In this document: piece after piece, positions 1 through 64,000 of the stretch
Position numbering within the stretch: position 1 is the stretch's first letter
Layout of the letters: each line of letters starts with the position of its first letter
From: Sphingobium subterraneum
Lineage (GTDB): Bacteria > Pseudomonadota > Alphaproteobacteria > Sphingomonadales > Sphingomonadaceae
Direction: 5' to 3'
DNA: 64,000 bases
Assembly: GCF_014199435.1 (NCBI RefSeq)
Contig: NZ_JACIJP010000004.1
Span: 62,001 to 126,000, forward strand
Position numbers and translations under genes: made by a program
The notes under the pieces: model-generated
The model's input: only the letters and a program-made list of their open reading frames with translations
Databases searched by the model: none
What the model was told of the DNA's origin: nothing

Positions 1-2816
1 CCCACGCGCCAGCCCTTGCGCTGAATGGCGATGGTCAGGTCCTGATCTTCTGCCAGCGTATCGACTGGATAGCCGCCCACCTCGTCCAGCGCCGCGCGCC
101 GCCATGCGCCGACCGCGCCGGGCACGACCATGATGGCATCGAACTGCGCCAGCGCGCGGCGTTCCAGATTCTGTGCGGTGACATATTCGACCGCCTGCCA
201 CCGCGTGACCAGGTTGACGCGGTTGCCGACCTTGGCGTTGCCCGCGACCGCGCCAATTTCCGGGTCGTCGAACCAACGGGCAAGGCGGGCGATCGTCTCG
301 GCCTCGAAATGCGTATCGGCGTCGAGCGCAATGACGATATCGCCCTTGGCCCATTCCAGCCCGCGGTTGAGCGCTCGCGCCTTGCCGCCGTTTTCCAGCG
401 TCAGCAGCCGCACGCGCGGCTCGTCGGCAAAGGTGCGGGCAACGATGGCGCTCGTATCGTCCTTCGACCCGTCGTCGATCACGATGATTTCCAGCCCCAC
501 ATCCCTGCTGCCCAGCACCCGGCGCACCGACGCCGCGATCACGCGCGCCTCGTTATAGGCAGGGATGAGCACGGACACGAACAGGTTGGGGTTGATCGGC
601 GGGGCGACGATGCGGTTGACGGGGCGGTTGCTGTTCCATGCTAGCGCGGCCATCAGGATGGCACGGCCGATCCCCAGTGCGATAGCCGCGAAGAAAATGG
701 CTTTCAGCACATATTCCAGACCGGCAAACACCAAGAACATGCCGATGTCGGCCCGCACCGCGAGCAGATCATTGCCAAGGACCGGCGGCATAACCTGAGC
801 CGGGGTCAGCCCCGCGAGCGCCGACACGGGCACAAAGCGGTAACCCTGCGCACGCAGCTGGTCGATAATCCGGGGCAGGGCCGCCACTGTCTGCGTGCGG
901 TCCCCGCCGCCATCGTGCAGCAGGATCACCTGCTCGGACCGGTCCGGGCTCTCGCTGGCGACCTGGTGCAGCGTGCGCTGGACGATGGCGTCGGCGCCCG
1001 GCCGCTTCCAGTCGCCTGGATCGACGTGCAGGCCGACATTGGTATAGCCGTCCTGTTGTGCTCGCAGCGCGGGTTCCAGTTCCTCAGTCGTGGTCGGCTC
1101 CGCGTCGCCGAAATAGGGCGCGCGGAACAGGCGCGGGGATCGGCCCGTGTATGCCTCAACGAGCCGCCTCGTGCTGTTCAGCTCCAGCATGGTACCCTCG
1201 CCCGACTCCTTTGCCAGATTGGGGTGGGTGAAGCTGTGGTTACCGATCTCGCTGCCCTGGTTGATAATGCGCTGGAGGAGAAACGGATGCTCCATCGCGT
1301 TCTCGCCGACGACGAAGAAAGTCGCGGGGACATGCTTGGCCTTGAGAATGGCAAGTATCTTGGGTGTCCAGTCCGGGTCCGGCCCGTCGTCGAACGTCAA
1401 TGCCACCCAGCCGGGGTGGTAGCCGGTGCGCTCCACCACGAACGGCGTGGGCAGATCGCGATAATACTCGTCGACGATCAGGCGGTTGGGCGAGGAGCGG
1501 ATATGGCGATGACCAACCGATGGGGTGGAGTCGATACGCAGGATTTCGCCGCTGCCTTCGACATCGACATCGCCGATGGTTCGCAAGGCACGCAAATCAG
1601 GCACCTTGCCCGTTTCAAAGCTAGCCAGCGCCTTCCACACGCCTGGATCCTCGGTACCAAGCCGCCAGAGCGCTACCCCGGCGACCCCCTCGGCATCCGC
1701 CGCGCGCAACTGGTTCCAGGCGCTCGCTGCGTCGAGCATCCACACATTATGCGTCGCGCCTCCCTCCGCGTAGGAAAAATGGGCGTTGCCGCTGGCCTTG
1801 TCGAACTGGATTTTCACTTCGCTGTCGTGCGCCGCCAGCCACGCCTCCTCGGTCGACAACGGGGTACCCTTGCCCGGTCCAGTCCAGTCGTAGGCGTAGC
1901 TGCCGATCGCGATGATCGCCTTAGACCGTGGGACGGCCGACAGGGCCTGCCGCATCTGGCGCACGAACCACGCCTGGCTGGCGACAGGTCCCGCGTCACT
2001 TTCCGGCGTATTCTCATCATAGTCCATGATGAACAGTCGGTCGGCGACGCGTGCATAGGCGGCGAGATTCCAGGACGGATCGCCCACCGGCACAGAGAGC
2101 GTCACGAGCCAGCCATGGTGGGCGAAGCGCGCCCGCACCTCACGCAGGAACTGGAGGTAATCGCGCTGCGAGGAGGCGGGAAGCTCTTCGAAATCGAAGA
2201 CGGCACCGGCCGCCTTGTGCGCGGTCAGTTCCCGCTCAATGCGGTCGATCAGCAGCGTGCGGGCGGCATGGTTGGCGAGCAGGGTGACAATCCCCTGCCT
2301 GTCCCATACGCCGTTAAGAGCGTTCTGGAACATCGGCAGGACCTCCGCCTTTTTGGGCGCGGTCGCGAGCAGCGTATCGAGCTTCGGGTCACTGAAGATG
2401 GTGAGTGCGTGGGCGGGTCCCGTAATCGAATAGAGGCCCGGAACCACCCAGTCGAGCTGGCGGATGTGGGACGCGAGCGACGCGCGGCTGGCATCGTCCC
2501 ACGGTACGTAAAACCCGACCTTGATCTGACTCACCGGCGGGATGCGGCGGCCGTCCGGCAACCATGACGCGACGCTGGCTCGGAGCGCCTTCAGCTTATG
2601 GCCGAAATGGGTGATCTGCAGAGCCAGCGGCCGGGGTCGGGGCAGTTCCATCACCAGCGCCAGAGGCTTGGGAACAGGCACATCGACCAAGGTGGCCGCA
2701 AAGCCGCCCGCCGACACGATCAGAACCAGCAAGAAAGCGATGAACGCACGCACGGTCCAGCGATTGCGCCGCCCGCTGGCATCGTAGAAAACGGGACGTT
2801 CCATCGGTGGCCCCAT
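1..2816 (-). CDS. GH18-like / NodB polysaccharide deacetylase / GT2 glycosyltransferase fusion (3' end cut by window)
   Basis: At least 938 codons are open and the C-terminus lies outside the window. After a short basic N-terminus there is one membrane helix (about residues 24-42). A GH18-like domain follows, with FDFEEL near residue 205 at the catalytic strand. A NodB deacetylase domain comes next, with TFDDGPD near 475, NHSFTH, RAPYF, DPGDW and LLHDG near 632. A membrane segment near 690-720 precedes a family 2 glycosyltransferase domain with IDDGS near 780, DAD near 830 and EDQD near 920. The expected role is making or remodelling an N-acetylglucosamine-type exopolysaccharide at the inner membrane. 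ATG at 2816 gives MGPPMERP; ATG at 2804 is also possible. The domains are clear, the substrate is inferred. Confidence 0.88.
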   Translation of the reverse strand, partial: MGPPMERPVFYDASGRRNRWTVRAFIAFLLVLIVSAGGFAATLVDVPVPKPLALVMELPRPRPLALQITHFGHKLKALRASVASWLPDGRRIPPVSQIKVGFYVPWDDASRASLASHIRQLDWVVPGLYSITGPAHALTIFSDPKLDTLLATAPKKAEVLPMFQNALNGVWDRQGIVTLLANHAARTLLIDRIERELTAHKAAGAVFDFEELPASSQRDYLQFLREVRARFAHHGWLVTLSVPVGDPSWNLAAYARVADRLFIMDYDENTPESDAGPVASQAWFVRQMRQALSAVPRSKAIIAIGSYAYDWTGPGKGTPLSTEEAWLAAHDSEVKIQFDKASGNAHFSYAEGGATHNVWMLDAASAWNQLRAADAEGVAGVALWRLGTEDPGVWKALASFETGKVPDLRALRTIGDVDVEGSGEILRIDSTPSVGHRHIRSSPNRLIVDEYYRDLPTPFVVERTGYHPGWVALTFDDGPDPDWTPKILAILKAKHVPATFFVVGENAMEHPFLLQRIINQGSEIGNHSFTHPNLAKESGEGTMLELNSTRRLVEAYTGRSPRLFRAPYFGDAEPTTTEELEPALRAQQDGYTNVGLHVDPGDWKRPGADAIVQRTLHQVASESPDRSEQVILLHDGGGDRTQTVAALPRIIDQLRAQGYRFVPVSALAGLTPAQVMPPVLGNDLLAVRADIGMFLVFAGLEYVLKAIFFAAIALGIGRAILMAALAWNSNRPVNRIVAPPINPNLFVSVLIPAYNEARVIAASVRRVLGSRDVGLEIIVIDDGSKDDTSAIVARTFADEPRVRLLTLENGGKARALNRGLEWAKGDIVIALDADTHFEAETIARLARWFDDPEIGAVAGNAKVGNRVNLVTRWQAVEYVTAQNLERRALAQFDAIMVVPGAVGAWRRAALDEVGGYPVDTLAEDQDLTIAIQRKGWRV

Positions 2817-2973
2817 GCTGTTCGACACTCACCCGACGCTGACAGCCTGATGCTGGCGTGTCGGCGCGCGATAGGATCGGGCAGATGAACGGCGGATGAA
2901 GACCCAGTGTCCGCGCGGGCGCAGCGCCTTGCCCATGGCTCTACGCGCCGCTCAGGAAGAAATGTCGACCGCC

Positions 2974-4167
2974 CTAGAACGCCAGAGTGGTTCTCAATCC
3001 AGCTACCCAGGCGGAGCTCCGGTCGCGCTCGCCGCCGGGCCGGATGATCCACTGCACGTCGGGCTGCACGGTCAGCCACGTGGCCAAGGTATCGCTATAG
3101 CTCAACTCGAACGCACGCTCGGCACGGGCGGGGCGCAGGCCGTCCGCTGCCATCTGCGCGCGATATCCGCGCGAAAGCCAGACCTCATTCGCGCCGAAGG
3201 TCAGCGCGCTGTCCGGGCGGGTCGGTAGGACGTGTGTGGCGAGCAGCCCAGCCTGCCATCCGCCGCGAAACGGCGTGGTCTTGCCGTCGGAAATCCCTGC
3301 GCGCAGGAAGAGGCGCAGGGAAAGTCCGTCCTCTCTCTCCACTACCGGTGTTTCGGCGAGCACGTAGGCGCCCTGCGCCTTGCGCGGCGCGGCGTTACCC
3401 AGCAGGACGTCGTCCTGCCGCTTGGTGTAGCGCCACAGGCCTAGCGCGAGCTTGTGCCGCCCCTCGATCCCGCCCTCGGCGATGGCCAGCGCGCCATCCC
3501 GGAACGCGGTATCGATCCCCCTGCGGTCGCCCAGCGTGCGCGCATTGGCGTTGAACAGCGCCGCGCGGGCGTAGCCGGTCTTTCCAATCGTCTGGTTGAC
3601 GCGGATCGCCAACGCGGTCGAGGGGAAAATCGACGGCCCGTTGGGGCCGGTCGCCGACAGCTCGGTTCCGATCCCGAAGGCGGGGGCGATCAGCAATCCT
3701 GCGGCGTCATTGGCATAAAATTCGCTGTTGAGGTCGTAAAGGCCCGCGAGCACGCTCGTCCTCGGCCCGATGTCCTGTTCCAGCCAGGCCTCGAACAGGC
3801 GCGCCGCCTGTCGGCTTACCTCGATATTGTTGATGCCCTGCAGGGTTCCCGCCCGGTCGTTGGGGCGCCCTCCGAGATTGACGAGGCCGTAGAGGTGCGC
3901 CCGCGCGCCCCGCCAACCGGCAATCCGTTCCAGATCCGCGTCGGCGATCAGGTCGAGATTATCGAGATAATCGGTGCTGGACTTACCCGCGCCCGGATCG
4001 ACGAAGAAAACGTCCATTGTATAGGCTACCTGAACATCAAGCCCAGGGCCATCGCGCTCTTCTGCATCGGCCACCGATGGCGCAATTCCGATCGTCGCGG
4101 CGCATGCCAGCGTTCTCGCCATCTTCATGCCGCTCATTGTCGCCATAGGCCGTCGCACCCTGTCCAC
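2974..4167 (-). CDS. outer-membrane porin, OprB-like carbohydrate porin family
   Basis: The product is a beta-barrel protein of up to 397 residues. It has a signal sequence around MKMARTLACAATIG ending near VADAEE, alternating beta-strand character throughout and a C-terminal phenylalanine (TTLAF), as expected for Omp85-dependent insertion. The segment with YDLNSEFY and the overall length resemble OprB-type sugar porins. The printed start is GTG with AGGAA just upstream; in-frame ATGs at 4146, 4137 and 4128 are alternatives, and 4128 gives the most ordinary signal peptide. It lies just upstream of, and co-directional with, the deacetylase/glycosyltransferase fusion. The substrate cannot be read from the sequence. 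Confidence 0.75.
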   Translation of the reverse strand: MDRVRRPMATMSGMKMARTLACAATIGIAPSVADAEERDGPGLDVQVAYTMDVFFVDPGAGKSSTDYLDNLDLIADADLERIAGWRGARAHLYGLVNLGGRPNDRAGTLQGINNIEVSRQAARLFEAWLEQDIGPRTSVLAGLYDLNSEFYANDAAGLLIAPAFGIGTELSATGPNGPSIFPSTALAIRVNQTIGKTGYARAALFNANARTLGDRRGIDTAFRDGALAIAEGGIEGRHKLALGLWRYTKRQDDVLLGNAAPRKAQGAYVLAETPVVEREDGLSLRLFLRAGISDGKTTPFRGGWQAGLLATHVLPTRPDSALTFGANEVWLSRGYRAQMAADGLRPARAERAFELSYSDTLATWLTVQPDVQWIIRPGGERDRSSAWVAGLRTTLAF

Positions 4168-4249
4168 GCTTTCCTGCCATTATAGGACGGGCAAGGGGAG
4201 ATAGTCCGACGTCCGTGCCCCACGCTGGCGTCCTGCGAAATCGTACAAC

Positions 4250-4281
4250 AAAAAGTCCGGCAGCCTTGCGGCAACCGGACT
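4250..4281 (-). terminator. Rho-independent terminator after rpoZ
   Basis: On the minus strand a 7-bp stem (AGTCCGG with CCGGACT), extended by an inner GCC/GGC stem around a GCAA loop, is followed directly by a run of T. It sits about 70 nt downstream of the rpoZ stop codon. Confidence 0.8.
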
Positions 4282-4348
4282 TTCTGTCCCCCTCCTGTTA
4301 TCTTATCTGCGGCGGGGAGCCGCAATCACGGGCGCGACGACGACGGGA

Positions 4349-4693
4349 TCAGCCGTCGTAGTCACCGCCGATATTCTGGTTGCGCGGCGGGGCAGCGGCC
4401 GTCAGGCGCAGCGCCTCTGCCGACTGCGCGAGCGAGCCAATCTCGTCCGGCGTGTCATCATCATCGATCCGGACCTTCTGAAGATCGCCGATCAGCGCTT
4501 CATGGAGATAAGCGGGCTGCACCGTCTCTTCCGCGATCTCGCGCAGCGCGACAACCGGGTTTTTGTCCCGGTCGCGATCGATGGTCAGCTCCGCGCCGCC
4601 GGAAATCTCCCGCGCGCGCTGAGCCGCGAGTAGCACCAGATCGAAACGGTTGGGAACCTTGTCGACGCAATCTTCGACGGTAACACGGGCCAT
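4349..4693 (-). CDS. rpoZ: DNA-directed RNA polymerase omega subunit
   Basis: The 114-residue product starts [19 protein letters not shown] and contains the omega core [15 protein letters not shown], matching RpoZ. Omega is a small RNA polymerase subunit that helps assemble and stabilise beta-prime. The start chosen is the ATG at 4693; an upstream in-frame extension exists but does not look like omega. The acidic tail (DDDDTPDE, then a Pro/Asn-rich end) is typical of alphaproteobacterial omega. The spoT/rel gene that often neighbours rpoZ is absent; the divergent neighbour is a phospholipase D family enzyme. Confidence 0.95.
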
Positions 4694-4868
4694 TGTGGCT
4701 CCTGAAAGCAGGAATAAGGAAAGCGCGCGGTTACCAACTCCATTGCGGTGAGTCAAGGAAATGTCGTGCGCGCCGCCGTCTGTGCTACTGTTTGGAACGA
4801 ACTGGGACGCGTAGGGGTATCAGCTGTGCAAAACAGCGGTTGAACGGTGCGGGAGGTGAACGAGGTCG

Positions 4869-6068
4869 ATGGCAAGCCGAATTTCCGAAATGGATGCTCC
4901 ATGTCACGGACAGGCCGAACCCCGGCTGTGCCACAGTGTCGATGGCAATAGCCTGGAAATTATCGCTAATGGTCCGGCGCTGCGCGAGGCACTGATAGCG
5001 CTCATCAACGGCGCTGAACGGTCGCTCCAGGTCCATTATTATATTTTTGCGGATGACAAGAGCGGCCGAAAGGTGATGGCGGCGCTGATCCGCGCGGCCC
5101 GACGTGGCGTTGCCGTCAGGCTGATCGTCGATGCATTCGGATCGAGCGATGTGCCGCCCGGCTTCTTCACGTTGCTCCAGCAGGCGGGCGGAGAAATGCG
5201 CTGGTTCGGGGCGGGCTGGTCCACCCGCTATCTCATTCGCAATCACCAGAAGATGACGATCGTCGATGGTACGCGCGCCATCATCGGCGGTTTTAACGTT
5301 TCCGATCATTATTTCGGTATTCCGGAAGACAATTGCTGGCACGATCTCGGGCTGGTGCTGGATGGGCCGGAAGCGACGGAGCTGGGCCGCTGGTACGACG
5401 CCCTGTGGCAGTGGCTTGGCGATGAAGACAGGGATTATGGTTCACTGCGCCATATGGTGCGGCACTGGCATGATGACCGGGCCCCCATGCGCTGGCTGAT
5501 TGGCGGGCCGACACACCGCCTCAGTCCCTGGGCGCGTTCGGTTCGTGCCGATCTGGAAACGGCAACCCGCATCGACATGGTATCGGCCTATTTCGCGCCA
5601 GGTGAAGGCCTGCTGCGCCGGTTGCGGCGGGTGGGAAGGAGGGGCACGGCACGCCTCATCCTAGCGTCAAAGTCCGATAACACAGCGACCGTAGCCGCGT
5701 CACGCTTGCTCTATGGACCGCTGTTGCGGGCCGGGGTCCAGATCTACGAATATCAGCCGTGCCGACTCCACATGAAGCTGATTGTCATCGACGATGCGGT
5801 CTATATCGGATCGGCCAATTTCGACATGCGCAGCCTGTTCATCAATCTGGAGCTGATGCTGCGGATCGAAGACAGCGCCTTTGCCGATGCGATCCGCACC
5901 TTTATCGATGCACGGGTGGCCGACAGCCGCCCGATCACCCGGCAGGTGCACGAAGGGCGCAGTACGCCGCTCCGCCTGTTAAAAGGCTGGATCAGCTATC
6001 TTCTCGTCGCGGTGCTCGACTACACCGTGACCCGGCGCCTCAACTTCCGCACCGCCGGGCGGGACTGA
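4869..6068 (+). CDS. phospholipase D superfamily phosphatidyltransferase, cardiolipin synthase-like
   Basis: The product has 399 residues and two HKD catalytic motifs, NHQKMTIVDG in the first half and LHMKLIVIDD in the second, the latter followed by GSANFDMRS. This two-motif arrangement is that of cardiolipin synthases ClsA/ClsB, which join two phospholipid head groups. No N-terminal membrane helices are visible, so it resembles the soluble or peripheral ClsB type. The start has GAGGT a few bases upstream. Its 3' end overlaps the convergent methyltransferase gene by 90 nt. The two neighbours together suggest a phospholipid head-group locus. Confidence 0.85.
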   Translation: MASRISEMDAPCHGQAEPRLCHSVDGNSLEIIANGPALREALIALINGAERSLQVHYYIFADDKSGRKVMAALIRAARRGVAVRLIVDAFGSSDVPPGFFTLLQQAGGEMRWFGAGWSTRYLIRNHQKMTIVDGTRAIIGGFNVSDHYFGIPEDNCWHDLGLVLDGPEATELGRWYDALWQWLGDEDRDYGSLRHMVRHWHDDRAPMRWLIGGPTHRLSPWARSVRADLETATRIDMVSAYFAPGEGLLRRLRRVGRRGTARLILASKSDNTATVAASRLLYGPLLRAGVQIYEYQPCRLHMKLIVIDDAVYIGSANFDMRSLFINLELMLRIEDSAFADAIRTFIDARVADSRPITRQVHEGRSTPLRLLKGWISYLLVAVLDYTVTRRLNFRTAGRD

Positions 6069-6722
6069 CACGGCGCCTTTCCACGCCCAGAAGGTCCGGC
6101 AGGGTGGGATGTTGAGCCAGTTCGTCTCTTCGTCGATGCGCGTGAAATGCGGCTGAAGCAGGCGGCGGACGAAGCCCGAATACTGATAGACCAGAAACGC
6201 TCCACCGGGGCGCAGCGCCGCGTGGGTTGCCTGCGCGATCGAAGGCCCAACGCCATCGGGCAGGGTGGAAAAGGGCAGTCCGGAGAGGATATAGTCGGCG
6301 TGCTCCTCTCCCTGCGCCCGTATGATCGTCTCGACGTCGATGGCGGAGCCATGGACGACGCGCAGCCGATGATCGAGGATGTTCGCCTTGAGATGCGCGA
6401 CGAAATGCGGGCTGGTGTCGATCGCGATCAGCATCGCGTCGCCGGGCAAGTGCTTCAATATCTCACGCGTGAAGGTACCGACACCCGGACCATATTCGAC
6501 AAACAGCCGGGTGCGCGACCAGTCGACGGGGCGCAGCATCGCATCGACAACGCCGCCGGCCGTCGGGATGATCGACCCGACCATGGCCGGAGCGCGCAGA
6601 AATTCCCGGAAGAACGCCGCTGCCTCGCGGAGGGGGCGGGGAACGAAGGATTGGCCTGTCACCGCGAGAGTGGGCTGCACCCGATAAGTATCGCGGGCTG
6701 TCATATTGTCACGGCTTTTCAT
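5979..6722 (-). CDS. SAM-dependent methyltransferase, phospholipid N-methyltransferase (PmtA)-like
   Basis: The product has 247 residues. The glycine-rich SAM motif VEYGPGVGTFTREIL and the LSGLPFSTLP segment match the small family of bacterial phospholipid N-methyltransferases related to rRNA adenine dimethylases. Such enzymes methylate phosphatidylethanolamine toward phosphatidylcholine at the inner membrane. ATG at 6722 (MKSRDNM) is preceded by AAGAG; ATG at 6704 is an alternative. The last 30 codons lie antisense to the end of the cardiolipin synthase-like gene. The substrate is inferred from family and neighbour; a general methyltransferase role cannot be excluded. Confidence 0.72.
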   Translation of the reverse strand: MKSRDNMTARDTYRVQPTLAVTGQSFVPRPLREAAAFFREFLRAPAMVGSIIPTAGGVVDAMLRPVDWSRTRLFVEYGPGVGTFTREILKHLPGDAMLIAIDTSPHFVAHLKANILDHRLRVVHGSAIDVETIIRAQGEEHADYILSGLPFSTLPDGVGPSIAQATHAALRPGGAFLVYQYSGFVRRLLQPHFTRIDEETNWLNIPPCRTFWAWKGAVSVPPGGAEVEAPGHGVVEHRDEKIADPAF

Positions 6723-6865
6723 GCATCGCTCTTGTTTGGTCCGGGCCGAAAGAGCGAAACACGCTCCCGCATCCGGTAACGAACGTAGCGGGAAGTTTAT
6801 CCCCGCGAAAGAGGATGCGGGATAAAGTGTCGACCGCGCGCGGCGAAACGGCCAAGGCACGGGCA

Positions 6866-6893
6866 AAAAAAAGGGCCGATCCGAAGATCGACC
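6866..6893 (-). terminator. orphan Rho-independent terminator
   Basis: On the minus strand, GGGTCGATC and GATCGGCCC pair around TTCG (6873-6893 on the plus strand), followed by T8. It does not follow any annotated minus-strand coding region. Confidence 0.85.
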
Positions 6894-6937
6894 CATAAAA
6901 GTTAGGAGAGGATGCCTGAAAGGCACCTCCTATGTGC
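6866..6937 (-). ncRNA. candidate small RNA or 5' leader ending in an orphan UUCG terminator
   Basis: Read on the minus strand, a hairpin containing GAGGTGCCT and AGGCATCCTC is followed by an unpaired CTCCTAAC stretch. Then comes a 9-bp stem (one mismatch) closed by a TTCG tetraloop and eight T residues. That is a textbook intrinsic terminator, yet no minus-strand gene ends here. The CCTCTCC sequence is complementary to a Shine-Dalgarno, as seen in many alphaproteobacterial sRNAs. It may be a free sRNA or an attenuated leader of the methyltransferase gene 140 nt downstream. The 5' end is not defined by a clear promoter. Confidence 0.45.
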
Positions 6938-7062
6938 AGTGCAGCAAAATATTTCGCAAGTGCGTAATAATTCTTTTGGGTGCATATTTTGCAACGATGG
7001 AAATCGAGGACTTTGGCGGGCTTTTGGTAAAGGCTCTTTGCGCTGTTGAAGCACAATGGAGA

Positions 7063-7074
7063 ATCATGCATGAT
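7063..7074. promoter_or_regulatory. 12-bp palindrome upstream of the LysR gene
   Basis: ATCATGCATGAT is a perfect palindrome ending 25 nt before the LysR-family start codon. LysR genes are often autoregulated, so this is a plausible operator. It does not clearly match the T-N11-A consensus. Confidence 0.35.
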
Positions 7075-7099
7075 GCAGCGCACATAAAGGGACTGAAGA

Positions 7100-7978
7100 A
7101 TGCGCCGTTTGCCTCCTCTCACCGCTCTGGAAGCCTTTGTGCAGGTTGCACGCTTGGGCTCTGTGAAAGCTGCGGCGGAGGAACTCGCGCTCTCGACGCC
7201 AGCGTTGTCGCGACGGCTTCAGGCGCTGGAACGCTATATCGGCCGCACGCTGTTCGAACGCAAACACCAGGCGATGGAGATTAACTCGGACGGTGTTGCG
7301 TTGCTCAATGACATCGCTCCCGCGCTCGATGCCATGTCAGTCGCAGTGGAAAAGATCATCAGCGGCGGCAATCAGCTGCGCTTGCGCCTTGCCGTGTTGC
7401 CGCTTTTCGCATCCCAGCGGCTGTTTCCGCATCTGGGTGAACTGCGCGAGGCCTATCCTTCGCTGCACATCGACATTGAGACCACGCCCCATGCCGTGGC
7501 ACGGCTGGGCGAGGGGCTGGATGCGGCCATCCTGCTCGCACGCGATATCGACCCCAGCCTCTATTCCCAACCGTTGAGCGGCGTGGAGAATATTCACCTG
7601 ATCGCCAGCGCCGCGCTGATCGAAAAATCGCCCCTTACCCGTCCCAGCGATTTGGCAGAGCACACCGTCCTTCTTCATCGCGACATGTCTACCATTTTTG
7701 ATGACTGGAAAGACGCGATCGGCCAGCAGGACATCCAGCCCGTGGCGATCGATTCCTATGACTCGGGTCCCCTTATGCTGGAGGCCGCGGCGCAGGGGTT
7801 GGGTATTGCCGTGATGCTCGAAAGCCATTTCCGGGAAGCGCGCGATTCGCGTCTGGTCCGCCTGCTCGACAGCGAAATCGAAAGTTCCTACCGCTATTAC
7901 TTCGTATGCCGTCCGCGCGCCCTGCAAATACGGGCCGTTAAAATTTTCCATGACTGGTTGATTTCAAGCGATATTTGA
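7100..7978 (+). CDS. LysR-family transcriptional regulator (GcvA-like)
   Basis: The 292-residue product opens with the winged-helix signature PPLTALEAFVQVARLGSVKAAAEELALSTPALSRRLQALE, whose start MRRLPPLTALEAF is characteristic of the GcvA/AmpR branch. An effector-binding domain occupies about residues 95-290. GGGACTGAAG lies before the ATG as a weak ribosome site. No divergently transcribed target gene is adjacent: the nearest minus-strand gene begins 377 nt away, beyond the orphan terminator. The ligand and regulon are unknown. Confidence 0.9.
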   Translation: MRRLPPLTALEAFVQVARLGSVKAAAEELALSTPALSRRLQALERYIGRTLFERKHQAMEINSDGVALLNDIAPALDAMSVAVEKIISGGNQLRLRLAVLPLFASQRLFPHLGELREAYPSLHIDIETTPHAVARLGEGLDAAILLARDIDPSLYSQPLSGVENIHLIASAALIEKSPLTRPSDLAEHTVLLHRDMSTIFDDWKDAIGQQDIQPVAIDSYDSGPLMLEAAAQGLGIAVMLESHFREARDSRLVRLLDSEIESSYRYYFVCRPRALQIRAVKIFHDWLISSDI

Positions 7979-8099
7979 CGGTTTTGAGAGCCTTTGCTGT
8001 GGGCGCCGGACGCTCGCCTAAACCCAAATTTAACCTAACATCGGTAGTTTTGAGCCATTCGATCAAGAGCATCGCTCTCTGGACATAGACTGGCAGATC

Positions 8100-9236
8100 A
8101 TGAACGCGCAAACTGGATTGACCACCCGCATCGCTCGCTGGGCGAACCGGAGATCACTATCCGAGTCAGACACTTCGACTGCGGCTGTGTCCGAGCGGGA
8201 AGCCACGCGCAACAGGTCCAGTCGTGAAATCGATCGTCGGCGTGCTCTTTACGACGATATTGGCGAATTTCTGTTCAACAACGATCTCGATCTGACCGTC
8301 GTCAACTTTGGCCTGGCTTACGATTATCTGACCGGCAACGATCATCAGATCGAAAAGGCCGTGCGTGCGATTCTGGCCGATCAGGGACGTATCACCAACA
8401 GCGTTGCGGAACAGATCATCGCGGAGCGCCACAGCAAGGATGTGTCGGTCGAAAGTCTGTCGACCATGCTCAACACGGTCGAAGAAAATCTGAACCACTT
8501 CTCGAAGCTGGCGACCGAGTCCTCGAGCTCCGCGTCGGATTACGGCGCGGCTCTGCAGGAGCAGGTGCAGGGTATGGACAGCAAGGCCGAGTCCGAACCG
8601 CTGGTCTCGACACTCGTCAACCTCACGCGTTCGATGGTCGAGAAATCCCGCCAGATCGAAAACGAGATGCGCGCCAGTCAGAAGAAGACGCGTGAACTGC
8701 AGCACAGTCTGGAGCGCGCTCGCAAGGCGGCGGAGCATGATCACCTCACCGGCCTGCCCAACCGCCGCGCGTTCGAAGCGCGTCTGAACGAAGAGGTCGC
8801 CGCTGCCATGGAAAATGGCGAGGCGTTGAGCGTGGCGTTCTGCGACATCGACCATTTCAAGCATGTCAACGACGAGCACGGACATGACACCGGCGATCGC
8901 GTGCTCAAGTTCGTCGGTTCGCTGCTTACCAAGATTTCAGGCGAAAAATGCCATGTTGCCCGTCATGGTGGGGAGGAGTTCGTGCTGTTGTTCCGCGGCA
9001 AGACCGTGGGCGAGGCGTGCGACATCGTCGATCATACCCGTCAGGACCTCGCTTCGCGTAATCTTGTCGATCGCAACACGGGGGAACGGATGAAGCAGGT
9101 CAGCTTCTCGGGCGGCGTCGCGGACGTGTTCGCTTATGCCGATCCGCGGGAAGCGCTCAAGGCGGCCGACCGTGCGCTCTATCTCGCCAAGGAACATGGC
9201 CGCAACCGGGTCTATATGGCCGCCGAAGTGGCGTAA
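8100..9236 (+). CDS. diguanylate cyclase (GGDEF domain, GGEEF signature)
   Basis: The product has 378 residues. The N-terminal 200 residues are mainly helical with a coiled-coil linker (about 180-215) and no membrane segment or known sensor. The C-terminal GGDEF domain has DHLTGLPNRRAFE, CDIDHFKHVNDEHGHDTGD and the active-site RHGGEEF, so it should make cyclic di-GMP from GTP. The inhibitory RxxD site expected five residues before GGEEF is absent (GEKC occupies that place), which predicts no allosteric product inhibition by that route. It ends 4 nt from the convergent fzlA stop. Confidence 0.9.
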   Translation: MNAQTGLTTRIARWANRRSLSESDTSTAAVSEREATRNRSSREIDRRRALYDDIGEFLFNNDLDLTVVNFGLAYDYLTGNDHQIEKAVRAILADQGRITNSVAEQIIAERHSKDVSVESLSTMLNTVEENLNHFSKLATESSSSASDYGAALQEQVQGMDSKAESEPLVSTLVNLTRSMVEKSRQIENEMRASQKKTRELQHSLERARKAAEHDHLTGLPNRRAFEARLNEEVAAAMENGEALSVAFCDIDHFKHVNDEHGHDTGDRVLKFVGSLLTKISGEKCHVARHGGEEFVLLFRGKTVGEACDIVDHTRQDLASRNLVDRNTGERMKQVSFSGGVADVFAYADPREALKAADRALYLAKEHGRNRVYMAAEVA

Positions 9237-9240
9237 CCCC

Positions 9241-9912
9241 TTAGAAATCCGGTTTTTCGTAATAGGCGGGCGGTGACACCACTTCCATCCGCTCCGACAG
9301 GAGCGGACGGAAGGACGGGCGCGATTTGAACGCCGCATACCAGCGTTTGACCGGCTCGTGCCCGGCCCAGTCGATCCCGCCCAGATAATCCGCCACGGAC
9401 AGATGCGCCGCCACCGCGATGTCGGCGAGGCTCATCATCCCGCCCGCCATCCAGCTGCGGTGGTCGAGCAGATAGTCCATATAATCCATATGCGTGTTCG
9501 CCCGGCGCATCGCTTCGCGCAGCGTTCCAGCATCGGGCGGCGCACGATGGACGATCCGCTTCTTCATCCGCTCGTTGAGGAGGGGCGCAACGACATCGCC
9601 GTAAAACACCTGGTCGGCCCAAACGGTCAGGCGGCGGACTTCCGCACGTCCCGCCGCGCTGCCGTTGATCAGCGGCAGTTTTTCGACGGTTTCCTCGAAA
9701 TATTCGCAGATCGCCTGGCTGTCGATCAGCACCACGCCCTTTTCATCGTCGACCAGAACAGGCGTCGTTCCTGCGGGGTTCAGGTCCAGGAACGCGTCAT
9801 TCCCCTCCCAAGGGGACTCCCGTATCAGGTCGTAGGCCACGCCCTTTTCGGCGAGCAGGAGCCGGACTTTGCGGGAAAACGGACAGAGGGGGAACTGATA
9901 GAGATGCCACAT
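9241..9912 (-). CDS. fzlA: glutathione S-transferase family protein, FzlA-like FtsZ-binding protein
   Basis: The product has 223 residues with a GST fold: a thioredoxin-like N-terminus starting MWHLYQFPLCPFSRKVR and LNPAGTTPVLVDD, then a helical C-terminal domain. The end of the protein (WYAAFKSRPSFRPLLSERM, then PPAYYEKPDF) resembles Caulobacter FzlA, whose conserved C-terminal tail is needed for FtsZ-linked constriction. FzlA binds FtsZ filaments at the division site rather than acting as a detoxifying GST. The assignment rests on remembered family features, so an ordinary GST remains possible. It lies upstream of the Tol-Pal cluster on the same strand as pal. Confidence 0.72.
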   Translation of the reverse strand: MWHLYQFPLCPFSRKVRLLLAEKGVAYDLIRESPWEGNDAFLDLNPAGTTPVLVDDEKGVVLIDSQAICEYFEETVEKLPLINGSAAGRAEVRRLTVWADQVFYGDVVAPLLNERMKKRIVHRAPPDAGTLREAMRRANTHMDYMDYLLDHRSWMAGGMMSLADIAVAAHLSVADYLGGIDWAGHEPVKRWYAAFKSRPSFRPLLSERMEVVSPPAYYEKPDF

Positions 9913-10018
9913 GGCTCCTCTCTAACGCCTGCCGCGCGCGGCGCCAGTGGGAACGCACTTTGTCCCAAAATGAAACGGTCGGCCGGTTGGGAAGCGGCCC
10001 ATGCCAACTGTCCGTTTT

Positions 10019-10092
10019 CCCGTTTGCCGTGAGCCTGTGGAAGGGTCCCCATTTGAAAGGAGGCAGGGCTTCGACAGGCTCAGCGGAAACGG
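10019..10092. repeat. degenerate family-A inverted repeat pair
   Basis: The left arm (GCCGTGAGCCTGTGGAAGGG) and right arm (GGGCTTCGACAGGCTCAGCG) are diverged versions of the repeat seen intact at 17979, 55715, 57482 and 59073. It lies between fzlA and the end of pal. Confidence 0.65.
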
Positions 10093-10112
10093 TTAACGAG
10101 ATTAGCCCCCGA

Positions 10113-10628
10113 TCACTGCTGCACGGTTACCGTCACCGCGCGGCGGTTCTGCGCCCAGGCCTGCTCGTCGGAACCCATGGCGGCGGGGCGTTCCTTGCCG
10201 TAGCTGATCGTCGTGATCCGCGATGTATCGACGCCGAGCGCGGCGAGAGCATTCTTCGCCGCATTGGCGCGGCGCTCGCCCAGCGCGAGGTTATAGTCGC
10301 GGGTGCCGCGCTCGTCGGCATGGCCCTCGACGGTCACGCGCACCGTGGGGTTGGCGGCAAGCCACTGCGCCTGGCTCTGCAAGGTCGCCTGATCGTTGGC
10401 ATCAACGTTATACTGGTCGGTGTCGAAGAAAATGCGGTCCGCAGCCACGCTTGCCACAAAGTCTTCCTGGCTGCCCTTGACCGGTCCGGTCGGCGCCGGC
10501 GGGGTGGGGGCGGTGGCCGTGGAGTCCGCCGGTGCGGGCGGCAGCTCCTGCGGCGCTTTCTTGGCGCAGGCGGACAGGGCGATCACAGCGGTGGCGATCA
10601 GCAGGGGGCGTGCAAAGCGGTTCATCAT
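10113..10628 (-). CDS. pal: peptidoglycan-associated lipoprotein Pal
   Basis: The 171-residue product has a lipoprotein signal with lipobox LSAC (cysteine at residue 21), a Pro/Ala-rich linker and an OmpA-like peptidoglycan-binding domain with TVEGHADERGTRDYNLALGERRA. Pal is anchored in the outer membrane, binds peptidoglycan and contacts TolB, keeping the outer membrane attached during constriction. The gene follows tolB by about 70 nt, the normal Tol-Pal order. The first two codons are both ATG, so the start could be 10628 or 10625. Confidence 0.96.
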   Translation of the reverse strand: MMNRFARPLLIATAVIALSACAKKAPQELPPAPADSTATAPTPPAPTGPVKGSQEDFVASVAADRIFFDTDQYNVDANDQATLQSQAQWLAANPTVRVTVEGHADERGTRDYNLALGERRANAAKNALAALGVDTSRITTISYGKERPAAMGSDEQAWAQNRRAVTVTVQQ

Positions 10629-10700
10629 TTTCTCCTCATAATGGTCCTGGGTAAGACTACACGGTCAATTGGCAGAGGTTCCCTCTTATGGAGGCGATGG

Positions 10701-12044
10701 TCAAGGCAGCAACGGCCCCCATGCCGGGTCCGATCCGTTAAGTGGTGTGGGGATGCGGCGCTCGTTCACACCCGTCAGATCGACCTGCCACACTTGGCTC
10801 ATACCGTCGCGTCCGGGCGTGGTCCGGAAAAACTGGAGCACGCGGCCGTTCGGCGACCAGGTCGGCGCTTCGTCCTGCCAGCCATTTGTCAAGATGCGCT
10901 CATTATCGCCCGCAGGTGTCATAACCGCGATCTTGAAATCGCCGCTGATCTTGGTGAAGGCGATCAGGTCGCCGCGCGGGCTCCATTCCGGCGTCGCGTA
11001 ACGCCCCCCGCCGCGGCTGATTCGCTGCTGGTTCGATCCGTCGGCGTTCATCACATAGACCTGCTGCGTGCCGGATCGGTCGCTCTCGAACACGATTTTT
11101 GTGCCGTCGGGTGAATAGCTACCACCCACGTCGATGCCAGGGCTGGTGGTGAGCCGTACCGGCGTGCCGCCCGTAGCGGTGACGCGGTAGATGTCCGTGT
11201 TGCCCGCGATCGCCATGGAAAAGAGGATGTTGCGTCCATCGGGTGACCAGCGCGGCGCGAAGGTCGGGTTGCTGCTTTCGGTCACCAGCCGCTGTTTGCC
11301 GGTGCCGATGTCGTAGACGAAGATGCGTACCCGTCGACCGATATAGCTCACATAGAGGATCGACCCGTAATCGGGCGAGAAGCGTGGCGACAAAGCGAGT
11401 GATTGGCCGTTGGTGATGAAGCGATGGTTCGCGCCGTCGCTGTCCATGATGGCGAGCCGTTTGACGCGCGCGTCCTTGGGGCCGGTCTCGGCGATATAGG
11501 CGATGCGGCTGTCGAAGAACGGACTTTCGCCGGACAGGCGCGCATAGATGGCATCGGCGCATTTGTGCGCGGCCCGCCGCCAGTCCGCCGGCGCGACGAT
11601 AAACCCCTTGCGGGTCAGTTCCGATTTCAGCGCCACGTCATAGAGGTAACAGCCGACGGTGATGTCGTTCGCGCCACCCGCCGACCGCACGAAGCCCTGC
11701 ACCAGCGCCTCGTACCCGCCCCAGCTCTCGTACGCTGGGGCCGTCACTTCCGCCATGGACGGCACGCGGAGTCCGCTGGGGCCGGACGGGTCGAACAGGC
11801 CGGATCCCTTGAGGTCGGACGCGATCACTTCCGCGATCTTGCGGCCGAGTTCTTCCGTGGTCCCGGCGGGCGTCCCGACCGACTGGTTCGTCGGCAGCGC
11901 AGGCACCGCGATCTTGAGATTGGACGCGGTCTCGTCGGTCACGTCGACGCTGAGTTGTGCGTGGGCGGGCGATGCAAACGTCAGGAGCGTCGCGGCGCAC
12001 AGGCCCATGAGGCGCATGGCGCGGGGCAGGGATGCAGGGATCAT
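10701..12044 (-). CDS. tolB: Tol-Pal system periplasmic protein TolB
   Basis: The product has 447 residues: a Sec signal ending ASPAHAQ, an N-terminal TolB domain, and a beta-propeller of WD40-like repeats (SPRFSPDYGSILY, APRWSPDGRNILF, GGSYSPDGTKIVF, TPEWSPRGDLIAF, APTWSPNGRVLQF). TolB links Pal with TolA in the periplasm. The ATG at 12044 overlaps the tolA stop as ATGA, which decides the start over a longer reading frame beginning upstream. Confidence 0.96.
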   Translation of the reverse strand: MIPASLPRAMRLMGLCAATLLTFASPAHAQLSVDVTDETASNLKIAVPALPTNQSVGTPAGTTEELGRKIAEVIASDLKGSGLFDPSGPSGLRVPSMAEVTAPAYESWGGYEALVQGFVRSAGGANDITVGCYLYDVALKSELTRKGFIVAPADWRRAAHKCADAIYARLSGESPFFDSRIAYIAETGPKDARVKRLAIMDSDGANHRFITNGQSLALSPRFSPDYGSILYVSYIGRRVRIFVYDIGTGKQRLVTESSNPTFAPRWSPDGRNILFSMAIAGNTDIYRVTATGGTPVRLTTSPGIDVGGSYSPDGTKIVFESDRSGTQQVYVMNADGSNQQRISRGGGRYATPEWSPRGDLIAFTKISGDFKIAVMTPAGDNERILTNGWQDEAPTWSPNGRVLQFFRTTPGRDGMSQVWQVDLTGVNERRIPTPLNGSDPAWGPLLP

Positions 12045-12961
12045 TGGGACAGCCTCTTGTCGACGTTCACGGTAAAGGATTTCCACCCATCATACAGGTC
12101 GGCGGGCAAACGGAAAGGCGCGGCGAGGCGGATCGCTTTCACCGCCAGTTCCTGATGCAGGCGGACCTGCGTACGGTTGCTGTCGGTCACCCCGGTCGTG
12201 TCGACCACTTCGGGGTTGCCGATGACCGATCCGTCTCGCGCCAGATTTACGGCCACGCGCGTACGCAGCTGCTCGGCATCCGCTCCGGTCGGTGCCTTCC
12301 AGTGCGGCTTGATCTGGCGGCTGATTTCCGCGACCAGTGCGGTCTTCTGCGCAGGGCCGACCGTCGCCGCGGGAGCGGCATCGGATGTAGAGGGTTTTGC
12401 CGGGCGGCTCGGTGCTTCGGGTGCGATACCCTTCAGGAAATCGCCGGGCAGGCCCGATGCGCGGGTGCGCTCGGCCGACCCTTTCGCGGGGGCAGCCTTA
12501 GCCGGGGTCTTGGCGGGCGCCGCCGCAGGCTTCGCCGGTGCAGCGGGTGCAGCCTTCGCCGGAGCGGGCTTCGGTGGTGCCTTGGTCGGCGCGGGCGCGG
12601 CGACCTTGGGCAGCGGCTTGGCTTTCTCAACCGGCTTGGGCTTGGGGGCCGGAGCAGGCGGCTTGGGAGCGGGGGTCGCTTTGGGCGGCACGGGTGCAGG
12701 CGCGGGTTCGGGCGGCGGCGGGGCAGGGGCTGCTTCTTCCGGCGGACCTTGTTCGGGCGCCTGCGACGGAGGGGGCGGCTCGGTCGAAATTCGCGGCGAC
12801 GCGGATTGCAGCGCCACATCATCCACGATCGTCACGTCAAGCGGCGTATTTCGTAGCTTCAACGGATCATGCGCAGCGAACAGTCCCGCCGACAGCAGGC
12901 CGAACAGCAGCACATGCCCCGCCGTCGCAATGCCAAGGCCGATTTTCTCCGCGCGTTCCAT
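12041..12961 (-). CDS. tolA: TolA, inner-membrane energy-coupling protein of Tol-Pal
   Basis: The product has 306 residues. One N-terminal transmembrane helix (about 9-29) is followed by a long Pro/Ala/Lys-rich segment (about 60-200) spanning the periplasm. A C-terminal TonB/TolA-like domain follows (QIKPHWKAPTGADAEQLRTRVAVNL). It transmits proton-motive energy from TolQR to Pal/TolB. The linker is proline-rich rather than the long helix of Escherichia coli TolA. It overlaps tolB by 4 nt and follows tolR by 19 nt. Confidence 0.93.
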   Translation of the reverse strand: MERAEKIGLGIATAGHVLLFGLLSAGLFAAHDPLKLRNTPLDVTIVDDVALQSASPRISTEPPPPSQAPEQGPPEEAAPAPPPPEPAPAPVPPKATPAPKPPAPAPKPKPVEKAKPLPKVAAPAPTKAPPKPAPAKAAPAAPAKPAAAPAKTPAKAAPAKGSAERTRASGLPGDFLKGIAPEAPSRPAKPSTSDAAPAATVGPAQKTALVAEISRQIKPHWKAPTGADAEQLRTRVAVNLARDGSVIGNPEVVDTTGVTDSNRTQVRLHQELAVKAIRLAAPFRLPADLYDGWKSFTVNVDKRLSQ

Positions 12962-12980
12962 TGGGGCCTAGCCTAACACC

Positions 12981-13445
12981 CTATTGTGAACCGTCGCTGA
13001 CAGGCGCTGCGTCCTCGGTCCCACTGCTCACCAGCGCGACCCTGTTCAGCCCGGCGCGGTTAAGCTCGCCCATCACCCGCATCACCCGGCCGTAGTCGAG
13101 CGAGGTATCCGCGCGCAGGAAAATCTGCGGGGGTTCCATCCCCGCCGATGCCGCCGCAATCGTGCCGAGGCGCGTCACCAGTTCGTCATCGCTCAGCTGC
13201 GTTTCGTCGAGGAAGATGCCGCCATCCGCCGCGATCGAAATCACCGTCGGCTTCTTGTCCGCGTCCAGCCCCTTCGCCCGGCTTTCCGGCAGGTTGACCG
13301 GCACGCCGGTGATGAGCAGCGGCGCGGTCACCATAAAGATGATGAGCAGCACCAGCATCACGTCGACCAGCGGCGTGACGTTGATGTCCGCCATCGGCGC
13401 ATGGCGGCGACCGTTACGGGCGGAGGGAGGCGTGCCCATCGCCAT
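12981..13445 (-). CDS. tolR: TolR, ExbD/TolR family
   Basis: The 154-residue product has the signature DINVTPLVDVMLVLLIIFMVTAPLL, one transmembrane helix carrying the proton-conducting aspartate, and a periplasmic domain. It forms the stator motor with TolQ. The ATG at 13445 overlaps the tolQ TAA as TAATG; the next ATG, two codons later, is also possible. Confidence 0.95.
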   Translation of the reverse strand: MAMGTPPSARNGRRHAPMADINVTPLVDVMLVLLIIFMVTAPLLITGVPVNLPESRAKGLDADKKPTVISIAADGGIFLDETQLSDDELVTRLGTIAAASAGMEPPQIFLRADTSLDYGRVMRVMGELNRAGLNRVALVSSGTEDAAPVSDGSQ

Positions 13446-14137
13446 TACTGGCTCTCCAGCTCGCGGCTCAGCGTCGCGTAGAAGCCATCGGCAAAACGGT
13501 TGAGCCGCGCCTCGATCCGGTTGATGGCATGGCTGAACCGGTTGTACGCGATCACCGCAGGGATGGCGGCGAACAGGCCGATGGCGGTGGCGAACAACGC
13601 TTCGGCAATGCCCGGCGCGACGACCGCGAGGCTGCTGTTCTGCTGCGCGGCGATCGCGGTAAAGCTGCGCATGATGCCCCACACCGTCCCGAACAGCCCC
13701 ACAAACGGCGCGACACTGCCGATGGTGGCGAGCACGTTCAGCCGCTCGGACAATTTATCGACCTCCGCGCCCGTGGCGCTCGCCATGGCGGTGGAAAGGC
13801 GGTCGCGCGTACCGTCCCGGTCGATCTGTTTCTGCGCGGTCGAACGCCGCCATTCCGCGACGCCCGCCGCCATGACCCGCGCACTCGGCAGATCGGCGCG
13901 CCCGCGCGTCTCATGAAAGCGGTCGATATCTTCGCTGCGCCAGAATTCCTGCTCGAACGCCGTGCAGTTCTTCAGGGTGGACCGCAGCTTCGCGCCGAGG
14001 CCGATGATGATCGCCCAGGTCCAGATGCTGGCGAGCAACAGGCCGATCATCACGATCTTGACGACGATATCGGCTTGCAGGAACAGGGCGAGCGGCGACA
14101 ATGTGGTCGCATCCGCGATGGCGATGGGCACGGTCAT
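13445..14137 (-). CDS. tolQ: TolQ, MotA/TolQ/ExbB proton channel
   Basis: The 230-residue product has three membrane helices (about 20-45, 135-160 and 170-195) and the conserved ATIGSVAPFVGLFGTVWGIM signature of the family. With TolR it converts proton flow to motion of TolA. The start overlaps the ybgC stop as ATGA, so the ybgC-tolQ-tolR-tolA-tolB chain is translationally coupled. Confidence 0.96.
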   Translation of the reverse strand: MTVPIAIADATTLSPLALFLQADIVVKIVMIGLLLASIWTWAIIIGLGAKLRSTLKNCTAFEQEFWRSEDIDRFHETRGRADLPSARVMAAGVAEWRRSTAQKQIDRDGTRDRLSTAMASATGAEVDKLSERLNVLATIGSVAPFVGLFGTVWGIMRSFTAIAAQQNSSLAVVAPGIAEALFATAIGLFAAIPAVIAYNRFSHAINRIEARLNRFADGFYATLSRELESQ

Positions 14138-14625
14138 ACGGGCAAATCTTCCCCTTGGACAAGGCGGTTGAAGGTGGCGATCCAGTGTTTCGGCTGGCGT
14201 TTCGGGCGGCCGCCCGGAGTGATGAACGCGACAGTCACCTGTCCGTTGCTGATCTGCTGCGTGCCGCGCGTGATTTGCTGGTCGATCACGCAGGTCGCGG
14301 CGGTCACCGCGGCGACGCGGCTCACGACCATCAGGTCGTCGTCGAGATGGGCGGGGAGGCGATAGTCGATCGTGGCGCGGGCCACGGCATAGACGCCATC
14401 CCCCGCCTCCAGCGCGGCGCGCTGGTCGATCCCCGCGATCCGCAGCATGTCGGATCGCGCGCGCTCCATGTAGCGCAGGTAATTGGCGTGGTAGACGACG
14501 CCGCCGGTGTCGGTATCCTCGAAATAGACCCGCAGCGGAAAATAATGCACGCCCGCAAGGAAGCGCCCGCTCGCCGGTTGGGGCAGGGCGCTCAAGATCG
14601 TATCAGGATGGGACGGCGCGTTCAT
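14134..14625 (-). CDS. ybgC: YbgC-type acyl-CoA thioesterase (4HBT hot-dog fold)
   Basis: The 163-residue product has the 4-hydroxybenzoyl-CoA thioesterase motif RVYFEDTDTGGVVYHANYLRYMERAR, including the catalytic aspartate. YbgC hydrolyses acyl-CoA or acyl-ACP species near the membrane and is the usual first gene of tol-pal operons. The ATG at 14625 (MNAPSHPD) is preferred to the upstream extension. Confidence 0.93.
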   Translation of the reverse strand: MNAPSHPDTILSALPQPASGRFLAGVHYFPLRVYFEDTDTGGVVYHANYLRYMERARSDMLRIAGIDQRAALEAGDGVYAVARATIDYRLPAHLDDDLMVVSRVAAVTAATCVIDQQITRGTQQISNGQVTVAFITPGGRPKRQPKHWIATFNRLVQGEDLPV

Positions 14626-14715
14626 GCTCCCGGCTCTAGCCGAGGCGAGACTCGCTGGCAAAGGGGGAAATGTGCCTCGTCGTCCGGTCAGACCGGCTCG
14701 ACCGGAAGGATGGCG

Positions 14716-15120
14716 CTATTGCCCGCCCATCCGCAGCAGTTCGACCTCGCGGCGCAGCTTTTCCAGTTCCAGCTCGTACACGCGGCTGCAATCGATCCGG
14801 TCGGGGCGCTTGCCCAGCGGAATGGTCACGCGCGCATAGAGTGTCGCTTCGCGGTCCCGGCTGTCGTTATAGCCAAAGCGCGCACTGTTGGCGGCTGGCG
14901 AGGAGGCGGCCGATCCGGTCATTCCCACATCGAGATAGGAACCGTTATTGTTCATGCTTTGGCGGCACCGTGTGCCGGAACTGGTCTCGATCGCATCCTC
15001 GCCGCCTGATCCGACAGGAGCGGGGGGCAGGTACACGCCTGTCGTTCCGGCCCAGGATGGGGCCGGCACAACAAGGCTAGCCAAGGCGATGGGCAGACAT
15101 TTTCGAACACACACGGGCAT
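14716..15120 (-). CDS. secreted protein of unknown function, third gene of a pilus-like operon
   Basis: The 134-residue product has a clear signal peptide (MPVCVRKCLPIALASLVVPA, cleavage near SWAG), a short mature region with two cysteines, and a C-terminal helix rich in charged heptads (YELELEKLRREVELLRMG) that could form a coiled coil. I recognise no family. AAGGA lies upstream of the ATG. The start overlaps the end of the chaperone-like gene by 44 nt, so the genes are co-transcribed. A role in export or anchoring of the product of the first gene is inference only. Confidence 0.65.
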   Translation of the reverse strand: MPVCVRKCLPIALASLVVPAPSWAGTTGVYLPPAPVGSGGEDAIETSSGTRCRQSMNNNGSYLDVGMTGSAASSPAANSARFGYNDSRDREATLYARVTIPLGKRPDRIDCSRVYELELEKLRREVELLRMGGQ

Positions 15121-15487
15121 TGATTTGTATTCCTTCTGGCGGTGTGGCCCGTTCGGCGCACACACGAAAACGGTATATTTCCCCAACGGTAAGGTCGGTG
15201 GCGATAATGATCAGCCGTCGTGAGACGTTGGGACCGAGCGTGGTCGTCGCGGGCAGGATCATGACCCTCTCCTGCGGCGTTTCATCGTCGATCCCCACGG
15301 CATAGGCGCGGAACGCGACTGCCTCCGGATAGGGATTGTAGAGGGTGAGCTGAAAGGCCTTGCGCGGCCCGTCGATCACACCCTCATTGGTCAGGGGGCC
15401 AAGTCCCACGGCCAGAGCTGGCGAAACCAGCGCCAGCGGCAGGATGGCCGCCGCCAGCCGGACGATGCGGCCGATCACTGCGAGCAT
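15077..15487 (-). CDS. small periplasmic immunoglobulin-like protein, PapD N-domain-like
   Basis: The 136-residue product has a signal peptide ending SPALA. A single beta-rich domain follows, with LTLYNPYPEAVAFRAYAVGI, PATTTLGPNVSRRL and IYRFRVCAE. This is the pattern of the first domain of PapD-type pilus chaperones (strand, conserved Pro, conserved Arg-Arg), without the second domain. It overlaps the upstream subunit-like gene by 13 nt and the downstream gene by 44 nt. GTG at 15478, overlapping the upstream stop as GTGA, is an alternative start. Chaperone function is inferred from weak similarity and context. Confidence 0.6.
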   Translation of the reverse strand: MLAVIGRIVRLAAAILPLALVSPALAVGLGPLTNEGVIDGPRKAFQLTLYNPYPEAVAFRAYAVGIDDETPQERVMILPATTTLGPNVSRRLIIIATDLTVGEIYRFRVCAERATPPEGIQINARVCSKMSAHRLG

Positions 15488-15939
15488 GTCGCCGTGGACG
15501 TGATGCTGTATGTCCCGGTCTGGAACCCACTGCTGTTGCGCGCGCGTCCGTTGATCGTGAGGGTATCGAGCAGGCCGGTCATCGGGCGGGTGTAGCCGGT
15601 CGACGCAAAGGCGCGGTTGGCACCCCCCGGTGAAGAGAAGGAAATTTCGGTCGTGGCCCCGCTCGCCGACGGCCCGGTCAGCGCAGGAGCCGTAAAGGTG
15701 ACGGTCGGATTGGTGCCGGTCGCGACCACGGACATGAGCGCCGGAATTGCCCCGGCGTTGCTGGTGGCGATCTCCGTACCGCCGGAAGACACCGTCAATA
15801 TGCCCGGGGTCGTGAGTGTCAGGACGCAGATATTGGCAACTACGCCGTTGAGCGAAACGGTTTGCGCGTTCACCGCCGGGGCACTCATCATCGCGCCGGC
15901 CGCACACGCGACCGCCGTACAAAAACAATTTAATTTCAC
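15475..15939 (-). CDS. secreted beta-rich protein, DUF4402/fimbrial-subunit-like
   Basis: The 154-residue product starts at GTG with AGGAG about 9 nt upstream. A signal peptide ends near VNAQ, followed by a Thr/Ser/Gly-rich beta protein with one cysteine near the start (NICVLTL) and one at the end (TATCSQ), probably disulfide-bonded. The size, composition and late strand (TGTYSITSTATC) resemble DUF4402 and fimbrial-type subunits. It heads a three-gene operon inserted between ruvB and ybgC. No usher or adhesin gene is nearby. Confidence 0.6.
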   Translation of the reverse strand: MKLNCFCTAVACAAGAMMSAPAVNAQTVSLNGVVANICVLTLTTPGILTVSSGGTEIATSNAGAIPALMSVVATGTNPTVTFTAPALTGPSASGATTEISFSSPGGANRAFASTGYTRPMTGLLDTLTINGRARNSSGFQTGTYSITSTATCSQ

Positions 15940-16071
15940 TGGGGAAGACTCCTATCCATCGGATTTCTTTGGATAATTTAGTCTTGGGCCGTTAAAGGGA
16001 ATTTAATACGCCGCTCGGTTGGTCGCAAATGATCCCAGATTTGCGACAAACGGTTGGAACTCTTCCTGATT

Positions 16072-17097
16072 TCAGGCGTCGAACAGCCCCTCTTGCGATC
16101 CCGCCGGTGGATTAAGGCCGAAATGCTTCCATCCCGGCGCGTTGAGACAGCGCCCGCGCGCCGTCCGCGCAATCAGGCCGAGCTGGATGAGGTAAGGCTC
16201 GATCACTTCTTCCACCGTGTCGCGCGGTTCGGACAGGCCCGCCGCCAGCGTCTCGACGCCGACCGGCCCGCCCTTGTAGATTTCGGCAATCATCATCAGG
16301 TAGCGCCGGTCCATCGCATCCAGCCCCAGCGCGTCGACCTCCAGCCGGTTGAGCGCGGCATCGGCGACCTTCGCGTCGACGCGATCGGCCCCGGCGGCGT
16401 GAGCAAAGTCGCGCACCCTGCGCAGCAGCCGTCCGGCAATGCGCGGCGTCCCGCGCGACCGGCGCGCGACCTCGACCGCGCCATCGGCCGCCATGTCGAG
16501 GCCCAGCAGTCCGGCCGCACGGCTCACCACCTGTTCCAGTTCAGCGACGCTGTAGAATTGCAGTCGCACCGGAATGCCGAAGCGGTCGCGCAGCGGCGTC
16601 GTCAGCAGTCCCTGCCGCGTCGTCGCACCGACCAGCGTGAAGCGGGGGAGGTCAATCCGCACCGATCGCGCCGACGGCCCTTCGCCGATCATCAGATCGA
16701 GCGCGCGGTCCTCCATCGCCGGGTAGAGGATTTCCTCCACCGCCGGATTGAGGCGGTGAATTTCGTCCACGAACAGCACATCGCCGTCATCCAGATTGGT
16801 GAGCAGCGCGGCGAGATCGCCCGACTTGGCGATGACCGGGCCGGAGGTCGCGCGGAACCCGACGCCCATTTCCTTGGCGACGATCTGCGCCAGCGTCGTC
16901 TTGCCCAACCCCGGCGGACCGAAGAACAGCACATGGTCCAGTGCCTCGCCCCGCGCCTTGGCCGCAGCGATGAAGATGCGGAGGTTTTCGCGCGCGGCCT
17001 TTTGCCCGACGAAATCGTCCAGCGTCTTGGGACGCAGGGCCGCGTCGACGTCCTCGGCGCGGCGGGCTGGGGTGATGAGGCGGTCAGCGTCGGTCAT
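16072..17097 (-). CDS. ruvB: Holliday junction branch-migration ATPase RuvB
   Basis: The 341-residue product has Walker A GPPGLGKT, Walker B LFVDEIHR, sensor 1 GATTR and the C-terminal winged helix with [14 protein letters not shown]. RuvB forms the hexameric motor of RuvAB. The start is ATG 17097 ([10 protein letters not shown]). It is the last gene of the yebC-X-ruvC-ruvA-ruvB series. About 255 nt containing a nuclease remnant and repeats separate it from ruvA, so co-transcription is less certain here. Confidence 0.97.
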
Positions 17098-17114
17098 AGG
17101 CCCACCCCTCCTTA

Positions 17115-17145
17115 CCGTCATGCTGAACGTGTTTCAGCATCCATG
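17115..17145. repeat. family-B repeat arm, left
   Basis: An imperfect internal palindrome, TGCTGAA...TTTCAGCA, within a 30-nt arm that matches the inverted complement of the arm at 17301-17330 at 25 of 30 positions. It is the left boundary of the GIY-YIG remnant. Confidence 0.75.
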
Positions 17146-17311
17146 TTGCCGCACATTGGCGGATGTGAATGGCGCGAGAAGACAGCTCAAGAACTGGTAT
17201 CGGCAATGGAAGAGCAATCTGATCGAAACGGACAACCCGCAGTGGATCGACCTTGCAGTTGTTCTCGGGTTTGCGCCGACAGCTTCTCTGCCAAGGCCGG
17301 ATGGACCCTGA
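17146..17311 (+). pseudogene. GIY-YIG (URI) nuclease C-terminal remnant between inverted repeats
   Basis: The plus-strand frame 17177-17257 encodes RRQLKNWYRQWKSNLIE followed by TDNPQWIDLA. This closely follows the C-terminal helix of single-domain GIY-YIG nucleases (pattern EKQLKxWxRxWKxxLIE, then NPxWxDL). The catalytic N-terminal GIY...YIG half is missing, and the frame runs from the left repeat arm into the right one, where it stops. I interpret it as an internally deleted copy of a repeat-associated GIY-YIG gene. Confidence 0.6.
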
Positions 17312-17330
17312 AACAAGTTCAGGGTGACGG
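17301..17330. repeat. family-B repeat arm, right
   Basis: Contains CCTGAAACAAGTTCAGGG, an internal hairpin, in inverted orientation to the arm at 17115-17145. The stop codon of the GIY-YIG remnant frame lies in this arm. Confidence 0.75.
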
Positions 17331-17352
17331 AGCGGGAAGTGGGGTAGCTCCA

Positions 17353-17964
17353 TCACTTCGCCGCCTTCTTCAGCGCCAGCCGCACGAGCGCATCCAGACT
17401 CGCGCCGTCGCCCAGCTCCGCTTCGGCCGCCGCGACTGCCGCGCTCGCCTCATAGGGCTTGAACCCGAGGTTGCCGAGCGCACTCGCGGCGTCGGCGGCA
17501 AAGCTGCTCGTCGGCATCGGCGCGGTCCCGGCGGCGAGCGCCAACCCCGCACCCCCGCCGATCGTCCCGGTCTTGTCCTTGAGTTCGCGCACGATGCGTT
17601 CGGCGAGTTTCGGTCCGACGCCATTGGCGCGCGCGACCATCGCCTTGTCCTGGCTCGCGATTGCCCGGTGCAGTTCCGCGCCCTCCAGCACCGACAAGAT
17701 CGCCAGCGCCACCCGCGCACCCACGCCCTGCACTCCGGTCAGCAGCCGGAACCAGTCGCGTTCGTCCTCTGATGCAAAGCCGACAAGGCGTATGAAATCC
17801 TCCGCCACCAGCATTTCGGTATGGACCGTTACCGCTTCGCCGGTTCGGCCGAGCGCCGCCAGCGTGCGGCTCGATGCGCCGAAGAGATAGCCCACGCCGC
17901 CCACATCGACGACGGCGCTGTCGATGCCGGTGCTGGTCAATATCCCTTTAAGATGCGCGATCAT
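17353..17964 (-). CDS. ruvA: Holliday junction-binding protein RuvA
   Basis: The 203-residue product has an OB-fold N-terminus ([13 protein letters not shown]), two helix-hairpin-helix motifs ([17 protein letters not shown] and [19 protein letters not shown]) and a C-terminal RuvB-binding domain ending RLALKKAAK. RuvA binds the four-way junction and loads RuvB. It follows ruvC, separated by a family-A repeat. Confidence 0.96.
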
Positions 17965-17978
17965 GCCCCATCCCTAGA

Positions 17979-18065
17979 CGTTCGGGCTGAGCCTGTCGAA
18001 GCCCAGTTTTCACTTTTTGTACTCATGCAGGAAGAACGGCCCTTCGACAAGCTCAGGGCGAACGG
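17979..18065. repeat. family-A inverted repeat pair between ruvC and ruvA
   Basis: The left arm has GGGCTGAGCCTGTCGAAG and the right arm CTTCGACAAGCTCAGGGC, separated by about 33 nt. The arms are inverted copies and the RNA could form a long stem-loop. Confidence 0.85.
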
Positions 18066-18071
18066 AAACTT

Positions 18072-18563
18072 TTATGTTGTGCTCATTCGCCGCGCGCTGG
18101 CCATATGGTGCGCATGGGTGATCGCGACAGCCAGCGCGTCGGCGGCGTCCGGCCCGGCAATGGTCACGCCGGGCAGCAGGCGTGTGACCATGGCATGCAC
18201 CTGATCCTTGCTGGCGTTGCCGACGCCGACGACCGATTTCTTGACCAGCCGCGCGGCATATTCGCCGACCTCGATGCCCGTCCGCGCCGCGCCGAGCAGC
18301 ACGACGCCGCGGGCCTGGCCGAGCTTCAGCGTCGATTGGGGGTTGGCGTTGACGAACACTTCTTCCACCGCCGCGGCATCGGGCTTGTAAAGCAACAGCA
18401 GGTCGGTCAGCGCCGCATCGAGCGCCAGCAGCCGCGCGGGAAGGGGAGCCTTGGCGTCAGTTTTGATCTGTCCGTTGGCGATGTGCGACAGGCGGTTGCC
18501 CTGCGCCGAGATGACGCCCCAGCCGGTCGTGCCAAGGCCGGGATCGAGGCCGAGGATCAGCAT
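18072..18563 (-). CDS. ruvC: Holliday junction resolvase RuvC
   Basis: The 163-residue RNase H-fold endonuclease has [13 protein letters not shown] with the first catalytic Asp, [22 protein letters not shown], and the late acidic cluster [14 protein letters not shown]. It cleaves Holliday junctions symmetrically. Its ATG abuts the stop codon of the small repeat gene directly upstream (TAGATG) and no purine-rich ribosome site is visible. Translation probably depends on termination of the upstream gene. Confidence 0.96.
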
Positions 18564-18788
18564 CTACTGAAAAAGAACCGTTGCTCCATCACCAGCACCA
18601 GTGGCTATCGATCGCATCTCGGTAGCAGAAAATTTGGCAGAATTCGACACAATCAGGTGCCCACCATTATTCAAGCCCGTGGCTATCGACCGTAATTCTG
18701 TAGCACTAAACCTTGACCCATTTACGTGTAGGCTACCACCGCCTGTCGCCACCGAACGCAGCTCAAGGGCAGTAAGATGCTCTATCAT
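18564..18788 (-). CDS. small repeat protein of unknown function between yebC and ruvC
   Basis: The 74-residue product is built from three copies of an [11 protein letters not shown] unit ([11 protein letters not shown] near residue 6, [11 protein letters not shown] at 28, [11 protein letters not shown] at 54), spaced 22 and 26 residues apart. Each is followed by a short hydrophobic strand-like segment (SLHV, HLIV, TVLF). There is no signal peptide or membrane segment. The ATG overlaps the yebC stop as ATGA, with GGAG 8 nt upstream inside yebC, and the stop abuts the ruvC start. By hand count the gene is about 50% G+C, well below its neighbours. I do not recognise the family; an alpha/beta solenoid is suggested by the pattern. 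Confidence 0.7.
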
Positions 18789-19528
18789 GCTATTTTCTCC
18801 ATGATCTCGTCGGACACTTCATAATTGCCCCACACGGTCTGGACGTCGTCATCTTCTTCCAGCGTGTCGATCAGCTTGAGCAGGGTCGCGGCGTTGGCCT
18901 CGTCGACGTCGACCGTGGTCTGCGGTTTCCACGCCAGCTTGGCGCTGTCCGCCGGACCGAGCGAGGCTTCGAGCGCCTTCGATACTTCATGGAGCGCGTC
19001 CATCGCCGTCCAGATCTCGTGCTCGTCCTCGTTCGACGACACGTCCTCCGCGCCCGCTTCCAGCGCCGCCTCGAAAATCGCGTCGGGATCGCCCGCCTTC
19101 GCCGGATAGGTGATCAGGCCCATGCGGTCGAACCCATGGCTCACCGCGCCGCTCGCGCCCAGATTGCCGCCGTTCTTGCTGAACGCCGTGCGGACGTTGG
19201 TAGCGGTGCGGTTGCGGTTGTCGGTCAGCGCCTCGACGATGACGGCGACGCCGCCGGGGCCATAGCCCTCATAGCGCACTTCTTCATAGTTCTCGCCGTC
19301 GCCCTTGGTCGCCTTGTCGATCGCGCGCTGGATGTTGTCCTTGGGCATCGACTGCGCCTTAGCCGCGTTGACGGCAAGCCGCAGGCGCGGGTTCATGTCC
19401 GGATCGGCCATGCCCATCTTCGCCGCGACGGTGATTTCGCGGCTCAGCTTGGAGAACATGGCAGAGCGCTTCTTGTCCTGCGCGCCCTTGCGATGCATGA
19501 TGTTCTTGAATTTGCTATGGCCGGCCAC
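18785..19528 (-). CDS. yebC: YebC/PmpR-type (TACO1) regulator
   Basis: The 247-residue product starts [20 protein letters not shown], the hallmark of the YebC/TACO1 family, and contains [20 protein letters not shown]. Family members act as transcription regulators or aid translation of difficult peptide sequences. The classical yebC-ruvCAB order is kept, but with the small repeat gene wedged between yebC and ruvC. Confidence 0.96.
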
Positions 19529-19609
19529 GGCCTGCTCCCTGTTGTTGGATCGGATCTGCGCGCTGTCTAGCGATGCCGCGCCAAGGTGGCAAGCGGGCGA
19601 GGGGCTGCG

Positions 19610-20743
19610 CTACAACTCCCCGAGTATCTCCGCCAGTGTCGCCATGCAGTCGCGCCCCAGTTGCATGGACCGCGCCGGGGACCACCCGAAATCCGCGTCG
19701 GGCAGGTCATCATGGTCCTTGAACGGCATTTCCAGCGTCATGCTGACCGCGCCGAAACGCTCGGCGAGCTGCGCAGTGGACATAGACAGGTTGGCACGAC
19801 CCGGCTGGCCGATGGGATAGCCCTGGCGGGTCTGGAAATCGGGCGTCCGCGCCGCCAACAGATCGCGGTAGCGGTTGTAGAGCGCCAGCCGGTCCTGCTT
19901 CAGCGAAGGAATGCCTTCGAATCCTGCAATGAACACGGCCGGTATCGCCTCGTCGCCGTGCACGTCCATCGCGAAATCGACGCCGGTCTCGTCCATCGCC
20001 GCGCGCACATGGAATACCTCCGGGCTGCGTTCGAGCGAGGGATCATGCCATTCGCGGTTGAGGTTGACGCCAACCGCATTGGTGCGCAGATGTCCGCGAC
20101 GGCTACCGTCGGGGTTCATGTTGGGCACGATACGGAACGTTGCCTTTTGACGCAGGAGCCGAGCGACGCTGTCTTCCACGTCGCACAGCCGGTCGAGCGC
20201 GCCTTCGATCCACCATTCCGCCATCGTCTCGCCCGGATGCTGGCGGGCATAGAGCCACACCTGCTTGGGTCCTTCGCCGAGCGTCAGCAGGTCGATCGGC
20301 TGTCCGTCGAGCGTCGTCCCCAGCTCACGCGCCGTAACGCCCGGCTGGCTGGCCGCCCAGGCAATCAGGTCGTGATGCCGTTCCATCGAATAGGGTGCGA
20401 AATACGCGACCCAGACGGCATTGCTATCCGGCGCAAGGCGGATCGTCAGCCGCCCGTCGGCGTAGTCGGTCTCGGCCATCCACCAGGTTTCGCGGTCCTC
20501 GCTGACCCGCGCTTGATAGTTCTTCCACCCGTCCGGATAGGCTGATCCGCCGCAATTGGTGATAACCAGCTCGACCTCAGCCCCCGCGGCGCCTGCCACG
20601 CGGAAATGGAACCACTGGTAAAAATCGCTCTGAAGGTCGGGCACGATTTCCAGCTCGGCCCGAAAGCCCGTCTGCGCATTGCCGCTTGTGGAAAGGACGC
20701 GGATATTGCCCGCGTCAAAGGCGCTCGTAATCGATAAGGTCAT
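19610..20743 (-). CDS. M14-family zinc carboxypeptidase, cytosolic carboxypeptidase (CCP)-like
   Basis: The 377-residue product has an N-terminal beta domain (about 1-125) typical of cytosolic carboxypeptidases, then a peptidase M14 domain. Zinc ligands are visible as HPGET (about 169) and, later, the His of DVHGDE; NLNREW provides substrate-binding residues and LEMPFKD the catalytic glutamate region. No signal peptide is seen. The start overlaps the stop of the upstream lipoprotein gene as ATGA. Eukaryotic relatives trim glutamate tails from tubulin; the bacterial substrate is not known. Confidence 0.85.
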
Positions 20744-21345
20744 TTGACCGTTATAGTCTGCCCCGACAGCCCCGGATAGTCCCTGAACAGTGCGCTGGCG
20801 AGCTTGCCCGCGGCAATGCCCGGCTGGGACGCGGGCGTGCCTTCCTTCGCTTCGGTCAAGGCGCGGCCTTCCCAGATCGCGGCATTATTGGCGCGGCGGC
20901 GGATTTGCACCGAAAGCTCGCTCGTCACGATATCCTTGGGCTTCCCCGAAAGGTTGATGCCGATACCGACGCCCAGCCCGCTGCCATAGCTGCCCGTCGA
21001 GCCGCCGACACCCACGCTGACCGGGGACTGGCGCGGCCCGCTCGGGCGGAAGCTGCGGCGGAACGATACCAGCGCGACATAATCGCTGGCGCGGAGCGTC
21101 TGCTTGCCGGTTTCGTCGACGAAGCCGATTCGCTGCAGCTCCTGTCCGACAGCGGCGGCATAGGTGCGGAACTCCATGCTGACGTCGGGATTGCCCTGCG
21201 CTTCCTCGACAACAATGCCGCCCGTCGAAGCCACTGGCGGCCCGGCATGAAACCGCGTGACCTCGACAGGAGGGATGGCTGTCGCGCATCCACCGAGGAC
21301 TGTCGACCCCGCCAGTATTGCCGCCCAATATGCTGTCTTGCGCAT
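20740..21345 (-). CDS. DUF4136-type lipoprotein
   Basis: The 201-residue product has a lipoprotein signal with lipobox LGGC (Cys 20). A beta-rich domain follows, with TVDE-like segments [18 protein letters not shown] and [11 protein letters not shown] and a glycine/serine stretch ([19 protein letters not shown]). Size and pattern fit DUF4136 outer-membrane lipoproteins of unknown role. It overlaps the M14 peptidase by 4 nt, so the two are probably translated together. The ATG at 21345 is preferred because it begins the signal peptide. Confidence 0.75.
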
Positions 21346-21458
21346 GTCTCTCTCCTGCACGCGGTAACGCGCGCCTCTTGCCATAACATCCTGGCCATAA
21401 CTTGGCTGCACCTTCGATGAACAATGCACGAAATCGGTGCGATTATTGCTGTGCGGCC

Positions 21459-21487
21459 TTGACTTTGCGGCGCCCGGCCCATAGGGG
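21459..21487 (+). promoter_or_regulatory. putative sigma-70-type promoter for rpmJ
   Basis: TTGACT (21459-21464) and TAGGGG (21482-21487) are separated by 17 nt, about 45 nt before the rpmJ start. The -35 box is good, the -10 box weak but of a kind seen in GC-rich alphaproteobacteria. Confidence 0.4.
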
Positions 21488-21531
21488 CAGCGCTTCGATT
21501 TTCCGCTATTGAACAGTTTGAAGGCCGCGTC

Positions 21532-21657
21532 ATGAAGATTCGCAACTCGCTGAAGTCGCTCAAGGACCGTCACCGCGATAACCGCGTGATCCGTCGTCGT
21601 GGGCGCACCTACGTCATCAACAAGACGAACCGCCGCTTCAAGGCGCGCCAGGGCTGA
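21532..21657 (+). CDS. rpmJ: 50S ribosomal protein L36
   Basis: A 41-residue basic protein starting [18 protein letters not shown] and ending [12 protein letters not shown]. This is the cysteine-poor (C-minus) L36 paralogue, lacking the CxxC...CxxxH zinc site, and is the usual form in alphaproteobacteria. It stands alone rather than in the spc ribosomal operon. A terminator follows at 21700. Confidence 0.95.
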
Positions 21658-21699
21658 TTTCGCGGGACGGTTCGCCGTCTCCGTCAGCATATACGGAAG

Positions 21700-21725
21700 A
21701 CCCGGTCAGCAATGGCCGGGTTTTT
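21700..21725 (+). terminator. Rho-independent terminator after rpmJ
   Basis: ACCCGGTC and GGCCGGGT pair (one G-T wobble) around a 6-nt loop, followed by TTTTT. Confidence 0.85.
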
Positions 21726-21796
21726 GATGTCTGGAGCGGAGCGCGTGCGAAAATGTTGCCGCGGATATCCATATATCTCCCCAACACCGATACACC

Positions 21797-21860
21797 CCCG
21801 TTCGGTTCGAACGACGTCGAGAGTCTCCGGTCCATGTCGACTCTACCTCAACATCGGGGC
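21797..21860. repeat. degenerate variant family-A' inverted repeat
   Basis: CCCGTTCGGTTCGAACGACG with a following GTCGAGA, then an inverted, diverged right arm ending ACATCGGGG. It resembles the better preserved copy at 48208-48275. It lies between rpmJ and pyrF. Confidence 0.45.
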
Positions 21861-21874
21861 AGAATCCCCTGGCC

Positions 21875-22549
21875 CTAGAGCGTGGCTTCAATCTCGCGCG
21901 CGGCCATGTCCGGGTCATCGGCTTGTGTGATCGGTCGGCCCACCACAATGATCGATGCGCCGGCATCGATCGCCGCGCGAGGAGTGACGGCCCGTTTCTG
22001 ATCGCCGAGCCGCCCGCCTGCCGGACGGACGCCGGGCACCACGAAAAAGCCGTCCTGCCAGCGTTGCCGCACGAGCGCCACTTCCTCGCCGGAACAGACG
22101 ATGCCGTCCAGTCCCGCGTCCTGAGCGAGATCGGCGAGCCGCTGGACCTGCGCGGCGGCATCGCGCGCCACGCCGATTTCATTGAGGTCACTGGCGTCCA
22201 GGCTGGTCAGCACTGTTACCGCGACCACCTTCGTTTTGACGCCCGCCGCCGCCTTGGCGTCCTCCAGCATGGCCCGCCCCCCGGCCGCATGGACGGTGAG
22301 GATCGCCGGTTCCAGCACGTGCAACGCCTGCACGGCCTTCGCCACCGTATTGGGAATATCGTGAAGCTTCAGGTCCAGAAAGATCGGCAGCCCCAGCTTT
22401 GCCATCTCGTGGATGCCGTGGTGCCCGTTCGCGCAGAAGAATTCGAGACCCAGCTTGATGCCGCCGACATGGTTGTGCACCCGCTTCGCCAGCAGGCGTG
22501 CGCGTTCCAGATCCGGCGTGTCGATCGCTACGTAAATCGGGCTTTTCAT
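21875..22549 (-). CDS. pyrF: orotidine 5'-phosphate decarboxylase
   Basis: The 224-residue TIM barrel has FLDLKLHDIPNTV, the catalytic Lys-Asp-Lys signature, and the phosphate-binding SIIVVGRPIT near the end. It decarboxylates OMP to UMP, the last step of de novo pyrimidine synthesis. Its ATG overlaps the stop of the upstream lapA-like gene as ATGA. Confidence 0.96.
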   Translation of the reverse strand: MKSPIYVAIDTPDLERARLLAKRVHNHVGGIKLGLEFFCANGHHGIHEMAKLGLPIFLDLKLHDIPNTVAKAVQALHVLEPAILTVHAAGGRAMLEDAKAAAGVKTKVVAVTVLTSLDASDLNEIGVARDAAAQVQRLADLAQDAGLDGIVCSGEEVALVRQRWQDGFFVVPGVRPAGGRLGDQKRAVTPRAAIDAGASIIVVGRPITQADDPDMAAREIEATL

Positions 22550-22905
22550 GATGGTCCGCTGGCTGGATCGGAAGGCGTGACGGGGAGGGCGGGAGCGACG
22601 GTAACCGGTGTATCCGTATTTGCCGCCGAAACGGGGGCCAGCGCACTCGCCAGTGCCCGTTCAGCGCTGTCGAGCTTGCGGCGCATGCTCCAGCGCGATG
22701 TGCGCGCGAGTATCCACATCGGAACCAGTCCGATCAGGAAGGCGGCCAGGATCAGGATGGGAAGCCGCGTTTCGATGATGATGTCATCCCACAGCTTGAC
22801 GGGAATATAGCCGGAATAGGTGGGTGGCACAGTCCAGTTCGCCTTGGCGAACAAGGCCAGCGCTACGGCCAGGATCACCCAGAATGCGGTTTTGAGGAAG
22901 TTCAT
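22546..22905 (-). CDS. LapA-domain (DUF1049) inner-membrane protein
   Basis: The 119-residue product has two membrane helices (about 5-21 and 46-66) in the LapA/YciS arrangement, a charged helix (WSMRRKLDSAERALASAL) and a Pro/Thr/Val-rich tail. LapA helps regulate lipopolysaccharide synthesis in enterics. The pairing with pyrF is reminiscent of lapA-pyrF linkage in other proteobacteria. The start is ATG MNFLKTAFW. Confidence 0.8.
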   Translation of the reverse strand: MNFLKTAFWVILAVALALFAKANWTVPPTYSGYIPVKLWDDIIIETRLPILILAAFLIGLVPMWILARTSRWSMRRKLDSAERALASALAPVSAANTDTPVTVAPALPVTPSDPASGPS

Positions 22906-23002
22906 GGCCGGGCCTCTCGGTTAATGCGCCCAGCTTAACGATTTTTCGCAGCGGTTCCACCCCGTATAACGGACAATGGCTTAGCGATGCACATAACGGC
23001 CT

Positions 23003-23068
23003 CGGCCCGTCTCTCCCGCCGATGCCGACGGCGCGGGGCCGTCGGCAAAGGGCAGCAGAGACGGGCCG
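23003..23068. other. 66-nt nested hairpin between lapA-like and tonB-like genes
   Basis: The outer arms CGGCCCGTCTCT (23003-23014) and AGAGACGGGCCG (23057-23068) pair perfectly over 12 bp. The inner arms GCCGACGGC (23024-23032) and GCCGTCGGC (23038-23046) pair perfectly over 9 bp. An asymmetric internal loop lies between them. There is no T tract on either side. It could be a structured RNA, a mRNA stabiliser or a repeat. Confidence 0.6.
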
Positions 23069-23095
23069 GAGGATGCCCGCAATGCACCGAGCAGA

Positions 23096-23446
23096 TTACA
23101 TCAGCTTCCAGGTCAACGGGAGCACGACAGTGGTCGCGCCACCTGGAGGGGCCGGGAACGTGCCAGCCTTGGCGGGCAGGGCCAGCGCTTCACGATCCAG
23201 CACCGAAGAGCCGGACGGCGTGACCATTTCGGTCTTCTCGATGGCGCCCGAAGCGCTCACATAGACCTTGACCTTCACGGTGCCCTCATCGCCGCGCATC
23301 TGCGCCGCGCGGGGGTAGGTCTGCTTAGACGCGATCAGGCGCGCAACCTGGCGCTGCCAATCGGCGGACTGTGCGAAAACGGGGGTGGTGAACGCCACGA
23401 GCGCGGCTGCGGCGACCAGGCATTTGCCCGAAATTGTTCTTACCAT
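23096..23446 (-). CDS. periplasmic TonB C-terminal-domain protein
   Basis: The 116-residue product has a signal peptide ending PVFAQ followed by a TonB-type C-terminal domain (YPRAAQMRGDEGTVKVKVYVS, PSGSSVLDREAL). It lacks the N-terminal anchor helix and proline linker of true TonB, so it cannot itself transduce energy as TonB does. AGGAGGT upstream of ATG 23446 decides the start. It is likely monocistronic, flanked by 420 nt of upstream intergenic DNA. Confidence 0.8.
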   Translation of the reverse strand: MVRTISGKCLVAAAALVAFTTPVFAQSADWQRQVARLIASKQTYPRAAQMRGDEGTVKVKVYVSASGAIEKTEMVTPSGSSVLDREALALPAKAGTFPAPPGGATTVVLPLTWKLM

Positions 23447-23866
23447 GATGTTAACCTCCTGTTGAGCCAGGCAATTTCTCGCTTCTGACAGGATCCTGTT
23501 AGCGTAACAGGCATAAAGTGCCGTCAACAGCTATGGTTAATGCGGCTTTTACCCGACCTGGGACACGGTTTTATTGAGGAACAGCGGAATTCTTACTGAA
23601 GCTGCGTGCTGTCAACTTCAACCGCCGCGCGATGGTCAGGAAATCAATTTAACGTCTTGGATCGGATAGTACAAGTTCCACGGCATCCGGACCGGGTCGC
23701 AGCGCGACGATTCGCCGCCCGCCTTGTCATTCCCATGTTCGTGCGGCGCCGCTGCTGCGCGCCGCGACGTCTGCTTACCTGAGGTCTTTTTTGTGTGTCC
23801 CGTCGGTTCAACGAAAAGCGCCGCCGTGACGGATCACGACGGCGCAGTTTCTTGGGGATACCGCTA
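23447..23866. other. 420-nt intergenic region
   Basis: I see no supportable gene. It contains the leader of the TonB-C gene and, at 23814-23845, the terminator of the chemoreceptor. The remaining 330 nt show no recognisable element. Confidence 0.6.
23814..23845 (-). terminator. Rho-independent terminator after the chemoreceptor gene
   Basis: On the minus strand, GCGCCGTCGTGA pairs with TCACGGCGGCGC (12 bp, one wobble) around TCCG, followed by TTTT, 22 nt after the stop codon. Confidence 0.85.
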
Positions 23867-25747
23867 TCAGAATTCGGCCCAGTCGTCCTCGTCCACCTTT
23901 AGCGCGAGGTTGCCTTGGCTGCGCATGGGCGCAGGTTGATAGGCGGGAGTGGTGGATGTCGCCACCGGCGTCGACGGCGTCGAAAAGCGCATTTCGCTGC
24001 GGCTGATCTCATTACCAAGCTCAAACTGCGAAAGCTGCTCGAACAGGCGCTTCGTCTCGTTTGAAAGATTGCGCGAGCTGGCCGTGCTTTCCTCGACCAT
24101 GGCGGCGTTCTGTTGCGTGGCGTTGTCCATCGATGTCACCATCGCGGAAATCTCCGAGATGCCGCTGGCCTGCTTCTCGGCCGCCTCGGCGATTTCGTCG
24201 ACCAGGTCGGACACATCGGTGACTTCGGTCACGATCTGGCGCAGCGCTTCGCCGCTGTTTTCCACCAGCGACACGCCTTCGGTGATGAGCGCACCGGATG
24301 TCGCGACCAGCTTGCGGATCGAAGCGGCAGCCTCGGCCGAACGCTGGGCAAGATGGCGGACTTCGGTCGCTACAACGGCGAAGCCTGCACCCGATGCTCC
24401 CGCACGGGCAGCCTCGACACCGGCGTTCAGCGCGAGCAGGTTGGTCTGGAACGCCAATCCATCGATGGTCGTGATGATGTCGGTCATTTCTTTCGAGGAA
24501 GACTCGATGTTGCGCATCGCGACGACGGCGCGCTTGGCCGTTTCGTCGACCTTTTCCGCCGACGCGCGGGCCACGCCGAGGCGGGCGCTGGTCTGACGGG
24601 CATTATCGGCGGCGACCTTCACGGAGCCGGTAAACTCCTCGAGAGTGCGCGAGGTGTGGGCGAGCGATTCCGCCTGTTTTTCCGTGCGCTGCGACAGGTC
24701 GGACGATGCCTGGGCGATTTCGTTGGTGCCGTCCTTGATCGTATTGCAGCCCTCGACGATCTCGCTCATCGCGCTGAGGAGGTGCGTGACCGCCTCGTTA
24801 TAATCGACATAGAGCTTGGCGAGCGGACCACTGGTCTGTTCGTCGACGCGATGCGTCAGATTGCCCTTTGCCAGCGCAGCGAGACCGCTGCCGATCGCGT
24901 TGATCGTCGCTTCGGTTTCTGCCGCACGCTCGGCTTCGGCGCGTGAACGCTCCTGGTCAGCGGCGAACAGGGCCTTGAAGCTGTCGAGTGCACGGGCAAG
25001 GCTGCCCAGCTCGTCCTTGCGGCGCAGGCCGGGGACTTCCACTTCGAGGTCGCCCTGAACCAGCAGCTTGACCGCCGCGCTCATCTGCTTGACCGGCGTT
25101 GCGATGGTCCGCATCAGGACGAGCAGCAGGCCTACGGCGGCGATCAAACCGCCGACGACGGCACCGATCACCATCTTGCGCGCCTGATCGTAGATCTGCG
25201 TGCTCTTGGTGGACAGCGCCGTGGCGCCCTTGCTGTTAAGGTCGATCAGTTGGAGGATCGTATCCTCCACGGTGTAGAACATATCGAGCGTTTCGCCGTT
25301 GAATGTGTCGACGGCGGTGGGATCATTGGCATTGGACAGCGCGACAAGCTGGTCGGTCAATTGGCCATATTGGCCCCAGTTGGATTTCAGGTCGCCAAAC
25401 AGGGCTTTCTGCTCCTTGGTAACGAGCAGTGGCTCATAGTCGTTGAGCATGCCGTCGATGGCGTTGCGCGCATTGCGCATCAGCTTTTCGGTTTTCGCCT
25501 TCTCTTCGGGCGTTGTTGCCGCGACATGGGTCGCCTGCTGGATGCGATATTGCGACGTATAGGCGTGCACGTCGCCGATCAGCTGGGACGCGGGCAGCCA
25601 GCGGCTGCGCATCTCGGCAGACAATGTGTTGACCTCACCGATCTTCATGACCGCGAATGTCCCGATGCCCGCCATCACCACCAGCAAGGTCGCGAATGCA
25701 AACAGCATCTTGGCCGTTATGCTCAGTCCTTTTGCCACAATCGTCAT
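23867..25747 (-). CDS. methyl-accepting chemotaxis protein
   Basis: The 626-residue product has an N-terminal transmembrane helix (about 13-33), a periplasmic four-helix-bundle sensor, a second helix (about 190-212), HAMP, and a long cytoplasmic signalling coiled coil with the hairpin tip AFQTNLLALNAGVEAARAG. It ends EDDWAEF, resembling the aromatic-acidic C-terminal pentapeptides that tether CheR. It should report ligand changes to CheA, but no che or flagellar genes are in the window. Confidence 0.93.
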   Translation of the reverse strand: MTIVAKGLSITAKMLFAFATLLVVMAGIGTFAVMKIGEVNTLSAEMRSRWLPASQLIGDVHAYTSQYRIQQATHVAATTPEEKAKTEKLMRNARNAIDGMLNDYEPLLVTKEQKALFGDLKSNWGQYGQLTDQLVALSNANDPTAVDTFNGETLDMFYTVEDTILQLIDLNSKGATALSTKSTQIYDQARKMVIGAVVGGLIAAVGLLLVLMRTIATPVKQMSAAVKLLVQGDLEVEVPGLRRKDELGSLARALDSFKALFAADQERSRAEAERAAETEATINAIGSGLAALAKGNLTHRVDEQTSGPLAKLYVDYNEAVTHLLSAMSEIVEGCNTIKDGTNEIAQASSDLSQRTEKQAESLAHTSRTLEEFTGSVKVAADNARQTSARLGVARASAEKVDETAKRAVVAMRNIESSSKEMTDIITTIDGLAFQTNLLALNAGVEAARAGASGAGFAVVATEVRHLAQRSAEAAASIRKLVATSGALITEGVSLVENSGEALRQIVTEVTDVSDLVDEIAEAAEKQASGISEISAMVTSMDNATQQNAAMVEESTASSRNLSNETKRLFEQLSQFELGNEISRSEMRFSTPSTPVATSTTPAYQPAPMRSQGNLALKVDEDDWAEF

Positions 25748-25874
25748 CCCTGTTAAGCAACTCTCCGGGCCGGGTTACCGAAAAACCTTTCATAAATGGT
25801 AACTTGGCTGGAAAGTATTTGGCAGGATATCGGGACGTGCCGACGCGCAAGGCCAAGGAGCCCATGGGATGCGT

Positions 25875-27350
25875 TCAGAATGTGGTCGTCAGGGACAGCA
25901 CTCCATAATGGGTGTCGCCGTGCCCGGGTGCATTGGGCGCGGTATCGAGCAGTGCGCGTCGGGCCAGCCAGGCGGCATTCAGTTCCGCGCGCAGAACATC
26001 TGGCACGATCCAGTACCGGACGCGCCCTTCGACCTGATATCCCGCAAAACGGCCCGAGCGCCCCGTTGCGTCGCGAATGCCCGTCGTCGAAAAACTGTCC
26101 GTCCGGCTTGCGGCCCACAGGGCGCGGGCATTGGCGAACATGTCGAGTCGGCGGGATGGAGCGGCCTCGGCCCGCAGGCCGACAGTCTCGACATTGGTGC
26201 GCCCGAGCGCCGCATAGATTCCAGAGGGCGCAAGGTCGCTGCGGCGCATACCGAACAGCGTGTCGAACCGCGTGTATTTTCGCCCGGGACCATCCCCGCT
26301 GGCCCGGTCATATTCGATCGACAACCGGGGTTTCCACGCATGCCGGAAGGTGTAACCCGCATCGGCGTGGACGAACCATGCCTCGACGTCGAGCCGACCG
26401 GCATTGGCCGCGGCGCTGGAACGGATCGATCCGGACTGATAAATGCCCTCCACCTCTAAATCGACCGTGTCCGGCGCCGGGGTGGTCATAACGCGCGCGG
26501 AGATGGAATGCAGATCCCGGTTGCGCGTAAGACGGCTGGGCCGGTCGAATTCCTGCAGCCGGACATAGCCCAGCTCGGCAAGAATCTTGCCGCGCCCGAT
26601 TGGGCGGGAAACGAGCGCGCCGAACAGCCTCAGCGACCAATCCTCCCGGTCCAGCCGGACCTTGTTGTCCCGCAGGTCCGCGAAGCTTTCCGGAAGGCGT
26701 TGCTGTGGCAAGGTATAGAAAAGGGTCGCGCTAGTCCGGTCTTTGAGCTGCAGGTCGGCCCGGAACCCGGTATAACCGCTTGTCGTGTTGCGATAGTCGT
26801 CAGCTGCCACGAGCCTGCGGGAGCCCAGATTCATGGTGAACCGTCCCGCCTGCAGGGTCAGTGTGCTCCCCTTCCCAAAGGCCCCCCGAATGTCGGTGGC
26901 CAGATAGGCCTGCACCATTTCGAGGGTGTTGACCTCTCCGGTGGTGAGCACGCTGCCGCTGTCCGTGTCATAGGCGCGGCTGTCGTAGAGTTCGCCGCCG
27001 ATCCGGACAGGCCCGGCATTCCATTCGGCAGCCAGAGTGGTGCGCACGCTCCAAAGATCGTCCTTGGCGTCGAAGCCCGGCCGGAACTGGCCGTCGAGCG
27101 CTTCGTAACGTACGCGTACGGACCCCGAAATCTTCACGTCGGCGGGATTGCCGAGCGCCTGCTGCAGCGTGGGTGCCTTGGCGTGCGCGGCGTGGGGCGC
27201 AAGCATGGCGGCAACGAACGGAGCGACGCAGGCCAGCATTTCAAAGGGGCGAACCCGATGCCTTGCGATCGGGCGATGCGGGACATCCGGGCTGCGGTGA
27301 AAGCGTATGCCACCGTTTTGAACGCGATGTAATGCGCAGCAATCAGTCAA
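25875..27350 (-). CDS. alginate-export-type (AlgE-like) outer-membrane porin
   Basis: The product is an outer-membrane beta-barrel of 454-491 residues ending LSLTTTF. It contains ISGSVRVRYEALDGQFRPG near the start of the mature protein and ADDYRNTTSGYTGFRADL, as in AlgE/alginate-export porins. TTG at 27350 has AAGGA upstream and gives a basic n-region before the hydrophobic LACVAPFVAAMLAPHAAHA; ATG at 27239 lacks both. It lies downstream of the TonB-dependent receptor, separated by a hairpin at 27449, so some read-through is needed for co-expression. The substrate is not evident. Confidence 0.7.
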   Translation of the reverse strand: MTDCCALHRVQNGGIRFHRSPDVPHRPIARHRVRPFEMLACVAPFVAAMLAPHAAHAKAPTLQQALGNPADVKISGSVRVRYEALDGQFRPGFDAKDDLWSVRTTLAAEWNAGPVRIGGELYDSRAYDTDSGSVLTTGEVNTLEMVQAYLATDIRGAFGKGSTLTLQAGRFTMNLGSRRLVAADDYRNTTSGYTGFRADLQLKDRTSATLFYTLPQQRLPESFADLRDNKVRLDREDWSLRLFGALVSRPIGRGKILAELGYVRLQEFDRPSRLTRNRDLHSISARVMTTPAPDTVDLEVEGIYQSGSIRSSAAANAGRLDVEAWFVHADAGYTFRHAWKPRLSIEYDRASGDGPGRKYTRFDTLFGMRRSDLAPSGIYAALGRTNVETVGLRAEAAPSRRLDMFANARALWAASRTDSFSTTGIRDATGRSGRFAGYQVEGRVRYWIVPDVLRAELNAAWLARRALLDTAPNAPGHGDTHYGVLSLTTTF

Positions 27351-27448
27351 TGGCGGTGTTCCTTTCCGGATGTCTTCGGAGCCACCCTCTACCGGATCGA
27401 CGCGCTATGGCGATAGCGCGCTTGCCCGGTTCTCTTTACACCAGAAAT

Positions 27449-27478
27449 GGATCGGAGCGGACTGGGCCGCTCCGATCC
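27449..27478 (-). terminator. strong hairpin after the TonB-dependent receptor gene, possible bidirectional terminator
   Basis: GGATCGGAGCGG and CCGCTCCGATCC pair perfectly over 12 bp around a 6-nt loop. The minus-strand tail is ATTTCT, the plus-strand tail TTACTTTTT. It lies 13 nt after the receptor stop codon. Confidence 0.75.
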
Positions 27479-27491
27479 TTACTTTTTCAGG

Positions 27492-29969
27492 TCAGAACGA
27501 GAACTTGATCGTTCCGCCCCAGGTGCGCTGGTCACCTGGCGTACCGGCGATGAGACCGACGTTGCCCGGCGCAACCTGCAGCAGCTCGATATATTTGACA
27601 TCGAACGCGTTGCGGACCCAACCAAACACGTCGAAGCCGTCCCCACGCACACCGGCGCGGAAGTTGGTAAGGGCATAGCCTTCCACCTTCGTGTAGATCG
27701 AGGGCGAAGCGTTTGAGTTCCAGTGCGAACGATAGTTGCCGTCCACGCCTAGATAGGCCTGACCGTCCTTCGACAGGAGGCTGATCGGAGCATTCACTTC
27801 CGCGCCATAGGAGAACGCCCATTTCGATACGCCGGGCAGGTCCTGACCGGAGATGTCGCATGCGCGCGGGCTGAGCGCTCCTGGAACGCCCGGCTGCGAA
27901 TAGTCGGGGGTGGCATTGGCAGCCTGCAGCGTACCGCCCGAAAGCTCCGGCGGGCACGGCGCGTTGGTGAACTTCTTGTACTTCGCATCGGTATAAGCGA
28001 CATTGGTATAGGCCGTGAACCGTTCGTTCGCGCGGATCTTGAAGTCAGCTTCCAGACCCTGCGTCCGCACCTTCTCGGCGTTGGCAAGATAGCCGCGTAC
28101 CGTACCGAACTGACCACCATTCACCGTCGCCTGGAAATTCTTGATCTCTGTATAGAAGGCGCTGAGGTTGAAGGTCGCCCGACGATCCCAGAACTGGGTC
28201 TTGAGGCCAACCTCAAAGTGGTTGACCGACTCCGGCTTCACCGTGCTCGTGGTAAGATCGGGCAGGTTGGTAGCCGAATTGAGCGGCAGGCCGTTCTGGT
28301 TGATGCCCAGCGTCTTGAAGCTCTTCGCATAGGTCGCGTAACCCAGCACATCCCGCGCGAACTTGTAGTTTACGTTGAAATCGTAGCTCAGGTTCCATTT
28401 GCTGGCCGACGGCGTCGTCAACTGCGGCTGGTAAACGCCGCACTGTGCCGCACGCGGGCTGTTCGTCACGAAAGGCGGCGTGCAATCGAGCACAACGCCC
28501 GCGCCGGTCGTTACCACGCGCTGGTAAAAGCCCGATTTCTTGTCGTAGTTCAGGCGCACACCCGGCTGAATGGTAAGGGCATCCGTCAGTTTGTAGCTGA
28601 GCTGACCATAAAGTGCGGCGCTGGTGCTCTTGAGATACTGTGTGTTGGTTGCTGTCAGGCCGTTGAGAATGGAGGGATCGTTACCGCCCTGGGCATTGGT
28701 CAGACTCCAGCGGCTCGCGTCGCTGCCCTGCTGTTCGGTGCCCTGCGTGTCGATCCGCTGCTTGAAACCAAACAGGCCGACGACGAAGTCGATCTTGTCG
28801 CTTTCATAATTGTAGCGGAATTCCTGGCTGTACTGGTCCTGCTGCGACGGGTTCTGCGACTTGGACACGATCGACAGGCCGGTGAAGTCGCGGTCGTTCT
28901 GCGGCTTCCAGTCCCAGAAGCGCCAGGCGGTGATCGAGGTCAGCGTGCCGGGGCCGACATCCCATTTCACGCGCGCCGAAGCGCCTCCGATAATGTTCCC
29001 GGCCTGAAGCGTGGAGTCGATGTCGGTCAGCCGGTCATAGACGTTGCGGCTGGGCACGGCATAGTTGCGGCCGGGGTTGGCGGCGTTAACAGCCGCGACC
29101 AGCGCGTCATACTGGCGGTTGAGCGCGCGCTGTGTCGTTCCCACGCGCACGAACGCCGTACCGAATCCATAGGGGTCCTGCTTGCTGTAATCGCCCGAGA
29201 GGGTGATCGAGAGATCCTCATTGGGCTTGAACAGCAGCTGGCCACGCACGCCCAGATTGTCCTGCTCGTTGATCCAGCGCCCAGTCTTCACGTTATAGAG
29301 CGTGCCCCGGCGGGTGGTGGTGGCGACGGCGAGTCGCGCCGCGATGGTATCGGACAGCGGACCGGAAATCGCCGCCTTCGCCTGCTTGTATTTCAGATTG
29401 CCGGCGGTGACTTCGGCACGGCCCTCAAACTCGAATGTCGGCTGGTTGGTCGTGATGTTGATCGCGCCCGCCGTGGTGTTCTTGCCATAAAGCGTGCCCT
29501 GCGGGCCGCGCAACACTTCGACCTGATTGACATCGAGGAAATCGAAGGTCGCCGCCGCGACGCGCGAGTTGTAGACGTCATCGACATAGATGCCGACCCC
29601 CTGCTCGAAGCCGTCGCTGGTCAGACCGAACGGCACGCCGAGTCCGCGAATGTTAACCGAAGTGTTGCGCGGGTTCGACGTGTAGACCTGCAGCGTGGGG
29701 GCCAGCTGCTGCAGTTTCACGACGTTGAAATTGCCAGTGGATTCAATGCTGTCGGCCTTAACCACCGAGATGGCGAGCGGCACGGCCTGCGCTGCTTCCT
29801 GGCGGCGGCGGGCGGTGACGATGATGACTTCGCCACGGCCGTCACGGGCTTGCGCTTCCTGATCGGGGGCGACCGCGCCGCCTTGATCCGGTGCCTCGGC
29901 GGCAAAAACCGGCACGGCAAACAACGCTGCGCCAGCAGCACTGGTAAGTAGAAGTGATCGTGTGAACAT
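27492..29969 (-). CDS. TonB-dependent outer-membrane receptor
   Basis: The 825-residue product has a signal peptide ending VPVFAAEA, a TonB box-like EVIIVTARRR, and a plug domain with VNIRGLG, VYVDDVY-like GIYVDDVYNSR and EVLRGPQGTLYGKNTTAGAIN. A 22-strand barrel follows, ending GGTIKFSF. It imports a scarce substrate through the outer membrane using TonB energy. It is the gene immediately downstream of the sulfate ABC operon on the same strand, 82 nt after yezD, suggesting sulfonate or sulfate-ester uptake. That link is inference. Confidence 0.92.
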   Translation of the reverse strand: MFTRSLLLTSAAGAALFAVPVFAAEAPDQGGAVAPDQEAQARDGRGEVIIVTARRRQEAAQAVPLAISVVKADSIESTGNFNVVKLQQLAPTLQVYTSNPRNTSVNIRGLGVPFGLTSDGFEQGVGIYVDDVYNSRVAAATFDFLDVNQVEVLRGPQGTLYGKNTTAGAINITTNQPTFEFEGRAEVTAGNLKYKQAKAAISGPLSDTIAARLAVATTTRRGTLYNVKTGRWINEQDNLGVRGQLLFKPNEDLSITLSGDYSKQDPYGFGTAFVRVGTTQRALNRQYDALVAAVNAANPGRNYAVPSRNVYDRLTDIDSTLQAGNIIGGASARVKWDVGPGTLTSITAWRFWDWKPQNDRDFTGLSIVSKSQNPSQQDQYSQEFRYNYESDKIDFVVGLFGFKQRIDTQGTEQQGSDASRWSLTNAQGGNDPSILNGLTATNTQYLKSTSAALYGQLSYKLTDALTIQPGVRLNYDKKSGFYQRVVTTGAGVVLDCTPPFVTNSPRAAQCGVYQPQLTTPSASKWNLSYDFNVNYKFARDVLGYATYAKSFKTLGINQNGLPLNSATNLPDLTTSTVKPESVNHFEVGLKTQFWDRRATFNLSAFYTEIKNFQATVNGGQFGTVRGYLANAEKVRTQGLEADFKIRANERFTAYTNVAYTDAKYKKFTNAPCPPELSGGTLQAANATPDYSQPGVPGALSPRACDISGQDLPGVSKWAFSYGAEVNAPISLLSKDGQAYLGVDGNYRSHWNSNASPSIYTKVEGYALTNFRAGVRGDGFDVFGWVRNAFDVKYIELLQVAPGNVGLIAGTPGDQRTWGGTIKFSF

Positions 29970-30051
29970 TTTCGTTTCCCTGCATTAGTCAGGCTGCCTC
30001 CAGTTATCCGGTCAGCGCGCCATTCGTTTTCGTTGGTGGTGTTTTCGCGGA

Positions 30052-30234
30052 TCAGTTCGCCTTGAGGCGCTTCTTCTCCGTGATATCGATTTGCGTGACG
30101 CGTCCTTCGTGAACGGTGAGCGACACGGTTCCGTATCGGATGTTGGACAGGGCCTCGCGCACATTGGCGAGGCTTTCCTCCAGAAGTCGGGCCGCTTCAG
30201 GATCGGGCGGCCGGTGGACTTTTCCGGTGGTCAT
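30052..30234 (-). CDS. YezD family small protein (DUF2292)
   Basis: The 60-residue product has the YezD core [27 protein letters not shown]. YezD-family proteins are repeatedly encoded with sulfate and cysteine assimilation genes; the biochemical role is unknown. The ATG overlaps the cysA stop as ATGA, so it is the last cistron of the cys operon. Confidence 0.85.
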
Positions 30235-31199
30235 GGCGATACTCCCGTCTGGGGAAAGGTCTTGGAACGGCGAGGGCGGATGAAAATCGTCGTGCCCAGC
30301 GCAGGCGGCGGAAGGCTGGCGTCCAGATCAAGCTCGATCACGGTGTCGCTGCCCGCGAGCTTCCCCTCTACCCGCCAGAACCCTCCTTTGCGGAACAGGT
30401 TGTCGACGACGACGGGGTCCCCGCCGTCGGTAACGATCTCAAGGTCGTGGGGCCGGACATGCAAGCCGCCGGGCAGAAGGTTTGTTTCTCCGACGAAATG
30501 CGACACGAACGGCGTGGCCGGTTCCATATAGACCTGTTCAGGCGTGCCGGCCTGGTCGATCCGGCCATGGTCCATCACCACCACCCGATCGGCAAGCTCA
30601 AGCGCCTCTTCCTGATCATGTGTTACGAAGATCGAGGTCAGACCCATCTGCGTATGCAGATCCTTGAGCCAGCGGCGCAGGTCCTTGCGCACCTTTGCAT
30701 CAAGCGCGCCGAATGGCTCGTCAAGCAGCAGGAGTTTCGGTTCGATGGCCAATGCCCGGGCGAGGGCGACACGCTGACGCTGGCCTCCGGAAAGCTGGCC
30801 GGGATAGCGATGGCCCAGTCCTTCAAGCTGGACGAGGCGCAACAACTCCTCCGCCCGTGCGCGGATGGCGGCCTTGGTCGGGCGGTTCTTTCCCTTGCGC
30901 ACGCTAAGGCCGAAAGCGACGTTTTCTGCCACGGTCATGTGGCGGAACAGGGCATAATGCTGGAAGACGAAACCAACCTGGCGTTCGCCGACGCTGCGGC
31001 TGGATACGTCCTCATCATTGAACAGGACCTGCCCGCCGTCCTGAAATTCCAGCCCTGCAATGATCCGCAACAACGTGGTCTTGCCGGACCCGGAGGGGCC
31101 AAGCAGAGCGATGAATTCACCGGGCTGGACTTCGAGGTCGACACCGTACAACGCAGCAAATGCTCCGAAATGCTTGGTGATGTTCTGAACCTTGATCAA
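30231..31199 (-). CDS. cysA: sulfate/thiosulfate ABC transporter ATP-binding protein CysA
   Basis: The 322-residue product has Walker [10 protein letters not shown], signature [15 protein letters not shown], Walker [13 protein letters not shown] and switch His in FVTHDQ, plus a C-terminal TOBE-like domain. It drives sulfate import with CysTW. TTG at 31199 is preferred: it has GGGGGAG 7 nt upstream, overlaps the cysW stop as TTGA and gives [12 protein letters not shown], matching the family N-terminus. ATG at 31235 would add 12 residues. Confidence 0.93.
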
Positions 31200-32038
31200 T
31201 GGACCGCTCCCCCGTGGTGTAAGTCGAAGCGCCATTCGAGAATGCTCTTGGCGATGAGCGTCACCAGCGCGAGAGCAGCAAGCAATGATGCCACGGCGAA
31301 GGCGCCGACGAAGTCATATTCGTTATAAAGAATCTCGACGTGCAGCGGCATCGTGTTGGTTTCGCCGCGGATATGGCCGGATACGACCGAGACCGCACCG
31401 AACTCCCCCATCGCGCGGGCATTGCAGAGCAGCACGCCATAGAGCAGGCCCCAGCGGATGTTGGGCAGCGTCACATGCCAGAAGGTCTGCCAGCCGTTCG
31501 CGCCGAGCGAGATCGCCGCTTCCTCATCGTCCTTGCCCTGCTCCTGCATCAGCGGGATCAGCTCGCGTGCCACGAACGGAAAGGTGATAAAAACGGTGGC
31601 GAGCACGATGCCCGGCACGGCAAAGATGATCTTGATGTCATGCTCGGCAAGCCACGGCCCAAGAAGCCCGTGCGCGCCGAACAGTAGTACGAAGATGAGG
31701 CCGGATACGACGGGAGATACCGAGAACGGCAGATCGATGAAGGTGATCAGCAGGTGCCGTCCAGGAAAGTGGAACTTGGTGATCGCCCAGCTTGCCGCCA
31801 CGCCGAACACTACGTTGAGCGGAACGCTGATCGCGGCGATGAGGAGGGTGAGGCGGATGGCAGCCCAGGCATCGGGATGCATGACGGCCTGCCCAAAGGC
31901 GCCGATCCCCTGCTTGAAGGCTTCGGTGAACACCGCGACAAGCGGCAGCAGCAGGAAGAAGGCGAGGAAGATCATCGCTGCGGCGATGAGCAAAGCCTGC
32001 GAAGTGCGGCCTTCGGTGGTGGATGCGGTGCGGCTCAT
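31196..32038 (-). CDS. cysW: sulfate ABC transporter permease CysW
   Basis: The 280-residue product has six membrane helices and the ABC permease EAA-type loop [21 protein letters not shown]. It pairs with CysT to form the sulfate channel. ATG 32038 (MSRTAST) overlaps the cysT stop as ATGA. Confidence 0.94.
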
Positions 32039-32898
32039 GCGCCCAACCTCCGGCGTTGGGCCGCCTGCCACGCGTTGAGGCCGAACAGGATCACGAACGA
32101 GAAGACCATCATCACCGTCGCAATGGCGGTGGCTCCGTCATAGGCATATTGCTCCAGCTGCGTGACGATCAGCAGCGGCGCGATCTCGGTCTTGCCGGGC
32201 ATGTTGCCGGAAATGAAGATCACCGATCCATATTCCCCCACGCCCCGCGCGAAGGCGAGCGCGAAGCCGGTGACAAGCGCGGGCGCGATCGCCGGAAAAA
32301 TAACCTGTGAAAAGGTCTGGATCCGATTGGCTCCCAGCGTGGCGGCGGCTTCCTCGACATCCCGGCCGAGGTCCGCCAGTACCGGCTCCACCGATCGGAC
32401 GACGAACGGCAGGCCGATGAAGACAAGCGCGATGATGATACCGAGCGGCGTAAACGCAACCGTGACGCCAAGCGGTTCGAGATACTGCCCGATCCAGCCA
32501 CGGGGCGCATACAGCGCGGTGAGCGCGATTCCCGCGACCGCAGTGGGCAACGCGAACGGCAGGTCAACCAGCGCGGACACGAACCGCTTACCCGGAAAGC
32601 GATAGCGGACGAGCACCCACGCGACGAGCAGCCCAAAGACGGCGTTGATCAGTGCGGCCGCCGCTGCCGTGCCGAAACTCAGGCGGTAGGCCGCGATGGC
32701 GCGGTGCGAAAACCCCACCTCGACGAAGCCATGCCAGCCCATGCCCGCCGATTTCAGGAAAATCGTCGCCAGCGGGATGAGCACGATGAGAGTCAGCCAG
32801 ACAAGACTGAACCCGAACGTCAGGCCAAAGCCGGGGAGCACGGACGGCTGGCGCCAGCTTGTCTTTCGGACAGAAAAGGGAGTTGCAAGGGATGACAT
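32035..32898 (-). CDS. cysT: sulfate ABC transporter permease CysT (CysU)
   Basis: The 287-residue product has six membrane helices and the permease loop EEAAATLGANRIQTFSQVIFP. Homology to CysT is clear from FGLTFGFSLVWLTLIVLIPLA and PTAVAGIALTALYAPRGWIG. It follows the binding-protein gene by 42 nt. Confidence 0.94.
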   Translation of the reverse strand: MSSLATPFSVRKTSWRQPSVLPGFGLTFGFSLVWLTLIVLIPLATIFLKSAGMGWHGFVEVGFSHRAIAAYRLSFGTAAAAALINAVFGLLVAWVLVRYRFPGKRFVSALVDLPFALPTAVAGIALTALYAPRGWIGQYLEPLGVTVAFTPLGIIIALVFIGLPFVVRSVEPVLADLGRDVEEAAATLGANRIQTFSQVIFPAIAPALVTGFALAFARGVGEYGSVIFISGNMPGKTEIAPLLIVTQLEQYAYDGATAIATVMMVFSFVILFGLNAWQAAQRRRLGA

Positions 32899-32940
32899 CT
32901 GCAGTGGCCTGCTCGATTGGAGGGGGAAGGAGAGATCAAC

Positions 32941-33993
32941 TCACTTCTGGCTGTAAATCCGGTCGAAGACCCCGCCGTCGTCGAAGTAGGTCTTCTGGGC
33001 TGACGCCCATCCCCCGAAATCCTTGTCGATCGTGACAAGGTTAATGGTGGGGAACTGATCCTTGAACCGGGCAGCGACATCCGGATCGCGCGGGCGATAG
33101 AAGTTACGGGCAATCTCAGCCTGCGCCTGAGGGGTGTAGAGGAATTCCAGATAGGCCTTGGCGACCGCTTCGGTCCCGTGTTTCTTGGCATTGGCGGCGA
33201 TGACGGCCACCGGCGGTTCCGCCAGAACCGAGATCGAGGGGACGACGATTTCAAACTTGCCCTTGCCCAGTTCCTTTTCGGCCAGAAACGCCTCATTTTC
33301 CCAGGTCAGCAACACATCGCCGATGCCACGCTCCACAAAGGTCGTGGTGGAGCCCCGCGCACCGCTATCCAGGACAGGGACCTGCGCGAAGACCCGCTTC
33401 ACATAGGCTTCGGCGGCAGCGTCGCTACCACCCGCCTTGCGGCCGTAAGCCCATGCTGCGAGGAAATTCCAGCGTGCTCCGCCGCTCGTCTTGGGATTAG
33501 GGGTAATGACGGCGACGCCCGGCTTCACAAGGTCGCCCCAGTCTTTGATCCCCTTGGGATTGCCTTTGCGCACCAGGAACACGATGGTCGAGGTATAAGG
33601 GGCGCTGTTATCCGGCAGAGCCTTCTGCCAGTCCTCCGGAAGCAGCTTGCCCCGGGCGGCAATAGCATCGATGTCATAGGCCAGCGCGAGGGTGGCCACG
33701 TCGGCTTCAAGCCCGTCAAGTATGGCGCGGCTCTGCTTGCCCGACCCGCCATGGCTCATCTTGAAGGTGATGTCCTGGCCGGTCTTTGCCTTCCAGGCGG
33801 CGGCAAAGAGCGGGTTGACCGCCTGATATAGTTCTCGGGTCGGATCATAGGAAACATTGGTGATCTCGACAGACTTCGCGCTCTTTTCTCCGCCGCCCGA
33901 ACAGGCGGAGAGCAGCGTAACTACCGCAACCGCGGAAGCGAGGAACAGGCGGCGAGTGGTTTTGCCTGAAATGTGCATCACGATATCCTTCAT
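32941..33993 (-). CDS. sulfate-binding protein, predicted lipoprotein
   Basis: The 350-residue solute-binding protein of the Sbp/CysP family has [32 protein letters not shown] and [20 protein letters not shown]. Its signal sequence ends LLSAC, a lipobox, so the mature protein should be lipid-anchored. Enteric Sbp and CysP are soluble. ATG at 33993 and ATG at 33978 (with AAGGAT upstream) are both possible. It is the first gene of the sulfate operon; regulation by sulfur supply is expected but no known binding site is recognisable. Confidence 0.93.
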
Positions 33994-34332
33994 GTTCCTG
34001 TGGCCGGTCCGGGAGGCCAGAACAAAGGGTCGGGCAACGCCCGCACAATCCCCCTTTTCAGACCCCCTTTTGTCTACCGTTTAAATAGATACACAGCTGA
34101 ACTTATGTCAATTGTATCGATAGAAATAAAAACTTTGCGCCGCTAAAGCAGTCGCTCCTTGGCTTGGCTGGTTTGCCCCTTCCGGAGGCTTTGGATGAGC
34201 GATCAGCCCCATAAAGGCCTTGTGCCGCAGGATTGATGGGACCCGTCAGGGGTGAGATCCTTCCTCCCCGGCCCGCGACAATCCGGGTTAATCTTCACTC
34301 GCACACTCCGAAAACCGATGTTAAAGGGCGCC
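33994..34332. other. 339-nt divergent intergenic region
   Basis: Between the sulfate operon and the first glycosyltransferase. The 34080-34135 part is very AT-rich and holds a good minus-strand -35 box. No gene is seen. Confidence 0.6.
34083..34111 (-). promoter_or_regulatory. putative promoter of the sulfate operon
   Basis: On the minus strand a consensus TTGACA (34106-34111) is followed by an AT-rich stretch with CTATTT 17 nt downstream. The -10 match is poor. The leader to the first start codon is about 90 nt. Confidence 0.4.
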
Positions 34333-35442
34333 ATGGGTCGGCATCTATCCATCGGGATAGTTCTTCATGATTTTGCCTTGGGGGGGACCGAACGGGTCGC
34401 TGTCCGCCTCGCGGGTGTGTGGGCGCGGAAAGGCGCTTCCGTGCGGATTTTCTGCGGCTCGCGCGAAGGGCCACTGTATGATCTGCTTGCGCCAGAGGTG
34501 GATGTGATCGTTACCGACCCGCCGATGCCGCGCTCAACAGGGTCGCTGACTCGCGTCGGTTTCGATGCCCGCGACTATTTTGCAGAGCATCCAGTCGATG
34601 TGCTTTTCGTGCCCGGCAATTTCCACTGGCCGGTTATCCCGCCGATCGCGCTGACCATCGGACCGGCGCGTCCGGCGATCGTTGCGCAAATCAGCAACGC
34701 CCTGCGCAAGCCCCAGCGGGGCTGGCTACGGCAGGAACTGTTCAACCGCCGCATGCGCGTGCTGTTGCGGCGAGTGGATGCGCTGGTCGCCTTGTCGGAC
34801 GAGCCGCGGGACCAGGCCAACGCAATCATGCGCCGCAATTGTGCGCTGACGATCCCGCTGCCTGCATTGTCGAATACGCCGTTGCCACCGGTTCCCTTGC
34901 CAGCCGCTCGCGCCATCGTCGCGGCGGCGCGGCTGGTGCCGGAAAAAGGCTTTGTGGATCTGATCAATGCGTTCGCGGCGATGCGCGATCCGGACGCTAC
35001 CCTCACGATCGTCGGATCGGGGCCCATGGAAGCCGAGCTGCGCGCGCTCGTGCGGCAACACGGCCTTGACGACCGTGTCCGTCTGGTGGGTTATGCTGCC
35101 GACGTTCGTCCCTGGCTTGACCAAGCGCGCATCTTCGTGCTGTCCTCACACTTTGAAGGCTATGGCGCGGTGCTGATCGAGGCGCTGGCCGCCGGCCGCC
35201 CGGTCGTGACGACCAACTGCACCCCGGCGATGACGGAACTGGTGACCACGCCCGCAGCGGGCCGCGTTGTGCCTATCCACGATCCGAACGCACTGGCCGC
35301 CGCGATGCGCGACCTGCTCGACGCGCCGCCGCCGGATCCCGACGCGCTGGCCGCCAGTGTCGCCCGTTTCCGGATTGAACCGGTAGCGGACGAATATTTG
35401 CGGCTGTTCCACCACGTCGTCGCGCAACGCCGCGCCGCGTGA
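34333..35442 (+). CDS. glycosyltransferase family 4 (first of a pair)
   Basis: The 369-residue GT-B enzyme has GIVLHDFALGGTERVAVRLA near the N-terminus and the C-terminal nucleotide-sugar site SHFEGYGAVLIEALAAGRPV (E-x7-E). The retaining GT4 family builds surface polysaccharides or glycolipids from NDP-sugars. ATG 34333 has AAAGGG upstream; ATG 34318 and GTG 34252 are longer alternatives. It overlaps the next glycosyltransferase by 1 to 4 nt. Confidence 0.88.
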   Translation: MGRHLSIGIVLHDFALGGTERVAVRLAGVWARKGASVRIFCGSREGPLYDLLAPEVDVIVTDPPMPRSTGSLTRVGFDARDYFAEHPVDVLFVPGNFHWPVIPPIALTIGPARPAIVAQISNALRKPQRGWLRQELFNRRMRVLLRRVDALVALSDEPRDQANAIMRRNCALTIPLPALSNTPLPPVPLPAARAIVAAARLVPEKGFVDLINAFAAMRDPDATLTIVGSGPMEAELRALVRQHGLDDRVRLVGYAADVRPWLDQARIFVLSSHFEGYGAVLIEALAAGRPVVTTNCTPAMTELVTTPAAGRVVPIHDPNALAAAMRDLLDAPPPDPDALAASVARFRIEPVADEYLRLFHHVVAQRRAA

Positions 35443-36518
35443 TGACTCTGCGCATTGCCTATGTCATCAATTCGCTGGAGGGGGGCGGGGCGGCGTTGCC
35501 TGTCCCGTCCATAGTCGATGTGCTGCGGCGTGCCGGGGCGGAGGTCAAGGTCTTCGCCCTCACTGCTCGCGACGAACGCGCCCGTGCCGCCTTGGTGGCA
35601 GCGGAAATTGACGTCGCGGTGCGCGCCGGGGGGGAGGACGATCATTTCGCCGCCCTTCGCTGGCTGGATCAGTCGGTACGAGCCTGGGGCGCAACTCATT
35701 TGTGGACTTCGCTGACCCGCGCGACCTTGCTGGGGCAGCTTGTTGGTCTGCGCCGCCGTTTGCCGGTGATCAGTTGGCAGCACAATGCTTTCCTCAAACC
35801 CGCGAACCTCTGGCTATTGCGCACGACGCGCGATCTTTCGAAGCTGTGGGTCGGCGATTCGGATGAAGTGACCCGGCTCACGGCCGAAAGGCTGGGCGTG
35901 AACCCGGAACGCGTGCTGCGCTGGCCGATTTTCCGGGCCGATCCGACAGCTCCCGTCGCGTCGTCATGGACGCCGGGCGAAACGATCCGTATCGGCACCT
36001 TGGGGCGGCTGCACCCCGCCAAGGGCTATGACCTGCTGGTCGACGCGCTGGCCCAACTGCCCCCCGGACTTCCGCCGTTCGAGATCGTGATCGGCGGGGA
36101 GGGCGCGCAACGCGCTGCGCTGCTTGCGCAGATGGAAGCACGCGGCGTCCGTACAGTGAGGCTGGCTGGTTATGTCGAGGATCCCAAGGCGTTTCTCGCA
36201 GGGCTACACCTTTATCTTCAGCCGTCGCGCCGCGAGGGGCTGTGCATCGCGGCCCATGAAGCGATGCAGGCGGGGCTTCCGGTCGTCGCAGCCGCCGTCG
36301 GGCAGCTTCCTTTCTCGATCCAGCACGGAATCACCGGCCATCTGTTTCCGCCCGGTGACATCGCGGCCCTCAGCGCGACGCTCGAACAGGTGCTGTCCGA
36401 ACCGGAGGCGCTGGCGGCGCGCGGCATGGCAGCGCGCTATCATATCCTCGATGAATTCGGGCCTGCGCCGTTTGAGGCCGCCGGACTGGCGATCCTCGAG
36501 CGCCTCAGCGCGTTCTGA
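35442..36518 (+). CDS. glycosyltransferase family 4 (second of a pair)
   Basis: The 358-residue GT4 enzyme has YVINSLEGGGAALPVPSIVD at the start and SRREGLCIAAHEAMQAGLPV in the donor site, with GTLGRLHPAKGYDLLVDAL between. The ATG overlaps the previous stop as TGATG; GTG three bases earlier would give a GTGA overlap. It is coupled with the upstream glycosyltransferase, so both probably add sequential sugars to one glycan. It converges with the CDP-glycerol transferase-like gene. Confidence 0.88.
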   Translation: MTLRIAYVINSLEGGGAALPVPSIVDVLRRAGAEVKVFALTARDERARAALVAAEIDVAVRAGGEDDHFAALRWLDQSVRAWGATHLWTSLTRATLLGQLVGLRRRLPVISWQHNAFLKPANLWLLRTTRDLSKLWVGDSDEVTRLTAERLGVNPERVLRWPIFRADPTAPVASSWTPGETIRIGTLGRLHPAKGYDLLVDALAQLPPGLPPFEIVIGGEGAQRAALLAQMEARGVRTVRLAGYVEDPKAFLAGLHLYLQPSRREGLCIAAHEAMQAGLPVVAAAVGQLPFSIQHGITGHLFPPGDIAALSATLEQVLSEPEALAARGMAARYHILDEFGPAPFEAAGLAILERLSAF

Positions 36519-36579
36519 TTTTACGCAGCGCCTTTTGCACATCCCGCCGTGCCTCGATGGCTGCGCAGGCCCATTGCGG

Positions 36580-37746
36580 CTAAGGCTCCACCCCCTTCGC
36601 ACCGAGCACGGCCATAATCGCCCGCGCGGCGCGCACTGAGGATGCTTCCTCGGTCAACTCGAAACTGCGCGCGAACAGATCCTGCTGCGCGTCCCGATAG
36701 CGGTTGGGATCGGCCAGAGCCCGGTCGAGAGCGCCGCGCAGATCCGCCACGTTGTCGATGACCTCGCCCGCCTGCCAATGCGCATAATTGGGGTCGCCGC
36801 GCCAGTCGACATGCTGGCTGTTCAGAAAGATGCAGGGGCGCGGGCGATAGAGAAATTCGTAGATCTGGCTGCTGACGTCGCCCAGATAGATGTCCGCCGC
36901 CGCCGTATAGGTCATGTCGGTCGAAGCCGCGCTGCCCAGGTCGATAAGGATATTGGGAGCATCATGATAGCGCCGGTCGATGGTCCCCGGCCGGTCGACG
37001 CGCAGCCGGTCGATCGTCACCGTAAAGCTGCGGTGGAACAGCATGACATGGGGTGCGAAGATCAGGTTAAAGCGGTCGTCGTTCAGGAAAGTGTCGAGCA
37101 CCGCCCGCCCCTCCTTGTACCAGGAGGACAAATGCGGAGAGGGGTGGGGGTTGTAGAGGACGGTCGGCTTGCCGTTCGCTTGAAACGTCAGGCGCGGGGC
37201 GGGATCGGGCATCAGGTCGAACTTGGGATAGCCCACGGTGCTCAGCTTCTCCGGCGCTACCCCCGCATCCCGCACCAGCCGGTCGCGGATCTTCGTGCCG
37301 GACACCAGCACATGGTCAAACCCCGCACTCGCCTTGTTGAAGCCGATCGCCCGGTCGCCCGCGCCGTGGCGCGTATGGATGATCTTGAGGTCGAGATGAT
37401 AGCGGGTCTTGAGCAGCAACGACGTCTTTTCCGTCACCACCAGCGCGTCAAGACTACGGAAGAAATCCAGATTGTCCCGATACATGCCGATCTTCGCAAT
37501 GGGCAGGATCGTCTCGAACGCATGGGACAGTGCTCGTGTCGTCCGGCTGCGTAGCCCGAGCTGCTCGACATGGATCGGTTCGTCCAGGCGTGCGGAAAGA
37601 CGCCTGACCTCGTCCGTCAGGCGCGAGTTGGTCGTGGCGACGATGACCTCGACTTCCGGGTATTCCCGGCGCAGCGCAAGCGCAACGGGAAGGGCGTGGG
37701 CCACCTGATGCGCCTGGTCATGATTGAAAAGGAAGCCAACTTTCAT
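36580..37746 (-). CDS. CDP-glycerol glycerophosphotransferase (TagF/TagB)-like protein
   Basis: The 388-residue GT-B-like protein contains HTRHGAGDRAIGF, VLYNPHPSPHLSSWYKEG, and the late signature DIYLGDVSSQIYEFLYRPRPCIFL. These match the pattern of teichoic-acid-type glycerophosphotransferases, which transfer polyol-phosphate from CDP-polyol. In a Gram-negative this suggests a phosphate-linked capsule or LPS decoration. ATG 37746 (MKVGFLFNHD) is preferred. It is divergent from the flippase gene, sharing a 92-nt promoter region. Confidence 0.75.
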   Translation of the reverse strand: MKVGFLFNHDQAHQVAHALPVALALRREYPEVEVIVATTNSRLTDEVRRLSARLDEPIHVEQLGLRSRTTRALSHAFETILPIAKIGMYRDNLDFFRSLDALVVTEKTSLLLKTRYHLDLKIIHTRHGAGDRAIGFNKASAGFDHVLVSGTKIRDRLVRDAGVAPEKLSTVGYPKFDLMPDPAPRLTFQANGKPTVLYNPHPSPHLSSWYKEGRAVLDTFLNDDRFNLIFAPHVMLFHRSFTVTIDRLRVDRPGTIDRRYHDAPNILIDLGSAASTDMTYTAAADIYLGDVSSQIYEFLYRPRPCIFLNSQHVDWRGDPNYAHWQAGEVIDNVADLRGALDRALADPNRYRDAQQDLFARSFELTEEASSVRAARAIMAVLGAKGVEP

Positions 37747-37838
37747 TCGCCGGTCGCCCCCATTTTTCAGCATTGTCTCCACCAGCATTGCGCAAAAGCC
37801 GGGTGCATTTGGCCTGCTGGTCGCATAATAGCAATGAA

Positions 37839-39209
37839 ATGTCTGCGTCTTCCTCCCACATGCTGGATTCTGATCCGCCGCTGCGCTCCGGCCCGCGCCG
37901 CGTGCTGGCCAATCTTGTGCATCTTCTGGGGGGAAAAGCGGCCGCTGGCGTGCTGAGCCTGATCTATCTTGTCATCGCGACCCGCACGCTCGGCGCACAC
38001 GGCTATGGTATCCTGATCCTCATCAGTTCCTACGCGGTCATGATGGGCAGCATCCTGGCCTTTTCGGGTTTTCACGGCGTGGTTCGCTATGGCGCGATAG
38101 CGCTGGCTGATGGCGACCATGCCGGTTTCGCGCGCATCGTGCGGTTCATGGCGCTGCTGGAGCTGGGCTGCGGTGCGCTGGCGATCATCCTCGCGGCCGT
38201 GCTGGTGCCGTTCGTCGGACCGCGCCTCGGCTGGTCGCCGGACGTGACGGACATCGCGCGCATCTACAGCTTTGCCGTGCTCGCGACTGTGCGCGCGACG
38301 CCGCAGGGTGTGGTGCAGATAGCCGGACGGTTCGACTGGCTTGGCATCCACCAGACGGTCTCGCCGACGATCCGCCTGCTGGGCGCGCTGATCGTGTGGT
38401 TGACAGGGGCGGGGCTGAGCGGGTTCGTCCTGGCATGGCTGGTCGCCGCCGTTGTCGAATGGGCAAGCATGTGGTTTCTCGGCTGGAAAGCCTGGACGAT
38501 GATCGCGGGTGGGCAGCCACTGACCGGCCCATGGCGCGGGGTCATACGCGATCATGAGAAATTCGGTGGGTTCATCGTGCTTACCAATTTCGATATCACA
38601 CTTCGCGAACTCGCGCCCAATCTGGTGCCGCTGACGGTTGGCTGGATGCTTGGCCCGACGGCGACCGGCGTGCTCGCGCTCGCGCAGCGCGCGACATCGC
38701 TGCTGCAACAGCCCGCCGCCATGCTTTCCAACGCCAGCTATGCCGTGCTGGCGGATCAGGTCGCCAAGCGCCACTGGGCTCTGTTTCGCCACACCGTGTT
38801 GCGCAGCGCTGCGATCGCTGGCGCGCTGGCCGTTCTCTTTGTTATGCTGATGCTGTTGTTCGGAAATCAGATCCTTGTCCTGCTGGGCGGCCATAGTTTC
38901 GCGGGCGGGACAGCGCTGGTGGTCCTGGTCGCCTTGGGGAGGTCGGCCGCGCTTGTGTCCACGCCGTTGGCGGCGGGCCTGACGGCACTCGGCAAGCCCC
39001 AGCGGTCGATGTCGGTCGCGCTGTTGACGAACCTCATACTGTATCCGCTGCTCCCGGCCTTGCTTTGGCTGATCGGGCTGAATGGTGCCGGTTGGCATGG
39101 GATGATCCAATATGGCGTCGCGCTCACCCTGCTGGCGTGGTTTTTCGTGCGGGATACCGATGGCGAAGCAACGGGGTTCGTGCGCACGACGAGCGGTCAG
39201 ACAGACTGA
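37839..39209 (+). CDS. Wzx-like polysaccharide flippase (MATE/MVF superfamily)
   Basis: The 456-residue membrane protein has about twelve helices and the family's N-terminal GGKAAAGVLSLIYLVIATRTLGAHGYG, plus LAQRATSLLQQPAAMLSNASY. It should flip lipid-linked oligosaccharides across the inner membrane, the export step of the adjacent glycosyltransferases. ATG at 37839 is used; ATG 37860 is possible. No Wzy polymerase or chain-length regulator is adjacent. Confidence 0.85.
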   Translation: MSASSSHMLDSDPPLRSGPRRVLANLVHLLGGKAAAGVLSLIYLVIATRTLGAHGYGILILISSYAVMMGSILAFSGFHGVVRYGAIALADGDHAGFARIVRFMALLELGCGALAIILAAVLVPFVGPRLGWSPDVTDIARIYSFAVLATVRATPQGVVQIAGRFDWLGIHQTVSPTIRLLGALIVWLTGAGLSGFVLAWLVAAVVEWASMWFLGWKAWTMIAGGQPLTGPWRGVIRDHEKFGGFIVLTNFDITLRELAPNLVPLTVGWMLGPTATGVLALAQRATSLLQQPAAMLSNASYAVLADQVAKRHWALFRHTVLRSAAIAGALAVLFVMLMLLFGNQILVLLGGHSFAGGTALVVLVALGRSAALVSTPLAAGLTALGKPQRSMSVALLTNLILYPLLPALLWLIGLNGAGWHGMIQYGVALTLLAWFFVRDTDGEATGFVRTTSGQTD

Positions 39210-39245
39210 CCTACCTACACCGTTGGCCAAGACCTCCCAGGAACG

Positions 39246-39273
39246 AAAAAGGCGCCGCGGAGAACCGGGCGCC
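39246..39273 (-). terminator. Rho-independent terminator after rplS, possibly bidirectional
   Basis: On the minus strand GGCGCCCGG and CCGCGGCGCC form a stem around TTCT, followed by TTTTT. The plus-strand tail TTCTTG is weaker but may also end the flippase transcript. Confidence 0.85.
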
Positions 39274-39303
39274 TTCTTGCATATCGTTGCGATGGAGGAA
39301 GCC

Positions 39304-39672
39304 TCAATCTTCGGTGCGGACGTCGCGGCGCTCGGCGATACGGGCGCGCTTGCCGGTGCGGCCGCGCAGATAATAGAGCTTCGCGCGACGCACGACGCCA
39401 CGGCGCACAACCGTGATCGAATCGATGTTCGGCGAATAGAGCGGGAACACGCGCTCCACGCCTTCACCGAAGCTGATCTTGCGCACGGTGAAATTGCTGC
39501 CCATGCCCTTGTTCGAACGCGCGATGCACACGCCTTCGTAGTTCTGGATACGGGTCCGTTCGCCTTCGACGACGCGCACGCCGACGCGCAGCGTGTCACC
39601 AGCGCGGAATGCCGGAATGTCCTTGGCGAGGGCGGCGATGCTTTCCGCCTCGATCTGCTGAAGCAGGTTCAT
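39304..39672 (-). CDS. rplS: 50S ribosomal protein L19
   Basis: The 122-residue product has [20 protein letters not shown] and [21 protein letters not shown], diagnostic for L19 at the 30S-50S interface. ATG 39672 ([10 protein letters not shown]) is the start. It follows trmD by 10 nt in the usual order. Confidence 0.97.
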
Positions 39673-39682
39673 GTTCAGTCCT

Positions 39683-40414
39683 TCAGTCTTCGCGTTGCGC
39701 ATCAGAGGGCGACTGGTCCCGAACGCCAGAGTAGCGTTCCCAAAGGTCCGGTCGCCGTGACCGTGTATCTGCCTCCGCCCTTTGTTTCCGCCAGGCGGCG
39801 ATCTTCGCATGATCCCCCGATCGCAACACTTGCGGGATCGTGCGCCCCTCCCACTCGGGTGGTCGGGTATAGTGCGGATATTCGAGCAGGCCGCTTTCGA
39901 AGCTCTCCTCATCCCCACTGGAAGCGGCGCCCATTACACCGGGAAGCAGGCGAACGCAAGCATCGAGCAGCATCAGCGCGCCGATCTCTCCACCGGACAG
40001 GATGATGTCGCCCATCGACACCTGTTCGATCGGCCGGGCGTCGAAAATCCGCTCATCAAAGCCCTCGAAGCGCCCGCAGAGAATCGTCACGCCGGGCCCT
40101 GCGGCGAGCTGCCGGATGCGGGCTTGGGTAATCGGCGCGCCGCGCGGCGTCATGGCGAGCACCGGGGCGGCGGGCTGCACGGCGATGGCGTGGTCGATGG
40201 CGCGCGCGAGCACATCGGCGCGCAATACCATGCCCGCGCCGCCGCCTGCCGGGGTATCATCCACCGACTTGTGCCGGTCGGTCGTGAAGTCGCGGATCTG
40301 CACTGGCGCGCACGACCAGATCTCCTCCACGAGCGCGCGCCCGGCGAGCGACACACCCAGCGGGCCGGGGAACATCTCGGGATAGAGCGTCAGGATTTGC
40401 GCGTGGAACGTCAT
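39683..40414 (-). CDS. trmD: tRNA (guanine-N1)-methyltransferase TrmD
   Basis: The 243-residue SPOUT enzyme has [46 protein letters not shown] and [13 protein letters not shown]. It methylates G37 in tRNAs reading CNN-type codons, preventing frameshifts. rimM and rpsP, which usually precede trmD, are not present upstream; ilvE diverges instead. Confidence 0.97.
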
Positions 40415-40600
40415 GCGGGCCCAATAGACGAAGTGCGCATAAAGAGCCACCATGCCCTACGCGACTTTCCGGCGTCCGGCTCGTCCCACACGCGACAGTA
40501 TCCCTTACCGAATGCCTTGCTTTCCCGCCGCCCCGCCGTCATAGAACCCCTTCGCTCAACCTGCCTGAACTGGCTGATTTTAGCTGGTCTGCCGGAGACT

Positions 40601-41707
40601 ATGATGAACGACGTTATGGATATGCGGTTCGAAGTCGTGCCCAACGGCAACAAGCGTTCCGCGCAGGAGCGCGCCGCCCTGATGGAAGATCCCGGGTTCG
40701 GCCGGGTCTTTTCCGATCATATGGTGACGATCCGCTGGACCGCCGACAAGGGTTGGCACGATGCGCAGGTCCGTGCGCGCGAACCCTTTTCGCTCGATCC
40801 CGCCTGCGCCGTGTTGCATTATGCGCAAGAGATTTTCGAAGGCCTGAAGGCGTACCGCAGCGCCGATGAGGGCGTCACGATGTTCCGGCCACAGGAAAAC
40901 GCGCGTCGTTTTCGCGAATCGGCGGAGCGCATGGCGATGCCGGTCCTGCCCGACGCGCTGTTCCTGCAAGCGATCGAAGAGCTGATCCGCGTCGACCGGG
41001 ACTGGGTGCCCACGCAGGAGGGCGGCAGCCTCTATCTGCGCCCGTTCATGTTCGCGAGCGAGGCGTTTCTGGGTGTGCGTCCTTCAGCGGAATATATCTT
41101 CTGCGTCGTGGCCTGCCCGGTGGGATCCTATTTCAAGGGCGGTGCGAAGCCGGTCACCGTCTGGGTGTCGGATGATTTCACCCGGGCGGGTCCGGGCGGT
41201 ACAGGCGCGGCCAAATGCGGCGGCAACTACGCTGCCAGCCTCGTTGCCCAAGCGGAAGCCTATGCGCAGGGCTGCGATCAGGTTGTGTTTCTCGATTCGA
41301 CCGAGCGTCGCTGGATTGAGGAATTGGGCGGCATGAACGTGTTCTTCGTCTTTGACGACGGGTCGATCATGACGCCGCCGCTCACCGGCACGATCCTGCC
41401 CGGCATCACGCGCGATTCGATTTTGACGCTCGCGCGCCAGCAGGGCCGCCCGGTCGAAGAGCGCAAATACAGCATCGAGGACTGGCGCGCCGACGCGCAG
41501 AGCGGCCGCCTGCGCGAGGCGTTTGCGTGCGGAACCGCGGCGGTGGTCAGCGCGATCGGCGAGGTGCGCTCGACCAAGGGCAACTTCACGATCGGCAACG
41601 GCGGAGCGACCGGCGAAGTGACGGAGACGCTGCGCGAACAGCTGACCGCCATTCAGCGCGGCGAAGCCCCCGGACCGGACGGCTGGTTCCGCAGGGTTTC
41701 GCTCTAA
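40601..41707 (+). CDS. ilvE: branched-chain amino-acid aminotransferase
   Basis: The 368-residue fold-IV PLP enzyme has HYAQEIFEGLKAYR and the Schiff-base lysine in GTGAAKCGGNYAAS (about Lys 205), with TPPLTGTILPGITRDSIL and AFACGTAAVVSAIGEV at the cofactor phosphate. It transfers amino groups to the keto acids of Leu, Ile and Val. ATG 40601 has GGAG 6 nt upstream. The length fits class II (eukaryotic-like) IlvE. Confidence 0.93.
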   Translation: MMNDVMDMRFEVVPNGNKRSAQERAALMEDPGFGRVFSDHMVTIRWTADKGWHDAQVRAREPFSLDPACAVLHYAQEIFEGLKAYRSADEGVTMFRPQENARRFRESAERMAMPVLPDALFLQAIEELIRVDRDWVPTQEGGSLYLRPFMFASEAFLGVRPSAEYIFCVVACPVGSYFKGGAKPVTVWVSDDFTRAGPGGTGAAKCGGNYAASLVAQAEAYAQGCDQVVFLDSTERRWIEELGGMNVFFVFDDGSIMTPPLTGTILPGITRDSILTLARQQGRPVEERKYSIEDWRADAQSGRLREAFACGTAAVVSAIGEVRSTKGNFTIGNGGATGEVTETLREQLTAIQRGEAPGPDGWFRRVSL

Positions 41708-41867
41708 GCCAAGCGATCCACGGGCAGGGTGTGCGCGACTGCGAATGCCCGCACCTATCGCAGCGGCGCGGGTGCCGGACCCCAAAGCCGCGTCCAACCG
41801 TTGGCGCAGCGTGTAAAACTTCGCATCCGGCCCTTGTGCCGGCTGCGTGCTTGGTCGAGAAAGCCCC

Positions 41868-44800
41868 ATGGTCTCCTTTTCGCGCGCAGCGGTTACGGCG
41901 GTGCTCGGGCCGACCAATACCGGCAAGACTCACCTCGCCGTTGAACGAATGTGCGCGCACAGCAGCGGCATGATGGGCTTTCCCCTGCGCCTGCTCGCGC
42001 GGGAGGTGTATGATCGTGTGGTCGCGATCAAGGGGCGGGAACAGGTCGCGCTGATCACCGGCGAGGAAAAGATCCTGCCGCCGCAAGCGCGCTGGTTCCT
42101 GTGCACCGCCGAATCGATGCCCCTGCGTGGCGGACGGGACGGGCGGACAGGCGATGGCCCGATGAACGGCGATTTCGCGTTCGTGGCGCTGGACGAGGCA
42201 CAGCTCGGGGCAGATCTCGAACGCGGGCATATTTTTACCGACCGAATGCTGCGTGCACGCGGGCGCGAGGAGACGATGATCCTGGGCAGCGCTACGCTGG
42301 CGCCGATGGTCAGGGCGCTCATTCCTGACGTGGACATCATTTCCCGGCCACGCTTCTCGACACTGAGCTATGCGGGCGCGAAGAAGCTCTCCCGCCTGCC
42401 CAAACGTTCGGCGATTGTCGCGTTCTCGGCGGAGGAAGTCTATGCCGTCGCGGAAATGCTGCGTCGCCTGCGGGGCGGGGCGGCGGTGGTGATGGGTGCG
42501 CTCTCCCCCGCCACGCGCAACGCGCAGGTGCAGATGTTCCTAAACGGCGATGTCGATTACCTCGTCGCGACCGATGCCATCGGCATGGGACTGAACCTCG
42601 ACGTCGCGCATGTCGCCTTTGCTTCGTTGCGCAAGTTCGACGGGCATCGCACGCGGCGGCTCACCGTCGCGGAAATGGCGCAGATCGCCGGGCGGGCCGG
42701 GCGGCACCACAAGGACGGCACGTTCGGCACGCTGGGCGCTGAGGATGGCGAGGCCGCGTTTCGCCCGGAAGAAATCCTTGCCATCGAAGAGCACCGCTTC
42801 CCCGTGCTCGATCATCTTTACTGGCGCGACGGCGATCCTCCGCTCGACAGCGTCGACCGACTGATCGCGGCGCTGGAAGAACGGCCCGATCGACCGGAAC
42901 TCAAACCCGCGCCGCAGGCGGTCGACCTGGCCGTGCTCAAAACGATGGCCGAGGATGCGCTGGTGCGCGAACGGGTACGCCGCCCCGGCGATGTTCGCCG
43001 CCTGTGGGATGTGTGTGGTCTGCCCGATTTCCAGAAGCTGGGTGCTGACCATCATGCCCGTTCGGTCGCGCGCCTGTGGCGGTTCCGCTCCGAAGGCAAT
43101 GGCTACGTGCCCCGCGACTGGTTCGCGCAGGGGCTGGCACGGCTCGACAATGTGCAGGGTGATGTCGACACCCTTTCGGGCCGGATTGCTGCGGCGCGCA
43201 CCTGGTCCTATATCGCGCACCGCCCGGACTGGCTGGAATTTCCCGCCGAGATGGCCGAACGGACGCGCGCACTCGAAGAAAAGCTGTCCGACGCCCTGCA
43301 CGCTGCGCTGACCCAGCGCTTCGTCGACCGGCGAACCTCAATCCTGTTGCGCGATATCGGGCAGAAAGGCCATGAGTTGCCGGTCGACGTGGAGCCCCAT
43401 GGCGATGTAATGGTCGACGGAGAAATCATTGGACGGCTTGACGGCTTCCGTTTCTTTGTTGATCCACGGGCTCGAGGACATGACCGGAAAATGCTGCTCG
43501 CGGCGGCGGAACGACGATTGGGAAAGATGTTGACTGTAAGGGCTGAAGAACTGATCGCCGCGCCGGACGCGGACTTTGCGCTGGACGCGACGCCGGGGGC
43601 GAACCCGCGTATCCTGTGGAAGGATGTGGAGGCGGCCGTGCTGCTCGCCGGACCAACGCTCATCACGCCGGAAATCCGTGTCGACAAGGCGCTGGTCGCG
43701 CTGGGCCAGGACATGCAGAAGCGCGTGACCGAGCGCCTGACCCGCTGGATGGCGACGCAGCGCGAACGCCATTTGCTGCCGCTCGCCAAGATGATGGAGC
43801 AGGCGGGGTTGCCCGAGACCCCGGCGGTCGTGCGCGCATTCTTCATCCAGCTTGCGGACGCGGGCGGCATCATGGCGCGGACCGACCTTGATGCCTCGCT
43901 TGCCCTGCTCGACAAGGACCAGCGACAGATTGTCCGCCGTGCGGGCGTCACCATCGGGGTGCTCGATATCTATCATCCCGGCCTTCTCAAGCCCGGCGCG
44001 GCGCTGTGGCGCATGGCGCTGCTCTCCGCGCGGCGCGGCAAGCCGATGCTTCCTCTCCCCCCGGCGGGGGCGGTGGTGCTGAAGCTCGAAGGCCGCGAAG
44101 ATCAGATGGGCGCGCGCCTCGCAGGCTTTCGGGGTTTTGCCGACACGCAGATGCGCATCGATATGGTCGAGCGCGTAGCGCGGGGCGCGCATGAAGCGAT
44201 CGCGAAGAACGAGCGCTACGACATCGCGTCCCCGCTGATCGTGTCGTTGGGGATCACCGAGCCGGTGTTTCTGGCCCTGATGCGCAGCGCCGGTTTCCGT
44301 GCCGTCGAGCCGCGCGGCGAGGCGGTGGTCGATGTCGCGCCGGAAGCTCCTGTTGAAGACGTGACAGCTGCGGAACCGACGGAAGCGGCGCCGGAAGCCG
44401 TCGCAGAGCCTGTTGCAACCGACGCCATCGTGCCTTCGGAAGAGGCGTCCGCCCAAGCCGCTGTGGACGCTCCGGAACCATCTCCGGTCGAAGTCCCCGC
44501 CGAGGGAGCGCTGGCCGAAGCGGCGACCGACGCCGCGCCGGAAGCGGAGGCCGCGCCCGTTGTTGCAGCGCCGACCGGCGCCAACTGGGTCTTCCGTGGC
44601 CGTCCCAAGCCGCGTCCGGCCGCGTACGGCGCGCGGGGCCATCGCAGTGGCGAACCGCACGCACGCAATCATGGGGATGACCAGCGCAGCGCCACCCGCA
44701 AGGACAGCAATCGGGGCACCCCACCAAAGGACGGGGCTCGCGGCGGCAAGGGTCGTCCCGAGCGAAAGACGGATGGAGACGGCCGCAATCGGCCTTCCGT

Positions 44801-44906
44801 CCCGAGCCGCTTTGCCGATCGCGCCCATTCCACGGCTGGACCGGACCGTCCGGCGGGGGGAGGCGCATTTGCCGGGCTTGCTGCGCTGCTCGGACGCGAT
44901 GACTGA
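41868..44906 (+). CDS. Suv3-like SF2 RNA/DNA helicase with low-complexity C-terminal tail
   Basis: The 1012-residue product has Walker A GPTNTGKTH, motif II ALDEAQLG, motif III GSAT, and motif VI QIAGRAGRHHKDG. The helicase core resembles mitochondrial Suv3 (the degradosome helicase), including the C-terminal fold to about residue 830. The last 180 residues are low complexity: Ala/Glu/Val-rich, then a basic Arg/Gly/His-rich end (PKPRPAAYGARGHRSGEPHA). The tail probably binds RNA or partners. The S4 protein is 27 nt downstream. Confidence 0.88.
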   Translation: MVSFSRAAVTAVLGPTNTGKTHLAVERMCAHSSGMMGFPLRLLAREVYDRVVAIKGREQVALITGEEKILPPQARWFLCTAESMPLRGGRDGRTGDGPMNGDFAFVALDEAQLGADLERGHIFTDRMLRARGREETMILGSATLAPMVRALIPDVDIISRPRFSTLSYAGAKKLSRLPKRSAIVAFSAEEVYAVAEMLRRLRGGAAVVMGALSPATRNAQVQMFLNGDVDYLVATDAIGMGLNLDVAHVAFASLRKFDGHRTRRLTVAEMAQIAGRAGRHHKDGTFGTLGAEDGEAAFRPEEILAIEEHRFPVLDHLYWRDGDPPLDSVDRLIAALEERPDRPELKPAPQAVDLAVLKTMAEDALVRERVRRPGDVRRLWDVCGLPDFQKLGADHHARSVARLWRFRSEGNGYVPRDWFAQGLARLDNVQGDVDTLSGRIAAARTWSYIAHRPDWLEFPAEMAERTRALEEKLSDALHAALTQRFVDRRTSILLRDIGQKGHELPVDVEPHGDVMVDGEIIGRLDGFRFFVDPRARGHDRKMLLAAAERRLGKMLTVRAEELIAAPDADFALDATPGANPRILWKDVEAAVLLAGPTLITPEIRVDKALVALGQDMQKRVTERLTRWMATQRERHLLPLAKMMEQAGLPETPAVVRAFFIQLADAGGIMARTDLDASLALLDKDQRQIVRRAGVTIGVLDIYHPGLLKPGAALWRMALLSARRGKPMLPLPPAGAVVLKLEGREDQMGARLAGFRGFADTQMRIDMVERVARGAHEAIAKNERYDIASPLIVSLGITEPVFLALMRSAGFRAVEPRGEAVVDVAPEAPVEDVTAAEPTEAAPEAVAEPVATDAIVPSEEASAQAAVDAPEPSPVEVPAEGALAEAATDAAPEAEAAPVVAAPTGANWVFRGRPKPRPAAYGARGHRSGEPHARNHGDDQRSATRKDSNRGTPPKDGARGGKGRPERKTDGDGRNRPSVPSRFADRAHSTAGPDRPAGGGAFAGLAALLGRDD

Positions 44907-44933
44907 TCGGCGCGGTCTTTGGCCGGACCACGC

Positions 44934-45287
44934 ATGACCCGCACCCAGCCTGCGCCCGTGCCCTCGCACGCGCCAGGCCAGCGGATCGACAAGTTCCTGT
45001 GGTTTACCCGCCTTGCAAGCAGCCGCTCGGCGGCGCAGGCGCTCGCGGGAAAGGGTGTCGTCCGCCTCAACGGCCGTCGGATCGATCGGGCGCACAGCCC
45101 GGTGCGGGTTGGGGATCTCGTCACCCTGCCGCAGGGCGAGCGGGTGCGCGTTGTGCGTATCCTCGCCTTGCCCGAACGGCGCGGCCCGGCGAGCGAAGCG
45201 TCCACCTGTTACGACGAACTGGAACTCGGGCAGGGGGCTGTCGCTTATTCGCAGCAGCGCCTTGACGCGGACGCAGGGCCGGAATAG
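44934..45287 (+). CDS. S4 domain RNA-binding protein (HslR/Hsp15-like)
   Basis: The 117-residue product has the S4 motif [20 protein letters not shown], then [15 protein letters not shown] and [12 protein letters not shown]. Hsp15 relatives bind stalled 50S subunits carrying peptidyl-tRNA. Co-directional with the helicase, suggesting an RNA-handling pair; ferredoxin follows. Confidence 0.88.
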
Positions 45288-45352
45288 CAGGGCCGCATAA
45301 GAATGAATTTTCTACCGGCCGCCGGTGCCGGGGTACAGGGAAGACACCGCCG

Positions 45353-45691
45353 ATGACCTATGTTGTGACTGACGCCTGCATCCGCTGCAAATATATGGAT
45401 TGCGTCGAGGTTTGCCCCGTTGATTGCTTCTACGAGGGTGAGAACATGCTGGTCATCAATCCCAGCGAGTGCATCGACTGTGGCGTGTGCGAACCGGAAT
45501 GCCCGGCCGAAGCGATCCTGCCGGACACGGAAAACGGTCTGGAAAAGTGGCTGGAGCTGAATGCGACCTATTCGGCGCAATGGCCCAACATCACCACCAA
45601 GGGCGATCAGCCCGCCGATGCCGACGAGCATAAAGGCGAAGACGGCAAGTTCGACAAATATTTCTCGGCCGAACCCGGCTCGGGCGGCTGA
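45353..45691 (+). CDS. fdxA: seven-iron (3Fe-4S/4Fe-4S) ferredoxin FdxA
   Basis: The 112-residue product has [20 protein letters not shown] and [17 protein letters not shown], the cysteine spacing of the Azotobacter-type 7Fe ferredoxin, with a C-terminal extension ([16 protein letters not shown]). It carries electrons in the cytoplasm. The fdxA-carD order recurs in sphingomonads and rhizobia. Confidence 0.93.
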
Positions 45692-45696
45692 GCTTC

Positions 45697-45715
45697 TGCG
45701 GGGGCTTTCCCCGCA
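45697..45715 (+). terminator. hairpin after fdxA
   Basis: TGCGGGG and CCCCGCA pair perfectly over a 5-nt loop, 6 nt after the stop. No T tract follows, so intrinsic termination is doubtful. Confidence 0.4.
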
Positions 45716-45964
45716 CCGGTTGGCGCACGGGCCTTGCGTACCGGACGAAAAATTGTCCCAATTTCAGCCTCTCGCGCCGCACAGCGCGTAGGGGGTGGCC
45801 ATTTTATGACGAATCTGTTAAAAGGATTGCGAAGGCGGATTGTCGCTGCCGCCTGGAGTAACAAGTCCTTATGATTTTTGCGTCGATCCGACCGCTTCCT
45901 CGCCTGTCGCAGGCAAGCCAGCGCCCGGGATTGACCCGCATCTCTGATAACAGAAAGGTTTCCA

Positions 45965-46495
45965 ATGGCTGTTAAAGCCCTGTCCTTCGACGTCGGTGAT
46001 TATGTCGTATATCCCAAGCACGGTGTCGGCCGCGTGATCGAGCTGCAAAGCCAGCAGATCGCCGGGATGGAACTCGAACTTTACGTCCTGCGCTTTGAAA
46101 AGGAGCGCATGACCCTGCGCGTCCCCACCAACAAGGTGGAAAGCGTCGGCATGCGCAAGCTGTCGTCCAACAAGACGCTGACCGAAGCGCTCGACACCCT
46201 TCAGGGCAAGCCCAAGGTGAAGCGCACCATGTGGTCGCGCCGCGCGCAGGAATATGAAGCGAAGATCAACTCCGGCGACCTTGTGTCGATCGCGGAAGTG
46301 ACGCGCGACCTGTTCCGTGCCGACGACCAGCCCGAGCAGAGCTATTCCGAGCGCCAGATCTTCGAAGCGGCGTCGAGCCGCCTCGCCCGCGAACTCGCGG
46401 CGATGGAAGAAACGGACGAGCCGAGCGCGCTTAAGAAAATCCTGCGCATCCTCAACGAGGCCGCGCCGAAATACGCGCGGGAAAAGCTGGACTGA
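45965..46495 (+). CDS. carD: CarD-family transcription regulator
   Basis: The 176-residue product starts with a Tudor-like RNA polymerase-binding domain (FDVGDYVVYPKHGVGRVIELQ) and ends in a helical DNA-binding domain (EALDTLQGKPKVKRTMWSRRAQEYEAKI). CarD stabilises open promoter complexes, especially at rRNA promoters. AGAAAGGTTTCC precedes the ATG. A terminator-like hairpin follows at 46525. Confidence 0.95.
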   Translation: MAVKALSFDVGDYVVYPKHGVGRVIELQSQQIAGMELELYVLRFEKERMTLRVPTNKVESVGMRKLSSNKTLTEALDTLQGKPKVKRTMWSRRAQEYEAKINSGDLVSIAEVTRDLFRADDQPEQSYSERQIFEAASSRLARELAAMEETDEPSALKKILRILNEAAPKYAREKLD

Positions 46496-46499
46496 TCGC

Positions 46500-47264
46500 T
46501 TGACCGATCGGTTCATTCCGCAAGAGGGGCGTCGTGCGCGGCGCCCCTTTTTCGTCGCGCTGCTCGGCATGGGCGTGCTGTGGGGTGTGCTGTGCGCACC
46601 GTCGCCCGCTCTTGCTGCGGGACAGACCTACACAATCACCAGCTTCGACAGCATTCGGGTGGCAGCGCCCGTGCGCGTTGTCCTGCGGACCGGGGTCGGC
46701 GTGTCGGCAAAGGGAGAGGGGGATCGCGCGGCGCTCGACCGTATCAGTCTTTCCGTTTCCGGCGGACTGCTGACCGTCAGCATACGGCGCGAGGCGGATG
46801 GCGCGCTTTCCAGCGCGACATCGGGCGCCCCGGTAACGCTTACCCTTTCGACCGGTTCGCTGCGTCGCGCATCGATTCTGGGCGGCGGTTCGATCGCCAT
46901 CGACCGGATCAAGGGGCAGCGCGCGGACCTACTCATCGGCGGAAGCGGTGACCTCAGTGTCGGGCAGGTGGCGGTCGATCGGCTGACCCTGCTGATCGGA
47001 GGCAGCGGGAAAATGACGGTCGCGGGCACGGCGGGTATGCTCGATGCGCGGGTCAATGGTCCCGGCGCGATCGCGGGCGAGGGCCTTGTTGCGCGCACGG
47101 CGACCGTGCTCAATGACGGCCCCGGCACCGTGCATCTGTCTGCCACGGTCAGCGCGCGAGTCGCCGCCAGTGGATCGGGCGACACGGCGGTGGACGGCAA
47201 GGCCGCCTGCACCGTCAGCCAGAGAGGCACCGGCCGGATTACGTGCGCGGGCAAGGGTTACTAG
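46500..47264 (+). CDS. secreted DUF2807 (head GIN domain) protein
   Basis: The product has up to 254 residues: a DUF2807-type beta-helix with repeated GG(S)G turns (LIGGSGDLSVGQVAVDRLT, LIGGSGKMTVAG), preceded by a signal peptide PFFVALLGMGVLWGVLCA ending ALAAG. TTG 46500 is chosen because it supplies the basic n-region RRARR. ATG 46569 would leave a signal without positive charge. Neither has a strong ribosome site. The function is unknown. Confidence 0.65.
   Translation: MTDRFIPQEGRRARRPFFVALLGMGVLWGVLCAPSPALAAGQTYTITSFDSIRVAAPVRVVLRTGVGVSAKGEGDRAALDRISLSVSGGLLTVSIRREADGALSSATSGAPVTLTLSTGSLRRASILGGGSIAIDRIKGQRADLLIGGSGDLSVGQVAVDRLTLLIGGSGKMTVAGTAGMLDARVNGPGAIAGEGLVARTATVLNDGPGTVHLSATVSARVAASGSGDTAVDGKAACTVSQRGTGRITCAGKGY
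46525..46552 (+). terminator. Rho-independent terminator after carD
   Basis: AGGGGCGTCG pairs with CGGCGCCCCT (one wobble) around TGCG, followed by TTTTT, 30 nt after the carD stop. It overlaps the probable 5' coding part of the DUF2807 gene. Confidence 0.8.
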
Positions 47265-48166
47265 CCCGCACTCCCCACCACGAAACACGCCGCGAACATC
47301 AACAACCCAGCAAAGCGGTTGGACCGGAACTTGACCAGCGGGTCCGCGCCGTCCTCGCGCAGCGTCACAACCTGCCACCCGAGATGCACGGCCATCGGTA
47401 GCAGCGCGGCGAGCGCCAACGGGTCGGGCCGCGCGGTCCACAGCGCGCCAGCCCACAGCGCCAGCGCTCCCCCATAACACAGGCCCACGCCCGCGCGCAC
47501 ATGCCGCCCCATGGCAAGCGCGGAAGAGCGGATACCGACCAGCGCGTCATCCTCCCGGTCCTGCAACGCGTAGATGCTGTCATAGCCGATCACCCAGGCG
47601 ATGCTGCCCGCGTAGAGCAGCAGCCCTGTCGCGCTCATTCCGCCGGTCGTCTCTGCCCAGCCGACCAACGCAGCCCAACTGAACACCAGCCCCAGCCACG
47701 CCTGCGGCCACCAGGTAATGCGCTTCATGAACGGATAGGCCGCGACCAGCGCCAGGCTCGCCAGTGCTACGATCTGCGCAACGGAGCGTAACTGGGTCAA
47801 TACCACCAGCCCCACGAGGCTCAGCGCGATCAGCCACATCCATGCGACCTTGAGCGACACCACGCCGCTCGCCAACGGACGGCTGGCGGTGCGCGCCACT
47901 TTCCGGTCGAGGTCGCGGTCGACGATGTCGTTATAGACGCAGCCTGCTCCGCGCATCGCGATGCTGCCCAGGAGGAACCACACCAGCAGATCCCACCGCG
48001 CCACCGCTTCCCCGGCCAGCGCGATGCTCCAGGCACCGGGCCAGAACAGCAGCCACCAGCCGATCGGCCGGTCGAACCGCGCGAGCAAGGCCAGCGCGCG
48101 TATCCGCGGAGGCATGCGCGCCATGATGCTGCTGGCTTCGCTATCGGGAACGATGGAGTGGTTCAT
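47261..48166 (-). CDS. ubiA: 4-hydroxybenzoate polyprenyltransferase
   Basis: The 301-residue membrane enzyme has NDIVDRDLDRKVARTASRPLASG, the first Asp-rich prenyl-diphosphate site, and YDSIYALQDREDD, the second, with eight or nine helices. It attaches the polyprenyl chain in ubiquinone synthesis. ATG 48166 (MNHSIVPD) is the start. Its stop shares the palindrome CTAG with the convergent DUF2807 gene. Confidence 0.95.
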   Translation of the reverse strand: MNHSIVPDSEASSIMARMPPRIRALALLARFDRPIGWWLLFWPGAWSIALAGEAVARWDLLVWFLLGSIAMRGAGCVYNDIVDRDLDRKVARTASRPLASGVVSLKVAWMWLIALSLVGLVVLTQLRSVAQIVALASLALVAAYPFMKRITWWPQAWLGLVFSWAALVGWAETTGGMSATGLLLYAGSIAWVIGYDSIYALQDREDDALVGIRSSALAMGRHVRAGVGLCYGGALALWAGALWTARPDPLALAALLPMAVHLGWQVVTLREDGADPLVKFRSNRFAGLLMFAACFVVGSAG

Positions 48167-48207
48167 TCTGGTCCTCTTGATAGTGGAGCCGGGGATTATA
48201 TTCTCAG

Positions 48208-48275
48208 CCCGTTCGCATCGAGCGCAGTCGAGATGCCGTGCGCACGTGTCTCGACTATGCTCGACACGAACGGGG
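48208..48275. repeat. family-A' inverted repeat pair between ubiA and rsmE
   Basis: The left arm CCCGTTCGCATCGAGCGCAG with GTCGAGA following, and the right arm TCTCGACTATGCTCGACACG, are imperfect inverted copies. It lies in the divergent promoter region. Confidence 0.7.
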
Positions 48276-48357
48276 GGCAATGAAGCGTGATCCCCCGCTC
48301 GACTTGGGCGTCCGCTAACGGCATTAGGGGCGTCCTGCATTTTTGGAAAGCATACCG

Positions 48358-49116
48358 ATGCCCGCAACCCCCGCATGGCCCCCACGCAGCGCGCCGCGCC
48401 TCTATGTCGACGCGGAGCTGGGGGAGGGGATAGCGGTGCCTGTCGATGGCAACGCCGCGCATTACCTGCTTTCGGTCATGCGCGTGGCGGAGGGGGACTG
48501 CGTGCTCCTGTTCAACGGTCGCGATGGCGAATGGGCGAGCCGCGCCTCCAGCATTCGCAAGCGCGACCTTGTGCTCGTCTGCGTCGAACAGACCCGCCCT
48601 CTCGAAAGCGTGCCGGACCTCTGGCTGTGCGCGGCGCCGATCAAGAAGGGGCGGATCGATCTGGTCGCTGAGAAAGCCTGTGAACTGGGCGCGGCGGTGC
48701 TGCAACCGGTGCTCACGCGCCGCGCCGTGGTCGACAAGCTCAACCTCGATCGGTTGCGCGCCCATATGCAGGAAGCCGCCGAACAATGCGGCCGCACGAT
48801 CCTGCCTGAGCTAAGAGAAATGGTGAAACTCGACGCGTTGCTGCGCGACTGGCCAGCGGGTCGCCACCTGTTCTTCGCGGACGAAACGGGCGGGCAGCCC
48901 ATGCGCACCGCCTTTGCGAACCATAGTGGCCCTGCTGCGTTTCTCATCGGACCGGAAGGGGGATTCGATAGGGAGGAACGCGCAGCGATCCGTGCGCATC
49001 CTGCTGCCGTCCCGTTGTCGCTCGGGCCGCGCATTCTGCGGGCCGAGACGGCGGCCATCGCCGCTGTCGCCTGCTGGATGGCGGCCAATGGCGACTGGGC
49101 GGGTCACGGGTGCTGA
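48358..49116 (+). CDS. rsmE: 16S rRNA (uracil-1498-N3)-methyltransferase RsmE
   Basis: The 252-residue SPOUT enzyme has LIGPEGGFDREER and LSLGPRILRAETA, the trefoil knot SAM site. It methylates U1498 of 16S rRNA. ATG 48358 has GGAAAG 7 nt upstream. Confidence 0.95.
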   Translation: MPATPAWPPRSAPRLYVDAELGEGIAVPVDGNAAHYLLSVMRVAEGDCVLLFNGRDGEWASRASSIRKRDLVLVCVEQTRPLESVPDLWLCAAPIKKGRIDLVAEKACELGAAVLQPVLTRRAVVDKLNLDRLRAHMQEAAEQCGRTILPELREMVKLDALLRDWPAGRHLFFADETGGQPMRTAFANHSGPAAFLIGPEGGFDREERAAIRAHPAAVPLSLGPRILRAETAAIAAVACWMAANGDWAGHGC

Positions 49117-49203
49117 ACGCCAGATGAGTTTTTTATTGCAATGGAATTGATCGCTGCCATCGCCACGGCTATGGGACGAGCCCGTCAAGGATGAGGCAGG
49201 ACG

Positions 49204-50577
49204 ATGAGTACACGAACCGAATCCGGCGGCGATGATCCCATCATCGAAAGCGAAGACCAGCTCGTCTCGCTGTTTGCGGGCGGCGAAAAGCCGCAGGCGC
49301 GCTGGCGCATCGGCACCGAGCACGAAAAGTTCGTCTATTCGGTCAAGGATCACCACGCGCCGAGCTACGAGGAAAAGGGCGGAATCCACACCCTGCTGAT
49401 TGGCCTGACGCGTTATGGCTGGGAACCGATCTTCGAGGGCGAAAACATCATCGCGCTCGCCGGATCGGACGGCACGATCAGCCTGGAACCTGCGGGCCAG
49501 CTCGAACTCTCCGGCGCGCCGCTCGAAAATCTGCACCAGACCTGCGCCGAAACCGGCCGCCACCTGGAGCAGGTCAAATATGTCGGCGACATGCTCGGCC
49601 TGGGCTTTTTGGGTGTCGGCATGTGGCCGGACAAGACCCGCGCCGAACTGCCGATCATGCCCAAGGGCCGCTATGGCATCATGCTTCAGCATATGCCCCG
49701 CGTCGGATCGATGGGTCTGGACATGATGCTGCGCACCTGCACGATCCAGACCAACCTCGATTACGCGTCGGAAGCGGACATGGTGCAGAAATTCCGGGTC
49801 AGCCTCGCGCTTCAGCCGCTGGCGACCGCGCTGTTCGCCAATTCGCCCTTTACCGAAGGCAAGCCGAACGGCTTCCTCTCCTACCGCAGCCATATCTGGT
49901 CGGACACCGATCCGGCACGCACGGGCATGTTGCCCTTCGTGTTCGAGGACGGGTTTGGTTACGAACGCTACGCCCAATATGCGCTCGATGTGCCGATGTA
50001 TTTCGTCTTCCGCGACGGCAAATATATCGACGCGTCCGGGCAAAGCTTCCGCGACTTCCTGAAGGGCAAGCTTCCCGCGCTGCCCGGCGAGTTGCCGAGT
50101 ATGAGCGACTGGTCGGATCATCTTTCCACCGCCTTCCCCGAAGTGCGCCTCAAGAGCTTCCTCGAAATGCGCGGCGCGGATGGTGGGCCGTGGGGCAGCA
50201 TTTGCGCGCTGCCCGCGTTCTGGGTGGGCCTGCTCTATGACCAAGGGGCGCTCGACGCCGCTTGGGATGTGGTAAAGGGCTGGTCGATGGACGACCGGCA
50301 GGCGCTCCGCGACAGCGTGCCGCGGCTGGGATTCGACGCACCGATCGGGCAGGGACGCACCCTGCGCGACATTGCGGGCGAGGTGCTCGACATCGCCCAT
50401 GCGGGCCTCGCGTCGCGTGCGCGCCTCAATGATGTCGGCGATAACGAGACCGGTTATCTTACGATGCTGCGCGAAATCGTGGCACGGGGGAAGACGCCCG
50501 CCGAAATGCTGCTTGACCGGTACCACGGCGAGTGGAACGGAGACGTCAGCCGCGTATACGCGGAGGAAAGTTTCTAA
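49204..50577 (+). CDS. gshA: glutamate-cysteine ligase, plant/alphaproteobacterial type
   Basis: The 457-residue GCS2-type ligase has WRIGTEHEKFVY, EGENIIALAGSDGTISLEPAGQLELSGAP and the MLQHMPRVGSMGLDMMLRTCTIQTNLDY segment. It catalyses the first step of glutathione synthesis. It fits with the GST-fold and thiol genes only loosely; it is followed 17 nt later by a TPR gene. Confidence 0.95.
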   Translation: MSTRTESGGDDPIIESEDQLVSLFAGGEKPQARWRIGTEHEKFVYSVKDHHAPSYEEKGGIHTLLIGLTRYGWEPIFEGENIIALAGSDGTISLEPAGQLELSGAPLENLHQTCAETGRHLEQVKYVGDMLGLGFLGVGMWPDKTRAELPIMPKGRYGIMLQHMPRVGSMGLDMMLRTCTIQTNLDYASEADMVQKFRVSLALQPLATALFANSPFTEGKPNGFLSYRSHIWSDTDPARTGMLPFVFEDGFGYERYAQYALDVPMYFVFRDGKYIDASGQSFRDFLKGKLPALPGELPSMSDWSDHLSTAFPEVRLKSFLEMRGADGGPWGSICALPAFWVGLLYDQGALDAAWDVVKGWSMDDRQALRDSVPRLGFDAPIGQGRTLRDIAGEVLDIAHAGLASRARLNDVGDNETGYLTMLREIVARGKTPAEMLLDRYHGEWNGDVSRVYAEESF

Positions 50578-50594
50578 ACACCGGGGGCAGGGGA

Positions 50595-51539
50595 ATGAGC
50601 GAGACAGGCAGCACGCGTCCGTGGGGACGGATCCTGCTCGGTGGGGCCGTCGCCGTCGCGCTTGTGTCCGTCGGCTATGCCGTGTCGCGTGACCGCTCTG
50701 ATGCCCCGCCCCCCGTGTCGACTGCGTCGCCCGCGCCTTCTGCCGCCGCAGACCCCGAGGCGGTCATCCGCCAGCTTCAGGAGCGTGTCGGCGCGAACCC
50801 CAAGGATGCGGAAGGGTGGCAGCAGTTGGGCTGGGTCTATTTCGAGACAGCCCGCTATGCCGAAGCGGCCCGCGCCTATCGCCGCGCGACTGATCTCGTT
50901 CCCGGCAACGCGACCTTCTGGTCCTCGCTCGGCGAAGCGTTGGTGATGGCGGACGAGCGCGACCCGATGCCCGCTGATGCTGCAAAGGCCTTCGACCGTG
51001 CGCTCGCGATCGACGCGAAAGACCCGCGCGCGCGCTATTTCCTTGGCGTGCGCAAGGATTTGGGCGGCGATCACACGGGCGCGCTCGACGTCTGGTTCGC
51101 GCTGCTGGCGGACACGCCGCCCGGCGCACCGTGGGAGAAGGATTTACGCCGGACGATCGAGCAGGTCGGCAAGATCAACAGTATCGACGTGGCGTCCCGG
51201 CTCGCTGCCATCACACAGACGGCACCACACCTCGACCTCCCCAATCCGGTCGCGACTGCTGCCATTCCCGGGCCCACCACCGGCCAGATGCAGGCTGCCG
51301 CGTCCCTGCCGAAGGGGCAGCAGGATCAGATGATCCAGGGTATGGTCGACAGTCTTGAAGCCAAGCTCAAGGGCAATCCCGGCAACGTCGACGGCTGGAT
51401 CATGCTGATGCGCAGCCGCATGACGCTGGGCGAAACCGGCAAGGCGGCTGGTGCGCTTAAGTCTGCGATCGCCGCGAATCCTGCTCAGGAAAAGCGCCTG
51501 CGTAGCGAAGCCGCGCTCCTTTCCGTGCCGGGCGCCTGA
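50595..51539 (+). CDS. membrane-anchored TPR protein, CcmI/CycH-like
   Basis: The 314-residue product has one N-terminal helix (about 12-30), a Pro/Ala-rich linker and TPR repeats (GWQQLGWVYFETARYAEAARAYRRAT; DAAKAFDRALAIDAKDPRARYFLG; VDGWIMLMRSRMTLGETGKAAGAL). It resembles the periplasmic half of CcmI, the apocytochrome c chaperone. No other ccm gene is present, so the specific role is uncertain. GGGGGCAGGGG precedes the ATG. Confidence 0.75.
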   Translation: MSETGSTRPWGRILLGGAVAVALVSVGYAVSRDRSDAPPPVSTASPAPSAAADPEAVIRQLQERVGANPKDAEGWQQLGWVYFETARYAEAARAYRRATDLVPGNATFWSSLGEALVMADERDPMPADAAKAFDRALAIDAKDPRARYFLGVRKDLGGDHTGALDVWFALLADTPPGAPWEKDLRRTIEQVGKINSIDVASRLAAITQTAPHLDLPNPVATAAIPGPTTGQMQAAASLPKGQQDQMIQGMVDSLEAKLKGNPGNVDGWIMLMRSRMTLGETGKAAGALKSAIAANPAQEKRLRSEAALLSVPGA

Positions 51540-51592
51540 CGCGCACATCCACGGCTCTTGTGTCCGCCCCCCACCAGGCCTAGATTACACTC

Positions 51593-52054
51593 ATGGGTCA
51601 GCACCATCATCACCACGAATTTTCCGGCGATTCGCTTGCCGCTGCCGCGCAACGGGCGCTGGAGGACAAGGGCGAGCAATGGACGCCTATGCGGGCCGCC
51701 ATCTTCGATGCGCTTGCCGGAGAGAGCAAGCCCGCCTCCGCCTATGATATCGCCGATGCCGTGTCGAAGGCGCGCGGCAAGCGTGTTGCCCCCAACAGCG
51801 TTTACCGCATCCTCGACCTGTTCGTGACGACCAACCTCGCGACGCGGGTCGAAAGCGCCAACGCCTATCTCGCCAATGCGCATCCCGGTTGCTTGCACGA
51901 TTGCATCTTTCTCGTCTGCAAGAGCTGCGGGCAGACCACCCATGTTGATGACGACGCGCTTACCTCGAACGTGCGCGCCCGCGCCGGGGCGGAGGGTTTC
52001 GCTGCCGACCGCCCGGTTATCGAAGTGCTCGGGACGTGTGTGGACTGCGCCTGA
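51593..52054 (+). CDS. zur: Fur-superfamily regulator, Zur-like
   Basis: The 153-residue product has a winged helix (PMRAAIFDALAGESKPASAYDIADAV; APNSVYRILDLFV) and metal-site cysteines CKSC and CVDC. These features best fit the zinc-uptake regulator Zur. The sequence starts with a natural run of five histidines (MGQHHHHHEF). It is upstream of dxs, with no zinc transporter adjacent. Confidence 0.8.
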   Translation: MGQHHHHHEFSGDSLAAAAQRALEDKGEQWTPMRAAIFDALAGESKPASAYDIADAVSKARGKRVAPNSVYRILDLFVTTNLATRVESANAYLANAHPGCLHDCIFLVCKSCGQTTHVDDDALTSNVRARAGAEGFAADRPVIEVLGTCVDCA

Positions 52055-52132
52055 CGCCCCCTTTTTTCAGGCAACTTCATTCGACAGCGGCAGGCAAAAG
52101 GGCTATTGGGGGCTTTGGAGACCGAAATTTCG

Positions 52133-54061
52133 ATGGACCATCGCCCCACTACGCCCCTGCTTGATCAGGTGAACGTTCCCGCCGATCTGCGTGCATTGAA
52201 GCCCGAACAACTTCGCCAGCTTGCTGATGAACTGCGGCAGGAAACGATTTCGGCGGTGGGCGTCACCGGCGGCCATCTGGGTTCCGGTCTGGGTGTGGTA
52301 GAGCTGACGACCGCTATCCATTACGTCTTTAACACGCCGCAGGACAAGCTGGTGTGGGACGTCGGCCACCAATGCTATCCGCATAAGATTCTGACCGGCC
52401 GGCGCGACCGCATCCGTACACTGCGGCAGGGTGGGGGGCTGTCCGGCTTCACAAAGCGGTCCGAGAGCGAATATGATCCGTTCGGCGCTGCGCACAGCTC
52501 GACCTCTATCAGTGCTGCTCTGGGCTTTGCGATCGCCAATAAGATGCAGGGCCGCCCCGGCAAGGGCATCGCCGTCATCGGCGACGGCGCGATGTCGGCA
52601 GGCATGGCCTATGAGGCGATGAACAACGCGCGCGACGCGGGCAACCGCCTGGTTGTCATCCTCAACGACAACGACATGTCGATCGCCCCGCCGGTCGGTG
52701 GCCTGTCCGCCTACCTCGCCCGTTTGGTGTCGAGCCGGGAATTCCTGACCGTGCGTGACGTGCTGCGCAAGCTCGCCCGCAAGTTGCCCCGTCCGCTTCA
52801 TAGCGCTGCGAAGAAGACCGATGAATTCGCGCGCGGCATGGCGATGGGCGGCACCCTGTTCGAGGAACTGGGCTTCTATTATGTCGGGCCGGTCGACGGG
52901 CATAATCTCGATCAGCTTATCCCCGTGCTGGAAAATGTGCGCGACGCCGCCGAAGGGCCCTGCCTCGTCCATGTCGTCACGCAAAAGGGCAAGGGCTATG
53001 CCCCGGCGGAAAACGCCGCCGACAAATATCATGGCGTGCAGAAATTCGATGTCGTCACCGGTGCGCAGGCGAAGGCCCCGCCGGGACCGCCCAGCTACAC
53101 CAATGTCTTTGCCCAGGCGCTGATTGCCGAGGCCGCACGTGACCCGAAAGTCTGTGCCATCACAGCGGCCATGCCGTCCGGCACGGGTCTCGACAAATTC
53201 GCCGACGCTTATCCTGATCGAACTTTCGATGTCGGGATTGCGGAGCAGCATGCCGTCACCTTCGCGGCGGGCCTCGCAGCCGAGGGGATGCGCCCGTTCT
53301 GCGCGATCTACTCCACCTTCCTGCAGCGCGCTTACGATCAGGTCGTGCATGATGTGGCGATTCAGAATCTGCCGGTACGCTTCGCGATGGACCGCGCCGG
53401 TCTGGTGGGCGCGGACGGATCGACCCATGCGGGCAGCTTCGACATCACCTATCTCGCCACGCTGCCCAACATGGTGGTGATGGCGGCCGCCGACGAAGCC
53501 GAACTGGTCCACATGGTCCACACCTGCGCGCTGCACGACAGCGGGCCGATCGCGGTCCGCTATCCGCGCGGTAACGGTACGGGCGTTGCGCTGCCTGCCA
53601 CGCCGGAACGGCTCGAAATAGGCAAGGGCCGCATCGTGCGCGAAGGCAAGAAGGTCGCGATCCTCTCGCTGGGCACCCGTCTGGAGGAAGCGCTGAAGGC
53701 TGCCGATGCGCTCGACGCGCGCGGGCTTTCCACTACGGTTGCCGACCTGCGGTTCGCCAAGCCGCTGGACGAGGCGCTGATTCGCCGTCTGCTCACGATC
53801 CATGACGTTGCCGTGACGGTGGAAGAGGGCGCGATCGGCGGCCTTGGTGCTCATGTGCTGACGCTCGCCAGCGATGAAGGGCTGACCGACGCGGGGCTGA
53901 AGCTGCGCACGCTGCGCTTGCCCGACATCTTCCAGGATCAGGACAAGCCCGAGAAGCAATATGCCGACGCAGGGCTGGACGCCGCCGGGATCGTCACCAC
54001 TGTGCTCACCGCGCTGCGCCACAACAACACCGGCATCGAAGAAGCGGGAGCCCGCGCCTGA
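52133..54061 (+). CDS. dxs: 1-deoxy-D-xylulose-5-phosphate synthase
   Basis: The 642-residue transketolase-like enzyme has [27 protein letters not shown], the thiamine diphosphate motif [17 protein letters not shown] with NDNDMSI, and the Glu/His region [18 protein letters not shown]. It condenses pyruvate and glyceraldehyde-3-phosphate in the MEP isoprenoid pathway. ATG 52133 ([10 protein letters not shown]) is chosen over an upstream TTG. Confidence 0.97.
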
Positions 54062-54074
54062 TCGGCGACCGCAC

Positions 54075-54599
54075 ATGCTGAACACCCTGCGTACCGTCGT
54101 CCGTTTCTGGCTTAGTCGGTTGGAACGTTGCACCGGCCGTTCTCTGTTGCCCGCCCGGGTGGAAGCGATCACCAACTATCACCGGATCGACGACCGGCTC
54201 GCGACGGGTGGTCAGCCGAATGTGGCGCAGATTGATGCGATCGCGAAAGCCGGTTATCGCACGGTCATCAATCTCGCCCCCTCTTCCTCCCCCAATGCGC
54301 TCCCGGACGAGCAGGCGCTCATTGAAGCGGCGGGGATGGCCTATATCCACATTCCCGTCGTTTGGGCGGATCCGACGCAAGCGGATTTCGACCGCTTCTG
54401 TACGGTGATGGCCGAACATTCCGGCGAGCGCGTATTCGTCCATTGTGCCGCCAACATGCGAGTCTCCGCATTCATCTATCGCTATCGTCGGGACGTGCTG
54501 CGCGAGGTTGATGCGATCGCGCGCGCCGATCTCCATCGCCTGTGGCAACCGACCGGCGTGTGGGCAGAATTCATCGCGCTTCGCGGCTCGTCGCAATGA
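54075..54599 (+). CDS. protein tyrosine phosphatase-like protein with CX4R loop
   Basis: The 174-residue product has YHRIDDRLATGGQPNVAQIDAIAKAGYRTVINL and the catalytic-loop region VFVHCAANMRVSAF. Cysteine and arginine are separated by four residues, not the canonical five of CX5R, so activity may be altered; similar short loops occur in this family. It overlaps nadD by 4 nt. Confidence 0.75.
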   Translation: MLNTLRTVVRFWLSRLERCTGRSLLPARVEAITNYHRIDDRLATGGQPNVAQIDAIAKAGYRTVINLAPSSSPNALPDEQALIEAAGMAYIHIPVVWADPTQADFDRFCTVMAEHSGERVFVHCAANMRVSAFIYRYRRDVLREVDAIARADLHRLWQPTGVWAEFIALRGSSQ

Positions 54600-55291
54600 G
54601 CAGCGCGCGCCGCATCGGCCTGCTCGGCGGATCGTTCAACCCGGCGCATGGCGCGCACCGGGCAATCTCGTTGTTCGCGTTACAGGCGCTGGCGCTCGAT
54701 GAAGTCTGGTGGCTGGTCTCTCCCGGAAATCCGCTGAAACCCGGCAAGGACATGGCGCCGTTGCCTGCTCGACTCGCCCGCGCCCGCGCGGTCGCGCGCC
54801 GTGCGCCAATACGCGCAACTGCGATCGAGGCGCAGCTTGGCACGCGCTACACCGTCGACACGCTGCGCGCGCTCCAGCGTCGTTACCCCCGCAAGCGCTT
54901 CATTTGGCTGATGGGCGGCGACAACGAACAGCAGTTCGGCCAGTGGAAGGACTGGCGCGGCATAGCCCGCACCATGCCCATTGCCGTGATCGCCCGTCCG
55001 GGCTATGATGGGCGCGTTCAGGGTTCATCGGCCATGAACTGGCTGCGGCGCTTCGTCCGGCCCGCGCGCCATTGCAGGAACTGGACGGACTGGAGACCGC
55101 CGGCGCTCGTGCATTTGCGCTTTCGCCCTGATCCACGATCGGCGACCCTGCTCCGGCAGGCGGACCCCCTCTGGCATCGCGAATATGATGGGGTGTGGGT
55201 GCGCGATCCGCTCACCCATGCCCTTGTAACGCCGGTTTCCGGCACCATGTCCGGGAATGCCCCGGCCAACCACAGGAGTGACATTGACTAG
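54596..55291 (+). CDS. nadD: nicotinate-nucleotide adenylyltransferase
   Basis: The 231-residue nucleotidyltransferase has GLLGGSFNPAHGAHR (the HxxH ATP site) and a C-terminal RSATLLR that corresponds to the family's ISSTxIR. It makes nicotinic acid adenine dinucleotide. ATG 54596 overlaps the upstream stop as ATGA; it overlaps rsfS by 8 nt at the other end. The nadD-rsfS-rlmH order is standard. Confidence 0.93.
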   Translation: MSSARRIGLLGGSFNPAHGAHRAISLFALQALALDEVWWLVSPGNPLKPGKDMAPLPARLARARAVARRAPIRATAIEAQLGTRYTVDTLRALQRRYPRKRFIWLMGGDNEQQFGQWKDWRGIARTMPIAVIARPGYDGRVQGSSAMNWLRRFVRPARHCRNWTDWRPPALVHLRFRPDPRSATLLRQADPLWHREYDGVWVRDPLTHALVTPVSGTMSGNAPANHRSDID

Positions 55292-55706
55292 CGCCCAACC
55301 CGCCGCTCACCCGGCACCCACGGCTTCCCCGGCCCGCGCACCCGCTGCGCAAGACGATTCGGTCGCCGCCCTGCACGCCCTCGTGCTGCAATCGCTCGAC
55401 GACGATCAGGCGCAGGAAATGGTCACCATCCCGCTCGAAGGCAAAAGCAGCATCGCCGATCATATGGTGATAGCGAGCGGCCGTTCGTCGCGGCAGGTCG
55501 CGACCATGGCGCAGAAGCTCGCCGAACGGATCAAGCGCGAGACCGGCCGCATCGCGCGGATCGAGGGACTGCCCGTCGCCGACTGGGTGCTGGTCGATGC
55601 GGGCGATGTCATTGTCCATCTTTTCCGCCCGGAAGTGCGCAGCTTCTACAATCTCGAACGCATGTGGGGCTTCGTCGACGACGCGCCGGGGGCGGTTGCG
55701 AATTGA
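55284..55706 (+). CDS. rsfS: ribosomal silencing factor RsfS
   Basis: The 140-residue product has QAQEMVTIPLEGKSSIADHM, VIASGRSSRQVATMAQKL, DWVLVDAGDVIVHLFRPEVR and YNLERMWG. RsfS binds L14 and blocks subunit joining in stationary phase. TTG 55284 has AGGAG 5 nt upstream and is preferred; ATG 55257 would extend 27 nt without a good ribosome site. Confidence 0.93.
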   Translation: MTSAQPAAHPAPTASPARAPAAQDDSVAALHALVLQSLDDDQAQEMVTIPLEGKSSIADHMVIASGRSSRQVATMAQKLAERIKRETGRIARIEGLPVADWVLVDAGDVIVHLFRPEVRSFYNLERMWGFVDDAPGAVAN

Positions 55707-55714
55707 ATCCAAGC

Positions 55715-55794
55715 CCCGTTCGGGCTGAGCCTGACGAAGCCCTGTACTTTCTGACACGAGAAGTGCAGCCCTTCGACAAGCTCAGGGCGAACGG
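55715..55794. repeat. family-A inverted repeat pair between rsfS and rlmH
   Basis: Left arm GGGCTGAGCCTGACGAAG, right arm CTTCGACAAGCTCAGGGC. It ends 17 nt before the rlmH start, within the operon leader. Confidence 0.85.
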
Positions 55795-55811
55795 TAAGGA
55801 GAGCAGGGGGC

Positions 55812-56234
55812 ATGCTGCTGCACATCATTGCGCGGGGCAAGATCGGCCGCTCGCCTGAAAGCGAACTCGTTGACCGCTATCTGAAGCGCGTCACTTGGCC
55901 CACCCGCATCACCGAACTGCCTGACACCGGCGGCAAGGTTCCTCCGCCCACCACTCCCTCCGTCACGGTGCTGCTCGATGAAAAGGGGCAACAGCTCACC
56001 TCGATGGAACTGGCCCGTCGCATGGAGCAATGGCGCGATACGGGAATGCGCGAGTGCCGCTTCCTGATCGGCGCAGCGGATGGCTTCGGGGACGCCGAGC
56101 GAGCGGGGGCCGACCTTCTTATTGCCTTCGGTCGTATGACCTGGCCGCACATGATGGCGCGCGCCATGCTCGCCGAACAACTCTGGCGCGCAACAAGCAT
56201 CCTTGCCAACCACCCCTATCATCGCGAAGGATGA
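55812..56234 (+). CDS. rlmH: 23S rRNA (pseudouridine-1915-N3)-methyltransferase RlmH
   Basis: The 140-residue SPOUT enzyme has LLDEKGQQLTSMELARRM, FLIGAADGFG and PHMMARAMLAEQLWRATSILANHPYHREG at the knot and C-terminus. It methylates pseudouridine 1915. Four nt separate it from the EnvC-like gene. Confidence 0.96.
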   Translation: MLLHIIARGKIGRSPESELVDRYLKRVTWPTRITELPDTGGKVPPPTTPSVTVLLDEKGQQLTSMELARRMEQWRDTGMRECRFLIGAADGFGDAERAGADLLIAFGRMTWPHMMARAMLAEQLWRATSILANHPYHREG

Positions 56235-56238
56235 TACG

Positions 56239-57462
56239 ATGCGGGGCGGGTGGATCTTGGCGGGCGGACTGGCGGGCAGCGCACTGCTCGGCTGTGCCGC
56301 GCTCGCGCAGGATATCGTCACCACCGGCCACGCCACCAGCATCGCGCGGGAACAGCAGGCGCTGCGCGACGCCAACGGGCAGGGCCGTGAAGCCCGCGCC
56401 CGCGCTCTGCGTCTTGATGCGCAGGCCAAGCGGGCCACCGCGCAGGCCGATCGCGCCCGCGCGCAGGCCGCAGCGCTCGCTGCCCGCATCCAGGAAAGCG
56501 AAGCCGCCATCCGCGCCGGGCAGGCGCGCATTTTCATCATCAACCGGCTGACCGCGCAGCAGGCCGCCCGCCTCGCCACGCAACAAGGACCAATCGTGCG
56601 CCTCACCGCGGCATTGCAAAGCCTTGCCCGCCGTCCTCCGGTGCTTGCGCTGCTCCAGCCGGGCAGCATGAGCGACGCGGTGCACATGCGCTCTGTTCTC
56701 GCCGTCACCCTGCCGGAGATCGAGCGCCGCACCGCGGGCCTTCGCGCCGAACTCGCCCGCAGCCGTCAGTTGCGCGCGATGGCGGTGCAGGCGAACGACG
56801 CCCTGGGGGCCAGTCAGCGCGCGCTCGCCAGCCAGCAGCAGCAGCTCCGCCGCATCGAGACCGAACGCCGCCTCGCGGCGCGTGGCCTGTCCTCCAACGC
56901 CACACTCGAAACCGAACGCGCTATCGCGCTGGGCGAGAAAGCGCGCGACATCGCGGAACTCATGGATACGCTGGAGGACGCAGGCGCGGTGCGAGACGAC
57001 CTCATCAGCCTGCCCGGCCCGGAACTGCGTCCCGATCGCCCCGGCAGTACGGCCACGCCCTCGGGCGAGGTGCGGGTCACGAACAACCGCGCCCCGGCCT
57101 ATCGTCTGCCGCTGGTCGGCGCGCTGGTTACCGGAATGGGGGAAATGTCCGACAGCGGTATCCGCGCGCGGGGCCTCACCATCGCTGCGCAGCCCGGCGC
57201 GCAGGTTGTTGCACCGGCCGGCGGTCATGTCGCCTTCGCGGGTTTTTACCGAGGCTTCGGCCAGATTGTTATCATCGACCATGGGCAGGGCTGGACCAGC
57301 CTTGTCACCAATCTTGGCCGCCTGTCGGTCGCGGCGGGGCAGGGTGTGGCGCAGGGCGACCCGATCGGCACCGCGACGACGGCCGTTGCCCCGTCCGTCA
57401 CGGTCGAATTGCGGCGGCAGGGGCGGCCTGTGGATATCGTCGCGATGCTGGGCGCGCGGTAA
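56239..57462 (+). CDS. EnvC-like amidase activator (degenerate LytM/M23)
   Basis: The 407-residue product has a signal peptide ending CAALAQD, a long coiled coil (about 30-270) and a C-terminal LytM domain. The zinc ligands of active M23 peptidases are missing: RARGLTIAAQPG replaces the H...D motif and SLVTNLG the HxH strand, while VIIDHGQG is kept. That is the pattern of EnvC, which activates cell-division amidases without cutting itself. ctpA follows. Confidence 0.88.
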   Translation: MRGGWILAGGLAGSALLGCAALAQDIVTTGHATSIAREQQALRDANGQGREARARALRLDAQAKRATAQADRARAQAAALAARIQESEAAIRAGQARIFIINRLTAQQAARLATQQGPIVRLTAALQSLARRPPVLALLQPGSMSDAVHMRSVLAVTLPEIERRTAGLRAELARSRQLRAMAVQANDALGASQRALASQQQQLRRIETERRLAARGLSSNATLETERAIALGEKARDIAELMDTLEDAGAVRDDLISLPGPELRPDRPGSTATPSGEVRVTNNRAPAYRLPLVGALVTGMGEMSDSGIRARGLTIAAQPGAQVVAPAGGHVAFAGFYRGFGQIVIIDHGQGWTSLVTNLGRLSVAAGQGVAQGDPIGTATTAVAPSVTVELRRQGRPVDIVAMLGAR

Positions 57463-57481
57463 GGGTATAGGCCTACGCTAC

Positions 57482-57562
57482 CCCGTTCGGGCTGAGCTTG
57501 TCGAAGCCTCGTATTTTTCTTCAAAGTAAGTGCAACCCTTCGACAGGCTCAGGGCGAACGGG
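57482..57562. repeat. family-A inverted repeat pair between envC-like and ctpA
   Basis: Left arm GGGCTGAGCTTGTCGAAG, right arm CTTCGACAGGCTCAGGGC. It lies about 100 nt before the ctpA start. Confidence 0.85.
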
Positions 57563-57660
57563 TATTTTTGATTCGGAGTGGAATCTCCAAACTCCCGCTT
57601 TGCGCCCGCGCGTTTATGTCCCTATATTGGCGCGCAGATCGTCATCAGGACCACCGCTTC

Positions 57661-59019
57661 ATGAAATCCGTGCTGCTTCGTAATGCTATTGCTCTGGGCG
57701 CGCTGGCGCTGATACCCGCGACCACCGCCGCGCTCGCCGAAGCGGAGGGCAACAGCTATGCCGCGCTCGACGAGTTCATGGATGTGTTCCAGAAGGTCCG
57801 CAGCGACTATGTTGAGAAGGTCGATGACGAGACGCTGATCAAGGGCGCGATTTCCGGCATGCTCGCCAGCCTTGACCCGCACAGCAGCTTCCTCGACACC
57901 AATGATTTCGCCAATCTGCGCACCCAGACGGAGGGCAGCTATGGCGGTCTGGGGCTCTCCGTCACGATGGAGGACAGCGCGGTCAAGGTCATCGCGCCGA
58001 CCGAGGATACCCCCGCGTTCCGCGCCGGGATCAAGGCGGGCGACTATATCACCCATCTCGATGGCGAGCTGATCTATGGCGGTACTCTCGATGAAGCGGT
58101 GCAGAAGATGCGCGGCAAGCCTGGCACGCCTATCAAGCTCACCATCGTACGCCCCGGCCGCGACAAGCCGATCGAGGTGACGCTGGTTCGGGAGATCATC
58201 GATATCAAGCCTGTCAAATGGCAGGTGAAGGACAATATCGGCGTCATCAAGATCATCAGCTTTTCCAATCAGACCGGCGCGGATGTGAAATCGGCGATCA
58301 ACAGCATCAACAAGTCGCTGGGCCGCAGGCCGGTCGGCTATGTGCTCGACTTGCGGTCCAACCCTGGCGGCCTGCTCGACGAAGCTGTGTCGGTGTCCGA
58401 CGTGTTCCTCGAACGCGGCGAGATCGTGTCCCAGCGCGGACGGCAGAAGGGCGACATCGAGCGCTATTACGCGAAATCGGGTGACGATACGCAGGGAGCG
58501 CCGGTCATTGTGCTGGTCGACAACGGATCGGCCTCAGCATCGGAAATCGTCGCGGGCGCCCTGCAGGATCAGCATCGCGGACTTGTCATGGGCGAACGGA
58601 GCTTCGGCAAGGGCAGCGTGCAGACGCTGCTGCCGCTCTCCGCCACCACCGCGCTGCGCCTCACCACTGCGCGCTATTACACGCCATCGGGCCGCAGTGT
58701 TCAGGAAGGTGGGATCAAGCCCGACATCCGCGTGCCGCAGATTTCCGATCCTGACTACAAGACGCGCCCCAAATTCCGCGAAAGCGACCTGCGCCGCCAC
58801 CTGATCAACGAGATCAAGGCCAACGACCCGACGCTGGAAGAGGACGCCAAGGAAGATCCCCGCTTCGCGATGACTACCGAAGAGCTGAAGAAGAAGGGCA
58901 TCGACGACTTCCAACTCTGGTACGCGACCCAGACGATCGGCCGCCTCGCCACCACGCCGGTGCCTGCTGCTAAAACGGCTGGAACCAAGGGCGCGGCGAA
59001 GAAGGTCGCATCGCGCTGA
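57661..59019 (+). CDS. ctpA: C-terminal processing protease CtpA (peptidase S41)
   Basis: The 452-residue product has a signal or anchor sequence, an S41 N-terminal domain, a PDZ domain (about 100-185, GLGLSVTMEDSAVKVIAP), and the protease core with catalytic Ser near 292 in NGSASASEIV and Lys near 317 in GKGSVQ. It removes C-terminal tails from periplasmic proteins and controls cell-wall hydrolases. The EnvC-CtpA pairing is common. ATG 57661 is the start. The tail is Lys/Ala-rich. Confidence 0.95.
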   Translation: MKSVLLRNAIALGALALIPATTAALAEAEGNSYAALDEFMDVFQKVRSDYVEKVDDETLIKGAISGMLASLDPHSSFLDTNDFANLRTQTEGSYGGLGLSVTMEDSAVKVIAPTEDTPAFRAGIKAGDYITHLDGELIYGGTLDEAVQKMRGKPGTPIKLTIVRPGRDKPIEVTLVREIIDIKPVKWQVKDNIGVIKIISFSNQTGADVKSAINSINKSLGRRPVGYVLDLRSNPGGLLDEAVSVSDVFLERGEIVSQRGRQKGDIERYYAKSGDDTQGAPVIVLVDNGSASASEIVAGALQDQHRGLVMGERSFGKGSVQTLLPLSATTALRLTTARYYTPSGRSVQEGGIKPDIRVPQISDPDYKTRPKFRESDLRRHLINEIKANDPTLEEDAKEDPRFAMTTEELKKKGIDDFQLWYATQTIGRLATTPVPAAKTAGTKGAAKKVASR

Positions 59020-59072
59020 ACGTCATGCCAGCGTGGGCTGGCACATCGGGCATTAATGCCCGCGTCAACCAG

Positions 59073-59150
59073 CCGTTCGCCCTGAGCCCGTCGAAGGGCC
59101 GTACTGTTCTTTAGGAAGGACTCGGCTTCGACAAGCTCAGCCCGAACGGG
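59073..59150. repeat. family-A inverted repeat pair between ctpA and rlmN
   Basis: Left arm CCCTGAGCCCGTCGAAGGGC, right arm GGCTTCGACAAGCTCAGCCC, inverted relative to the copy at 57482. It lies between convergent genes. Confidence 0.85.
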
Positions 59151-59209
59151 GGTGGGAGCCAGCCGGAGTTATGGGCCTGAGATACCAACCTGCGCTGGTA
59201 TGACAAAGG

Positions 59210-60454
59210 TCACCCCAACGCCGCCTGCTTTTCCTCCGCCAGTCGGTCCAGCTCCGCGCGGCTCATTTTCTGCGCCTGCGTCTTCAGTTGCCCGCACGCC
59301 GCCGAGATGTCGCGCCCGCGGGGAGTGCGCACCGGGGCGCTGATCCCGCTTTCGAAGATGATCTCGGAAAAGCGTTTCACCCGTTCGGGGCTGGAACATT
59401 CGTAGATCGCGCCCGGCCACGGGTTGAACGGGATCAGGTTGACCTTAGCGGGCAGCTTGTAATGGCGGATCAGCCGCACCAGCTCGCGCGCGTCGGCATC
59501 GCTGTCGTTTTTGTCCTTCAGCATCACATATTCGAAGGTAATGCGCCGCGCGTTGTTCGCCTTGGGATAATCGGCGCACGCCTGCAGCAGCTCCTCAATC
59601 CCGTATTTGCGGTTGATGGGGACGATCTCGTCGCGGACTTCCTTGGTCACCGCATGAAGCGAGACGGCGAGGTTGACGCCGATTTCTTCGGCCGCGCGCG
59701 CCATCATCGGCACCACGCCGCTGGTCGACAGCGTGATGCGCCGCTTGCTGAGCGATAGTCCGTCGCCGTCCATCACGACCTTTAGCGCGTCGCGGACATT
59801 CTCGAAATTGTAGAGCGGCTCGCCCATGCCCATCATCACGATGTTGGTCAGCATCCGGCCATCGGCGGTGTATTGGGGGGCGTCGTCATCGTCCTCGTCG
59901 GTCCCCGCCGCCATCGTGCCTTTCGGCCATTCCCCCAGCGCGTCGCGCGCCAGCATGACTTGCCCGACGATCTCGCCCGGTGTCAGGTTGCGCACCAGCC
60001 GCATCGTGCCGGTGTGGCAGAACCGGCAGTTGAGCGTGCAGCCGACCTGGCTCGACACGCAGAGCGTCCCCCGGTCCGCATCGGGGATAAACACCATCTC
60101 GTAATCCTGCCCATCGTCGGAGCGCAGGAGCCATTTCCGCGTGCCATCGCTCGACACCTGCGCCTCGACCACCTGCGGCCGCCCGATGACGAAGCGTTCC
60201 GCCATCCACCCGCGCATCGGCTTGGCAAGATCGGTCATCCTCTCGAAGTCCGTTTCACCGCGATGATAGAGCCAGTGGAACAGCTGTTTCGCGCGCAGCT
60301 TCGCTTGCTTCGGCTCCAGTCCCTTGTCCTCCAGCTCCGCACGGATCTGCTCGCGTGACAGTCCGAGCAGGTCGCTGCGTCCATCGGCGCGGGGGGTAAT
60401 CGTGCGGGGCACGGGAACTGGATCGATATGACCGGGTATTTGCATGGTGGGCAT
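59210..60454 (-). CDS. rlmN: dual-specificity 23S rRNA/tRNA adenine-C2 methyltransferase RlmN
   Basis: The 414-residue radical SAM enzyme has the cluster motif [34 protein letters not shown] and the methyl-carrying cysteine in DISAACGQL. It methylates A2503 of 23S rRNA and A37 of tRNAs. ATG 60454 ([13 protein letters not shown]) or ATG 60445 are both possible. An Asp-rich insertion (EDDDD) lies mid-protein. Confidence 0.96.
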
Positions 60455-60508
60455 ATAGAAGCGCGGAAGCCAACCCGCCACCCCTTTCACCCGTTGAAGG
60501 AAAGCCGC

Positions 60509-60919
60509 ATGGATCGTTTCTTCACCCGCATCTCCACCGCTGTGTCTTCTGCCGTAGGCCAGCCCTGGGCGTTTATCGTCGCGCTGTTGTTCATTATCGT
60601 CTGGGCGCTGTCAGGCCCGCTGTTCGGCTTTTCGGATACGTGGCAGCTGGTGGTCAACACATCGACCACGATTGTTACCTTCCTGATGGTGTTCGTCATC
60701 CAGAACAGCACCAACCGGGATGCCGCCGCGATGCAGGCGAAACTCGACGAACTGATCCGCGCCGATGATGACGCGCGCGACGCCTTCATCGGCATCGAGC
60801 ATATGACGGACGCGCAGCTCTGCAAGATTCGCGAGGCGCTGGAGAAGGAGGTGCAGGCCCGCGCCGAAGAGGCCGATGTCGCGCGCGACGCCGTGTCCCG
60901 CCTGATCCGCCGGTTTTAA
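60509..60919 (+). CDS. small membrane protein, low-affinity iron permease family
   Basis: The 136-residue product has two membrane helices (about 22-40 and 50-72), the family pattern [23 protein letters not shown] and a charged helical tail. Such proteins are annotated as low-affinity iron permeases from similarity to yeast Fet4, without firm functional proof in bacteria. Its stop shares TTAA with the convergent gene. Confidence 0.75.
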
Positions 60920-61404
60920 CCCCCCGCGCAGCCGATCGCCGCCGCGTCCATCGCCGTGGCCGCGCCGCGCAGCGTGTAGGTATCGGCAAAGCCACGACCG
61001 TCACGCCCAGTCGCCGCCACGCTCATGCTCTTGGCGCTGCGCATCGCGGCGAGGATGGCGGCATCAGCCCGCTTGTCCGGCGCCCAGGCATCGGCATTGC
61101 CCGCCACAAGCGCAAAGCGCCGGTCGCCGATGCTCAGCGTCGTCTGGGTATTGGGCGCGCGCTGGCGCGACAGCCGGATGTGAATCTGACCGCGCACGCC
61201 CTTGCGCGGCCATGTGCCGACGCTGGCAAAGGGACGCCACGCCGCTGAGGTTGACGCTTGTGCGGGCGCGGCAATCGCGTAGCAGCGCGGTACGGACGCA
61301 TCGCGGAACGCCGCCCAGCGGTCGAACACGCCGAGCGAATCGCGCGCCGAAGCGCTTCCCACCGGGACGAGAAGCACTATCAGGAACAGAGGGACCGCCT
61401 TCAT
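60916..61404 (-). CDS. secreted protein of unknown function
   Basis: The 162-residue product has a signal peptide ending SASARDS, a beta-rich mature part with conserved-looking TTLSIGDRRFALVAGNADAW and GFADTYTLRGAATAMDAAAI, and two cysteines. It faintly resembles IalB-type invasion-associated proteins; I do not assign it. GGAGG lies too close to ATG 61404, so the ATG at 61431 is a possible alternative. Confidence 0.6.
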   Translation of the reverse strand: MKAVPLFLIVLLVPVGSASARDSLGVFDRWAAFRDASVPRCYAIAAPAQASTSAAWRPFASVGTWPRKGVRGQIHIRLSRQRAPNTQTTLSIGDRRFALVAGNADAWAPDKRADAAILAAMRSAKSMSVAATGRDGRGFADTYTLRGAATAMDAAAIGCAGG

Positions 61405-61593
61405 TCCTCCCGGCAAAGCGCACATCGTCATGATTTGCAAGCATGGCGCACGTCTATCCACAAGGAATCTGCCTCTCCCGCTTGCAGCCGCGCGGATTGT
61501 TGTTCATGAAGACAGCGCAGGAAATAGCCCCCCGATCCGAGAATCGGGTTCCACAGGGTACAGGCCATTGGGTACAGGGAAGCGGGACTAAGA

Positions 61594-62706
61594 ATGAAGG
61601 CAACCATCGAACGCGCTACGCTGCTCAAGAGCCTGAGCCACGTCCAGTCGGTGGTTGAGCGCCGCAATACCATCCCCATCCTTTCCAACGTGCTGATCGA
61701 AGCGGCGGCCGACGGCACCATCCGTCTAATGGCGACCGACCTCGACTTGCAGATCGTCGACAGCGTGCAGGCGCAGGTCGAAGTAGCGGGCGCGACCACT
61801 ATCTCCGCGCACACTTTGTTCGACATCGCGCGCAAGTTGCCGGAGGGCAGCCAGGTTTCGCTCGAGGCGGCCGAGGGCAAGATCCTGATCCAGGCAGGCC
61901 GCGCGCGGTTCAACCTCTCGACTTTGCCACGTGACGATTTTCCGGTGATTGCGGCGGGCGACCTGCCCACCAGCTTCGAGCTGCCCGCGAGCACGCTGAT
62001 CCAGATCATCGACAAGACTCGCTTTGCGATCTCGACCGAAGAAACGCGCTATTATCTCAACGGCATATTCTTCCACGTCTCGGAGGACCCGCAGCCGGTG
62101 CTGAAGGCCGCCGCCACGGACGGCCATCGTCTCGCCCGTGTCACCGTGCCCCGCCCTGATGGCGCGGAAGGGATGCCGGACATCATTATCCCGCGCAAAT
62201 GCATCGCCGAGCTGCGTAAGCTGCTTGATGAGGTCGACGGCAGCGTCGAAATCTCGCTGTCGGCCAGCAAGATCCGCTTCGGCATCGGCAACGCGATCCT
62301 CACCAGCAAGCTGATCGACGGCACCTTCCCGGATTACAGCCGTGTGATCCCGACCGCGAACGACAAGCTGCTCAAGATCGACCCGCGCAGCTTTGAAGAA
62401 GGCGTCGATCGCGTCGCCACTATCGCCACCGAAAAGACCCGCGCGGTCAAGATGGCGCTGGATCGCGACAAGATCACGCTGTCCGTCACCAGCCCGGAGA
62501 ACGGCACGGCGGCGGAAGAAGTGCCCGGCGACTATCGTTCGGACACGTTCGAGATCGGGTTCAACGCGCGCTATCTGCTCGATATTCTCGGCCAGATCGA
62601 CGGCGATGTCGTGGAACTCCACCTCGCCGACGCGGCCGCCCCGACGCTGATTCGGGAGAACGACAAGTCGCCCGCGCTCTACGTCCTCATGCCCATGCGG
62701 GTTTAG
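61594..62706 (+). CDS. dnaN: DNA polymerase III beta sliding clamp
   Basis: The 370-residue clamp has ERRNTIPILSNVLIEA, LSTLPRDDFPVI, AATDGHRLARV and the C-terminal LYVLMPMRV. It tethers polymerase III to DNA. It is not next to dnaA or recF. Upstream, a 9-bp direct repeat GGGTACAGG and a DnaA-box-like site at 61454 precede it. Confidence 0.97.
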   Translation: MKATIERATLLKSLSHVQSVVERRNTIPILSNVLIEAAADGTIRLMATDLDLQIVDSVQAQVEVAGATTISAHTLFDIARKLPEGSQVSLEAAEGKILIQAGRARFNLSTLPRDDFPVIAAGDLPTSFELPASTLIQIIDKTRFAISTEETRYYLNGIFFHVSEDPQPVLKAAATDGHRLARVTVPRPDGAEGMPDIIIPRKCIAELRKLLDEVDGSVEISLSASKIRFGIGNAILTSKLIDGTFPDYSRVIPTANDKLLKIDPRSFEEGVDRVATIATEKTRAVKMALDRDKITLSVTSPENGTAAEEVPGDYRSDTFEIGFNARYLLDILGQIDGDVVELHLADAAAPTLIRENDKSPALYVLMPMRV

Positions 62707-62730
62707 GGACTCTCAGTTCTGGAGCATAGC

Positions 62731-62832
62731 CTTTCGCCCTGAGGTGGGACTGAGTTTATCGAAGTCCCGTATCGAAGGGCCGATGCTTCGATACGCCATT
62801 TCGACATGCTCAATGACACTCAGCACGAACGG
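62731..62832. repeat. diverged family-A repeat between dnaN and dsbA-like gene
   Basis: CTTTCGCCCTGAGGTGGGAC on the left and an inverted arm ending GACACTCAGCACGAACGG on the right, with an extra inner pair ATCGAAG/CTTCGAT. It lies between convergent genes and could terminate both. Confidence 0.6.
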
Positions 62833-62852
62833 ACTGATGGAAAGCAAAGAGG

Positions 62853-63638
62853 TCACTTCCGAGCTTTGTCCACCGCGTCCTTGAGCGCGTCATAGCCCAC
62901 CGCGCCGTTGAGGATCTGGTTACCCACCACAAAGGTCGGCGTTCCGCTCGCGCGCAGTTCCTGCGCCAGCGCGACATTGGCTGCGATCTCGCGGTCATAG
63001 GCCGGGTTGGTGAGCGCCGCCTCTGCGCTCTTGCGGTCGATCCCGACCCCGGCCGCCGCGGCCATGATTGTTTCCCGCGTCACGCGTCCGGCATTATACA
63101 GCGCTTTGTGAAACGGCACATAGCGCCCCCGCTCGGCGGCGAGCAGCGAGACCTTGGCCGCCTCGGCGCTTTCGGCCGACAGGATCGGCAGCTCGCGATA
63201 GACGACCTTCACCTTGGGGTCGTTGACCACCAGCTTGGCCAGATCGGGCAGCGACGCCCGGCAATAACCGCAGGCATAGTCGAAGAATTCCACCACCGTG
63301 ACATCGCCGTTCGCGGCACCTTCCCACGCGCCCGCATAGGGCGTCTCGATCGCGCTGCGCTTGGCGGAGATCGTATCGCCGGTCCGCTTGGCGCTCAGCC
63401 GTTCCATCGCCTCAGGCAGGATTTCCGGGTGGGCGAGGATATAGTCGTGCACGATCCGCTCGATCTGTTCGCGCTGCAAACCACCGACCTGCGCGGCTGG
63501 AGCCGCCGTCTGTACTGCCAGCGCCGCCGCCGATCCCGCCGCCACCGTCACCAAAATCCCCAGCATGATCTGTATCGTCCTGTTTGAAAGTGCCGCGCCC
63601 AAGCCCGGCCGTTCGCGCTCGTCGCCCGGTGCGCTCAT
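62853..63638 (-). CDS. DsbA-family thiol:disulfide oxidoreductase
   Basis: The 261-residue product has one N-terminal anchor helix (about 24-44), then a thioredoxin-like domain with FFDYACGYCRASLPDLAKL (CGYC active site) and the cis-Pro loop SGTPTFVVG. It resembles the membrane-bound DsbA/BdbD/ScsC-like oxidoreductases that form or shuffle disulfides in the periplasm. It overlaps the M48 gene by 4 nt. Confidence 0.9.
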   Translation of the reverse strand: MSAPGDERERPGLGAALSNRTIQIMLGILVTVAAGSAAALAVQTAAPAAQVGGLQREQIERIVHDYILAHPEILPEAMERLSAKRTGDTISAKRSAIETPYAGAWEGAANGDVTVVEFFDYACGYCRASLPDLAKLVVNDPKVKVVYRELPILSAESAEAAKVSLLAAERGRYVPFHKALYNAGRVTRETIMAAAAGVGIDRKSAEAALTNPAYDREIAANVALAQELRASGTPTFVVGNQILNGAVGYDALKDAVDKARK

Positions 63639-64000
63639 TTGCCCTTCTTCTTTTTCTTGGTCGCGTCGAGTTCCGACCGGGCTACCATCGCAATGTCCTG
63701 CGCGCGCAGATAATCGGTCGTCCCTTCTTTGAGACCCGCCATTGCCGCCTCGGCACTGCGCAGCGCGACCGGATAGTCGCCCATCATCGCCCGGCTTTCC
63801 GCCGTTGCCAGCGCGGCGCGGGGCATGTCGCCGCGATGCTCGTAGATGACGCCCAATTGATACCAGGCGAAGGGATTTTCCCGGTCCTTGTTGACCGCCG
63901 AGCGCAGCACAGCCTCGGCTTCCGCGAAATTCTTCGGGTCTTCGGTGGCGATCAGCGCGTGGCCGAGCAGCACGGCGATCAACGGCTGGCTTCCCGTCGT
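63635..64000 (-). CDS. M48-family metalloprotease, C-terminal TPR part (5' end outside window)
   Basis: The last 121 codons are visible: PLIAVLLGHALIATEDPKNF, AEAVLRSAVNKDRENPFAWYQLGVIYEHRGD and a lysine-rich end, matching the TPR half of BepA/YfgC-type metalloproteases that assist outer-membrane assembly. The HExxH domain lies upstream, outside the window. Coupling with DsbA-like fits joint periplasmic quality control. Confidence 0.75.
   Translation of the reverse strand, partial: TTGSQPLIAVLLGHALIATEDPKNFAEAEAVLRSAVNKDRENPFAWYQLGVIYEHRGDMPRAALATAESRAMMGDYPVALRSAEAAMAGLKEGTTDYLRAQDIAMVARSELDATKKKKKGK

What the first reader, a model, noticed from the sequence alone, without database searches (positions are those of the whole stretch)
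18564..18788. Undescribed three-repeat protein wedged between yebC and ruvC
A 74-aa protein of [11 protein letters not shown] repeats alternating with hydrophobic strands sits in the otherwise conserved yebC-ruvC junction. It is about 50% G+C among GC-rich neighbours, so probably acquired, yet it is fused into the translation chain by ATGA and TAGATG junctions. The repeat looks like an alpha/beta solenoid. Linkage to Holliday-junction genes is suggestive.
Basis: partly seen in the sequence, partly recalled or inferred. Interest (0 to 1): 0.75.

Follow-up and report, generated by a model that had tools for sequence, protein, structure and literature searches.

The report
Mobile three-repeat mini-protein beside ruvC
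A 74-residue protein made of three near-identical repeats sits between two housekeeping genes, and it belongs to an apparently undescribed family that turns up in integron cassettes, plasmids and phages; its job is unknown, but its three repeats seem to be kept alike by selection.

Summary
The ORF is real, on the minus strand (18564-18788): 74 aa with three [15 protein letters not shown] helices, overlapping yebC by ATGA and abutting ruvC by TAGATG. It is very likely coding: a profile of 24 homologues that leaves it out finds it at E=1.7e-9, and 15 of 23 identical residue pairs between its repeats use different codons. It matches only an unnamed cluster (phrog_27431). I found 26 distinct homologues: in integron cassettes (Stenotrophomonas, Endozoicomonas, Rheinheimera clear; an Acidobacteria MAG probable), phage contigs, plasmids, and fused behind a DnaD-type domain on small Klebsiella/Enterobacter plasmids. 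None lies near ruv genes in the DNA held, so the Holliday-junction link is not supported; nor is the yebC-ruvC junction conserved. Within each protein the helices match (78%) far better than between proteins (49%), with synonymous sites near saturation: selection, not recent duplication. Best reading: a mobile alpha/beta mini-solenoid that binds a partner through three equal helices, here settled between yebC and ruvC without attC.

The parts
18564..18788 (-). 74-aa three-repeat ORF (ATG at 18788-18786, stop TAG at 18566-18564)
   Evidence: family profile without this protein E=1.7e-9
18741..18776 (-). repeat helix 1, [12 protein letters not shown]
   Evidence: amphipathic helix pattern in the family alignment
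18675..18710 (-). repeat helix 2, [12 protein letters not shown]
18597..18632 (-). repeat helix 3, [12 protein letters not shown]
18720..18734 (-). predicted strand 1 (SLHVN); predicted strands 2 (HLIVS, 18645-18659) and 3 (TVLF, 18570-18581) follow the other helices
   Evidence: strand-type periodicity in the family alignment; inference
18797..18800 (-). Shine-Dalgarno-like GGAG of the ORF, inside the 3' end of yebC
   Evidence: duplex -6.4 kcal/mol
18785..18788 (-). ATGA overlap of yebC stop and ORF start; yebC ends MEKIA here but KLG in 29 of 29 relatives read, so the last yebC codons appear replaced at the insert boundary
18785..19528 (-). yebC (TACO1/YebC family), upstream neighbour
   Evidence: Pfam
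18072..18563 (-). ruvC, downstream neighbour, starting directly after the ORF stop and with a weak ribosome site of its own
   Evidence: Pfam

Best explanation
SHOWN: the ORF is a divergent member of an unnamed family (phrog_27431) of small proteins with three repeats, carried in integron gene cassettes, phage contigs and plasmids. In the window it is a single low-G+C gene between yebC and ruvC, without attC. INFERRED: it folds as a small open alpha/beta solenoid of leucine-rich-repeat-like build, whose three helices sit side by side and present the same side chains three times. It acts as a binding module: the three matched helices dock on one partner that is itself repeated or threefold, or stack as a self-matched ladder that sets the shape of one binding face. 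The helix sequence differs from protein to protein because targets differ. Such a portable binder would serve the carrying element or host as an inhibitor or adaptor; fused behind a DnaD-type winged helix it would add a docking arm to a DNA-binding protein. In the window the gene is probably translated from a ribosome site inside yebC, and its translation is probably needed for efficient ruvC translation (termination-reinitiation at TAGATG). My confidence is about 0.95 for coding and family membership, 0.6 for the alpha/beta solenoid, 0.35 for the three-equal-helix binder, and 0.5 for coupling to ruvC. The score below is for the whole chain.
For: Profile of 24 homologues without the window protein: 33.5 bits, E=1.7e-9 among 1136 window frames, next frame E=0.093; best of 1000 scrambles 10.2 bits. 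Some of those homologues were first reached by searches seeded with the window protein. In the whole genome the family profile that includes it finds it alone at E up to 1e-4. Homologues of like length and register. Cassettes: one in an array of 15 attC-type repeats with one on each side (L070); a two-gene cassette between attC-like sites (L067); a two-repeat form in an attC-like array (L075); attC-like site 4 nt past the stop (L069). Integron integrase over the cut-off in 4 of 9 of the bacterial genomes. Matched helices: 22 proteins, identity 0.781 within against 0.490 between proteins, 0 of 10000 permutations reach it; 345 of 564 identical residue pairs use different codons, 0.61 against 0.69 expected at random. 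Helix periodicity in the three helix segments and strand periodicity in the three strand segments. Fusion to DnaD_N (E=8.8e-16); a related plasmid has that DnaD_N protein without the repeats. ruvC ribosome site -2.4 kcal/mol, weaker than in 23 of the 24 relatives whose start was located out of 29.
Against: No structure, expression or binding data; structure prediction failed and was then switched off. The best solved-structure matches are not significant and disagree: a leucine-rich-repeat protein at E=0.023 with one profile, TAL-effector repeats at E=0.009 with a larger one. The usual leucine-rich-repeat motif is missing. One homologue (L050) also matches a phage tail-fibre profile at E=6.3e-5 and the window protein a beta-rich autotransporter-stalk model at E=0.0069, below its cut-off: not explained. 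Matched helices could reflect packing between neighbouring helices and have nothing to do with a target. The window copy has no attC, so its route here is unknown. One relative (L093) has an even weaker ruvC site, so weakness alone does not prove coupling.
Confidence: 0.4

Rival explanations
1. Nucleic-acid-binding repeat: the three helices contact DNA or RNA in register, as TAL-effector-like repeats do.
For: The larger profile's best solved-structure matches are TAL-effector repeats, sharing a half repeat of the type T-x-E-Q-V-V-x-I-A (E=0.009, made of many domains none significant alone). Fusion to a DNA-binding winged-helix domain.
Against: Helix spacing is 21-31 residues in 22 proteins (22 and 26 in the window), not 33-35 (recalled). 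The positions that line up with the base-reading pair hold small residues, mostly A-G in repeats 1 and 3 and A-A in repeat 2, while the variation lies in the helix. The second half is strand-like, not a second helix. A smaller profile did not list TAL effectors.
Confidence: 0.15
2. Self-assembly: the identical repeats let copies stack end to end, so the protein forms a filament or ring and the matched helices are an assembly interface.
For: Repeats 1, 2 and 3 are interchangeable in sequence (between-protein identity 0.490 at the same position, 0.483 at other positions), as an interface that treats all repeats alike would need.
Against: 24 of 26 homologues found have three whole repeats (L075 has two, L071 is cut at its start), so repeat number is fixed. 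The C-terminal strand segment differs from the internal ones, which looks like a cap.
Confidence: 0.2
3. Half of a toxin-antitoxin pair or an anti-defence factor carried by mobile elements.
For: Integron, phage and plasmid setting; the fused form lies next to mazEF on small plasmids. The fused protein has a weak PADLOC match to DpdK, E=8.8e-4, over its linker.
Against: 24 of 26 homologues are separate genes with no constant partner among the neighbours looked at; no PADLOC family matches the four stand-alone proteins tested at E up to 0.1; mazEF also stands next to the DnaD_N protein that lacks the repeats.
Confidence: 0.2
4. It works with RuvABC or YebC at Holliday junctions or in translation.
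For: Position and compact junctions in the window only.
Against: No yebC, ruvA, ruvB or ruvC match in the DNA held around 27 homologue loci; no accepted match to the gene in 60, 395 and 295 other related genomes, all of whose 80 same-genus members searched for it do have ruvC.
Confidence: 0.03
5. Non-coding insertion debris that only looks like a protein.
For: Low G+C and unusual third-position use for this genome.
Against: Homologues of like length and register in distant bacteria; synonymous differences between repeats.
Confidence: 0.02

Closest known systems
phrog_27431 (PHROGs v4, unknown function, 75 positions)
   Same: Full-length match of the window protein (1-71 to 1-73, E=3.3e-4) and of the four homologues tested (E from 4.2e-14 to 1.6e-3).
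   Different: The cluster has no name or function; the window member is a divergent one (16-28% identical to the 14 other rows of alignment A8).
Integron gene cassettes of unknown function
   Same: Several homologues are small genes between attC-type sites.
   Different: The window copy has no attC and its genome has no integron integrase over the family cut-off.
Leucine-rich repeats (ribonuclease-inhibitor or Legionella type)
   Same: One helix and one short strand per repeat of 21-31 residues; best match of the smaller profile is 3goz, E=0.023.
   Different: No LxxLxLxxN motif (motif recalled); no Pfam leucine-rich-repeat match up to E=10 for the window protein; only three repeats.
TAL-effector-type repeats
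   Same: First half-repeat resembles theirs (E=0.009).
   Different: Shorter repeat, no variable base-reading pair, strand instead of second helix.
DnaD_N proteins of small enterobacterial plasmids
   Same: On pKPN7-type plasmids the three-repeat module is fused behind DnaD_N.
   Different: The module is an addition: a DnaD_N protein of a Klebsiella oxytoca plasmid, 68% identical over 127 residues, ends without it.

Membership tests
phrog_27431 family | full-length profile match | tested here: met
   (E=3.3e-4, residues 1-71); own profile without the window protein E=1.7e-9
phrog_27431 family | three repeats, about 70-75 aa, stand-alone gene | tested here: met
   window 74 aa, three repeats; 20 of 24 stand-alone homologues are 70-75 aa
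phrog_27431 family | helix sequence matched among the three repeats of one protein | tested here: met
   window 0.70 identity among its repeats against 0.49 between proteins
integron gene cassette | attC site just after the gene | tested here: not met
   window none; met in homologues L070, L075, L069, and at the end of a two-gene cassette in L067
integron gene cassette | integron integrase in the same genome | tested here: not met
   own genome: 7 matches, none over the cut-off
leucine-rich repeat proteins | LxxLxLxxN motif (recalled) | tested here: not met
   by inspection; no Pfam leucine-rich-repeat family up to E=10
leucine-rich repeat proteins | solenoid with a parallel strand face | not testable with these tools
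   structure prediction failed and was switched off; periodicity only
TAL-effector-like repeats | 33-35-residue two-helix repeat with variable residues 12 and 13 (recalled) | tested here: not met
   helix spacing 22 and 26 in the window, 21-31 in 22 proteins; small residues at those positions
RuvABC accessory | recurrent neighbourhood with ruv genes | tested here: not met
   0 of 27 homologue loci in the DNA held

The most novel reading that the evidence does not exclude
A new class of mobile binder in which three helices of one small solenoid must stay identical to each other while the shared sequence is free to change from protein to protein: a self-matched triple that recognises a threefold or repeated target, with each cassette specifying a different target.
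Probability: 0.2. Interest if true: 0.75.

Novelty: new variant of a known kind. Interest (0 to 1): 0.5.

Why it matters
It joins an orphan ORF to an apparently undescribed family that spans integrons, plasmids and phage contigs of Pseudomonadota and an Acidobacteria MAG, and it shows an unusual constraint: three repeats held alike by selection within each protein while differing between proteins. Many integron cassettes have no known function (general knowledge), so a family small enough to express, crystallise and mutate is a tractable entry point. In the window it also shows a cassette-type gene settled without attC beside housekeeping genes, where ruvC translation may now depend on it.

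Tried and rejected
Searches with the window protein alone gave no convincing relative in 60 relatives, 395 other genomes of the order, plasmids or viral contigs; the one phage hit (E=0.2) proved real later. The best plasmid hit lies antisense to yecA; the Streptomyces hit (E=3) was dropped on its E-value; the other four records were not opened. Weak hits: my first look (and L052) read several loci on the wrong strand, because loci of the genome search are not turned to the match. I therefore repeated it: 48 loci held, 3296 frames in six frames, best E=0.018, against 5.7e-9 or better for five true members. Weak hits for which no locus was held were not checked. The Pantoea tail-protein hit failed the same test. 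The match of one homologue to a tail-fibre profile (E=6.3e-5) was not pursued.

Rfam gave nothing for the five cassette loci. My first two attC scans missed the obvious L070 sites because the inner-stem rule was too strict; the relaxed scan found 4 of 26 homologues (L066 only weakly) against 7 of 661 control stops of frames of 100 codons or more. L071 was judged attC-like by eye only. L074, whose genome has an integrase, showed none.

Holliday-junction function, non-coding debris and recent repeat duplication were rejected for the reasons in the report. A literature search for five motif strings and the cluster name found no paper; other searches were seen as listings only and no paper was opened. 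This covers only the open papers held.

Full report
What is there. The ORF at 18564-18788 lies on the minus strand and reads as a 74-residue protein, MIEH...VLFQ, with three copies of a helix of the type [12 protein letters not shown], each followed by a short strand-like segment. Its start overlaps the yebC stop as ATGA and its stop touches the ruvC start as TAGATG. The internal repetition is beyond chance, and its G+C (50.2%) and third-position G+C (0.44) are far below those of its neighbours. A simple consensus scan of 18400-19700 finds no promoter or terminator.

The junction. ruvC was found in all 81 same-genus genomes examined, the window's own among them; 30 of those loci were held and read. 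In the 29 relatives yebC ends KLG and the distance to ruvC runs from about -4 to 354 bp. Some relatives carry other small ORFs there: a type of 73-87 aa (L077, L094, L096, L101, degraded in L080) and a 116-aa membrane type (L098, L099); one of each was tested and matches no Pfam family. So the junction is variable and the window's insert is one of several occupants. In the window yebC ends MEKIA, so the left boundary of the insert lies within the last yebC codons. The searches of 60, 395 and 295 other related genomes gave no accepted match to the gene.

Family. For the window protein Pfam gives only weak matches below its cut-offs (best AIDA, E=0.0069), NCBIfam nothing, PDB nothing. PHROGs gives a full-length match to an unnamed cluster, phrog_27431. 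A weak tblastn hit proved to be a 72-aa three-repeat protein in a faecal contig recorded as 'Bacteriophage sp.'. The identical L050 and L073 are counted once. In all there are 26 distinct homologues: 24 stand-alone, of which one (L071) is truncated at its start and one (L075) has two repeats, and two fused. Of the 24, 20 are 70-75 aa; the others are 46 (L075), 64 (L071), 82 (L065) and 96 aa (L114). A profile of 24 homologues without the window protein recognises it at E=1.7e-9. The family is rare: 1 of 369 gammaproteobacterial genomes at E up to 1e-5 and 1 of 296 in the window's order at E up to 1e-4, both being genomes already known to have it.

Carriers. In Stenotrophomonas sp. MMGLT7 the gene (L070:2125-2349) is a cassette inside an array with 15 attC-type repeats. 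In Endozoicomonas it is in a two-gene cassette between attC-like sites at L067:5831-5889 and 6720-6775. In Rheinheimera hassiensis a two-repeat form sits in an attC-like array. In an Acidobacteria MAG an attC-like site starts 4 nt past the stop. In Chromobacterium amazonense an attC-like stretch follows by eye, and a transposase gene lies just upstream. By a fixed rule, 4 of 26 homologues have an attC-like site within 40 nt of the stop (L066 weakly) against 7 of 661 control stops; the window has none. Integron integrase over the cut-off occurs in 4 of 9 of these bacterial genomes (L067, L070, L074, L075) and not in the window's genome. In phage contigs the neighbours of five were named: it lies next to a terminase gene in L060, L061 and L117, about 1.6 kb from a portal gene in L118, and between a methyltransferase and a Q-like antiterminator gene in L115; it is on the strand opposite to each of these named genes, as self-contained accessory phage genes often are (recalled). 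In L060 the other neighbour is on the same strand. That phages can carry attC sites is stated in the abstract of PMC9892861 (start of the abstract seen in the search listing only).

Fusion. On pKPN7 and relatives the three repeats follow a DnaD_N winged-helix domain. A DnaD_N protein 68% identical over 127 residues ends without the repeats on a Klebsiella oxytoca plasmid that also has a mazEF-type pair next to it. The module is therefore portable.

The constraint. For 22 proteins (the window's and 21 homologues; left out were L075 with two repeats, L071 truncated, L024 whose first unit starts at the initiator, and the near-copies L056 and L063) the 11-residue helix units are 78% identical within a protein and 49% between proteins; none of 10000 permutations reaches this. 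Units were placed by a motif search and by hand. Most columns that vary between proteins are kept alike inside a protein. Yet 345 of 564 identical residue pairs use different codons, 0.61 against 0.69 expected for random codon choice; in the window, 15 of 23. Recent duplication or gene conversion would leave identical codons. So selection appears to couple the three helices. I infer either stacking of neighbouring helices in a solenoid or binding of an equal target three times.

Fold. The family alignment shows helix periodicity in each helix segment and strand periodicity in each following segment. Solved-structure profile searches gave a leucine-rich-repeat protein at E=0.023 and, with more sequences, TAL-effector repeats at E=0.009 summed over many weak domains. 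Neither is significant, and they disagree; I use them as leads only. Repeat length, the small residues at the would-be base-reading positions, and the strand segment speak against TAL-type repeats; the missing motif speaks against filing it as a leucine-rich repeat. One homologue also matches a tail-fibre profile (phrog_5454, E=6.3e-5), which I cannot explain.

Function in the window. The ORF has a fair ribosome site inside yebC (-6.4 kcal/mol), while ruvC has a weak one (-2.4), weaker than 23 of the 24 relatives whose start was located out of 29. I infer that ruvC translation partly depends on ribosomes that finish the ORF. A role in Holliday-junction processing has no support: none of 27 homologue loci holds a yebC or ruv match in the DNA at hand (L067 is mostly masked).

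Verdict. The thing is a divergent member of an unnamed, mobile family of three-repeat mini-proteins with unknown target. Interest is moderate: no function is shown, but the matched-helix constraint and the spread over integrons, phages and plasmids are unusual and testable.

Noticed in passing
L077, L080, L094, L096, L101 (yebC-ruvC junction of same-genus relatives): A different small ORF of 73-87 aa (...LDVGVWFNEASGHIHIAA...RYHPNLY...) occupies the yebC-ruvC gap in several relatives, degraded in L080; the one tested has no Pfam match.
   Followed up: partly
L098, L099: A 116-aa membrane-type ORF fills the same gap in two other relatives; no Pfam match for the one tested.
   Followed up: partly
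window 17980-18063, 55771-55792, 57485-57559, 59075-59147: Seven copies of a CTTCGACAAGCTCAGGGCGAAC-type repeat with up to 3 mismatches, six of them in inverted pairs, one pair between ruvC and ruvA; none expected by chance.
   Followed up: partly
L071:4910-6198: In Chromobacterium amazonense a DDE transposase gene lies just upstream and the homologue lacks its first residues, as if cut by the insertion.
   Followed up: no
L063 and L064 (contig IMGVR_UViG_2888767948_000004): Two copies of the same three-repeat gene about 7.5 kb apart on one 20.6-kb contig.
   Followed up: no
L118:649-918: A small tyrosine- and glycine-rich repeat ORF (YYMSGGYIYG...) lies about 3 kb from the homologue on the phage contig.
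   Followed up: no
L067:6281-6715: Second gene of the Endozoicomonas cassette, about 144 aa, without a Pfam match.
   Followed up: no
L050:1483-1701: This homologue also matches positions 706-764 of a phage tail-fibre profile (phrog_5454, E=6.3e-5); related repeats may sit in tail fibres.
   Followed up: no
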